DNA of 64,000 nucleotides from Nymphaea colorata (taxonomy: Eukaryota > Streptophyta > Magnoliopsida > Nymphaeales > Nymphaeaceae). A program made the translations under genes and the position numbers. Where the stretch lies: NCBI RefSeq assembly GCF_008831285.2, contig NC_045148.1, positions 7,693,001 through 7,757,000 on the forward strand, given 5' to 3'. Within the stretch, counting starts at the first letter, position 1. Each line of letters starts with the position of its first letter. Positions 1 through 64,000 of this stretch are shown here, piece by piece. The notes beneath the pieces are model-generated. The model saw only the letters and a program-made list of their open reading frames with translations, did not search any database and was not told the origin of the DNA.

Positions 1-78
1 AGTTGCTACAGTCATTAGCGATGGAGCTATGATGCTTTTAATGATTACAGTTTAAAGTGTCAACCGGCAGCAGTGACT

Positions 79-106
79 TCTCTCTCTCTCTTTCTCTCTC
101 TCTCTA

Positions 107-150
<44 letters not shown>
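79..150. repeat. (TC)n then (TA)n compound microsatellite
   Basis: An interrupted CT run is followed directly by a long uninterrupted TA run. It is a compound dinucleotide microsatellite of the kind common in plant spacers, with no gene attached to it. Confidence 0.95.
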
Positions 151-155
<5 letters not shown>

Positions 156-1111
156 CTTTCTTTACGCTCAATTTGAGTGAGCGTTTTCTTGAGGACAGCA
201 CAGCTTTTTGTTTAGTAAAAAAAAATTTAAAAAAGGGAGGTTGAGACCTTCGACGCTCGACTGTCTTGAGTGTTTGGCGAGTGGGGAGGTGGCGCCTACC
301 TGCATCGTTGAGAAGAGAGAGGCCATCGCCACTGTTGGTAATGGCGGAGAGGAGGTGACGACTTATCTTTTCGTTTTTTTCTTCCTTTCATTGAGGGAGG
401 GACCGTTCACCAAGGGGAGGGCGGTGGCAGTGATGGGGAAGCAACGGCCTCCCCTTTTTGTTTTTGTTTTTTCTTTTATTTAAGGAGGCCATTGCCTCCC
501 TTGGCGCTGGCGACGACGTTTCATGTCCCATCGCCCTGCCTTCACCGAAAGTTCATAGAATGGCAATGGTTTATGCGGTTTTTAACATCGGTTCATGGTG
601 CATTTAGTTACGATTTTTAATATTTAGTCATTTATTGGGTGCAAAGTGGGATTTGATTCTTATATTGGCTGGTTGGCCCAATGGCAGACGCGAGAAAAAT
701 GGAGAACCCAGCGTCGTGGCGAAGCTACAATTTAACTCGTAATAAGAGATATTGGATTTCTTGCTAAATTTCCAAGCTGTTGCGTATCGACAATTCCACC
801 AAGATAAGGTTTTAACTTTTAAACATGGATAAAATGTTAACTTTTTCATGGTTTATTCAGACCCATTCAAATTAAATCCACAGCTGGTTTGAAATGTAGT
901 CCGCATAACATGGAAAGGTTCACAGTTACGATTAGTTCATCTTCATAAGGCTTTGGGTACCAAGAGAATGAGGGAGAGAAACATGTTTGAGAAAGTACAG
1001 ACGTGAAATTGACGTTCTTATTCTAGATCCTTCCAAATAAGATTGTAAAATATAAGGTTATTGAGTATTGATATGAAATTTAACCAGCGGCAAAGACGGT
1101 TTAAAGGGCCT
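151..1111. other. Spacer without recognised gene
   Basis: The 91-codon reading frame beginning near 208 is rich in homopolymers and resembles no family I know. I see no start context, splice pattern or protein motif that would support a gene here. Confidence 0.5.
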
Positions 1112-1690
1112 AAAGGGCGTAACGTAGCTGGTTGGACTGGTAGAATTAGGGCTGCATAATGAGCCGAGCCACTTCGAGCTTGACTAGAATTCGCTCATCT
1201 AAACTTGACTCATTTATAAATGAGTTGAGCTCGAGTTCAACTGTATGCTCAAAATATTAAAGAAGTCGAGTTGGAGCTATAAGAACTCTACTCATTTAAA
1301 TTCGACTTGGCTTGACTATATAATAGACGTTGAATTGTAATGAGAAAATAGTTAAATGTGTAACAACTAAGTGAGTTAAATGAGTTAGCAAGTTAAAAAA
1401 TGAGACATGTTTAACATAAATGAGTTAAATGAGTCAAGTTCAAACTTGATGTTGTATTGTCAACTCTTCCAGCTTGTTCTATCGAGCTGAACTGGAGTTT
1501 TCAGTGAGTCAAGCTCAAGTTTTATGAGTCAAGTCGAGCTCGAGCTAGCCCAACTCGAGCTTGACTCTGCTCATTTTCAACACTAGGTAGAATAGTGAAG
1601 GACCAGTCGTCGGTTCAATTCTCATGTACTCCCCTAGACTATAAACAGTGGGTGTGCGACGCTTAATTAACGGTTGTCCAGTTCCCCACT
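1112..1690 (+). mobile_element. tRNA-derived SINE split by a hAT insertion
   Basis: The sequence at 1121-1146 resumes at 1586 after the hAT element and its duplicated target. Joined across the insertion it shows a box A-like stretch (GTAGCTGGTTGGACTGG, 1124-1140) and a box B-like stretch (GGTTCAATTCT, 1612-1622) at roughly tRNA spacing. A related copy lies on the minus strand near 59.2 kb. The family name and the 3' end are unknown, and the right boundary is a guess. It could instead be a decayed tRNA pseudogene. Confidence 0.45.
1147..1585. mobile_element. Non-autonomous hAT-type element, 439 bp
   Basis: The element begins TAGGGCTGCA and is flanked by a perfect 8-bp direct repeat GGTAGAAT (1139-1146 and 1586-1593), the target-duplication length of hAT transposons. 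The interior is full of GAGCTCGAG / CTCGAGCTT motifs and GAGTTAAATGAGTTA repeats. The right end is more diverged than the left. It shares its terminal sequence and interior motifs with the element at 62.8 kb and the fragment at 21.2 kb. No transposase is encoded, so it would have depended on an autonomous relative. Confidence 0.85.
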
Positions 1691-4600
1691 TAGGTTCCAA
1701 AGCAAAAAACTGGTTGCGAAGTGGCCCAACGGGCTGAGGAGTCTGTTATACAAGTAGCATTTGGCACACTATTTCATCACAATGATGCTTGGAAAAGAAG
1801 GAAAAAGTGTCTTTATGTCAGAAGTGATTTAGTAACAAGGGAAGGAAATGATGACACTGGTAGAAGCGTTCGAATCAAAATAGGACTAAATTATGAAAAA
1901 GATAGCAATCTTTTGAGTGAGTAAGAGAAATATTTTATCTTACCACCTAGATGGAAGACAAAGCTTTCACCTAACCTTTCATTCACTTGGAGTACATGGC
2001 CTGTTTTGGGTGCTTTGGAAGTATCATTTCTACTGAACTTCAACTTGTTTATCAGGTAGCTCCTTATTTGCAGCATAGAGAGTTAACATTCTACGGATTT
2101 GAAATAGAAATCGACTGCCTAGCAGCTCCCATCCCATTCGTTGTGCCAATTCCCTCAAGGGCGAAAACGAAGGCGGTCTTCACAAGTTAGATGTGGTGAG
2201 AGCAGCTGTTTTGTGTATGTATGTGCATGGTGTAGTGAGATTGACCACTTTTGATAGTCAATCATAGAAAAGGAAACTTTTCACAAGGTACATTACATGA
2301 AATTAACAAGGTAGAGAAAAAAAAAACCAAGTATTTTTGCAATCGATGGCACCTTAAACTATTAATTATGGGTACCATTTTTTGGGAAAGGGTCACATGA
2401 GGAGGAGTGAAACATTTTCTTTTTAAGAAGTGAGAAGAATACAACATAGCTGGTCGAAATGGGGAACAAGTAAACGGGGTGTCCTCGTTTTGATTTCCGT
2501 TGGTGCTACTTCTTTGGGATACAAAAAAATGGAGATGCTCTGATGGGTTGAAGGCTGTCCACTGCCCACCCAGGTCTTGATGCAACCCAGGACCTTATAG
2601 GCAGGGGGAATGGAGGAGAGGGAGAAGGGGAGGGTCTCTTTTTGGCTCATTTCGGAGCAGCGGTTAATCTTCTGCTCATCTGAAGGTAAAACAAAGTTTA
2701 ACAGCAAGAAAAAAATCTAGGAAAATAATAAGAGAGGAAGAAGAAAAAGGAGGTGGGCAATGGTTGGGAGCCTGGCACATTAAACCATTTATCATTTATA
2801 ACTTATTGTAGGTGATACAATTGAAATTGGAAGAAAAAATGTTATAGCTACAGAGCATGGGCTTACTTTATTTTATCTATTATTTCTCAAAAGGTTCAAT
2901 ATGTTGATCCCACCATGTTGATAGTCGAAGAGCTGTAGAACCTGTACCTGTACCTTTTCCTTCTTTTTTTTTTTCAGTTGACAATCTTCATGTCATTCAA
3001 TTTTACAAGATCAAGCATTGAAGCCAGCGCATATATTGCTGATTATTTTGTGCGTATTTATTAACGATTTGCCAGTTAACGTGCATAGCTGGTTTGCACC
3101 TTCGAACATCCTGCTCTTCGTTTTCTGCTTGCATCAACGATTAGTTGTGAAGATGGGTTTGAATTTATGTGGAACCATGCCTTTTTGCAAATTCTCGGGC
3201 CTACCTTATCATAAGCATTGGGCGGCTTTAATGGCGATCTCTGATCTCTTATGGCCTTCTCCCATCCATAATTTCTTAACAGATCATGAAGCATCACTCT
3301 CGTGCTTGCATCCTCTGTCGTATCTGACAGACATTAAAAATTTTCTGCACTTCTTTAAATTGACTTTGTTTATGGTGATGAGTTGCCAACGTCTTGACTT
3401 CTCTTTTTCACCTGTTTGCTATTAAGCCGAACACTCCAAAGCCTGTGGGTGACTATGTTTTTAGTTTGATTTCTGTAAGTATTATTTTTTGAATTGCAAA
3501 TAATAACACATATAAAACTAGAGCTAAAGGTTGTACCATAGGATTACCCAAATCTCAATGCAGCTCTAAAACCCGGTGGTATGTGGAGGAAGCTTCGACC
3601 TCTCATTCGGGTGAGGAGATTTCCTCCTCCTCACCTTCAAACTAACATTCTAAGATGTAGGGGATCACTTGCAGTTACACTTATAGTTACAAGATTAGAT
3701 GGAAAAAAAAACTGATTTCTAAATAAAAAAATTTCTTCAACGAAGATTTAGATTAACGTTACCATTAATATACGGTCAATCTCTCACAGAATATAATAAG
3801 CTGGCAAATCGGAAAACTATGAAAGCCAACTAATCTTATACTTAGGGTTAATTGTGAGATTACCCTAGCTCGCAGCTCCCGTAAGCAAAACTCGTGAACA
3901 ACCTATCTCTGCTTTTCTTTCTTTTTCTTCTTCTCTTCTTCTTTTCAGTTGGTGTTGCTGCTGTCTCTTCATGCACAGATTGGAGACACTGCAGGTGTGC
4001 AGACTCTGAGCTGATCACGGACACCATTCGGCTGCCAAAAATCCTTCACTAACTAGATGTAGTAGACAACTCCTGCTAGGCAGCTGTCTAAAGTTTCACA
4101 CTTTTATCCGAAACAAGAAGAACCCATTTCATTTCTGCGAAAGCATCTTAATGAACGTGCTCAAAGCACTTCTTTTTTGTTTCTACTGTTTAGTTTCTAC
4201 GACGTACTTCTTAGCTCAAAAAAGTAAGATACTTTCAAGAGTTGACGATGTGGTCGAATATATAAACGGGTTCACATTCACCACTCAAGCAGATAACGTT
4301 GCCTGCCGGCTGCCACCATCAATGCCTTCTCATGAAAGGAAGAAAGTTGAACTGCGGCGGTGTGATCAAGGTCCCACACGACAGTAAGTTGCATTGAATC
4401 AGTTTCAAATGGATTCGAATTTTTAATCTACTTTTTTTCCCTACCTTTCCTTTCACTAATCTTAAAATGGAGACATGGTTGTGAAAAGAACGGAGAAAAA
4501 AAAAGGGAAAAAGGTTAGAATCTTGAATAGTTCCTTAACTAAGCGCCTCCTACCTAACATCAACCCGTGTGCTAGCTAACTCAAGTTCAACCTATGGAGT

Positions 4601-6093
4601 CACTACTAACATACTTGCAGGTGAATAAGGTTTTCCACGAAGCTTTCACTTAGGGTACAAGATTTACCTTCGGCACCTTAATGTACTAGTTCCACCTTGC
4701 TTCAACCTGAGCGTCAATTTTGCAGCACACAGAGTTGGAGACTTGAGAATTCGAAATGAAAATTGATTGCCTGTCAGCTGTTGCTCGATTCCTTCACAAC
4801 ATCATACTTGACATTAGTGCTTACTTTTGAAGCAAATAGCTTGCCCACCAAGTAAATTTTTCCAGCTACCATCCAACCAATTGTTAAGAGTTTTTGACCT
4901 ACCAATATTTAGAACAGGCTTTTTGTGTGTTGGGTAACTAAAAAAATCAGGGGGCGCATGGATGATATTCCAAAACCAACTTTTAAACATTAAAAAAATA
5001 GTTTTCTTTCTAAAAAGCCAATGCTACGAAAATGAGTTTCACCAAAACGAACTTGTTTTTCAACTGAGTGAATAAACCAGCAGGCCCCACAAACTTAGTT
5101 TTAAAAAACTAGTTTTCATATCGTATTTTCGTTGATGAAGTTCCAGAGTCAGCCAATGAACTGTAACTAAATAGGCACCTTAAGGCTTAAGATTTTATGA
5201 CTTCGACAAATTTCTATGTTTTTTTTACTGCCACGAGATAACATTGTCAAAATTTTCAATTTTCTTTTATTTGAAAAGAAGCATTTGATCCTGTAGAAGT
5301 TCCTTTTTTTTTCTTGACTAAAGAATATGCCATGCAATTAATATGATAATGACGTCACGTTAGATGCTCATCTCCATCTTAGCACTAACACGAAAAGTTA
5401 CCCACAGTACACACCTTGATTATCTTGAGCAAAATGAACAGACATAAGAACTTTGTGCTAGAATAGTTTCATGACAATGTTTTCATTGTCTGATTAAGAA
5501 GCTGATCGTCATGACTTCTTCACATCGCCACCACTCACTTTTTCCTTTGTGAAAGATCTACATGATGGTAAATAAAAGCAGTGCAGATACACAACCTATA
5601 TGAGGGGCACACTTTTCGTTTTTCCTGTCCTCTTTTCTCTTTCAATCTCTTTAAAAGATGAGAGATTTGAACCTTTTTAATTGTTTTTACGGATGTATGT
5701 TTTGTTTTCTGATAATTCTGTGAAGTAGTAAAAAAACACGGTTACCAGATTACTGCTTCCGATTTTTCAACGTTCCCCTCTTCCTTTTGAAATTGATTGG
5801 TTTCTCCTTTTACAAGTTGCGCGCCTTTGGATCACATCATTAACTTTTTCTTTCTGCTTCTGAATCATAAATGGCTTTCATTCAATTTTTCTTCATTTAC
5901 TGGCGCCTGCAAGTGGAAGGAGACTCCCTTTTCACGCTTTTTCCACGCCCCATATTGCAAATAAGAAATGGCTCAACTACTTCCCTCCCACTGCAAAACC
6001 ACACAGCAGCACCACTGCCATCTTCACTTGGCACAGAATAGAACACAACCAAGTTCATGAAATTTCAACTATCTCGACGGTCAATATCAGGTT
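1691..6093. other. Spacer with diverged internal repeats
   Basis: No convincing gene is present. Two segments (about 1930-2160 and 4600-4800) share short diverged blocks around the words GCAGCAYASAGAGTT and ATTGCCTGTCAGCTG-like sequence, suggesting an old dispersed repeat. The reading frames at 3018-3425 (+) and 3076-3297 (-) overlap and neither matches a family I can defend. Confidence 0.4.
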
Positions 6094-6180
6094 AGAGAGA
6101 GAGAGAGAGAGAGAGAGAGAGCAAGTTAAAACTGAAGAAGACGAAGAAGAGCAAGTTAAAACTGAAGAAGACGAAGAGAC
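6094..6180. repeat. (GA)n run plus 30-bp tandem duplication
   Basis: A GA microsatellite (6094-6121) is followed by two nearly perfect 30-bp copies (6121-6150 and 6151-6180) starting GCAAGTTAAAACTGAAGAAG. It lies about 330 bp beyond the stop codon of the glycine-rich protein gene, so it is probably 3' flanking sequence. Confidence 0.9.
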
Positions 6181-6505
6181 TCCCCACTCGTTTTTAATAG
6201 TATCTTTATAAACATATCCTCATATCCGGAGACACAAAGAAGAGCGCAGAGAAAGACTTACAGAAACACATACAATACAACCGTACTTCACAGCACAGTT
6301 GAACAAACCCTAAATACCACCGGTCAAGCCGCGACCAAAACCACCAAGCAGTATGTCGGTGACCGGAAAACCACCAAAAGTACGAGCTACGCACCAGATG
6401 TAACAAGAGAAACAGAGAGCGAGCAAGAGAGCGAGAGAGAGAGAAGTCATCCACAGCAAAACCCCAAAGACATCAAACGATTTCCAGGCAACCGAGCAAC
6501 CCCCC

Positions 6506-6967
6506 TCAGCAGTAGGCAATACACTTCTTCTTGCAGTCCATGATGCATCCGCCGCCACCACCGCCTTCGCCGTACCCCTTACCGGACCTGCTGTACGACC
6601 CGAAACAGCTCTTCGGGCAGACGAGCTTCTTCCTGTAGCACGGCCCGGGCACGTTGCACGTCACCGCCGAGCGGTATACGCCGTTCTTCGAGTACCCGCC
6701 CTTGGGCCCGCCGAACCCGCCACCGTACCCCCCGCCGATGATGCCGCTGCCCCATCCGGGTATCGAAAAGCCGCCTCCGGGACCGAAACCGCCCGGAATA
6801 CCGGCGAACGGGTCGATCCCCGCCATGTTGGGGTTGGGATTCTGGTACTGGCTCCCCTTCCTGAGCTCCTCCTCGAAGCCCCAGGCCGTCTCCTGCGACG
6901 CCGCTGCGGCGGCCAGGACGAGGAGGAGAGCAGCAAGACGGGAAAGGCTTGATCCTGTCGTCTTCAT
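6506..6967 (-). CDS. Secreted glycine-rich protein with eight-Cys tail
   Basis: Single-exon gene of 153 residues. Residues 1-24 form a signal peptide: a short basic N-terminus, then a Leu/Ala core ending in an Ala-rich stretch, so the product is probably secreted or cell-wall located. Residues 57-92 are glycine-rich. The C-terminal part holds eight cysteines (104, 110, 117, 121, 141, 145, 149, 153) spaced C-x5-C-x6-C-x3-C-x19-C-x3-C-x3-C-x3-C, with a second Gly run between the two groups and the ending DCKKKCIAYC. I recall unnamed plant proteins with this GPCxxKxLxCPxxC and CxxDCKKKC layout, function unknown. The GC-rich coding sequence is continuous and a TATA-like box lies just upstream. 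The complete signal peptide and the conserved C-terminus make the frame secure, but the function is not known. Confidence 0.85.
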   Translation of the reverse strand: MKTTGSSLSRLAALLLVLAAAAASQETAWGFEEELRKGSQYQNPNPNMAGIDPFAGIPGGFGPGGGFSIPGWGSGIIGGGYGGGFGGPKGGYSKNGVYRSAVTCNVPGPCYRKKLVCPKSCFGSYSRSGKGYGEGGGGGGCIMDCKKKCIAYC

Positions 6968-7014
6968 GGCCGTCGTCTGGTCAGTGCGAGGAAGGACACC
7001 GAAAGGTGGCGCTC

Positions 7015-7022
7015 TAAATAAA
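7015..7022 (-). promoter_or_regulatory. TATA-like box of glycine-rich protein gene
   Basis: Read on the minus strand this is TTTATTTA, about 48 bp before the start codon at 6967. It implies a very short leader of about 20 nt. It is the best TATA candidate in the vicinity. Confidence 0.45.
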
Positions 7023-7711
7023 GCATGGAAGTGGAAGGAGGGGCCGCATTTAAGGAGAGCAGATCGTACGATCTCGGCGAATTACAGTGGGAAACGATCG
7101 GACGTATCATGGCCGTTCACTTCTCCGTTAATTGGAGTTGATGGACGGGTGAGAAATTAGAGCATCTGTGAAGCGTCATTTGGACTGTGTCTTGTTAAAT
7201 TAATGGTGGGGGAGAGTTAGGAAGCAGTTGGGGGTCACACAATGGGCGAGGAGAAAGGAGAAGGGCCATTAATGAATGCTTCATGGCTGCACCGCAAGTT
7301 GAGACTTAACCTTTTTCTCTTTTTATTTAACGGATCGGATTTGTTCGTTTCTTGACCCGGATCTGGATCTGGATCTGATCATTTGGCTTCCATGATCAAC
7401 TTTGCAGGAATCTGATTCGGATCCGAGATGCTGATTTTGGATGAGTCTGAACTGGTGCTCACACTGACCTCAAAATATCCACCATGAAGTTGGTGTTCTT
7501 GTGACTTATAAAAAATGTGAAACTCTTCAGTTTTGGGCAAATTGAACTTGGTTTGGTTTGGTTTTGGAAAGAACAAATCTCAGTGCTAAGTCTAATGCTG
7601 GATCCCACCGGATGTTATACTCATTTACATCCCTAAATACAATTTGACCACTAGTTTTGCTTGTGTAGTAGGTTTGGAACCTTTAATGGTAGCCAGCAAA
7701 AAAAGAACATG

Positions 7712-7750
<39 letters not shown>

Positions 7751-8093
7751 AATCTTTTTTTTTTCGCAATCTAACCTTATTGATATGATCTTAAGAATAA
7801 GTTGATGTAAGTTGATGCAAAATAACTAAGTTGATCATTTGTTAAACTTTAATGGTGTTTTTATAATAAAAAAAGAAATGGTATTTGTGACATTATAATA
7901 AAAAAATTCAACATTTTTCATTAAAATAACTTGAATTAAAGAAGAAAGAGAAGCTAAGAATGTTTTGTAGAAAGAGTAGATGAGAAGAAAACATAACAAT
8001 TGTTTAAAACTAGCTAAATGATGCACTACATGCCACCAAATCTATTCCCTACAACTTATCCCATAGCTAGGATTAACCTTCCTCCCATCTAAG
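7023..8093. other. Promoter-side spacer with (TC)n run
   Basis: This is upstream sequence of the glycine-rich protein gene. It contains repeated GGATCTGGATCTG words near 7360 and a CT microsatellite at 7716-7747. I recognise no gene. Confidence 0.5.
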
Positions 8094-8272
8094 CATGGGC
8101 AGAGTCAAGAGACGCCCGCTAGGACCTTAGCCCCCCCTAAAAATTACATGTAAATTTTAGAAAATTTTATTTGTTTTATATAAAAAATTCAAAAGATGAT
8201 ATTTCGGTCCCTGTCAAAATTTGATAACTTTAATTTAGCCCCCATCGTGAAAAAATTTTGGCTCTGCCCCTG
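8094..8272. mobile_element. hAT-type MITE, 179 bp, GGGCAGAG ends
   Basis: Left end CATGGGCAGAGTCAAG and right end TTGGCTCTGCCCCTG form an imperfect terminal inverted repeat. The flanking 8-mers CATCTAAG (8086-8093) and CATTTAAG (8273-8280) match at 7 of 8 positions, as an aged hAT target duplication would. The interior is AT-rich and non-coding. Confidence 0.75.
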
Positions 8273-8573
8273 CATTTAAGCAATGAACTTCCACTTTGCG
8301 CTCGAAGGCTCCACTTTTTTAGCTTTTAAAGAGTACTGTGATGCCCATCCAGGTTGACGCATTGCCACCTCTGGTTTGGACCATACCACTAAAAACCCAG
8401 GGTTAGTCATGATTCATGGCTGCATGGACCCTCTTAATCTGAACTTGGTCACAAGCACGGCCAGATGTCCGATCTATCCTTCCTAGTTTTCTATGTGGAA
8501 TTCGGCGGCTTGACCTTCGAGATCCCTTGCTTGATGTTGGAAGGCCTATGAACTTCGCTACGATAACGGTGGA

Positions 8574-8744
8574 GCCAGAAATTTTAGCTGCAGAGTCACA
8601 AATCCAAATTCTTTCATGCTTGGAGGGACACCAATGTATGTATAAATAGTCAAATATTTGAAGACAACAACGTAAAAATTACAGTATTTTATAGAGCTGG
8701 TGTAGACAATTGCCCACACCAGACAACATGTGGCTCCATCACTG
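8574..8744. mobile_element. hAT-type MITE of the GGTGTGGGCA family
   Basis: The right end, read in reverse, is CAGTGATGGAGCCACATG and continues into the CTGGTGTGGGCAATTG block shared with the copies near 9.9, 40.1, 41.9 and 62.75 kb. The left end TAACGGTGGAGCCAG pairs imperfectly with it. The target duplication is no longer clear, so the left border may be off by a few bases. Confidence 0.6.
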
Positions 8745-9057
8745 GTTGCAAATGGATCAAATCTAGTGTAAGGATTCCTACAATTTTTTTCGTATCGGAT
8801 TCTATTCTAGCCAATCACGAATATATAGTGGAGATGACCTTCATGGGCCCTGATCTCCAAATTAAAGCATCATAAATGAGAATGAAAAGGGTGTCAAGTT
8901 GAAGACCATGAATAGTCGAAACCCCGCCATTCTATGCCTTGAATAAGGCTTTAGACTTGAATTTGAAGCTCAAATGAACATCCTTGTTTAAATGTGTATG
9001 AAAATCAACAATTTTAAAAGGATGTGTTAGTTGAGAACCTTAATCATTGAATTATGC

Positions 9058-9330
9058 TATGTTTGGATGGAGGGAAAGAGAGAGAAAGGAATCGCTGAAA
9101 AGAAAAAGAAAGGAAAGGAAAGAAAATGGAATAGAGAGGAAAAGGAGAAGAAAGGAAAGGGAAGGAAAGTCCATTCATTTCCCTCCCAATCTCTCCATTT
9201 TCGGAGGGATTGGATTATACTAAAAAATTCTTTCATTTCCCTTTCTTTTTCTTTCCTTCCCTTTGCACCTAAAGAAAGTTATTAGCTTTTCTTTCCTTTC
9301 TCTTCTTATTAACTACTCATCCAAACATGT
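9058..9330. mobile_element. Foldback MITE, purine/pyrimidine arms
   Basis: TATGTTTGGATGGAGGGAAAG on the left and the reverse complement of CTACTCATCCAAACATG on the right form inverted ends. The left arm is a long AAAGGAAAG purine tract and the right arm is the matching TTTCCTTTC pyrimidine tract, so the whole unit can fold back on itself. The reading frames across it are low-complexity artefacts. The superfamily is not clear because no target duplication is recognisable. Confidence 0.5.
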
Positions 9331-9516
9331 AAAAGCCTTTCTTCCATTCCTTTATCTCCCTCTCCCTCCATCTAAAGAGGATGTTAGAGAGCATGAAGCA
9401 ATGAAAGATAACTTACAAATTTTTCCAACTAATGGACACCATATAACTGGGATTTCTTGTATTGCATACATTTCTGAATAAGAACATGGCTACCAAGCAC
9501 CAAAAGTCATTGTCCC

Positions 9517-9712
9517 CAGGGGCGGAGTCAGGATTTTGTTCCGGGGCGAGCCAAATAGTTCAACCTCGATCTGGGTAAGGCCAAACTGAATCCAAATAAA
9601 AAAAATACATTGCACAACTAATAATTTTTTATTTTTCTAATGTATTTTTTTTTTAAGTTAGTTAGGGTGGAGCCATGGCCTAGGCACCCCCCCCCCCTTC
9701 CCTCCGCCCCTG
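9517..9712. mobile_element. hAT-type MITE, 196 bp, CAGGGGCGGAG ends
   Basis: It starts CAGGGGCGGAGTCAGG and ends CCCTCCGCCCCTG, a terminal inverted repeat typical of a widespread plant hAT MITE group. It is flanked by a perfect 8-bp duplication ATTGTCCC (9509-9516 and 9713-9720). The perfect duplication suggests a younger insertion than its neighbours. Confidence 0.9.
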
Positions 9713-9833
9713 ATTGTCCCTTGAAGAGGATCGTGCAACGGATGGCAGGAACTGGTAAGTTGTCAGTCTCCATTTCAAATCCTGAGGGTGTCAAATCTTT
9801 GTTGGTGCAAAAGGGACACTACTAACATGCAAG

Positions 9834-10010
9834 CAGTGGTGTAACCACATTGTGGCTGGTGTGGGCAGTTGTCCACACAAACCTCTTAAAAGTTTTTTTA
9901 TTTTTAAATAAAAAACTTAAATATTTATTCTTATATATATAAGTGCCCCACCACATTTGATTTTGTTTAAACAAGTGCTCTTTTAGCCAATTTTTCTGAC
10001 TTCGCCATTA
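9834..10010. mobile_element. hAT-type MITE, 177 bp, GGTGTGGGCA family
   Basis: It starts CAGTGGTGTAACCACATTGT and carries the GGCTGGTGTGGGCAGTTG block shared by this family. The flanks CATGCAAG (9826-9833) and TATGCAAG (10011-10018) match 7 of 8. The right end (TTCGCCATTA) is a diverged inverted copy of the left. Confidence 0.75.
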
Positions 10011-18039
<8,029 letters not shown>

Positions 18040-20056
18040 CCTCCCGCTTGTCCTCCACACTCTTCGCTCAGATGTTGATGCTCTCCCTCTCTCCGATGTG
18101 TGGCCTCAGACTCCTCCGGTCTTCATGTATTCGACATATTTGTCATCATGGTATCCATATATCTTAGGAAGTGCAGCGGCCCCATGATTGTTAGAGAGAA
18201 TACGTCGAGTATGACGGCATATCTGTTAAAGGATGATATAATATTTACGCCAAAAAAAAAATTAAATTTTCACTAAGTCGATGTTTTCTGAAAACTTTAC
18301 CTTTTCTAATCTGCAAACTACAGGAGTTTTTTTGTATGTTTTCTAAAGAAATAAAATTATATTATAAAACTAAAACATAAAGTTCCCCTGTCATAAGTTC
18401 TTGAAGGCTGCCAAATTTACCTATTATTGTAGATTTTTTAACATTGCCTGAAACCTCAATGGAATTGAAACTTGGGTAGTAGAGTTGTACTGCTTCCTTA
18501 GTTTTGTTACATTTAAATACTTTGAGAACATTAAATATGTCTCCTATCGCCAAATTTTCAAATAAAGATTACAGCTAAATTACATGTTAATTTGATGAAA
18601 AAAGAACAACTCCTTTCACAATTTGGTCATAGATTTTTCTATTTTTTAGAAGCATTTCATCAAAAAAATTTAAGAAACAAATTATTGCATATAATGTAAT
18701 ACTCCTGTTTTGCTGGAAATTGAAGTTATTTAATCTTTATCATTTTCATCATTTTATTGAAAAATTTATTTTGAAAAAATAAGCATGGGCCAGACCCCAC
18801 CGACCTGTGGGCTGTTTGAATACCATTTTAAGTTTCCCTTTTTTTAAATATAACGACAAGATGGGCGGCTTTGGTTCTTGACAATCCACGATTTCTAAAC
18901 GCTTCTTAATGTGGACAAAGTTAGCTGAGGTTGCAAACGGGTCGGTTTATCGAATTACGGACCTGAGTCGGGCCCATTTAGCCGGGTCGCATAGTGAAAA
19001 TTGGATCTGCCAGTTAATTAGATCTGGATCTGGTAAGTCTGGTTTTGGGTTCGAATCCAAAACCTAATACGGAAACCACTTGCTTTTATACGCTTAAGCT
19101 AGCCAAGACCCAAATTCAGTTCGACAGGACAAAGTTCGAATCCGAACTTGAATCCAGATCGGGTGTATTGAATTGTTGTGGATCTGGTGTTGCTGATTTC
19201 GTATTGGACCAAAAGGAGCAGTTTCCCGAGGAGGAAAAAAAAAATCACGGTTTTTAAGGTGGATGGTGGTGTCGATAGATAACTCTGACATCGTTTTTTT
19301 TTTTCTTTAGTAGATTATTTGACTTGATTTAATATTTAATAAAATTTTCATTTTAAAATATTTTTTATTTGACTACTAGTAATGAAAAATATCCCAACAG
19401 GAGGACACGCGATGCAGATTTGACTCGACTTTTTTTTTTCATTAAAAAAAGGTTGTGATACAAAAGAAAGTGTTTTTCAATTGAATTTTTTAATATTATT
19501 ATATTCATAAAGTTAAATAGACTATAGTTGGCAAACCCGTGATTCAGATTCAAATCGATGGATGATTCAATCGCCGAGCAAGTGATCGCCGAGCAAGTGA
19601 GTTGACTTGTCGATTCAATTGAGTTTTAAAATAACATTAATTGGGTGAGTTAGGAGAAGGGAAGGGCGAGTCTGGCCGAGTTAAGGGCAGACAGAGCCAA
19701 CCTTGAAAACATTCCGAGCCCATTCAAGCAATTCATGAGCTAAGTCAGCAAGTCAGCCAACTATGGGTCAAATGAGTCCAAGCAGGTCCAATGTACATGA
19801 CAATTGGCTGGTGAGACCAGACTTTGTCTACCCTCAACTCAGAGCTCTGTCTAAATGGATCCAGATTTAATTTGGATCCTTGCCTGAATTTCTTAAAACC
19901 AAACGTGGGTTTGGATCCTGATTTTCAGATTCGGGTGCTATATCAACTCGGGCATGGGTAGCGATTGGGACTTATTTTCTTTACAAGGAAAAAAAACCCA
20001 GGTGGGTAGTGGTTTGGATCCTTCTAAGCAGACCAAAGTTTATATTTATTGCTATC
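18040..20056. other. Upstream region of HAL2-like gene; spacer
   Basis: This is the divergent side of the phosphatase gene. It holds its 5' leader (about 18040-18130) and then AT-rich spacer. GGATCTGGATCTG words recur near 19020, as they do near 7360, pointing to a shared old repeat. No gene is supported. Confidence 0.45.
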
Positions 20057-20220
20057 AAGGATGTCAATGTATTTGATTTGAATAAGATATTCGATAAATA
20101 TATCCGGTTAAGAAATCAGATTGAATTCAAATTTAAGAAATAACATCCATCCAGATTGATTCAAGTTTAAATATATATAATATACAATCGCATTCGGATC
20201 TATCGGTTAAATTTTCTCCT
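20057..20220. mobile_element. Partial copy of the AGGATGTCAAT repeat family
   Basis: AAGGATGTCAATGTATTTGA followed by GATTGAATTCAAATTTAAG words resembles the left end of the element at 61379-61818. No matching right end is visible, so it is a truncated copy. Confidence 0.3.
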
Positions 20221-20599
20221 TATCTAACACATGATCATCGCTTCACAGCCTATCCTGGGTAATCAGCCTTCTTTTACATGCTGCATAAACAAACCAGCAG
20301 CCTCTTGCTAGAACATCATTTTGCATTTAGAGCGAAACTATAATATTTGTTGTTCAATGTGGTTCGTGAGAGAGAGAAAGGGAGAAAAAAGGAGATTTCC
20401 CTGATAAGTTCTTTTAATTGTGTTATAAAAAAAGAAATTCTAATTACCTAACTACCTATTTACTTTAAAAAACAAAAAGGAAAACGATCGTGAATCTAAT
20501 TATGTGTCATACTTCACACAAAAAAAATTAAAAAAGCAAAAATAAAAAAGATAAAATATATAAGAAACATTTTTTTACAAATTACTAAAATGTCTAGTA

Positions 20600-20900
20600 T
20601 TCTCGCTCATAAGGGCGCTCCCAACTCAATCTACTCCGGCTTTGTATGGACAGCGTGCGCCGGCGCCGACGCCGGCGCCGGAGTCTTCGTCGATTCCGGG
20701 CCCAGGTGGTGGACACAAAGACCGGGCGAGTTCAAAACACTGAACCGCGTGGCTTGTGGGCCCACCGCGTCTTCAGTGGAAGTCCGACGACGACGGCTGA
20801 ATTCGCTGATTTGGCCCTCGAAGAGATCCGATATTACACAAACGCCCGATCCCCGCCCTGGTTGAAAAAAATCTCCGAATATGAACCGATTCACCGTTCA
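20600..20900. other. GC-rich island of unknown origin
   Basis: An abrupt GC-rich block (for example GCGCCGGCGCCGACGCCGGC near 20658) sits in AT-rich flanks. Frames of about 90 codons are open on both strands, but this is expected for GC-rich DNA and neither has a motif I recognise. It could be a remnant exon, a captured fragment or a CpG-rich promoter. Confidence 0.35.
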
Positions 20901-21173
20901 ACTATCCAAGATCTGCCAAAAAAAAATTTAAATGGTCCAGAAAAAGACAAACATAAAAAAAATTATAATATTCTAAAAGCAGTTAATGATTGACGCATAC
21001 CGCTCTAAATCTGAAACACCAATTTACTTTGAATTGGTAGATATCGAGCCGAACACTAGTCCAAATTTTAATTATATTAAATAATAAAAAGCAAATGATA
21101 AGGTGATCAACTTTTTAAGTTCTGTTTTCTAAATGGAAACCTGCTAAAAACCTTCGCTATCAATTCATCACTA

Positions 21174-21278
21174 CCTTGAATTGACTCGAGCTCGGCTTGT
21201 TTATAAACGAGTCGAGCTCAAGTCGAGTATTTTCGAGTAGTCGAGCCCGAGTTGCCTCGACTCGTTGTGCAGCCCTTG
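21174..21278. mobile_element. Fragment of GAGCTCGAG-type hAT element
   Basis: The interior (GACTCGAGCTCGGCTTG, AAACGAGTCGAGCTC) and the end CTCGTTGTGCAGCCCT match the right half of the intact element at 62782-63229. The left terminus is missing. Confidence 0.6.
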
Positions 21279-21395
21279 AGAAGAAAACTGGTTCTGTCTT
21301 AAGGAGGGCAATCGTGTAAATGCACGTAGTTTGAAGGATGAACCAGTCGCTACTGCGTCTCTGGGAGTCAGATGCTACGGCGGGCGGCTGGTCGT

Positions 21396-21403
21396 CTATA
21401 AGA
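21396..21403 (+). promoter_or_regulatory. TATA-like box before small ORF
   Basis: CTATAAGA lies in a GC-rich promoter-like context about 110 bp upstream of the ATG at 21513. It supports transcription of the small frame that follows. Confidence 0.4.
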
Positions 21404-21512
21404 AGGGGCTCCCGCTCTCCTTCCCCAAGCCACCATTTCCACACGCTTCTTACGCGCAGCCAACCAGAGGTCCAGAACCAGAAGAAAGCAGCAGCTGAGA
21501 AGAAGAGCTCCG

Positions 21513-21680
21513 ATGGAGAGCAGAACAGCCATGGCCGGGCCCAGGTCCATTATCCCGAGAGCTCCTGGCCGTCTCATTCCGAAACGCGGCCAAATCAAGG
21601 TCATCATCGCCTGTATCGTGGGTCACTCTCTCGTTTCCCTCTTCAGGGGCCGTCACCTCACCCCACCCGCCGCGACCTAG
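21513..21680 (+). CDS. Possible small basic protein, 55 residues
   Basis: The first ATG downstream of a TATA-like box opens a 55-residue frame, with a second in-frame Met at residue 7. It is GC-rich and strongly basic, with a PKRGQIK motif followed by a hydrophobic stretch (VIIACIVGHSLVSLF) that could be an amphipathic helix or a single short membrane segment. I have a weak recollection of short plant proteins with a PxRGQVKxxI motif, but cannot name a family. A longer frame (21338-21844) overlaps in another phase, so the assignment rests on promoter position and composition. If it is not coding, the block is the leader of a non-coding transcript. Confidence 0.4.
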   Translation: MESRTAMAGPRSIIPRAPGRLIPKRGQIKVIIACIVGHSLVSLFRGRHLTPPAAT

Positions 21681-23408
21681 CTCTGCTAGCTCCCCACTGT
21701 AAATCCTCAGGCTGCAATTCCGTCTCTCCGTGTGCATCCCCGGTCGGAAGAATGCGAGTCCTCTCTCTCTCTCACTCGAATTTGGGTCCTTTGTCTTCCT
21801 TTCGGTGTCCAAATTCTGCCAAAATGATGACGGCACCACTCTAGTGGCTCTGTTTTTTTGGGTCAGCAAGCCGCCTGAGTTTGTTTGCGTCTCTCTCGGT
21901 GAGAAAACTTTCAAGAGGACAAGCTTGTGATTCATGTTTGCCTCTTATTTCCCCAGATTCCTAAAAAAATGTCAAACCATTATGCCATCGATACCACCAT
22001 CACCATCATATTATTGTTATTAACAGTATGCCTTTTTGATCAACGAATAGACAAAAAAGGAACTAAAACCGAATCATTGCGCTACCTCATACAAGTAATC
22101 GTATTTTATTCATCCAGTTGCAACGTTGAATTCTTACGGCACGCCAATACAAAAACTACTAACTGTTACCCTGTAAATTCTGTCTGTGAATCCGGCTAAG
22201 GCGTACTAAACATACCCATATGGTCTCCACAGTTCAAAGCTGAAAAATCTAGTATTGGTCAGGTGAGATGTATAAACAAGATCTTATGACCTGTGAAACT
22301 TCAACAACTTTGAACTGACAAATTTTTCATTCCAAAGAAATCATACTTACATATTCAAACACGCCATCCTAAAGTAGATTTATGGCTTTGGAGCTGCATC
22401 ATTAGAATTTCGACACACGCCTTAAACTTGAAATCTACTTTGTATGATGACACAGTTTTTGTGTAATCATACTGTGCAGGATCTGTTCTCTGTTGTAAAC
22501 ACAGGTGCCATACCCACCAAAAGTTGAGCACCAAATGCTTACAGTTGATGGTTCTAGTGAGTATCGTTTTCAAATGATGACATGAAAGAATCAAGCAACA
22601 TCACAAACCGGTCAAGATGATCGTGATTGGAAAGTACCAACACCCATGAAACTGAATCACGAAGCCTGTTGGACATTGCAGGCGTCAAAGGATAATGGCA
22701 ATGGCATGTTAATACCGCACAAGTCTATGGATGATTCCCACTAGAAAGCGCATCCATTTGCAAACAAGATCTTCACCAACTTCGGCCAATGGTTGGAATG
22801 AAGGCCTTTGGATTGAAGAAGCTAGAGTTTAACATGCACGTTATGTTGCTGTCAGCATACTGGTAGCAGTCATTCTGACTCCAGTACGCCTATCCACAGA
22901 AAGAAAATCACCAAATGCAATTTTATTATCAAACTTCTCAAAGTAAAAAAAGAGGATTATAAACCTCCTTTACTCCTTTGATTACTGAGCTAAGTCTTCT
23001 ATCCTTGCCAGATGGACAGATTCAGATTCCAAGCGTGAAAAGGAAAGGCAAAACATAGTTTACATTCACTTCCACTGACAAGATCCTACTGTATACTCTA
23101 GTTGAAACTTTCCACCACATATGGAACAAGTTTACCTCGCTTCGTCACGAGTTCTTTGGTGAAGGACTTTAACCTTATACAGAGCGGCTATACCCTTTGT
23201 ACCTCCCACCCACGTATATTTGCTAGTTTTGCAAGATTAAGAAAGAAAAAGGAGGTACAAGAAGGCACACAAGAAAGTGATTACAACAGCCAAAATGAGG
23301 AGGCTACTATGAGATCTATTATTCCCAGCAGAAAGGAAATACCAAGAGATCACACGAAAGGAGTGTAGGTGCCAATAGTACACCTAGCAGTTGTGTGCTA
23401 GCAATTGC
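21681..23408. other. Spacer; 3' flank of NDA gene
   Basis: No gene recognised. The part nearest 23408 (about 22700-23408) is likely the 3' untranslated region and terminator side of the minus-strand NDA gene. Confidence 0.4.
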
Positions 23409-26400
23409 TTATATCCTTGAGTTGTCTCTGCCAAAAATGAAAGTGGTAGCCCAGTTTACAGCCACATAAAATCGATTCCTCCAGCTGACTACACGCGTCA
23501 AGTAAGCAGAACGCCAGATCAGCCAACTCGTGAAGCCTGCAAGAGATATGCCTTTCGCATCCTACAGAATGTAGATGACGGAATCAATACAAGAGCACCA
23601 CTGAAGTTTTACGCGAAGTAATCAAAAGTGCAAGTCAGCAAAGCTCCGGTCAGGAGTCATTTCATTGAAATAACCTGTTTGGCAGCTCTTTTTCATTTTC
23701 ACGCAATTTTTACCGTAAAAAGCCAGTTTAATGACCCTTGTTGTCTAGCTACAAATTCTACAACCTGTTGGGAAGCTCTTTTTCATTTTCACGCAATTTT
23801 TACCGTAAAAAGCCAGTTTAATGACCATTGTTGCGGGAAAATAAACAAGCCAAACCAAATTGGTGTTGCCAACCACTGCCTCTTCAGGATGACTTCAAAC
23901 GGTCAAAGTCTGGTTTGAGGATGAAACTTACAATACTAAATCCATCTGCAAAGCAATGTTTTGGCAACACAAGTGCTGCCAAATGTCAAAGACTCAGAAG
24001 GCATTACGAATGCCATAATGAACTTCCATTGCCTATAACTATGACACCCTGTTCCCAATATATCTTGAAGTAGTCAACTGGCTTACAGTGTTCAGGTCTT
24101 GATCCGAACAAGGTCAGAAACTATTGTGCATTTTACAAGGTGGTCTACAAGATCGGTACCACTAGATGATGCATAATGATCGTGCATGACTTCATGCTTT
24201 TATTTGGTTCAGAATGTGAATCTTCCAGAAAATCTACTTTAACAAGCATATGATCTTCCATACCAGGAAACTGGCAATTGGTAGAACTAGCATGATCGCT
24301 ACAAACAGGAGACTAAGTAATCAAATCTCTGGAAGAAATTTCACCAGATTTAAGACAACCCTCACCTTCTTAATATACAGACAAGCACACAGGAACTTGC
24401 ACCAAGATTAGTGCTGTTCTCCAACAAATCAACAATAAAGATGAACAGATAACAGAGGACGAATCTCCTTTGCAGAACAAAAAAATTAAAGCATTGACCA
24501 CAGAAACTTCTAGCCTGTGACCAAGGCGATGGGCGAAGCCTACCTACATCCCAAGAAAAAAGTAACTGGAGGAAGCATACCTTGTTCTTACGCAAATCAA
24601 CCAATGCTTTGTATCGCCCAACAGAAGCCATGCTACCTATGTGCTTGTAAACGAAAGGGTTACCAAGAGGAACATCTTTAGCCGCTAATGCTTTGCCACC
24701 ATTATTCATCCCAATTTGGTTCAACAACTTCGCAAGGTATTTACCTTCTCTTTCTGCAACCTGATCAATCATCAAGTTAAAAGGCATTCAAATAAGAAAG
24801 AGTTAAGATTTATAGCATTCCCAACTTCCTTCACTCTGCTTTACAGCTAGAGGATAGCAAGACTTTGAAGAGAGCTAAACTGCAATCAAAGAAGTAAGCT
24901 CACCCTATAAGAAAGTACTTTAGATTTGCTTCCTTGGGACCAAGAGTGGACAGAACTTTCATGTGTATATTTTATCACTTTTTTCAAAAAAATTGATAAG
25001 AGTTGACAGAAATGTTCAAAGGTAATCCTCAGTCAAGAGGGAAACATCACCAGGTGGGAACTCGCATCTGCTATAGAGAAGACAGATAACATCCTCAATA
25101 AAGAAAAGAAAAGCAAAACTTTGACTCAGTCCTAGAGAGTGAAAATACAAGTTCCCAAGATATATACACATCAAGATGGCTCCACGGCTTGAACCTTTGT
25201 GTCCAAAAGAAAACCAGAAGAGATCAACAGAATACAAACCTGTGCCAAAGCTGGAAGAATTGGCTTTCCAGTTTGTTCAAGAAAACCAGCACAATCACCA
25301 ATAGCAAAGACATCTTCAACTGAAGGAACTCTCAGCCATTCATCGACACCAATCCTATAAGTAAGGAAGGTTACCTTAACCTTTCTCAGACAGATCGTGT
25401 TGTAATAATGAGAAACATGGCACTAGAGAAAAACAATTGTGACCAACCTTCCTCCAGGAGATTTGGGAAGTTCAAGAGATTTTACAAAAGGTGATGGTCC
25501 CACGCCAGTGGACCACACAAGGAGTCCATAAGGAACTTCAGTGCCATCACTAAGCAGTATCTTCTTTGGCTGGACTTCTTTGACAACCCCATGAACAAGC
25601 CGAACACCATGCTGGAGTTAGCATTTATGAATTAGCTTCCAGAATCTGGTGCTCAAATATACAAATAATGCACTTCAAATCAGGGCCTAGAAATTGTTGC
25701 ACATTACCTTCGTCAAATGTCGGACTGCATATCGTCTTAGTCTCACATCAAAGGATGACAAGATTTCCTTTGCCTAATCATGCCAAAAGAGCGCATGCTT
25801 TCAGATTCTATAACTAATAAGAAAGAACAAAATGCTGCATAGTAAAAAAAAAAACTCGAGTAATTACCTCTATGACGGTGACATGAATGTAGTCTTTAAC
25901 ATGAGCATATTTCTCGTGCACATCCCTCATAATGAAGTCACTCAGCTCACCACTAAACTCTACTCCAGTAGGGCCACCACCAATAACAACGCAATGCAGT
26001 AGCCGTCTTCTTTCATCATCCAGCAGTCCTGCCATGCACAAAGATGAAACTTCAAAATCAGTGAACTGCCATAGGTAACTAATAACACCAACATTAGTAT
26101 TAGAATGCAGGGAGAATGTTACAACCAGTCTGTAACCTAACGTGAATCAGTCAGGTACATAATTGTAAACATTTTTTAATAACAGAAAATCATGAAAATT
26201 ACAAAAAATAAGGAAAAATATAAAAATTGTTACCTACGAAAAAAACATAAGCACAAGTTGTATAATAGAATAACAAATGACAAACAGAAAACACCAATTT
26301 AACAAAATAGAGTAATCAGAGATTCACATTTCAGTTACACAAAGTACGTCCGTTAAATTAGCTTAGACTTAAAATCCATCACAGTACTGCCCTAATCTAT

Positions 26401-28460
26401 TTATTATTGAGATTAGGGTTAGTTAATTAAAAAATTTTCTCTCTCTAAAACTGCCGGCTGTAACATGTTTACAGATTCTTTCAAGATTGAGGAATAATTA
26501 AACAGGTCGACTAAACATCTAACAGAAAGAAGCTCTTGGTATTCAATATTTTGTTCATACTTCTGTGTCCACTTCCCAAGAGGTGAATTCTCAAAGGTAT
26601 CTCTCGTCACAAGGTGAGATTGAACAAATCAAACTTAACATCTAACAGATAAAAACAAACAGTTGATACTCAATACTTTGTTCATATTTTACAAATTATT
26701 CCATACCCGAAAAAAGTAGAATGAGGGACTCATATAAAAGAATAAATCAGGATGCAGTCCAACTTTGTACACTTAGCACACAAAGAAAATTTGACACAGG
26801 AAAAGACAAATTCAAACAACATAAGAGTATAGCATATGGAATATATATAGACCACCATAGACGAAGATAACTGCAGTAATCTATTAACTCAAGGGACATG
26901 ATAAATTGATAATACTTCTACTTTGAATTCTTTAAGGCTGCATACGAATGTCTACACTATTTCCACGTATGTCGGTATTCCAAGGCCAGAAAATTACATT
27001 GACTACAAGTATCAAAATTGACAGTGGCACAAATTTTGAAGTATGTCAAAGGATGTTAAGTAATGGTTAGTAAAGTTTGATTAACCAAAAAGAGTGTCTA
27101 TGCCACATTCACGATAATATAAATGAGCTGCAGTCAAGAAATACGATCCATTCATGAAGCACAAGAATAAAAGAGCCATATACCAGGGTTTTCAGAAAGC
27201 ATCAAATTCAGAAGAAGCTTTCTTCTTATCTCCTGTGCATCACGTACTTCACGAAGAAAAATGGCATGCTTCTTCACGCCACTGATATTAAAGGTCAAAG
27301 GTTCAGATCCAGAAGCAATAACAAGCTTATCATATGCAACTTTGAATTTGTATGGCCCATGTGGCAGCTCCTGACCATTTGTAGTTTCACAATAAACCTG
27401 ATTGAAAGGAAAATCAATGAATTTATATGCACAAAATAAATCATAACCAAAGCATGAGAGAAACAAATAGTCTTTGACATAAAGGTCAATCGTCTACCTA
27501 TTACACCTTTGGCAGCCTAATCTAATTCTTTTAAAGAAAAATACACGTTCAAAACCATGGTGAAATACGTGGACCTGAGTAATAGCCACCACCAACAAAA
27601 TATTCTGTTGCTACTCATCCAATGAAATACTTCCATCAACACTAGACACCATTGACGCTTCCTGCACTACATGCTAGTGCAGTTTCTCTGTGAGATTGCC
27701 CCAGTTATGATTCTCATTATCATAGTGCTCGAAAAGGTGATTGTTCCTTGAGTTCATCATTTTAATTACCAGAAATTTAAGACAATAATGCTAAGATTTT
27801 CAAACAACACTGAGCTAACATACCAAAACAGAAAGGCCCAATTACCTCATGCTTCCCTGTATCTAACCCAGTGCAGCTTGCCAGAAAGAAATGTGATTTT
27901 GGAGCTTTTGCTAGTGCAGATTGTATGCGGCTAACTGGTTCAGCAACTGACCTAAACTCCAGTGTTCCAACACATGTGGAAGCAAGCAGGGGAGTGAAAA
28001 CCATGTGGTTCCTTGGTGATATGCAGACGACATCATATGTTTTTGTATTTACACTTTTAAGAAATCTGCAGGCAGCCCACCCAGTACCCAGAACTACAAT
28101 TCTTGGCTTCTCATCGGGCTTTGTTGGACTCAGACCAGGTAAGTTAGAACTGTCAGACATTGTATCTTTGTTCATGTAGTCGATTACTTTCTCTGCAGAA
28201 GAAAATTTATGCTGGGATGATGTATTGATTCTCCTGTTCAAAGTCTCAGTATGGTTGGCTGCAGTTTCTCCAGTAAGTTGGCCATTTTGCCCAAACTCTG
28301 GTATGCTGCTCAGATTCACACTCCCAACATATGAGCAGCCGTGGCGAACACTTTTCGCGCAAACGTAATCACCAAGGAACCCCCCTTGATCCAAAATAGA
28401 TTTAAGTGATTGCCTCAAATTGTTCACAGGAAACCTCAACCTTACCATTGTATGCAACAT
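23409..28460 (-). CDS. NDA: NDA-type alternative NADH dehydrogenase
   Basis: Type II, rotenone-insensitive NADH:quinone oxidoreductase on the matrix side of the inner mitochondrial membrane; it passes electrons from NADH to ubiquinone without pumping protons. Eight coding exons on the minus strand: 28460-27846, 27397-27184, 26028-25868, 25773-25708, 25611-25448, 25354-25240, 24760-24581, 23561-23409, with phase-consistent GT-AG junctions and 555 residues. Features: FAD-binding fold at 118-150 ([10 protein letters not shown]), NADH-binding fold at 287-330 (GGGPTG at 293-298, acidic Glu330 ending strand 2, favouring NADH over NADPH), AIGDC near the second FAD contact, and the C-terminal membrane-anchoring segment with WRSAYLTR and [10 protein letters not shown]. 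No Ca-binding EF-hand is inserted, which excludes the NDB type. It ends Ser-Arg-Ile, as recalled for Arabidopsis NDA proteins reported to be dual targeted to peroxisomes. The start is the first ATG after an in-frame stop, and the variable first 110 residues suit a presequence. Confidence 0.95.
23672..23837. repeat. 90-bp tandem duplication in last NDA intron
   Basis: About 75 bp starting AACCTGTTTGGCAGCTC (23672) and AACCTGTTGGGAAGCTC (23762) are nearly identical, with a period of 90 bp. Both copies lie in the intron between the last two coding exons. Confidence 0.9.
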
Positions 28461-29527
28461 ATCCTGATAAGCCAATTATCTGAAATGTTCTATTGTAACA
28501 GAAACTGCAATTTAAGGTGTCAATTTCCACTTCCAGTATAGGAAAATTAAACCATTGTATAAGCTGACATCTTAACAAGTTGAAGTTTTCTGCAATTTTC
28601 CCTGCATAAGAAGTACAATAACGCACTTAATAGCAAGTTGTACAAGCAATATCCAGAAAACGACTGCCATCAAAAGTTCAAAGAGTTATAAATGATTTAC
28701 TCTGTAGGCAGAGGACTGAATGATGAATAAATTTCAAAGGTTTAATCCCAAAAAATTATACCTGATGACTGGTTAGAAAAATCATATTAAATCAGAAAAT
28801 TGGTGAAACAATAAGGGAAGTAAAGATACCTAAGTAATGTTTGTCATAGTAAGGAAAAATTTATCTACATGGGAAATGATAAACAATCTTCTCTTGTTTT
28901 ACACACCTAGCAATATCAACCATGCATGTTGCCCTCTCAAACTTATCAAATGTCAATGGTGTGCTAACAGGTAAATTGATCTTGTTTTACACACCTAGCA
29001 ATATCAATATATGACCTTGTTGGCATTTCACTTTGTTAAGTGAAAGCACCAGGTGGCTTGATCTTCGCTTATGACCGCGTAGATTCATTGTCAATTCATT
29101 TCACTAGCTGATATCACATGGATAAACAGTGACAAAACAGCCTGATAAGACCCTTATGATACAGCAAGAAATTTTGTCCAAGGTTAAAAACTGCACTGTA
29201 GAAGCGCCTTCCTGATCAATGTGCAAAATCTCCCTACTTAAGGTAAAAGGAAAAAAAAAATCGCAAACAATGAACAGATATTTCTAACGTTACATAAGTT
29301 ACCAATCACAAAGGTGGCTGTTTGATTTCTAGGAAATCGGAAACCTCACTACACTTACCAAAATCATAACACCAAGTTAGTCAACGGAATCTCTTGTAAA
29401 AGGATGCATCTGAAAAAACAGAAAATCATCTGTGTGTCGTCCCAGTTCACCAAGAAAAAAAGGAAAAAAAAAACTAAACACAATTAGAGAAATCTACTTC
29501 ACAATTGGAGAAATCTCCCTCTCTCTC

Positions 29528-29576
<49 letters not shown>

Positions 29577-31307
29577 CTCTCTACTTTTGATATTCTTAAA
29601 CATGTCGCTCGCAATCAACCCTCTTCACGGCTATAGGAACTGACTTTTGATACTTACCAACAAAATTACGGAACTATTCATCACTCTCCATGAAATTCCT
29701 CTATTCAACTCAGAAACGATTACAGCTCAAAAACACGTGGAAGCTCAAAAACACGTAGAATTGATAAAAGAGAAGTCGAACATTAAATATCCATGCAACA
29801 AATTGGTAAAAGAGAAGACGAACATTAAATATCCATGCAACAAACAGAACATGGAGAGAAGAAAGTTTCTTGAAGAAAGACTTCACTCTTCTCCACCGAA
29901 CTCTAAAGAAAATTCACCGCCAACAAGAAAATATTAGAAGAATATAGCAAACAAAACCCAATGTTTTCAAAATTACTACGGAAAAGGAAACAGAAAACCA
30001 AACAAGCCTATAAAATTCAATACCAAATTAAAAAATTAAATCTGCCAAACACCAAACGAGTTCAGCTTCCACCATTAACCTCCACCAAACATTTGCTAAA
30101 ATGGCGCCAGCCAAACCTCGACAAAGCATACCGCCAAACTACCAACATCGCATTTGTAGGAAAAGCAAACAAGCGAAGACAAAATTCTACTGCACGCAGA
30201 GGTATGAACTCTCGCACCAAATGCTAACAAATGTAAAACCTCAAAAACTCGGACAGGTTTTACAGCTAATCAAGAACCTGATTCCCGTCTCCGTTACCTC
30301 TGGGGAGTAAGAATCCAGGAATGTCTGACTATCGTTCAAGCACCTCCCCACAATTCCGACTATTAAACCCAGAAAATCACCAACTTCGATCGGGACTCTG
30401 CTGACTCGTTCAAGCCTTAGCCCGCACCCTGATTATTAAATTCCAGAGATGACCAACTTCATCTGAATAAATAAAAGGCCAGAAAATGAAAGAAAAGCAG
30501 TACAAAACACGTAAAGTTTTGCCTTCAAACGCCTAACGATGAGAACAGAGAAGAAATAGACGATCGGCAATAGCGAACTGCAACACAGAGAAGAAAAAAA
30601 TCCTCGAAGGAAAGGAATGAAGTGGGAAGAGGGTGTCGAAGAAAAACCTTCCAGAGAGCTCCCTCCTTTCTGCTCTTCTCTTTGTCTGGTGGAAGCAGAA
30701 CTCCCCAGGAAAATTGGAGGAGAAAAAGAACCAAGTCTTCTGTCGGAGAAGAGAGAGCCATTTGGTTCAATGGATGGCAAGAAAGGTGGTGGCAGGGCGG
30801 TGGAGAGGAACAGGTAGGTATCGTGTCCAACGTTTCCTGATCCGACCTGCATGCAACGCTGCGTCGGCTTTGTGTGTTGTGGCGTGGCCCTGTTTGGGTG
30901 CTGACGTTGGTGATCAGGAACTTGGAAGTTGGAGTCCTGAAATTATGGGACAACAGGAACTAGTTTATTCATAGGACAGTTGGAACTTATGTGATGTCAT
31001 GTTACCAACCTAAGAGTTATTGATCACAACACTTTGTGAACATTTTTCATCTAGATATCTAACTTTTTGTGTTTCCTAAATCATGTTTGAAGTAGATTCG
31101 TAAAACACATAAACGACTCTCTTTATATTCTGATTGCACTCTCTTAACTTGGCCCATCTCAGGCTTCCAAAGGGCTCCTTTCTCCACCTATTGTTTACCA
31201 AAGTGGAGGTTAAAGTGTCATGCTAGCGTATAAGCACCAAGTCCAAATTTCAATTTTCTAATAGACCTTTCTGGATCAGTGTACCAACGATACAGAAAAA
31301 TGTATTT
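28461..31307. other. 5' flank of NDA; possible leader exon and repeats
   Basis: The TC and TG runs at 29516-29577 form a microsatellite. An 18-bp direct repeat lies at 29724-29759, and a 42-bp repeat at 29765-29847 (AACATTAAATATCCATGCAA twice). The block at about 30440-30860 is richer in GC and, read on the minus strand, resembles a plant leader region followed by a possible intron, so the NDA transcript may start here with a non-coding first exon. That is inference only. Frames in this block lack recognisable protein content. Confidence 0.35.
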
Positions 31308-31404
31308 CTTGGATCCCAAGTTAAATCAAGTGGCAGCCCAGACAAGGACTCGATTCTCTAAAAATGTAAGCCTTGGATCCCAAGTTAGCTCAAGTGGCAG
31401 CCAC
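31308..31404 (+). repeat. Duplicated tRNA-like SINE head
   Basis: CTTGGATCCCAAGTTARMTC is present at 31308 and again at 31372, both continuing CAAGTGGCAGCC, with a 64-bp period. The second copy contains GTTAGCTCAAGTGG, a good box A, and the first has GGACTCGATTCTC, a box B-like word. It is probably a SINE remnant or partial duplication. Confidence 0.4.
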
Positions 31405-31989
31405 AGCCCATTTTCTAGTAAGATAACCCTTAAATTACAAAGGTTAACAAAATATCATTTGGTTCGAAATGTGGCATCCTTCCCCTGTTTTCATGTTTTT
31501 GGTGAAGTGCAACGAGAATCATATTGGCGACGTACGTGGTTTCATGTCTGTACCGGCCTATAAAGATTAATTAAAAACTTAAAACTGCTTCTTATGAAGC
31601 TGTCATTCAAGCACACAGTAGATGATTTTCAATTATATCTTTTATGCAGCCTCGGCCATATTTAAAGAGAATGACATTCACCATTGGAAATCCACAGTAA
31701 ATCACAAATCAGTTCCCCTTTTTCTTTTTTCCGGATTTCCTATTGATTTTTCCCGTTCTTTTCAATTGGCTGACAATAATAAATCTGGAAGATGGTAGTT
31801 CTCCAAAGTACAGGATTTCTTGTGAATACCGTGAATTTCACGGACTTTGTGCTCAAAAACAGAAAAGAAACGAACAATATCATGAGTTTCAAGAAAGTGC
31901 GAGAGAGGGGCGGCGGGGCGGGTCGGTCATCCCCGCAAGGTTGGTTTTTTGAGGAAAAAAAAAAAAAAAAGGAGAAAGAAGCGCGAGGG

Positions 31990-32709
31990 CTATTCCCGCG
32001 TGCCATCCGCACGCGCGCCACCGGCCTCCTGCCGGACGTTCTCCTCCATCTTCGCCACCGCGTCGGCGTACATCCCAACCCGAAGGTTCCGATACACGTG
32101 CCTCAACCACCCCTTCGCGGCGAGTTCCTCCGCCTCCGCCACCGCCTCAGCCTCCGCTTCCGCCGCGCTCTGCGCTACCCGATCCACCATCCCAGCTGCG
32201 GCGGCCTCCTCCGCAGTCCATTTCCGCCCACGCAGCACCGCGTCCCGCATCGCCCGGCCGCCCATCTTTGCCGAGAGGAGCGCCATCGAACCCGCCGGGA
32301 TCTGGACACCGACGTCCACGGCCGCAAAGTACAGGAAGCCCCGGTCGCGCCTCATCACCCTGTAGTCGTGAGCCATCGCGAGGAGGAAACCGGCGCCCGC
32401 CGCGTGGCCCCGGACGGCAGCGACGGTTGGGACGCCGAGGCGGAGGTAGCGGAGGGCCACCTGCTCGAAGGAGGCGAGGAGCGACGGGAGCCGGGCCGCT
32501 CGATCGTAGTCGGCCCAGGCGAGGTCGAGCCCGTTGGAGAAGAACCGCCCGTCGTTCGTGGTCACAAGGGCCGCCGCGCCAGAGGAGGGGTCGTCGACGG
32601 CGTCTAGTGCGTGGAGGATGTCCGAACAAAGGCCCTGCGTTAATCGGTGCTCCGTCTCGCCGGCGAGCCGGAGAACGAAAATCCTGCCATGGCGTTCCAG
32701 CGTGCACAT
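31990..32709 (-). CDS. ECI: Enoyl-CoA delta isomerase-like protein (crotonase family)
   Basis: Single-exon, 239 residues, very GC-rich. The start Met-Cys-Thr-Leu-Glu-Arg and the whole layout match plant delta(3),delta(2)-enoyl-CoA isomerases, which move a double bond in unsaturated fatty acyl-CoA so that it can enter beta-oxidation. The oxyanion-hole segments are visible as FFSNGLDLAW (56-65) and GHAAGAGFLLAMAHD (101-115), followed by the DRGFLYFAAVDVGV core. The C-terminus ends ADGTRE after an Ala/Glu-rich helix. I see no peroxisomal PTS1 tripeptide, although Arabidopsis family members are recalled to end in a PTS1-like PKL. The opposite strand is open only because of composition. Family assignment is secure, but the exact activity and location are inferred. 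Confidence 0.88.
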   Translation of the reverse strand: MCTLERHGRIFVLRLAGETEHRLTQGLCSDILHALDAVDDPSSGAAALVTTNDGRFFSNGLDLAWADYDRAARLPSLLASFEQVALRYLRLGVPTVAAVRGHAAGAGFLLAMAHDYRVMRRDRGFLYFAAVDVGVQIPAGSMALLSAKMGGRAMRDAVLRGRKWTAEEAAAAGMVDRVAQSAAEAEAEAVAEAEELAAKGWLRHVYRNLRVGMYADAVAKMEENVRQEAGGARADGTRE

Positions 32710-32911
32710 CGTTTCTCCTACCCCGGCAGCTTTCTCTGGTAAGTGGCCGGATGAGGGCTTCCCTTCCGGTCAAAGAATTTCCGGAATTCTTTTTTCCCGA
32801 TTTTTTCGACCTTCCTACAAGAGGGGAGAAAAAATTATAGATACCATAAAGTGGGGTTGGTTGTTAGAATCAAGCAAGAAGAACATATTTTCTCTCGCCC
32901 AACATAGGTTT

Positions 32912-32952
<41 letters not shown>

Positions 32953-35639
32953 ATTTGATATCTTTTCTTTAAATTAAGATTAATTGATTCATGTCCTGTG
33001 ATTACATTTCTTTTGCTGGTTTGACATTTTCCTTTTTTTATTGTTGTAATAAAGATTATTGATTTCTTCTTTTTATAATTTTATTTTCTTTTTCTACGCC
33101 CATTTGCTCTGTCATAAGATTGGTATATAGCTGGACTGGTTTGAATTGGACATTTTGTCAACCCGAATCGTTAGGCTATACTGTCCAAGTCCGATTGTGG
33201 GAATAGATAGTCTATTGGATACTAATACCGGGCACCTTATCTGATTAGAGATCCATAATTTTGTAGATGGAAGTTGGTAGGCTTGTTTGAATGGAATTGG
33301 TGGCAAATGGATTCGATTCTTTCGCTGATTCGAAGAGCACCACATGTCAAGTAAGTAAATAATTTATCAATATTATTTTTTATTGTTTTCAACCGATTTT
33401 AAATATATTTTATTATGTTTTTTAAAAGTAATTTCTAAAATTTTTTACCCATTCTGAATGGATTCACTTGTTTAATAAGAAAGCCAAGCTTGAATCGAAC
33501 TTACAAGGCAAATTCGAATTGAACCCGAGTTGGCCCAACTTGAACATTCCTACGAGCAGCCTGGAAAGAAAGGGTCTCTTGTTTCACTTAGAATGCCAGT
33601 CCAAGTATCCATTCAAAAGCCTCAATGCATGATGCGTATGTAGCATCAAACTTTGCTTGTTTATTAGTTAGCATATATAACGATGTCACATATCAAGAAA
33701 ATGACAATCTCCAAATATCAAAATTGGACCGAGACTTGCAATTCTAGCTGATTTGAAGGCGGTTCCATGATAGAAGAATCAAGCTCCTATGCATCTTGTT
33801 GCTTACGACTACCGTTTGGAGATGGTGCATGATGAGGTTTATACGATTTAAGTTCTTGAATGTGGAGTAGCATTAGGAACTATATCTATCATGTAATGTT
33901 TTTGGCAATGCCAAAGCTTCCATACGACTAAAGTCACACACAATATATGTCACAGTTCCCATCTAACACCATGTTACCAACAACAGCGCCTTAGGATCTC
34001 ACGGATTCATGAAATGTCCAAATGACAAAAGGATCAGCATTTCAACTAAAGTATACAAGCAAGTGAAATTGCAAGTATTTCTTTCAACTTCTTCATAGTT
34101 AATATTACACAGGGAAGTTGCAGGTGCATTGAGAGATTTAGTTGCCCAATCAAGATGAAAGAACCCTGTGGCTAGTACCTCTGTTATCTGGATCTGACCA
34201 AGTCTTATGGAACACTAGCTAATGAAAATAATGGCCTGCCTTACTAAGTTCATTGGGCCTAATTCCGCAGCTATGCAGCGAGTTGGCAACAGAGAGTACT
34301 TAATTGAAGCTATGTCGCTGAAATTTCACTGCTGCTGGCTTATTTTGGGGAAATCCCCATTTTCATAGAACAGAGTGTCTATATTCCTTTTTTTCTTTTG
34401 AGATGGTCTTTTGGTATACCCTTCAACTCGAATGTCACTCTTTGCAGGTCAGAAAAGTAACACCTACATGAATTAAACTCAGGATATGCTTCAGCGTGCC
34501 ATTCATACCGACCAGCTGCATTATGCCCTTCAGAGTTTATCAGTGTCGATTTAAATGGATTCATAGCAACAAACAAAATAAAAAGTCACAGAAATTTGGC
34601 GGTCTTGCTCCAGTGAAAAATTAGAGAACAATATATCTGTTTCATTAGCATCCTAGCTAGCAGGCATGTTTCATGTCTCAATGCACCACATCCAAACTGG
34701 GGCCTCCGTAAAGTTGGTTATTCATTTATATATTGCTAAATTAATCAAGAGATATAAAGGAGTTTATGAAGAACTTGGTTGAGAAAATTTTCAGCAGTGT
34801 TGTAAAGATACATCTTCTTGATCTTCTTCTTGTTTTCGTTTTATGCATACTTATCCTTTTGAAGAGAGCTAAAAAACTGAATTCGACATACGAACTACGG
34901 CATTTGTGAAGTCCATGCATGCTAGGTTGGCGAATTACAGCCGTCGAAAAAATAGTGAAGGGGCTTGGTGTTTGTGTGCGCAGAGGGTTAATTCATGGGT
35001 CTGATCCATAATTTGTTGGCCATCTTGGTTCTTCTAACTGGCTTAGATGCTTTGGTCCTTTTCAACATTGCGGGCCCTTTAATTTGACGAGTAGTACTAG
35101 ACGCCCATAAAAGCAGGAAAACTAAATATTCAGCAAAATTTTGTTGAATACATAGTTAAAATGATGAAGCATTTGTGTCGGCAGTGCTTGCACATAGATC
35201 CATGCATGTGCATGTGTGTATGTGTGTTGGGGTGGAGCTAGGGTACCCACCAAGTTCACTTCAAAAGAGCATGAATTTGAGTAATTCCGGTATTGTAGAG
35301 TAAAAAATTTTATGGTTCTTTTGCAGTACTACCACTACAAAATCCAGATCATTTTTAGACAATATTTGTGGGAACACAGAAACAGCCTCTTCCTCTTATT
35401 AAGCGCTTCCAAACAACCCCCAGTTGAGATGCAATTTGAATTCAAAGATATGTGAGATTTGGGATATAAGTGAATCAAAAACCCCTGCAATTTCCCAGCA
35501 GTTGGCAGACCCCAAGAGCTGATAATTAGGTGCCACTAGAAAGGAAGAATTATAAGATTCAATCATCACCCGGTAGGCCTAGACATATTTTATTCTTGAT
35601 TTTTTTTTTTTTTTTTGGGCGAGCATGAGATTAACAACC
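32710..35639. other. Upstream spacer of ECI-like gene
   Basis: It contains a TA microsatellite at 32917-32948 and AT-rich non-coding sequence. Near 35230 there is a GGGGTGGAGCTAGGG word that resembles a decayed MITE terminus. No gene recognised. Confidence 0.45.
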
Positions 35640-36057
35640 CACCATCTCAAAAAGTTTAGTTTTGTTCCCAACAATTGGAACAAGCAGGTCTAAAATTGGC
35701 CAATGAACCTGGCATCACGGTCGCTTACAATGTCGACAGGGATCCCCCAATACTTCACCACATGACTGAAGAAAAGTTTGGCCGTCTGATCAGCCGATCA
35801 AACTTTTGGGGCAGGAAGGAAGGTTGCATACTTTGAAAAATGATCAATAGTTACCAAGATCGAACTCATTCTGTCTGCTACCAGTAAACCTGTGATAAAA
35901 ACCAAGGAAATACTTTGTCACGGTCGGTCAAGGATCGGAAGTGGCTGCACCAGTCCACCTGGTAGTTGCATGCCTGCTTTATCTTGTTGGTAAACTAGGT
36001 AAATCCAGACGTAATGCTCTACGTCTGCTTCCATCTTATGCCAGTAAAAGCACCAAG
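35640..36057 (-). mobile_element. Ty3/gypsy integrase-region fossil
   Basis: On the minus strand this stretch resembles the zinc-finger and catalytic core part of a Ty3/gypsy integrase, from the histidine/cysteine region at the high-coordinate end to the core region at the low end. It is broken and old, with several interruptions. No paired LTRs are seen around it. The 36058-36357 element borders it directly. Confidence 0.6.
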
Positions 36058-36357
36058 TAGACCTGGGCAATGGGTCGGGGTCCGGGCCCAGACCTGATGT
36101 GCGGCCCGGGTCGGCCCAGCCAGGCCCGATTCGGCCCGTTTATAATTAAAAAAATAAATTTTCAAATTTTTAAAATTTAATATTATGTATTTTATTATTA
36201 AAAATATATTTTATATTATTAAAAAATTATTTTATAATTAAAAAAATATTTTTTATTACCAAACGGGCTAGGCCGGGACCCAGGCTATCAGGCCGTGCCC
36301 GGGCCGGGTTTCGGGCTCGACGGGCCGACCCGAGCCGGGTTTGAACAAGCAGGTCTA
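36058..36357. mobile_element. GC-rich palindromic non-autonomous element (hAT-like)
   Basis: It begins TAGACCTGGGCAATGGG and ends CAAGCAGGTCTA, so the outer eight bases are an inverted repeat. GC-rich arms full of GGGCCCGG / CGGGCCGG words surround an AT-rich core. The flanks match at only 5 of 8 positions, as expected for an old insertion. A second, less clear copy lies near 58.0 kb. It sits at the edge of the gypsy integrase fossil, suggesting insertion into that element. Confidence 0.55.
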
Positions 36358-38170
36358 GAACCGACCAAGGCTTAATCCAATCTAGTGTCAAGTCGGAACC
36401 CATGTCAAACGAGCCAGCCTAGGGCCAAACCTAGGCAAGCTACCAGGGTAAACCTACCCAGGTAAGGCCGAACGACCCTTTGAAGACCGAGTCTTGGCGG
36501 CACCCAGACAAGTCCCCCTTGAGTTACAAGGCTCGAGACTCTCTTTGAACTTCCGAGACATTTAGTCTCGTTTTACTTTCATACTTTTGCTTTTGTTTAT
36601 GGTGTGGCTTCTAGGTTCGGGATTCTAGTGAATCGTGACAGGTTAAAGACTACATAAACTTCTTGTTAAGGGTTAAACCCTATGCTTTTTCAATAATGTG
36701 AATGTTAAGTTGGTTCCAAATCTCTCGTCTCTCTTTCTTCTCTCACCTGCGGCCAGATTCCCCCATGACAAACGATGGCCACCTCCTTTTGTTCCTTCTT
36801 TTCTCCTACTAAACTCCCTTTCTTCCACGGCCGATTGGATAAAGGATTGAAGGCGGTGTGAAGCGACGTCCGGCGACCTCTTCATCAACTTCAACCTACT
36901 TGATTTTCCCGACCAGCAACACGGTGCAATCTCCCTCAAACACAAGAGCGATTAGAGGCCGGAAGTGGTATTCGTGAAGGCTACTAAGGACAAAGAAGCA
37001 TGTGGTTCTAGCAGATTCATCCCTGAAGGTGACGACGACCAGCGGTTCTAGCGGTGCATGGTCCTATCTAGTACAGTTTTCCCTAGATCTAACCGACTAC
37101 CTTCGGTAGACATCCCCTTGTTCAATCGTGGATAGGACGCTGTTGAACCAGCGGTTGAGACTGTGATCTTGAAGGTGACATTCGGCGGAAGACCCAAGCC
37201 GATTTGAGGAACACAGTCCGCCACACAGCTGTAAGAACTATCAGATTTCTTAGGTTGAGGGCGAGTTAAACCTTCGGCCAAAGCACCACCTGGTTCAAGT
37301 TTCGTATATTTCGGTCCCAAGGCATTGGAGAGCATAGACGGACGGCCGATAGCCTGCAAGAGCAAAACAATATTCGGCCAGGCTGAGTTGAATCAAGAGG
37401 CCAACTGTGGTTTAACGTTGAGAGTTCAGCAAGCGACGAAAAGGCCACAGCCAGAGTAGATCCATCGTGCGGCTGCGCTAAAAGGCCTTGGCCGGGATCT
37501 ACTCATCGGCAGCTGACATTCCCTTCCCGACTTCCGTTGGTGTTCTGTGTAACCTTTGTGACTGTTTGAAATTGCCCTTGGTTTGTTAGATTTACTATAA
37601 TCTGGATTTTTTTAATACCGTGGGCCTTTTGGTTCTTGTGGAAGATATCGCCTAAGGTATATAATCCTAGCCGCCGGCACTCGTGCTTGCTTCCTTGGGC
37701 GTTTCCAAACATTCCGGGCAAGAGTTTCACCTCGCTAGACGCTTACAATCGTTGCCCTTCATCAGTCCACGTGTCAACCATCTAAGGCAAGAGGCCAACT
37801 CTTCATAACCGTCCCCAAAAAGGGATAACCCCTTTGCCATGGTCAAGGAATGGTTTGACCAATCTTAGGCATGAATGATAGGATGTGATGAATTCATTGA
37901 CTGTGAATGAATGTTGAGTCAGTGCTTTTCTTATATCTCAAGCGGTTGTAAGGCCTAGAACCCATCATCTGAGTTAAACCGTGGGTTGGGGAAAACCTTT
38001 GTATCTTAAGTCCTACGGGTTTTTGCACTGGGGTTGCTGTCCGCCGGGTTTAAATCTTGTAATTTCAACTTATTTTGGTTTGAACTTTGGCTTTCTCGAG
38101 AGATTTTGGAGTAGGATTGGTGCTCGGGTTGAGATTTTGTCGACGCCTGGTATAGGTCCTAACAGGGCGA
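36358..38170. mobile_element. LTR-retrotransposon-derived fossil region
   Basis: There is no host gene here. The block near 36620-36720 resembles the transcript start and end zone of a plant LTR. Near 38164, read on the minus strand, a TGTTAGGACCTATACC-type LTR start is visible. The two signals point in opposite directions, so at least two broken elements are probably mixed. It is old and broken, and the boundaries are approximate. Confidence 0.4.
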
Positions 38171-38411
38171 TATCCCTCAACCGATAATAGTCTTTGTATA
38201 GGTGTAGAGGGTGATTGAGAACACCAAAGACCACTGGACTACCATAAATTTTGAAACCCCTGTGGAATTCTGCCATGCTGTCTGTTGCTACTGAGCTGTG
38301 GCCTGCTGCGACTTCATAGGTACTAGGTAAGCGCCGTCCATGGCCTTGGCTACACCAGGCCATCCCCGGCCAGGGGCTAGGGCAGAGTCGTACACGAAGC
38401 CACTTGGGGGC

Positions 38412-38680
38412 ATGCAAGAGAGGGTTGGTGATAGTACCAAAGCTTCAAATGTAGAGTCCTACGGCCGCGTGGCCATTGAGAATGACTTATATGATGTTCC
38501 AAGCTTAGACACTGATTTAGCTTGTGAATCTTAAGAAAATCCCAAATGGAAAGCTAGAATGACCTTTCTTTCACATTTAATTTCATGAGCCGGGTCCATG
38601 TATACGTTGCCAACTTTGAAAAGCTTACTATAAGATGTCGATAGCTGATTTCTTGCCCACATGGATAACATGCATGTAGC
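38412..38680 (+). other. Relic of the zinc-ribbon gene upstream region
   Basis: This segment matches 40342-40631, the distal upstream region of the first zinc-ribbon gene, in order: TTGATAGTACCAA-like start, GTGGCCATTGAGAATGACTT, TAGCTTGTGAATC, CATTTAATTTCATGAG, CATGTAT and the CCCACATGRATAACATGCA block. After it no coding region follows, so it is a duplication that kept only the distal promoter. Confidence 0.75.
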
Positions 38681-40038
38681 ATGGAACCACTATGTTCACT
38701 ACGCAACAAGTGTTTTCCATTTGGAAAAAATAGAAGTTATAACTAAATTGACTGTTTCTTACAGTATCTTTGGATTTTTGACATAATTCTAAAGGTTATG
38801 TGTGTCTAATCTGAGCACCATGCAACGAGATTCAGCATTAGGAAATCGTTGAAGTAATACAGAAGAAGAACTAGGGATAAGTTTAGAAAATAGTTTGATA
38901 AACATACACAAAATATACAATAAGTTAGAAACATGTTGTACACAAATATACGATCAAATTAGAATATTAGAAAAAAATATATCAGAGAAATACCCATGAA
39001 ACACTGGGATAGAAACAAAGTACAATGTAAACAAAGATAAAAGATTTAGGATTTACTATTTCCAATAATAAGATTGGAGCAACAAAGGAAAACATCAAAG
39101 AATTTGAAATGCATATAAATGTCCATTTAAAATTAAGAGGAATAAAAATGTGTATAAATCCCCATAGAAGTCCAGCTTTTATGGTAAACAAACATAGAAA
39201 ACAAGTAAGAAGTAAATCAATTTCTTTTTCCTTATACTTCTTGTGGATTTCCATTCCTAGGTGATCAGGTAACTTCAGAAATAATTTTTCTCCTAGAAGT
39301 CTTGTAAGAAGGGTTTTAGGTACTTTCAATCTTTAATTTGTAATTGTTCTGATTTTCTAATTGAATCTTGCTGTTACTTATTCCATCTCATGTTTGGTTG
39401 ATATCCTAAAAGAGGTAACTGTATTTTATTTATAAAACTATAAATGTTTTTTCCTAATGCTAAATCTCATTGCAAAGCAGCAGGGTGACCTTTTTGAAAT
39501 GCTAAATCTCACCCTAACAAGTTCTATGTTCCAACCACATGGGTGGGGTTCCAACTACACGGATGCAAACTTGTTTTTTTCCACATGGATATATTAAGCA
39601 AATTTCCTTTCACCGTCCCATAATGCGGGTTCAATATTAAGATTTGAGATTTCGGAATTATTGTAATTATACAAGATAGCGCAACAGGCATATCTAACCA
39701 GCCAACCACGGATGTCTGTGAAAAGAAATTTTTCAATTTAAAAAAGAGAAAGTTGTATGAAAGATACATGAGACTATGGGACTAAAAAGAGACGGGTCAA
39801 AAAAGCATGAGCGCCGGTTCACTTACATGGACAGCATGAGAGATCGAGAGAAGGAGAGGAGAGAGATGAGACCGATGGGAAGGATGAGAAAGAGCGCATT
39901 GGCTTTTTCTAGTCATTAATAAGCAAACATACTTACAAGTCCCATACTACGGCTTTGATACCTAACACAAAATACACGGACAACATGAGAGAGAGAGAGA
40001 GAGGTCTCTTGAAAACTCAAGAGATGGGAGCTAGGCAT
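38681..40038. other. Spacer without recognised gene
   Basis: AT-rich sequence. The frame at 38982-39329 (-) is open but has no recognisable domain. A short GA run lies near 39988. Confidence 0.4.
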
Positions 40039-40206
40039 TAGCGGGTCAGAATTTTTTTTTGTGGGGCACTTTTTTAATACCTTTAATATTTTTTAGTAGT
40101 TACATGTATAACAATCAAATATATCAAAACATTAACATATATATTAAACTAATTTTATGAGGTCAGGACAACTGCCCACACCAGCCACCATGTGGCTACG
40201 CCACTA
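40039..40206. mobile_element. hAT-type MITE, GGTGTGGGCA family
   Basis: The right end read in reverse is TAGTGGCGTAGCCACATG, followed by GCTGGTGTGGGCAGTTG, as in the copy at 9834. The left end TAGCGGGTCAG is diverged. No clear target duplication remains. Confidence 0.6.
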
Positions 40207-40254
40207 GAGCCGATTGTTGGGTAGTAGGTGCTATTTGAGAAACAAGAACAATTC

Positions 40255-40345
40255 TTCTTATCCCTTTTGCCGGAATTCAAGTCCTGCTTTGCGGCATGTC
40301 ATTTACATGCCAATCAGCTTAACCAGCTATGCTAGGCCACTTTGC
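40255..40345 (-). mobile_element. tRNA-derived SINE or tRNA pseudogene
   Basis: On the minus strand GTGGCCTAGCATAGCTGGTT resembles box A. It is followed by a 7-bp stem with GGCATGT and ACATGCC, then GGACTTGAATTCC as box B. The arms do not fold into a standard cloverleaf, and the acceptor stem fails, so a functional tRNA is unlikely. Confidence 0.45.
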
Positions 40346-40877
40346 AAGAGAAAGTTGCTGATAGTACCAAAACTTTAACTATGATTTGGTTGCCTCATTG
40401 ATGTAGAGCCTGCCGCCCTCGTGGCCATTGAGAATGACTTGTTTGCGTGTTCAATCTAAGACATCATTTTAGCTTGTGAATCATAAGAAAATCACAAAAC
40501 GAAAAAGAGAAAAATTCTTCCGCATTTAATTTCATGAGTCGGGTTCATGTATTGGTTACCAATTTTAAAAAAGCTTAGTATATGATGGCGATAGAGTAGG
40601 ACGTGCCCACATGAATAACATGCAAACAGCACAAATTTTGAATTGGAACAACTTAGGACCACCATGAGTCCATAACCTGGTCATGTGCAGGGAACTTTCT
40701 CATCCATTTCCAATATGAGCCATCACGCCTTTCGTAGTCAATTTTGCTTGTATCCAGACACAGAGGATGTGAGTCTCCCCCATCTCTATATAAGAGAGAA
40801 TGAACCGGAAGCTGTACAGGTAAACTCAGAAGGGGAAACATTGGACAGAGAGAGAAGGAGAGAGAGAGAGGGAGAGA
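40342..40877 (+). promoter_or_regulatory. Promoter of zinc-ribbon gene copy 1
   Basis: The TATA box TATATAA is at 40787-40793, 91 bp before the ATG, within the CTATATAAGAGAGAATGAAC context that recurs in copy 2. Upstream, 40675-40745 shares GGTCATGTGCAGGGAACTTT and TCTCATCCATTTCCAA with copy 2. The distal part is duplicated at 38412-38680. A GA-rich leader precedes the ATG. Confidence 0.7.
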
Positions 40878-41084
40878 ATGGTGTTCTTCTGCTTCTTGGT
40901 GGACCAGAGGCGGACACTGGAGAGCAGCAAGCCGGCGGCCGGACTCTGCTCGAGGTGCAACGCCGGTGCGCGGGTTGCCACCATGAAGACGTCCACCAGA
41001 TTTTGTAGTGTCCCCCTTTATTCAAGGAACTGGAAAGCCATCGTCTGCTCCTTTTGTGGCACCATCCTTAAGTCCTATGCTTAA
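40878..41084 (+). CDS. Zinc-ribbon small protein, copy 1 (68 residues)
   Basis: Single-exon gene. The product begins MVFFCFLVDQRR and has two CxxC knuckles, Cys24-Cys27 and Cys57-Cys60, about 30 residues apart, which is the layout of a four-cysteine zinc ribbon. Extra cysteines lie at 5 and 43. There is no signal peptide, although the first eight residues are hydrophobic. I recall an uncharacterised family of plant zinc-ribbon proteins of this length and layout, widely conserved, without a firm function. It differs from copy 2 at two residues (35 and 47). The start is fixed by the conserved N-terminus and by the TATA box 91 bp upstream. Copies 2 and 3 lie 9.4 and 15.5 kb downstream in the same direction. 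Confidence 0.88.
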   Translation: MVFFCFLVDQRRTLESSKPAAGLCSRCNAGARVATMKTSTRFCSVPLYSRNWKAIVCSFCGTILKSYA

Positions 41085-41415
41085 TTGGCTACGCTGCCAC
41101 CATGATCACCATCATCAACGTGCCACCAATTCTTCCATGTTGTAATCAGAGATCACAGTAGCCACATTTAGGAGGCAGTGCCTTTGCCTAGCCATTCTAA
41201 TGGTGAAAATAACAGTTGATGTTGTCCAAATGGAAGAAGAAGATGGAGGGGAAGGCAAGTTTGATACGCATAATTTGTAACTAGTGATGAAGAGATTAGA
41301 ACCATTTACACTCCATTGTCGTCTTACCTCTGGATGGAAATTATATATAATTTTCAAGGAATTCCATTTGTTTCAATTTACAAATATGCTTTTCTTTTCT
41401 TTAATCCTTTGCGCT

Positions 41416-41449
<34 letters not shown>

Positions 41450-41857
41450 ATGTTCAATGGCTAGTGCGGACCTGACCTCTGTTTTGACAGCTTAATTTTC
41501 CGCTGCATTCTATGTACGCTTCATATAAGTTCTTCAGCTTCCAGAGTTTATTCTTTCTTTCCTTGTCTAAAATCACGGACAATAAATTTTCTACTTTAAC
41601 TACGGAAAACGACTTTTGACATTATCAATCAGGAGCAGAAGAAGAAGGAATTTCAGGAACGGATTACAATATAAATGAAAGGTGAAGGATCATTGAAAGA
41701 AATGCCTGGAAACTTAACTTCCAAACGAATAACTAGCTCAGTCCTCATATACCTTCATTCCAATAATGACTTTGAATGACAAAAATGCACCAAGGGGAGA
41801 CAGACATACAGAGATGAATCGTGACTGACCTCCCATGACAGCAGGGAGGGCCGCAAC
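41085..41857. other. 3' flank of zinc-ribbon copy 1
   Basis: It includes a GA microsatellite at 41420-41447. No gene is recognised; the start of this stretch is likely 3' untranslated sequence. Confidence 0.45.
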
Positions 41858-42045
41858 TAATGGGGGAGCCAGAAATTTGTAAGCTGAGAGATACTAAATA
41901 ATATAAGAAATCTTATATTTGTGAGGCACCTGTATATACTATGTAATAAACTAAATTATACAGAGAAACAAATACTAAAATAAAGTAAATCAAGTGGATC
42001 TGCATAGGCAACTGCCACACAAGCCCACACCTAGCTCCGCCACTG
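41858..42045. mobile_element. hAT-type MITE, GGTGTGGGCA family
   Basis: Ends TAATGGGGGAGCCAG and, in reverse, CAGTGGCGGAGCTAG pair imperfectly over 15 bases. The interior is AT-rich. It lies 250 bp upstream of the CYP703A start, so it may be part of that promoter. Confidence 0.65.
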
Positions 42046-42210
42046 GCGGGCAGTGATCATTTAAAGAGGAAGGTGACAACATATCCCAGGAGTCATCAAG
42101 AGGGTGGCCTAGCATTCATATGAGGAAAATGTTTCATGTCCAGAGCATGACCTACTTGCGCGTTTAGAAAGCATATACACACAAAACGCATGTATCTTGA
42201 TCTCTTATGC

Positions 42211-42223
42211 ATTTAAATAAATA
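42211..42223 (+). promoter_or_regulatory. TATA-like box of CYP703A
   Basis: TTTAAATAAATAG lies about 80 bp before the start codon, in a stretch without other TATA candidates. The start codon itself sits in a good plant context (GCCATGG). Confidence 0.5.
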
Positions 42224-42300
42224 GCCTGAGAACAGTAATTTCTTTTTCCATGAACTGAGTCATCTTATGCAACTTTCATCTGAATCTCAAAGAAGAAGCC

Positions 42301-44250
42301 ATGGAATTGGGGACATCACTGTGCACCTTCGTGTTCACCATTGCCCTAGTGCTGTGGGTGGCCATGGGCCTAAGAGCACTAATGGCGGGTTCCAAGGTTG
42401 GCGCCATGAGGCTCCCACCCGGCCCCCCTCGGTGGCCCATCGTGGGCAACCTTCTCCAGCTCGGCCCTCTCCCACACAGGGACTTCGCAGCGCTCTGCGC
42501 CAAGTACGGGCCGTTGGTGTATCTCAGACTCGGCAAGGTGGACGCCATTACCACCAACGACCCTGAGATCATCAAGGACATACTCCTCCGGCAGGACGAC
42601 GCGTTCGCGTCGCGGCCGCACACGCTCGCAGCCAAGCACCTCGCCTACGACTGCGGCGACGTCGCTCTGGCGCCGCTGGGGAAGCACTGGAAGCACATGA
42701 GGCGCATCTGCATGGAGCACCTCCTCACGACCAGGCGGCTGGAACGGTTTCAGGAGCAGAGGAGACAAGAGTCGCAGCACATGGTGCACACGGTCTGGGC
42801 TCGGGCCACGGCCGACAATCCGGCGGCGAGGGTCGTCGACCTGAGGGAGGTGCTGGGCGCCTTCTCCATGAACAACGTCACGAGGATGCTTCTGGGGAAG
42901 CAGTACTTCGGGGCGGAGGCGGCGGGGCCGGAGGAGGCAGCGCAGTTCATGCACATCACGCACGAGTTGTTCTCTCTGCTGGGCGTGATATATATAGGGG
43001 ACTACCTGCCGCTGTGGAGATGGGTAGACCCGACGGGATTGGAGAGGATGATGAGGGATGTTGAGAAGAGGATGGATGCGTTCCATGTGAGGATATTGGA
43101 AGAGCACAGGCAAAAAATTAGGGAGGGCAAGAAGAACAACAGTGTCGGGGAGGAGGAGTTGGTGGATTTTCTGGACATCTTGCTGTCGTTGCCTGGTGAG
43201 GATGGAAAAGAGAAGATGGAGGACTCCGAAATCAAGGCCCTTCTTCAGGTTTAGTTTAACTTGAACTGATCAGACTTAGTTTTAAATAACAAATTCAAAT
43301 ATAAATAAATGTCTGAACTGGATAGATTTAATAGTTTCAAATAAATATCATACATTTAATGTCTGTACATTTCGAAAATTGGTCCACAACATGTAATCGG
43401 TTCGTGCAAAAGTCGGACTCATATTCAAATGCGAATTTAAAAGGCCCAATTCGAATCTGATTTAAATATGATACAGAGATTGTTCTTAATTTATATTCGA
43501 GTCCTAAGTTAAATTCTAACATACCAACCCATAAAATCATATGATGCATCAATAGTATATTGCCGTAGGCCGCCATAGCTGATGCATTCATATTTACAGG
43601 ACATGATCGCAGCTGCAACTGATACGTCGGCAGTCACCAGCGAGTGGGCCATGACAGAAGTAATCAAGCAACCAAGGATCCTCCGCAAGGTGCAGGAGGA
43701 GCTCGACTTCGTGGTGGGCCGCGACAGACTGGTTTTGGAGGCCGACCTGCAGCACCTGCAGTACCTCCGGTGCATCGTCCGTGAGAGCTTCCGGATGCAC
43801 CCGGCTGGGCCATTCCTCATCCCACACGAGTCCGTCCGGCCAACCAAGTTAGCGGGCTACGACATCCCGGCGAGGACGCGAGTGTTCATCAACACGCACG
43901 CGCTGGGAAGGAACACGAACCTGTGGGACGACGTTGAAGAGTTCCGGCCGGAGCGCCACCTCCCGGCCCACGGCGACGGCCGGGTGGAGATAAGCCACGG
44001 TTTGGACTTCAAGATCCTGCCCTTCAGCGCCGGGAAGAGGAAGTGCCCGGGCGCGCCGCTGGGCGTGTGCATGGTCCTGCTGGCCCTGGCTAGGCTGCTT
44101 CATGCCTTTGACTGGTACCCGCCGGAGGGCTGCAGCGTTGATGACATAGACACCCAAGAGGTGTATGGCATGACCATGCCTAAGGCAAAGCCCCTTTTGG
44201 CACGAGCCAAGCCACGGCTACCCGCCCACCTGTATGCCTACCGAGCGTAG
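42301..44250 (+). CDS. CYP703A: Cytochrome P450 CYP703A, fatty-acid in-chain hydroxylase
   Basis: CYP703A enzymes hydroxylate medium-chain fatty acids (lauric acid, in-chain) in tapetal cells, providing precursors of sporopollenin for the pollen wall; the protein is anchored in the ER. Exons are 42301-43248 and 43600-44250, joined in phase 0 across a 351-bp GT-AG intron, giving 532 residues, close to the family norm. Visible features: N-terminal membrane helix (about 8-28), proline-rich hinge LPPGPPRW (38-45), I-helix AAATDTS (320-326), ExxR of the K-helix (Glu378, Arg381), PERH (433-436) and heme loop PFSAGKRKCPG with the ligand Cys465. The sequence between hinge and I-helix agrees closely with recalled CYP703A2 (for example EVLGAFSMNNVTRMLLGKQY and VIYIGDYLPLWRWVDP), which distinguishes it from CYP71 and CYP75 relatives. 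Exon 1 and exon 2 are GC-rich, unlike the surrounding DNA. All catalytic residues look intact. Confidence 0.95.
43249..43599 (+). other. CYP703A intron
   Basis: AT-rich intron with a GT donor after GCCCTTCTTCAG and an AG acceptor before GACATGATCGC. It contains ATTCGAATC and ATTCAAATGCGAATT words resembling the AATCCGAAT repeats near 60 kb, so it may hold an old repeat. Confidence 0.8.
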
Positions 44251-45899
44251 TAATCCCTTTTTCTTTTATTGCATGCAATTTGAATTTTGTATAATATATA
44301 TAAGCTGCCTTTGTTACCGGATGTTTTTTATTTTATGTGGCTAAAACCATCATAAAAGGTACATATGTGATGACATTTGCTTGGCCACAGTTTTTAGCAA
44401 CGGAATGCATTTTTTGAGACGGCGTTTAGACATATAAAATAAAAAAAACCATCTAACCACAGGAGCACCCGTTGTTGTATTTGGTGGTAATGGAAGTTTT
44501 CAATAGAAAGCTGCTGAGGAAATTGGAACTAATTAAGAAGATTTAAAGTGCCTCATGTCTCTAAAAGGATTAAAGGTTGTCTGGTAGCCCTTTTTTTGCT
44601 GATGATATAATTGGCTCTTCATTATGAAGACTGTTTTCAAATAGTAGAGATTAAGAACACCTTTAATGATCTAAGGCCCCATTTGATTCTCGAGGGAAAC
44701 ACTATTCATCGAGGTAAAGTCCACTTCGTTGTACAGTTTTTCTGCTTGCCATCAAAAGCCAAAAATTTTACCTTGAAAAAAGTGTACGAGAAGGGGGATT
44801 TTAACGCGGAAAAAAGTCCGACCTTCAAAGTCGGACATTAACATAAGTAAATGTTTGGCTACCTCCTCTAATATTGTAACTAATATTGTAACTATTGTAA
44901 ATCAAGAGAAAAACTGCATAGTGTAGTTCAATAACTAGACTTACCCTACTTTCCTTTGCCAGCAGTCTATTGTTTCATACTTTCTTAATTTTATGTTTTG
45001 TTGGTATATAGATAAAGGTTAGATTATAGCGCTGGAATTGGCAATGTTACAAAAGTAAATTTCATTAGAAATTTCAAAATCGTATCCATTTGTATTAGGA
45101 GTATCATTGTCCACAGGTTTATGGAAAAAGGACTTGAAGTTCTCATCTTACAAATGTTTTTAAGCTATATTTAGTAGCAAAGAGTATACTTAGTGAATTT
45201 GTAAATAATTACCGTAGTGAATATCGTTATATGTCAATTTTCTTTATGCATATGTTTTCATACTGAAAAATGTAGTTGTGAAGAAATATTGTGGAACTCA
45301 TTACCACGGAAGATAGCGGTCCATCAAGAGAGAATTTTATGTGAACTGAAGCACAAATGGACTACTTAGTCCAACTTCTTTTGGAGGAATCACGCACTCC
45401 TTCTGATGCATGTTTCACTCTAATGCACATACCCGGAACACTCTAATGCACATACCCATTTTGGCATTAACTGTTTCATCATTTTTATTTTATGTAATTG
45501 ACTCAACCAAGTATATTTAGCGGCATCCTTCGAAATAAACCTTTGCTGTAATGATGCGAATCTAACATATGCACCTTTGCCGTGCAACATATGTTTCCTT
45601 GTGAGTTTAGTTCTTGTTGATATCAGCTATGAATATTTTTATGATCAAAAGATCTTGTCAAAACAAGTTAAACATCTAGTTAGTATAAAGTATAAAACTT
45701 CATCTATTTACAAAAATAACCTTGTTAGAATAGTCAACTTTGTAGATGCTCTTTTTCTGCAAACTTTCTCGCTGGGTTGATTTTGATTATGTGACTAAAT
45801 GTAAGTCTTGGTTATATGCTGATATTCTCTGTTTGGAGGTATATTCATCGTAAACATGAATAAATTTCTGCCACATCTAAAATGGAGTGTGTGGCTCGT
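44251..45899. other. 3' flank of CYP703A; AT-rich spacer
   Basis: Low-GC sequence with no gene. Near 44675 the words GGCCCCATTTGATTC begin a block that resembles, inverted, the sequence ending near 47275 (CAAACAGGAAATAGGGCC), which suggests copies of one MITE family. A 21-bp palindrome GTCCGACCTTCAAAGTCGGAC is centred near 44828. Confidence 0.4.
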
Positions 45900-46060
45900 C
45901 CGAAGAACCTAATCATGCATTAGATATGTCAATAGATGCCAGTGTTGAAGAAACAAAAGATGCTGGGGATGGATGGACTGTCATTACTTCGAAGAGGAAC
46001 CGGGATAGGGAGTCCACATAGTCATTTATACACAATGGCTTTTCTTTCACCTTTCAGAAT
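45900..46060 (+). mobile_element. Possible LINE ORF1 remnant
   Basis: One frame near 45955-46015 reads DAGDGWTVITSKRNRDRES, which resembles the end of the first ORF of plant non-LTR elements (GWTVVTSK type). The remainder is too decayed to use. The solo LTR that follows interrupts this stretch. Confidence 0.3.
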
Positions 46061-46392
46061 TGTTGAAACTTTCTAGAGAGGAGATTATGATAGATTCTTC
46101 TAGAGAGGAGATTACGTTAATCAACAAATATTCTTGGAAGGAGATTGCGATGATCTAGGACAGAGATATCTCTTCCTAATCATTTGTGTTCTATCCCTAA
46201 CGTTTCTCCCCTTCCACCTTGAGCCCTTTGTAATTAAAACTATAAATACCTCTCATGTATCACAGATTGATTCAAGTTGTGAATAAAAATAAGATCTCCT
46301 CTCTTCTCTCGTGGATGTAGGCTAACATGCCGAACTACTTAATTCTCTATTTTCCATGGTTGATTGTGATATAACAATCACTAAATTTAACA
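46061..46392 (+). mobile_element. Solo LTR (probably Ty1/copia)
   Basis: A 332-bp sequence starts TGTTGAAACTTT, ends AATTTAACA and is flanked by the 5-bp duplication AGAAT (46056-46060 and 46393-46397). It contains CTATAAATACC as a TATA region. No internal region is present, so it is a recombination scar of a full element, broken by origin. The intact duplication suggests moderate age. Confidence 0.7.
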
Positions 46393-46397
46393 AGAAT

Positions 46398-47343
46398 TTC
46401 AGTCGACACACATAACTTGAATATGGTTCTCAGTTATACCCAGTTGGATCTTATGGTGGTTGGAATTTTTATAATAAGATTTAATTCAATTTGGTTGATG
46501 TGTTAAGATTTGGCCATTTGTTAAACGATGCACCTTTGTGGATTTGTGTTGCCTACTGCATTGCCCAGAATTACTCGGATTGTGATGGGTTTATTTGTTG
46601 GCTTACGTTGATATAAAAGGCCGCTATCAAACGGAGCCTTTACTGATTCTGCATTTTGTTGATTTGAGGAATTCCTATATGCATATCCAAGGAAGTTTGG
46701 TCCTGCATTTGGTTCCAGTTCTTGTAGAACTGAGGACTGAGAATGGGACCAACGGCACTGCCACTCGTTTCATGTGTCCAGGAAGGCTTCTTATCTGTGG
46801 CGAACCAACCACACAATCTTGATCTCCAAAAATGGTCGAAACAGCCATTTGTAGTCGAGAAAGTGAAAGCCTTGCACAGTGGGATGTCTAGCATGAAACG
46901 GTTCTTGCAGCAACGAAAAAATAGAAAATGAAAAGAAATGGGTCCATCTTGTGGCGGTTCTTATGCTATTAATAGGTATCATTATAATAACCATGTTATG
47001 TGGATGCCCCAATAATAATGTGAGTGTATCCACGTCAAAATGGAGGAGAAGAAAAAAAAGACCGCATCCTCCAATGGTCACCTAAAAAGTCTCTCCTTTA
47101 CTTTACCCTGTACACCAAAAACAATTAATTTTACCCTGCAAAAATCTACCCTGCCATCAAATAGAGCTTCTTTATGGAAGAAGAGAGTTTTTTTCCTTTT
47201 TTTTTTCCAAAATTCTTTTTCATGGTAAATTTACTACGTTAAATTCTTCCCTGCAATCAAACAGGAAATAGGGCCTAAAGGAAAAATCTGGTATAATGGC
47301 TAATCCCTCGAAATCAGTTGCTATTCCTTTTAGTGTTGGGTAG
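46398..47343. other. TE-derived spacer between LTR and LINE tail
   Basis: The part from 46398 probably continues the decayed LINE region. The part near 47050-47275 has MITE-like ends (CAAACAGGAAATAGGGCC). No host gene recognised. Confidence 0.35.
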
Positions 47344-48720
47344 ATGCAGCTTCAAGATATCTTCATGATTGTTGGATTTACCTGCAAGTACCTGGGATTA
47401 CCACTTTTCCAGGGTAATATAAAACATGAATGTTGTGATGATCTTGTTGCTAAAGTGGATAAAAAAGTTGGCTTCTTGGAACATTTCTGTTCCTTCTTTC
47501 ACATGTCGTTTATGCTTATTAAAGCACGTAATCAGCATGACTTTAAGATTTTGGTGATTTTCAGATTCCTAGCAGTGTTATTCATCCCGTCAGCTCTTCT
47601 ATGGCAGATCTAGTTGCTTGGAATTCTTTATTTATGCAGGCCAACAGACGAAGGGAGTGCAGATTTAATTAATGTCTGAGCTGAACAGAGCCTATCCAGC
47701 TCAATTGTCTCCTGGAGTTTTTCAGTCTAATGGTCAGTGGGCCAAGTTCATTAGAAGTAAATAGTTTCAGTTTCATAGTTTTTGAACTATTAAACATTTT
47801 GGATGTGCAAAATGATTTGGTGCTGGAAAAGCATGGCAGATAAAGTGTCATGGTTGGTTGGATATGGAAGTACCAGATTTTGGCAAGATAAATGGTCTAG
47901 TGTCAGCCTGTACCTAAAGTTCCAAGCCGAAGACTGAAAATTTTGTTGACACTTTTCATTGGTCTGTTGCAGATGTACTTAAATCTGATCTAATTCTTAG
48001 TCCAGACATCAATTTTTTTTTTTATGCAGAAACAATGTTGAGCGCCGACTGTTGTCTGATAGGGAAGATGTCCTAAGGGTGATGGGCAGCAAAGCTCAGA
48101 GTTTGAAGATATCTGATACATGGCAGATGACGCGAAATGGCTTGTTCACATGGACTCCTGTGTGGACATTAACCAATCCTAGACAGAAACCAAAAGTTGG
48201 GTTCTCTCTCGCCAATCGTTGTTTCATCTGTAAAAGAGAGGCTAAATCTGTGGATCACATCCTTTTTAACTGCAGATTGGCTGTTAAGAATGTGGAACTT
48301 GATGATTGGGAAATTCAAACAACGCCGTCGTCCACGCACTACAGTGAAGCAAGAGATTCAAGTTTGGTTTGAATGGAAACCAGGCAGAGATTGGCCTATC
48401 AAATCCTTCTATGGATGTTTGGTATAGGCTTAAAGTGTGGGTTGTTATTCAATTTACTGCTCTTTTGCTTCTTGTATTGATGTTGCTTAAGTCTTGCAAG
48501 TTGATGTCCGATTACACCTCTTCCTTATTCTCTGTTATTTCTTTATTAATTCTTAATTTTAATGATCCTTTGGCAATAAAAACTTGGAGGACGCTTCTCC
48601 AGCAGGATGTGTGTCGGAAGTTGTATAATTTGATATTCGTTATGGTCCAAAAATTGCAGATCCACTCATGGATTGATTTAACTATTTGCGCCCCATGTAA
48701 ATGAGATTAATTTGAAAAAT
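47344..48720 (+). mobile_element. Decayed LINE (L1-type), 3' half of ORF2
   Basis: Frame pieces in order resemble the end of the reverse transcriptase (YLGLPLFQGNIKHECCDDL near 47390, then LIKA near 47515), the linker with GYGSTRFWQDKW near 47865, and the C-terminal zinc-binding domain CFICKREAKSVDHILFNC (about 48223-48276). The zinc-knuckle cysteines and the histidine of CxxC...H...C are visible. The coding capacity is broken by several stops and frameshifts, so this is a dead 5'-truncated copy. I see no poly(A) tail or target duplication. Confidence 0.7.
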
Positions 48721-49019
48721 CTACATACGAATTTTCAATTTTTTTTTTAGATGGTTGAATCATTTCTTTTATCTTGATCAATCAAACTCGGCGCAATCAA
48801 GTATATATAAAGGTAAACCGATGATCCATCCGAATTGCACATTTATATATAGAGATCAATGATGCGGTCAATTTTTTAAAAGTTTTCCAACACCTACCCC
48901 TCTAGTGGTTGTAGCTGCTTTTTGTTATCATCTTAGAAACTTTCCTGCATCCACTAAAAATTTTTCTGCAACACCCACACAGGCCTCTCTCTGCCTCTTT
49001 CTTTCTTTCTCTCTTTCTC

Positions 49020-49051
<32 letters not shown>

Positions 49052-49779
49052 TAAATACTTAATTACCCACAGTTCAGATGCATTTAGAAGCCAAATTTAT
49101 TTAGAATTTGGGATGATCTCGGTGATTCAGAGACCTCCCACAATGAGTTCAGGATTGCCATCAGTAATAAAAAATTACTGGATCCAGTGATCACTAGGGT
49201 CCTATTAGAAAATATTATTATCCTAGTTCTCTAGTGGATGAAAAACATTAGTTTGTTGCTAAGGGTGTGTTTGTTTCACCGAAGATCTGAAATCCATGGT
49301 GATCTGTGATCATCAAGATGAATTAAGGTCGGACACCTCCCCATCTGGCCTTAAATCCACAGTTTTTTACATGTAACATGGATTTAAGATCCACGTTACA
49401 AACAAACTGAGGATCATGCAATGCACACTGGACGAAAGGTCCTAATTGATTTTCAGATTAGTAACGATACAGTTCTCCCTATGAGACATTGTGGTCCTTG
49501 TGATGTTTCACTTTACAAGGTAACCACTAGGTGTCCTTGTCCCAATATTAGCGTGGTACTTCGACTGGCCAACCCAGATCAGTCTTTCTGCTGCATGTGG
49601 TTGGTAACATCCAGCTTTAACATTTAAACATGGAGTCTCCATCCAAGTTCCATGTGAATCCAATATTCAGATTCTGAAATTTACGTCCATTAATCGAAAA
49701 AGAACCTGCAATTAAGGAGGTTGGTGGTGGTACCGCAATTTCAACTTCCATTTGTCCAACTTGCTCTTCTTTAGCGTAC
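48721..49779. other. Spacer with microsatellite and foldback MITE
   Basis: A (TC)n-(AC)n run is at 49009-49050. A foldback unit at about 49265-49410 has GTGTGTTTGTTTCACCGAAG at the left and an inverted GTTTGTTTGTAACGTGGATC at the right, with TCTGAAATCCATG paired to CATGGATTTAAGA. It is a MITE-like repeat of uncertain family. No gene recognised. Confidence 0.45.
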
Positions 49780-50245
49780 AGTGCACCGCCTTTTGAAAAT
49801 GACTTGCAGGACTATGTCAATGTTATATCCTGCAAGTGATCATGTTCCAAGGGTAAAGCTTTCTGTAACATTTAAAGTGTCAGAAAAATTAAGAAAGAAA
49901 AAAACTAGGATGAACTTTCCTACACGCGTTCCTGAGTTGAGTCTTATCATGTCAAGATTGCCAATTTGAAAGCACATGAGATAGTGATAGAAGAGGACAT
50001 GTACACATGGACAACTTGCAGTACAGTTTTTGAAGCATTCAACTTGGGGACACCTTAAGCCAACCCAGAACTGGTCATGTGGAGGGAACCTTCTCATCCA
50101 TTTCCAAGATGAAACATCACATCTTATTTAGTCCATTTTGCTGCACAAAGAATGTGGGCTTCCTCTCCAACACTATATAAGAGAGAATGAACCAACGACT
50201 CCAAAAATAAACCCAAGGGAGACAGAGATCCGAGAGAAAGAGAGA
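49780..50245 (+). promoter_or_regulatory. Promoter of zinc-ribbon gene copy 2
   Basis: The TATA box TATATAA is at 50174-50180, 72 bp before the ATG. GATAGWRGARGACRTG, ACACATGRACAAC and TTTTTGAA words at 49983-50035 match the copy 1 upstream region near 40590-40645. 50070-50110 shares CTGGTCATGTGSAGGGAAC and TTCTCATCCATTTCCAA. The block between is more diverged than the proximal part. Confidence 0.7.
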
Positions 50246-50452
50246 ATGGTGTTCTTCTGCTTCTTGGTGGACCAGAGGAGGACATTGGAGAGCAGCAAGC
50301 CAGCCGCAGGGCTCTGCTCGAGATGCAATGCCGGTGCGCGGGTGGCCAACATGAAAACTTCCACCAGATTTTGCAGTGTTCCCTTTTATTCAAGGAACTG
50401 GAAAGCCATCGTCTGCTCCTTTTGTGGCACCATCCTTAAGTCCTATGCTTAA
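50246..50452 (+). CDS. Zinc-ribbon small protein, copy 2 (68 residues)
   Basis: Single exon. It is identical to copy 1 except Asn35 and Phe47 (66 of 68), with the same two CxxC pairs (24-27 and 57-60). The 3' region contains an AATAAA polyadenylation word at 50645-50650, about 190 bp after the stop. The shared promoter and leader show that the unit duplicated includes regulatory DNA. The frame, TATA position and full length point to a functional gene. Function is unknown, as for copy 1. Confidence 0.88.
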   Translation: MVFFCFLVDQRRTLESSKPAAGLCSRCNAGARVANMKTSTRFCSVPFYSRNWKAIVCSFCGTILKSYA

Positions 50453-51762
50453 GCCGCCATGATCATCACCACCATCACCTGCCACCATTTCTTCCTGCAT
50501 GTTAGTGATCAAAATGTTGGCGCTGCATTTGTAGGCAGTGCCTTTGCTTAAGCAGTGTTAATGGTGGGATTTGGCAGCTCACACAGGCCATATGTCAGTG
50601 TGATCCAGAATTTGAGATGTATAGGTTGTTACTGTCGATGAAGAAATAAAGGCGTTCTTGTAAAACTGCTAGAATGCCTATTGTCAATGCCTTGGAACCA
50701 TGAACACCCTTCTGTCTTAGCTTGTAGATGTTGATAATTGAAAGAACTACTATTTGTTTCCATTTTCAAATATATATGCTTTCTTTATTTTCACTTATAT
50801 CTATCATTTTGAATAGCTAACTGGTGTGGAGTAAACCTTTGGCTTGACTGCATCCCCGCGTATCTCTGTCTGTCTCTCTCTGATGAGCCCTTCAAAGGCC
50901 ATTCCGGTTCACGGAGATGCTCTATTGCTCTTTAAGAGGAAGTAATTCCTGGGGAAGTCCAGACCACCATTCTTAATTGATAATAACAGTACATATTCTG
51001 GGAAAGTGGTGGTTACAGAGTAACAGGTCGGGACTTGACCTTACGACTTCATTTGTTTAATTCAGTTCATTTTTTTTATTTCTTGTGACATTGATAACTA
51101 TTAACTTCTACATTTTCGTGTAAACAATAAATTTTAGTTAACCAAAACTAGAAAAGGATTAGTTTGGATATATTTATTCCTTTTTTCGTTTTAATGGATG
51201 GCATTCTAGAATATGGTTATAATATCATGTATGTTACTCAAACCCCATAGCCGATTGATTCAGCAGCAGCGTGTATATAGGTGCAAACGTAGATCAAGTT
51301 GAAGGCTATTGAACTTCATTAGTTTTGTGAGCTTCTTGCATCACCGGATTCTAGACCATGCATGGGGAATCTCCAAGTTCTCTTAAATGTGTCAAACTTG
51401 CAGATTTAGGAGGTGCACATCACTGCACAACCTTTTATACTCGTCTATTAATTTGTTTGTAGAAAGTCATAATTTGGGAGAAGGGAAAATAATTTCTCAA
51501 AAGAAATGCAACAGAGAGAGGAAACTTCAGGAAAATGGAAAAAGCTTCAAGTTAGTTGCATAAATGTGGCACATTAATTTCCAATGTAACTTTTAACCAA
51601 ATTCCTGGGAAAAAGCTTCAAGGCAATATTGCTAGCTTCATGTATGACTACAATTCATATTGTTGCAAGTATTACAGTGGTCACTAGTGACTGTTCAGAT
51701 CCTGAAGAAGATGAAGTTAAAGAGATAAAGTAGATGAAGAACAAGCTTTACAGCACTTTTCT
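50453..51762. other. 3' flank of zinc-ribbon copy 2; spacer
   Basis: After the polyadenylation word at 50645 the sequence is AT-rich and non-coding. Nothing else is recognised before the CACTA element. Confidence 0.5.
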
Positions 51763-52638
51763 AACTATAAAAAAAGATAGATTCACCGACATGTTGAAAA
51801 AATGAACGTCAATGAAAGTGTATTTTTACCGACGTCCAGGTCAACATGTAGTTGAAAGCTTACTTTTACCAATGCCATATGTCGAACGTCATTGAAAACA
51901 GCCTCCATCGACGCATACTGCTATAATGTCATTAAAATTTAGCTTTTATCAACGGCCAGTTTGAGAACATCGGTGATGATTTAACTTTTACCGCTAGGTG
52001 CTCAATGTCGCGTCGATGAAAGTGTTTCTCAGTGAATAATTACCGATGTCCATTGACTTCATTGGTATAACTCAACTTTTACCGATGCGTACCACTATAA
52101 TGTCGTTAACATTCAGTTTTTACCGACAGACCAGTCTGAAAACATCAATGAAGATTTAACTTTTACCGACATGTGCTCATGCTCACGTCGGTGAACGCAT
52201 TTCTCAGCAAATAATTATCGGCATCCATAGGCTTCGTCAGTATAACTCCAACTTCATTGACACAGTTAGCTGGACGTCAGTAATAATTTTTTACCAACGT
52301 GATATGCGTCGATAAAAAGTTGGTGGACGTTTTTACTGACACATGCTCATCATCTTTTAACATCTAACACAACAAGGTAGGTTTCCGCATTCTTAATGCT
52401 AAGTTTTTTTTTCTATTTGTGAATGATTTTAGGTTATAACATGAATTTAGGGTACGTGTCTGAATTTTTTCGGTGAGATTTAATCGGTTTTCAGTACTGT
52501 TTGGCCATGAACATTTGTTTAGCTTAGTACTTTCAATTTAATATATTAATTACAAGAAATATCTGCACAAACACCAAACCCCCAAGTTTTGTCTTGGCCA
52601 GATTCGGGTGTCAATTCAAGAGCATCGGCAGGAGCAAG

Positions 52639-52728
52639 ATGGATGGAGGCAAGGGTAAGAAGGGCTCTTCTAGAATCTCTCTCCAGCAATTCATCACTAC
52701 CACGATGTCCTTGATCGACATGGAAAAG
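52639..52728 (+). pseudogene. Captured first-exon fragment, SMUBP-2-like helicase
   Basis: The frame from an ATG reads 30 codons, including SLQQFITTTMSLIDMEK, then meets a GT (AAG|GTTCTTC) like a 5' splice site. By recall this resembles the start of plant IGHMBP2/SMUBP-2-type helicases, which begin with a short basic stretch and a (F/I)xxxxxLIDxEK motif. There is no continuation, so it is an exon fragment carried by the transposon. The assignment is from a short stretch and could be wrong. Confidence 0.35.
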
Positions 52729-52973
52729 GTTCTTCTTCTTCCGCGTGCTTTTCCTTGTTGCTAACTATTTGTGCTGATTACGATGCCTGTTGGATGCTCA
52801 TATTGTGATTCTTTCTACAAACCTTTGAATCTTACTTGGTGCCTTCACTAGTAGACTTGCCTTGTTGCTTGTACATTTTTGTTTGTTTTCTTAGAATTTC
52901 TCTTCTGCTATTCATTGATTGACTGTAGAGTAGGCTTACAATGATTCTATCTTCGGGGCAATTAATTTTTTGA

Positions 52974-53084
52974 GATTTCGAAGCATCAAACATCCTTCTA
53001 GATAGCAACTTCAATGCAAAGCTCTCTGATTTTGGCTTAGCAAGGGAGGGACTTGCTGAAGGCTTTAGTCATATTTCTACCTAT
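52974..53084 (+). pseudogene. Captured kinase fragment (RLCK, DFG region)
   Basis: Reads [20 protein letters not shown], then GLAREG and SHISTY, the catalytic-loop tail to DFG and activation-loop start of a receptor-like cytoplasmic kinase. A stop codon (TGA) stands where the Arg of the usual YRDFKASN should be, and a GT follows the last codon like a 5' splice site. The kinase lobe before and after is absent, so it is a gene fragment inside the CACTA element. Confidence 0.75.
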
Positions 53085-53770
53085 GTATGTCTTTAATTGC
53101 TTTCTGAACAAACAAATGACTATAGTTATTTCAATTTGTGAATATGGTATTTGGGTTGTTCCACAATTTGTTGCTTGCATTACTTTTAGAAGAAATAGTT
53201 GGAGACTTCAATGGCTTTTGGTTGCCTATCATCTTCATATTTTTCGCGTCATAATGTACCGAAGACTTGATGGGCAGTAATGGTGGTATCCTTTGCTTTT
53301 CTTTATAGGTGATGATTGTTATTTTTTCTTCTTTTTTTCTGCTTCTTTTTTGTCACGAATATTGTCAGCATATCGTTTATGCTTATTACGAAAAATTTTA
53401 TTGTCATTTGTTTGTTCAGAAAGCAATTAAAGACATACATAGGTAGAAATATGACTAAAGCCTTCAGCAAGTCCCTCCCTTGCTGGGACTATAGTTATTT
53501 CAATTTGTGAATATGGTATTTGGGTTGTTCCACAATTTGTTTCTTGCATTACTTTTAGAAGAAATAGTTGGAGACTTCAATGGCTTTTGGTTGCCTATCA
53601 TCTTCATATTTTTCGCGTCATAATGTACCGAAGACTTGATGGGCAGTAATGGTGGTATCCTTTGCTTTTCTTTATAGGTGATGATTGTTATTTTTTCTTC
53701 TTTTTTTCTGCTTCTTTTTTGTCACGAATATTGTCAGCATATCGTTTATGCTTATTACGAAAAATTTTAT
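53039..53770. repeat. X-D-inverted X-D rearrangement inside CACTA
   Basis: Block X (53039-53120, 82 bp, including part of the kinase fragment) reappears reverse-complemented at 53403-53484. The 284-bp block D (53118-53401) is repeated directly at 53487-53770 with one visible mismatch (GTTGC versus GTTTC). The arrangement X, D, X reversed, D implies a recent strand-switching duplication, or else a sequencing or assembly artefact. Confidence 0.9.
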
Positions 53771-54303
53771 GATCAAATGCCATACTAATCACCCAAACGA
53801 AGAAAACTTTGGCACCTGTAAACTTCAGATGTCACATATGCATGCATGACAGATATATTTACAGACATATTTATAGTTGAACTTAGTGTAGCTGTTTGTT
53901 TTGATACATTCAACATGTAAGCAGATTAACATGTACATCTAGTTCCGACTTTCAGAACTAATTATGTCATTTGTGCATTAGGTAAAAAAAATTAACAAAT
54001 TTTCGCCGACGCTTGAAATTGCACAGATAATAGTTTTACCAGCGTCCGCACCTAATGTTGATAATAGATTTACCGATGCCTAAAACATGTCGGGGACGTC
54101 GGTAATAATCAATTTTATCTACGCAACGAACACGTTAGTGTAGGTAATCTGTACCGATGTTTAAGACGGTTTGTCAGTGAAAGTTTTCATTGACCCCAAC
54201 TTCAACAGCAACCTTATATGGCATCGGTAAAAGTTTTACCAATGCATGCCTATATTTTACCGATGTTTTCTGGCCAACGGTAAACCCTTGTTTTTTTGTA
54301 GTG

Positions 54304-54372
54304 TCTCCAAGTTCTTCCTCTTCAGAGGACTTCGCCTCAACGTTTTGGTAGAACATAAAGAGCCTACAGGCA

Positions 54373-54413
<41 letters not shown>

Positions 54414-55315
54414 CAAGAAATCCTCCCACCTCTCACAACATACTGCTAGCATCAAAACAGTATATTTACTTACATCTTCTCAATGCATTGCATGAAACAA
54501 CTGTGATTGGACAGAGTTCAAGATCATCTGAATATATATATATTCTAAAAGGATTGCAGAAGTGCATAAGCTCGTATATAGATTCGAAATAAACAACTTT
54601 CAGATAAATCACCATCGGTCTCCAACATGGTCGCTGCCACTATTTGCTGGCCCGGAGTACTTCTTCCACATGTGGTTACATGTGCTTCTTTGTGGGCCAA
54701 AACTTTCTGGCTAGTTAACTTCCAGCTACCGCTCTCTAGAACTGCGTAGAAACCACCATTAAGAAACAAGAAAGCAGAAAGCAAAGTTAATTTATTAACG
54801 CTGTGGCTCTTGGCTCAGTCGATCGATCAGTTCATGGTTGGCATGCATATGTGGCTATAGTCGCTTGCTTTTTCTTTTTTCAGGATAAGGTTTTTGGATT
54901 TTTTTTTTCTCTAGTCTGCATGAAAATTTTTGTCCAATCTGCAGGTCATCTTTTTTGTAGATCTTGTACTCAAATAAACTGAATTGTTAGGTCACACTTG
55001 TTCACAGTTAATATGTTTGAAGTATAATTCCCATTTCACTGCTTAATGTATATAATTCTTCCTTTTTTCATTTTTTAGCTTCTGAAATCTATATTCATAT
55101 TTGCTACTCACATATATACCCATGTTTCTGCATAAGTAGTACGTACGTACCATAAATGTGGCAAATGTTTTACACAGGAGACATCAAATTAAAAAAGATC
55201 AGTCTGGAAGACATGAAGTCACATATCTTCCATGTCCAAAATGCATCTTTCCACATAGTTTTTAGTGACACAAAATTTTAAAAATGACCATCCAACCACA
55301 TAGGTAGCCGGTGGT

Positions 55316-55346
<31 letters not shown>

Positions 55347-56329
55347 GCCTCATTTACTAGCACATTCCCCTACTCCATATAACTTTGGAAAAATAAGAGT
55401 TATTTTTCCAAAGGCCAGTCAATATATATGGATCTATAAATTTTGGATCGACCTTAACCAGCCGGCCGGCCCGCAAGTTGAGTGGAGAAGAAACCACGCA
55501 ATCGGCTATCCTTTCACCAATTAATCGCTTCTCATGGGCCGGTAAAGGCCACCGGCCGGCCACCAAAAAGCGACAACGACTCCCTGAAGGCTTCACACTC
55601 ATAATAAGTGTGCATGTTCCAAGTTTTATTGGAGCTTTCTGGCATCCTTCAAGTTCCATAACTACAAAAACACATTTGAAAGCCGCTTGAAGAATTCGTT
55701 CATCTCATTTACCGTGCATGATGCATGATTAGATCACATGAACAACTTAGTCTAGACTCACAACCAAAGGTGGTTATATATGCACCACCTACTATATAAA
55801 AAATTATGCACCAGAGTACATAATGATCTGAATAACCTTAAGTCCTTAAAATGGCAGTCGCGGGCGACATGCGATAAAAGTAGGTAGTGAAAAAGTTATT
55901 TTTTTTTTTAAAAGAACATTTCTTTTTGAAAAATCTCTTAAATACTCTACTCTTTGTGCATATCTATTGCCTACACCCATCACTTTCCGAACATGGTTAT
56001 ATGCACCATCATGGTGCATGATTTTTCATGCACCAGTATCATTAATGACTAAAACACGTTTAGTTCACAATAAAAAAGATTATAAAGACAAAATTAAAAA
56101 TAAAAAAATAATAAAAGACATTTCTCTTTTCCAACATGTCCGCCCCTCCTTTACTGCACATGGTACCCACGGGCACGTCGTCACTTTCCTTCCACCATCC
56201 AGGATTCGATCCATCGTGTCTATTTTAGACGCGTCAATCGATGCCATTTTCCGGCACCAACTTGGAAATTATTTCACAACTTGCCTGAAATAAAGTTCCC
56301 GTTGATGCATTTCATGGGAAGGCGGCTCC
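54304..56329. other. Spacer with TA microsatellites
   Basis: TA runs are at 54378-54411 and 55315-55343. Two related segments containing GGTTATATGCACCA and CATGCACCAG words lie near 55770-55830 and 55990-56040, suggesting a local duplication. No gene recognised. Confidence 0.5.
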
Positions 56330-56412
56330 TATATAAGAGAGAGTGGAGTGAGAGGTCTGCAGTAGCAAACCCACAAGTAGAATCAACATTTGGAGAGAGA
56401 CAGGAAGAGAGA
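56330..56412 (+). promoter_or_regulatory. TATA box and leader of zinc-ribbon copy 3
   Basis: TATATAAGAGAGAG begins at 56330, 83 bp before the ATG, in the same CTATATAAGAGAGA context as the other copies. The distal upstream region does not obviously match copies 1 and 2. Confidence 0.7.
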
Positions 56413-56619
56413 ATGGTGTTCTTCTGCTTCTTGGTGGATCAGAGGAGAACAACGGAGAGCACCAAGCCGGCGGCCGGGATCTGCTCAAGGTGCAACGCCG
56501 GTGCGCGGGTTGCGGAGATGAAGACCTCCACCCGCTTCTGCGCTGTTCCCTTCTATTCTCGCAGCTGGAAGGCTATTATATGCTCCTTCTGCGGCACCAT
56601 CCTCAAGTCCTATGCCTAA
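56413..56619 (+). CDS. Zinc-ribbon small protein, copy 3 (68 residues)
   Basis: Single exon, 68 residues, 61 of 68 identical to copy 2 and 60 of 68 to copy 1; it is the most diverged copy. Changes lie at 14, 17, 23, 35, 44, 51 and 56 relative to copy 2. All four zinc-ribbon cysteines (24, 27, 57, 60) and the SFCGTILKSYA end are kept, and the changes are conservative apart from position 35 (Glu). Three of the copies are 9.4 and 6.2 kb apart in one orientation, with TE insertions filling the gaps. Function is unknown. Confidence 0.88.
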   Translation: MVFFCFLVDQRRTTESTKPAAGICSRCNAGARVAEMKTSTRFCAVPFYSRSWKAIICSFCGTILKSYA

Positions 56620-57889
56620 ACTATGATGGCATCATTTCTTTCTTGTAAGTTGTAAATAATATCAGCCATCTCAGTGGCCACATAAGGTGGATGGTAGCTT
56701 TGCTTAAGCCCCAATGGTGATAGTGGGATGAACTTGACTGAGATGCTTTACGTTCCGTAAGTTAAGCATGTAAAAAGCCTCCCCTTAAAGCCGCCGGAAC
56801 TAGCCGATTTAAAGGCATGTATAGCCTGCCGCGTTGGCTCTGTGGATGCAAACAATTCAACAACAAACCTACATGTGATTTCAACTCTGAACAAATTACC
56901 AAGACAATATTTCTTTGCGTTTCCTTCACTACAGTTGCTTTATCTTTCTTCATCAAAGATTGAGCCACCATAAGTGAAAAGGGCGAGTTCTATGAAGCTA
57001 CACTTCAATTGCATCTAACAAGGGGGTAATTGTTGTTCTGTTTCTTATTATTAATCCACAGTTTCAACTTTCAACAGTAAAAGAGTTACTTCCAAAAGAA
57101 TGTCAAAGTCATCTTTACTTTTGTAGGTGAGCATAAACTTGACAACCCGCTTCTCAAAAAAGAAGCTGAAGGTCTCTCCTATTCCTCCTACTTTTGGGGA
57201 ATCCGAAACTATGCCAGAAACTTAGGTGGGGTACGACAAACTCTTACTTGAGTGTTGTGGTCTCAAAAGAGTAGCACCCATGAAAGTCAAAACGACGGCG
57301 TTCTACAACCTACCAAGCAGCTAAGTTATGCCTCTTGAAACCGAGTCTTCTTTACTTCAAGCAATCTTCAAGCAATGAAATATGAGTTGCATGGGAGAAA
57401 CTTGACCTAACAAAACCAATAGATGTAAGAAAGGTACTTAATTCCAACTATCAAACTTTATAAGAAAGATACTTAATCCGAACTATCAAACTTTGGGCTC
57501 TTGTTTAAGCACATATGAGGCTTTATGTAACCAGCATAGGGACCAAGAAAGGCCGCAGATTTGTCCTCTTTCTTTTGAATCAGGTCTAATTTGTGTCACT
57601 TCTTTTTAACTCAACTACATATAATCGATGGTGGCGAAGGGAGGTTCTCGGATGAACCGGCCTATCGATGAACAAAAAGTATACGCCAAAAAGAGAAGAG
57701 CTAATGCATGAATATTATGTGCTTGACTCGGCTATCCTCGGCTGCACTCATATGAACCCGCCAACTAATAACTAACTTGTCTAAAATATAGAAAAGAAGT
57801 TACATAGAGCTGCGCAACAAATGATCACAATAGCCGATCGCCGCTTAATTAACTTTTGAAAGACATCAAACAGCCATACAAATTGGCAT
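56620..57889. other. 3' flank of zinc-ribbon copy 3; spacer
   Basis: No gene recognised. A short direct repeat (AACTATCAAACTTTATAAGA / AACTATCAAACTTTGGGCTC) lies near 57440-57490. Confidence 0.45.
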
Positions 57890-58196
57890 CAGGTGGGGTA
57901 GCCGACCGGTACACTGTACCCTACCTGACTCGGGTCTGACAAAAAGACACCCGGTTTGCCCGATAACTAATCGGGCCAGCTCGAGTGGGCCCGACTAAGC
58001 TCAATTGGATAAGATTTTTTAATATTAATTTTATTGTTTTTTATATATAATTATAATATTTTATTACGATTCATTATATTTATATATTATTTTATATTAA
58101 AAATCAATGTTTTTTTAATTTTAATATGGCTGGGCCTGAGCTCCGGTTTTGGGTGTTAGGCCTGCCCAAACCAAACTCCTTATGGCCCCCAGCCTA
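57890..58196. mobile_element. Second copy of the GC-rich palindromic element
   Basis: GC-rich arms (CCCGATAACTAATCGGGCC, TGGCTGGGCCTGAGCTCCGG) flank an AT-rich core like that at 36058-36357. The ends are not clearly inverted and the limits are approximate. Confidence 0.4.
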
Positions 58197-58544
58197 CATA
58201 CAAACAATCAGTCTGGAAACAAATATTTTCAAATGAGTAAATTTAAAATTTTCCCTTTCAGATTTTCTTTTGATTTCTTAAGGAATATTTTTTAAGTTTG
58301 AAGGGGTAAACTTGTAGTATATTTGTTTGTTTTTAATTTTTGTCCTCTAGGAGTGGCTTTTAGTGAATTTTCTGACAAAGTTAAGGTCTTATTTGATGTC
58401 TTCCAAAAGCTGTGTGGTCTTTCCTGAAATATATTTTGCATTAATGCATAAACATATGCTTGAACTTCGTATCATACTCCATGACCCTGACAAAGTGACA
58501 ATTTAACTGTATCTAGCCAAGAGCTTTAGATTGAGCTTAGCTCA

Positions 58545-58663
<119 letters not shown>

Positions 58664-59204
58664 CGAGAAGCCAATTTCGTTCACCTGCTCTGGAAAATCT
58701 CTATCATGTGTGACCCACCTCTGATCCGTAACCATTTTGCAAGTCGATAGGGAGATGAAGCCACATCCTTCCACCAAGCATTATTCTTGTGGCTATAAAT
58801 CCGACCGGCCATTGAGAAGGACTATTGATACTTCAATATTCTCATAACATGCATCAAGTAAGTGTGCATGTTCCCAAGTGCAATGCTTTTATCGTCAGGA
58901 GATTTTGAAAAGCCTTTTAAGAGATTAATTCCGCCGTGTTGCGAAATTGGACGTTGAATGAGACAAGCACATGCACAGCTTGGTGTGTAGCTCTCGAACG
59001 TAACATGGCTGCCTTTATAATAAAGATCGAATGTATTTCCCACCAACTTGAAAGCTGTTGCATGTGTCACTTGAAACAACGCTAGCCGTTCATCATTTTC
59101 ATGGAGCCCACACCTCCAACTTTACCTACCCATCCAAAAATTCATGTGTAACCAGCAATATGAAAGAGACATGTTCTGGGAGGGGCCAATGAATGTTTAG
59201 CAAC

Positions 59205-59275
59205 CACGAGAATTGAATTGGCGACGCTTAATACCTCAATGCCAGCCCAACCAAACTAAGTTGCGCAGCTCAATC
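59205..59275 (-). mobile_element. tRNA-derived SINE copy
   Basis: On the minus strand GCAACTTAGTTTGGTTGGGC is a box A-like start and GCCAATTCAATTCTC a box B-like word, spaced as in tRNA. It matches the split SINE at 1112-1690 (GTAACGTAGCTGGTTGGAC and GGTTCAATTCTC). The downstream tail is not delimited. Confidence 0.5.
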
Positions 59276-60083
59276 AAACAACAGACAGAACAAACTATAC
59301 ATTATGCAAATACTGGATAGAAGATACAGAATAGACAAAACATAAATCAAACATCAGACAGAACAGACAGGACCGACAAGACAGACAACAAGGAAAACGA
59401 TTACCAGACAGTTTCTAAAACCATCAAACAACGGACACAAAATACCAATGACAAGACAGACAAGACCCCTGTGGTAGACAGAACGTCCTGTCTGTTCTAT
59501 TTAGAGGAACAGTTGTCAAACGACCTCTTAGGGTAAATGCTTGCATTCGGTGTAACAAATTAAAGAGAGGTTAGATTAGTCATATTCCAGTGGGTAAAGA
59601 CGTTTAGGCTATGATTTTTAGAGGGAGAGGGTTGAAAAAATATTGTATTTTCACATAACATTTTCTGTTAAGATTTAGAGTGAAACTTTATTATTTTAAC
59701 TGCATTGAGGAAGGTAAGTAAAGCAATCTATGCCAATTAAATTTTTAAAACGGTGATTTTTTACTTTTGAGAAAATTTAGTGCATGTTTGATTTTAGAGA
59801 TGTTTATTTATCATAGGTTAGTCCTAGAAAATGTACTAGAATTTTAGTTGGTCGCTTTCAATTTGATCAAAATACCCCATGGGCTGCATCTTTTGTACTT
59901 GGAGACCAAAGCTACCCAAGATCTTTATGAGTACAATCAATCTAAATGAATTTTGTCTGATTACGGATGTCCACAGACTGGATTCATATTGGATCTCTGA
60001 CCGAACTGTTTCCAACAAAAAAATTATACATGGCAAAAAATTAACATGTAATTAAGACATTGAATTGTATTTGAATTTAAACC
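59276..60083. other. AT-rich spacer
   Basis: Rich in ACAGACA words near 59280-59500 (a degenerate simple repeat). No gene recognised. Confidence 0.45.
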
Positions 60084-60528
60084 AGATTAGAATTCAATCG
60101 TAGATCAATATCATACATCCAATAATATCATGTTGTCATATTTGGATGTGTATTTAGAAGTCACACTTGAACGCAATTTGGATTGAGAATTTGAAAGTCG
60201 GATTTGGAACTTATTCCAATTGTGAATTAGAAGTCAAATTTTGATATGGTATAGACTTTTCTTTATTGGCATCCAAATCTGAATATGCAAACAAAAATCA
60301 CATCCGGCCAAACGGATTAGAATTCAAGTAATGTAGATAAAAATCATATCTCCATTAATATTACGCAGTTCATATTTGACTGTCATGTAGTTGAACTAGA
60401 ACAAGATTTGGATTGCGAATTTGAATATTGAATTCGGAATAGACTCGGATTGTGAATGCAGAAGTTCAATTTTGATATGGTCTAGACTTTGCCTGATTGG
60501 CATTCAAATCCGAATATGCAAAAAAACG
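60084..60528. repeat. Diverged tandem repeat, about 231-bp period
   Basis: GATTAGAATTCAA at 60084 and 60314 and AATCYGAATATGCAAA at 60276 and 60507 keep a constant offset of about 230. The sequence between has many shared words (TTTTGATATGGT, TAGACTTT, GGCATYCAAATC). It is an old tandem duplication of AT-rich repeat DNA. Confidence 0.7.
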
Positions 60529-60908
60529 TATAAATTGGATTTCCTTTGCTCCTTCCCTGGCGCTTTCAATCTCCATCAACTTCCTAATTTTGGACAAGTT
60601 AATCCCACAAGGCCAAGCACATGATACACCAAATTAAATACTTTTCCTTTTACTTGATTTCCAGCAAGTTGCTTCCTCTTGTGTCCAACTTCTCCATAAC
60701 CAGTTATTGCTCAAGTTTTTCAAACGTTTTGAACTCCCTCACCCCAAAAAGTTGATCATGCTTATCATGCCATGTTCAAGTTATCTTTTCCCTTTCTGTG
60801 TATGTACTTCTCTTGTTTGTCTCTTCCATGGTGCCGACATAGGCAAACAACATATCCTATATGAAAAAATAATAATAAGAATCAATATGTATGTGCATAT
60901 ACGGGCGA

Positions 60909-61090
60909 TTACTACAGAAAAAATGGTTTTTACTAATGCGAGAAAAACGTCAGTAAAACCTTTGCTGATGCTATCGTATGAACATCAGTGAAAGTAGTCT
61001 CTTAGATACTTTTAATGACATTTTTGCTCCATGTAACTAAAACAAATTGACTTTTACTTACACGAAAGGTTAAGTGGCACTGAGAGACAA
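60909..61090 (+). mobile_element. CACTA-type terminal fragment
   Basis: ACTACAGAAAAAATGGTTTT at 60911 and following CGTCAGTAAAACC and ATCAGTGAAAG words resemble the end and subterminal array of the CACTA element at 51763-54303. I see no matching right terminus or target duplication, so it is a truncated or solitary end. Confidence 0.45.
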
Positions 61091-61378
61091 AGAGCATACA
61101 TTCAAAGAAAAGATCGTCAATTTCTTGTAGATTCTAATAAGTACATCCTCTTAGTGGAATGGAGAACTCTTCCTTCATTAATTCCTATATTTGTTTCCAT
61201 ATGGTTATATATCATCAAAAGATGCCTGTGCATGCATGTTTCTTCTGATCTGCAGTAGGTAAAAGCGTCCCCAAGTCCTAGAACATAAATTACACTCACC
61301 AACCACGGAGTTATGTCTGCCCGTCCAGCTACCTTCAAGTTATGAGGCTAAATTTCTATTGGATTTCAAGTATAATTT

Positions 61379-61818
61379 AGGGATGTCGATGGATTGGATT
61401 CAAATTATATATACACTTAACTGTATGCTCTTTTAGATATTTACATATCCATGTTCATATTTGGATTTACAAATAAAGAAAAGTAATTATATCTGAGTCC
61501 AAACTAGAAATCCGATTTCACAATGTGAATCCTATGAATTTTACATTCATATTTGAATCCGAATCAGAATTTTGAATTGAATCTAGTAGATTTTCAAAAT
61601 GTAAGAGCATTGGATATATGATATTCATTTAAAACTAAGTTCAGTCAGAATCCAATTCTGGCCAGATGTTTATGTATATCAAAATTCGAATTCGATCAGA
61701 TGACATTTCTTAATCCTATCTGATGTTTTAATCAAATATTCAATTTTTTTCCTTCTCCAATTTATTTTGGAATGATTTAGTTGAATATTTGATCCCAATC
61801 AGATTTATTGACATCCCT
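61379..61818. mobile_element. MITE-like element with AGGGATGTC ends
   Basis: It begins AGGGATGTCGATGGATTGGA and ends ATTTATTGACATCCCT, an imperfect inverted repeat. The interior is AT-rich with AATCCGAAT, ATTTGGAT and CAAATTATAT words. The partial copy near 20057 and the repeats near 60.1-60.5 kb share its words. The target duplication is not clear, so the superfamily is open. Confidence 0.55.
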
Positions 61819-62748
61819 GACCCTAACATCACTGCCCAACTCTATATGCACTAAGACAAGATCACAAAAACGTGAAACTCCGACGTTGTCTTCTTGTTGG
61901 ACCTGGTGAGCTAGCAGCTAGTACGAACTTGCATCTTCTCCATTAATAGTTGATCAGATCTCTTTCTTAAATTGTTATACATAACCAGCTAGAAGAAGAA
62001 AAGAAGAAGAAGATGAAGAAGAAGAAGAAGATTAAATCGGTCTGAATGATGAGAAACACCAAATTGTCTTCAATCACACCATTTTTTTTTTTACCAAATT
62101 CTATATATCCTGAACATTTCAAACAGTCCAAATGCATCATCTCCACGTAAAATTGGAAGGTTTCGGTTGCATATATACTCAATAACTCATGCTGTCCACT
62201 TCCATTCCAATCAATCGATTCAGTGCACCTCAATCCGATATATTCCTACAACAATGGAACACCAGATCAAACACTAACCTCCATTAAAGGCTGCACATGG
62301 ACTTGGCACAAGATTGCGGCAGCCGCCTTGCACATGGCCCTGATTTCACAAATATATAGAGGGAGAAAAGTGATGAACGGTGCTAGCTAGTGCCCATTCT
62401 ATCAAACACCATAAGTGGAATTGACCAGTCTTGGTGTGACTGCTTTAATGGCGGTTCATGCAACTAATTCATGTGGAATATAATTATGAATCATCTTTGA
62501 AGCCATGCATGTGGATGTTGGCCATGGCAGGTTATTGAGAACCATGCATGATGCTTGTGCCCAATGGTTCATTGGATTTGGACCTGATCCATTTGTTGGC
62601 CACATCACTTCATGCTTTAATTGCCTTTTGGTGTCTACTGCAATAGTGAGTTAGAAATCGCTCTCTTGTGGGCTTAAACATTGTGCCCTCTTGGAGTTCT
62701 CCGACTCCATCAATTGCCACACTACAACAATTTTAATTTTAAGTATAG
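61819..62748. other. AT-rich spacer with GAA run
   Basis: A degenerate (GAA)n stretch lies at about 61990-62032. No gene recognised. Confidence 0.5.
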
Positions 62749-63412
62749 CAAGTGGCAAGGCTACATGTGGTCTGGTGTGGGTAGGACTGCACACGACGCC
62801 GAGTCAAGCCTGAGCTTTGCCAGATCGAGCTCGAGTCGGCTCAAAAAACTTGAGCTTGAGCTCGGCTCGAACTCAACTCGAGCTCCTTATAGCAAGCTCG
62901 AGCACAAGCTCGACTATACGAAATCGAGCTCGAACTCGACTCGTTGAACCCGTTTAACTCGTTTAAGCGTTAACTCGTGTAAGCATTAATTCATTCAACC
63001 CATGTAAGTGTTAACTCGTTTAACTTGTGTAACTTGTCAAACCGGTTTTGACAATATTATATAGAGTATAGTGTCGAGTCAAGTTTATAAAACTCGAACT
63101 CAACTCATTTAATGCTTCAAGCATCTTTGTAAGTTCGAACTCGGCTCGTTTATAAATGAATCAAGTACTAGCCGAGTTCGTGCAAGTTCGAGTTGAACCC
63201 GAATTGGCTTGGCTAGTTGTGCAGCCCTAGGTGTGGGTATTGCCCCGCATTAGTCGGTCAAAATTTCTTAATGTACATGTCGTTGATGCACCGAATAATT
63301 TGTTCATTTATATATGTTGGAGCCCCTTAAAATTTAAATTTCCTTCAATTGAATTAAAATTCTTTCAATTAGTGTTCTTTAACAAAAAAAAAAATTGTGG
63401 CTCTGCTGATCA
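62749..63412. mobile_element. hAT-type MITE split by nested hAT element
   Basis: The left part CAAGTGGCAAGGCTACATGT, then CTGGTGTGGG, matches the GGTGTGGGCA family. The right part (63238-63412) is the AT-rich rest ending in GTGGCTCTGCTG, a partial inverted copy of the left end. The two parts are separated by the element at 62782-63229, which duplicated the word GGTGTGGG. Confidence 0.65.
62782..63229. mobile_element. Nested non-autonomous hAT element, 448 bp
   Basis: Terminal sequences TAGGACTGCACACGACGCC and, in reverse, TAGGGCTGCACAACTAGCC form an imperfect inverted repeat. It is flanked by a perfect 8-bp duplication GGTGTGGG (62774-62781 and 63230-63237). The GAGCTCGAG-rich arms and GTTTAACTCGTTTAAG repeats match the element at 1147-1585. 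It has inserted in an older MITE, so it is the younger of the two. Confidence 0.9.
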
Positions 63413-64000
63413 ATATGGCACGTCGAGGGTTCTTCGCATAGAGTACTCCCCACAACCGTCAGCATTTGTTATATGCCAAGGCCAGCATTAATCTGTCGGC
63501 ATGTAAATTCCCAACGCTTAAGACCATTGGCATGTGAATTTGCATTCCCAACGGCTTTTGACGTTAGGAATTCTCATTTAATTTGCAACGTTGAAGGGCG
63601 CCGTTGGGAATTCTAATTTGGAACCGTATCAACTTCTTTTCAGCTACGGTTTGCACCGTCACTAAACATAATAACCGTGGCTAATGTATGAAGATTCCCA
63701 GTGGTATTAACAGACAACCAAATATCTTACCATGCTTTCTTCACAAATATTTTAAAGTATGAAGACTCATAGATAGTCTATCAAGAATCAGTTTGGATTA
63801 TGTGATCCATGTTTCCTCTCATGAACTTTCATGCCTGTAAATCTCAATTTATTCTTCATCAAGAAAGTTATATGTATGTAACCCTGTGTACGTATAGATT
63901 CATGAATCATAATGACTTGCTATGTCACCGTAGTGCAGGGTGCGGGAGCCGGAACGGCACATCCCAAAAAATGTAGGTGCGACAATAGTATTTTTTTTAA
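63413..64000. other. Spacer at window edge
   Basis: I see no gene or repeat in this stretch. The window ends in AT-rich sequence. Confidence 0.5.

Follow-up and report, generated by a model that had tools for sequence, protein, structure and literature searches.

The interval 51763-54303 of the window, the 64,000-nucleotide stretch of Nymphaea colorata DNA analysed here, is almost certainly a non-autonomous, gene-capturing CACTA transposon of the Pack-CACTA type, in which the transposase region has been replaced by a nested cargo from two host genes, and which has moved with that cargo as a unit. A gene-capturing (transduplicating) CACTA element was the original prediction for this interval, and it is borne out by donor genes in the same genome, by similarity to these donors through both exons and introns, and by a sister copy carrying both captured pieces. 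The features of the element are listed in Table 1.

Table 1. Features of the element in window coordinates; L012 and L013 are the kinase and helicase donor loci, respectively
Feature	Position	Strand	Remarks
Left target-site duplication TCT	51760..51762	.	matched by right TCT
Left terminus AACTATAAAAAAAG	51763..51776	+	starts with A where relatives have C
Left subterminal repeat array, TTTACCGACG-like in both orientations	51782..52318	.	14 matches
Leader common to transposase-bearing relatives, contains AAGGTAGGTT	52344..52606	+	
Captured helicase (SMUBP-2-like) piece 1	52620..52864	+	L013 5149-5363 (88%), then 5517-5545 (90%)
Captured helicase exon 1, open, MDGGKGKKGSSRISLQQFITTTMSLIDMEK	52639..52728	+	ends at GT
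Captured kinase piece, nested in helicase piece	52862..53282	+	L012 3328-3384, ~3717-4051, 4510-4550; 82-85% including introns
Captured kinase exon	52962..53087	+	in-frame TGA, lost AG acceptor
Arm K, kinase exon/intron edge	53039..53124	+	99% complementary to 53399-53484
Repeat A1	53118..53406	+	99% identical to 53487-53775
Helicase piece 2, first copy, inside repeat A1	53278..53401	+	L013 5745-5854, 77%
Arm K', inverted copy of K	53399..53484	-	
Repeat A2, continues ancestral order	53487..53775	+	
Helicase piece 2, full copy	53647..53863	+	L013 5745-5947, 82%
Right subterminal repeat array	53891..54284	.	10 matches, <=2 mismatches
Right terminus CACTACAAAAAAAC (reverse complement)	54290..54303	-	ends at 54303
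Right target-site duplication TCT	54304..54306	.	

Element ends and relatives in the genome

CACTA (En/Spm, CMC) elements create a short target-site duplication of 3 bp. Inverted termini, a 3-bp duplication and subterminal arrays were all found here, with a tnp2-type transposase in relatives, placing the element in this superfamily; the ends, the TCT duplication and the array had each been anticipated from the sequence. Allowing two mismatches or fewer, the TTTACCGACG motif occurred 14 times in the left 556 bp (shuffle mean 0.59, 300 shuffles, maximum 4) and 10 times in the right 413 bp (shuffle mean 0.44, 300 shuffles, maximum 4), in both cases far over the shuffle means, with four matches in the element interior (shuffle mean 0.46) and 29 in the remaining 61.3 kb of the window. 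The first base was correctly predicted to have changed from C to A, as a CACTA start is present in the sister on C12, an element on C7 and a relative on C11 (the last a left end only, chosen by eye). Elsewhere in the window a cytochrome P450 gene (two open stretches, PF00067) lies at 42301-44250, ~7.5 kb before the element, and reverse-strand coding stretches of enoyl-CoA hydratase/isomerase type (31990-32709), pyridine-nucleotide oxidoreductase type (27777-28475, match below cut-off) and inositol-monophosphatase type (12863-13486) were also detected.

Searching the genome (407.8 Mb, 783 contigs) with the whole element returned at least 54 matches (40 of 120 candidates scored), and with the right end at least 24, hence family size is a lower bound. 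A scan for element ends covered 39 loci (42 loaded, three redundant ones skipped), many of only ~3 kb. One full sister was found at C12:2813602-2816271 (L009 3602-6271, 2670 bp) with TAA on both sides, and both captured pieces are present within it in the same arrangement. The C7 element (L010 3678-6193, 2516 bp, reverse strand) has CTT on both sides and lacks the captured pieces. Duplications were thus seen at three different sites (TCT in the focal element on C11, TAA and CTT), and since matching 3-base flanks were required by the scan, these do not amount to three independent pieces of evidence. The flanks of the three elements are non-homologous, short repeat matches aside, which indicates separate insertions. 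As the sister carries both pieces in the same arrangement within its own TAA duplication, the cargo travelled as a unit and, as in Pack-TYPE elements, was multiplied by transposition with the same cargo joins. Sister copies whose boundaries excluded the captured pieces had been named as the outcome that would count against gene capture, and the sister on C12 includes both. Eight more loci, inspected under looser end criteria for further complete sisters, gave end-like motifs from which no element could be settled. Matches on C7, C11 and C12 all lie near 2.81 Mb, which was considered as a shared locus and is taken as coincidence, the flanks not being homologous. The kinase intron of the sister holds an extra insert of ~0.25 kb (L009 4950-5201), which over part of its length shares 76% similarity with window positions 9568-9701; judging from this similarity, it is probably another repeat.

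Alignment of the C7 element with the focal element runs to just before the cargo and resumes just after it, so the cargo took the place of one internal stretch. A second captured gene was considered for the C7 interior and rejected, its first ~340 bases aligning with the interval between leader and transposase in the C11 relative, and the C7 element thus looks like a deletion derivative.

The leader is the most widespread part of the element among the whole-element matches listed. A transposase match (PF02992) was found within 10 kb of the leader at eight of 30 leader places, always downstream and on the same strand, in a comparison that used 91 of 154 PF02992 matches. These eight places represent seven distinct transposase matches (two places share one), and at six of them the transposase is 1.0-2.8 kb away. 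This link to downstream transposases means that host DNA now stands in sense behind a former transposase leader. The relative at C11:2.817 Mb shows the order CACTA end, subterminal repeats, leader and transposase region, the latter interrupted by stops; its right end was not found. No intact transposase could be tied to the exact ends of the focal element among the 154 PF02992 matches reported; most of those listed carry stops, nine listed without a stop cover part of the domain only, and the focal element itself is absent from the matches listed. Within the leader, AAGGTAGGTT (52374-52383) resembles a 5' splice site. Its pattern was fitted by four of the eight sequences scanned (focal, C7 and C11, and the sister with GC for GT), and not by a second C11 place, L014, L015 or L017. 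A 37-aa stretch after the C11 leader, at first taken for a CACTA transposase N-terminus, matched no Pfam family.

Donor genes and the nested cargo

The original prediction proposed that donors for the kinase and helicase-like pieces should be sought in the same genome, where their absence would speak against capture, and both were found. The first helicase piece had three matches, namely the focal element, the C12 sister and a donor at C6:24.837 Mb, while the nine kinase matches comprised three in the focal element, one in the sister, one donor and four that are short and inside the exon. The kinase donor (C6:363682-364051, at 0.364 Mb) is 85% identical through exon and introns (370 bp); exons neighbouring this stretch match PF07714 and PF00069, and the gene is a putative receptor-like cytoplasmic kinase. 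The first exons of the helicase donor (joined by eye) match PF21138, the SMUBP-2/HCS1 1B domain (E 5e-21), and SMUBP-2 in PDB 4b3f (E 7e-11); across exon and intron this donor matches the element at 88% over 215 bp and at 82% over 217 bp. Fragments of host genes enclosed by the ends, whose donors are present in the genome, are a second Pack-TYPE feature found here. Searched by itself, the captured helicase exon had one weak Pfam match, to linker histone (E 0.056, below cut-off), which is taken as chance; PF21138 was obtained with the donor stretch. On the reverse strand a long open frame, retrotransposon polyprotein-like by eye, lies a few kb downstream of the first exons of the helicase donor (L013 8300-9499).

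The donor-derived stretch spans 52620-53863, and the kinase piece is nested within the helicase piece, occupying the site of a 0.2-kb stretch missing from the latter. Every cargo piece keeps the sense of its donor, and the pieces follow one another monotonically along each of the two donors (Table 1), with the last kinase stretch reaching L012 4578 in the sister as against 4550 in the focal copy. Each piece consists of one whole donor exon and parts of introns, with internal deletions, and the kinase piece has in addition a scrap of a later exon. The helicase exon had been predicted exactly, including its end at a GT. A GT likewise closes the kinase exon, as predicted, but this exon had been placed at 52974-53084, within the true exon, and it holds a TGA and has AA at its acceptor. 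Similarly, the claim that parts of two unrelated genes were copied with their introns stands, although the nesting, the longer donor-derived stretch and a rearrangement at 53039-53775 had been missed.

Exact identity at the five joins is 0, 3, 6, 4 and 0-1 bp, where random joins would be expected to show >=3 bp in ~6%, >=4 bp in 2% and >=6 bp in 0.2% of cases. Three of the five thus have 3-6 bp of identity and the other two nothing beyond chance, all joins being read through ~13% divergence, as the two copies are of considerable age and decayed. Joins common to the focal and sister copies are helicase 5363/5513, helicase-kinase, kinase 3384/3717 and kinase 4051/4509; the cargo boundaries are also common to both (by eye), and at the kinase-helicase join a small deletion arose later in the focal copy.

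Decay of the copies and the fold-back

Over 805 aligned cargo sites the distances were nearly equal, at 0.128 between focal and sister copies, 0.129 between focal copy and donor and 0.128 between sister and donor (49 focal-only, 48 sister-only, 49 shared and 6 three-way differences), so the copies split soon after capture, within error. Substitution rates are near 7e-9 per site per generation, at which the split would be several million generations old. Coding has been lost in the focal kinase exon, through the in-frame TGA and the acceptor reading AA for AG, and the focal helicase exon is still open; in the sister the kinase exon is open and retains both AG and GT, and the helicase exon is without an ATG.

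Focal and sister copies differ more in the backbone (222/1199 sites) than in the cargo (99/807, p 0.0002), in a comparison that left out 66 sites between named regions. An exchange of cassettes between different backbones was considered and rejected, as transversions alone (62/1199 vs 37/807, p 0.60) and sites outside CG/CHG-like contexts (71/637 vs 52/493, p 0.77) show no difference between backbone and cargo. The excess is limited to transitions in CG/CHG-type contexts, which would fit methylation-type decay.

The rearrangement at 53039-53775, with the order K-A-K'-A, is present in the focal copy and not in the sister. A1 and A2 have one difference in 284 sites, and K and K' one in 86; as these repeats are ~99% identical and the two copies ~13% apart, the rearrangement is young relative to the element. 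Its joins combine a short one-mismatch match with a GG filler (by eye) and are typical of template switching. Such near-identity could also come from an assembly artefact, yet this is very unlikely, as the joins carry single-base filler or mismatches, the ends are unequal, there is no simple read palindrome, and the sequence around the fold-back matches the sister in order.

Folded as RNA, 53030-53495 reached -209.5 kcal/mol, compared with -101.8 (sd 5.5) for 100 shuffles (z -19.5), none of which was as stable. The 86-bp arms and 274-nt spacer agree with the long arms of a MIRNA or hairpin-siRNA locus. Among arm 21-mers, 32 of 66 match the donor with two mismatches or fewer, of which 11 are inside the exon, each with two. 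For 51500-54600 a single Rfam match was listed, at 53928-53980 and outside the fold-back; with E 0.33 and 21.8 bits, where the gathering score is 70, it is taken as chance. It is a long shot that, after capture, a second template switch folded the kinase exon/intron edge behind the former transposase leader, that a transcript would form the 86-bp hairpin, and that the element is becoming a regulator, a silencing locus of very recent origin and less far along than miR820 of rice. If true, this would be such a locus in an early-diverging flowering plant. As a candidate open to testing, the element may show how a captured gene fragment starts to become a silencing hairpin.

Routes of capture and comparison with known elements

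Because a single genome holds both likely donors, the sister, a cargo-free relative and transposase-bearing relatives, the succession of events is readable as transposase loss, nested capture, spread and later fold-back. An element with tnp2-bearing relatives would have lost its transposase region, with host DNA taking its place. A helicase-gene segment (~0.8 kb donor span) would have been interrupted by a kinase-gene segment (~1.25 kb donor span), with internal deletions, and the chimera may then have been mobilised as a unit by transposase acting in trans, leading to the two copies found, on C11 and C12. Much later the C11 copy would have gained its duplication-inversion-duplication, putatively through the same type of repair as the capture itself. 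How transposons capture genes, whether by template switching in repair or by fusion of neighbours, is the wider question on which this element bears.

Capture probably took place by template switching while a break linked to transposition was being repaired, and not by fusion of neighbouring elements followed by kinase insertion. In the fusion route, put forward for Pack-CACTA (Catoni et al. 2019, as summarised in passages of PMC13317346 and PMC8903248), two CACTA elements flanking a host segment lose their inner ends and are mobilised as one, and the kinase scrap would have been added separately. It would explain a contiguous helicase stretch between left and right half-elements. However, the kinase piece is bordered by helicase DNA to its left and right, and neither join shows a TE end, so fusion requires a second event of another kind. 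In the 8.0 and 9.5 kb analysed around the donors, the captured stretches are the only parts that match the focal element; we consider this route possible but rather unlikely. Alternatively, a kinase fragment may have entered a duplicate of the helicase gene first, the chimera then being captured in one step. Nesting and shared joins would follow equally from this, but the helicase-piece matches found in the genome are the donor and two elements only, and the matched span of the donor is without a kinase insert, making such a course improbable. Similarity alone carries no direction, yet it is scarcely conceivable that the genes took their sequences from the element, since the donor stretches are parts of genes that have exons to either side and encode known domains (PF07714, PF21138) and the C7 backbone without the pieces runs on into sequence common to the transposase-bearing relative. 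Template switching of the repair type best explains both the nested cargo and the later fold-back.

This kind of element is well known, and what is new is the nested two-donor cargo, its location at the tnp2 position behind the leader, and the young fold-back. In the collection of papers searched, none treats CACTA transposons together with Nymphaea. Those CACTA elements of this genome that bear tnp2, such as the one at C11:2.817 Mb, share the left end, subterminal region and leader, but have a PF02992 region (with stops in the C11 case) where the focal element has host DNA. Pack-CACTA elements are established in the parts of PMC8903248 and PMC13317346 seen here, and those of Arabidopsis, rice and maize (Pack-TYPE) are similar in having non-autonomous CACTA ends around host gene fragments at low copy number. 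Our element differs in its 3-bp duplication, where an excerpt of PMC8903248 gives 5 nt for rice and maize CACTA, and in a cargo from two genes, one nested in the other. Soybean Tgm-Express1, as described in an excerpt of PMC1947982, is a CACTA element carrying five host gene fragments with introns, and likewise holds several unrelated fragments, exons and introns included, inside CACTA ends; it is 5.7 kb as against 2.5 kb here, where the two donors are nested. The precursors of miR820 in rice are embedded in CACTA elements, and they have a fold-back similar to an exon/intron stretch of OsDRM2 (PMC3459959, in part), as the fold-back here resembles a host-gene exon/intron stretch within a CACTA element. 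The likeness is structural only, our case having a kinase donor, 86-bp arms and a 274-nt spacer. Going by that portion of PMC3459959, the miR820 precedent makes a path from captured fragment to fold-back small-RNA locus a known one.
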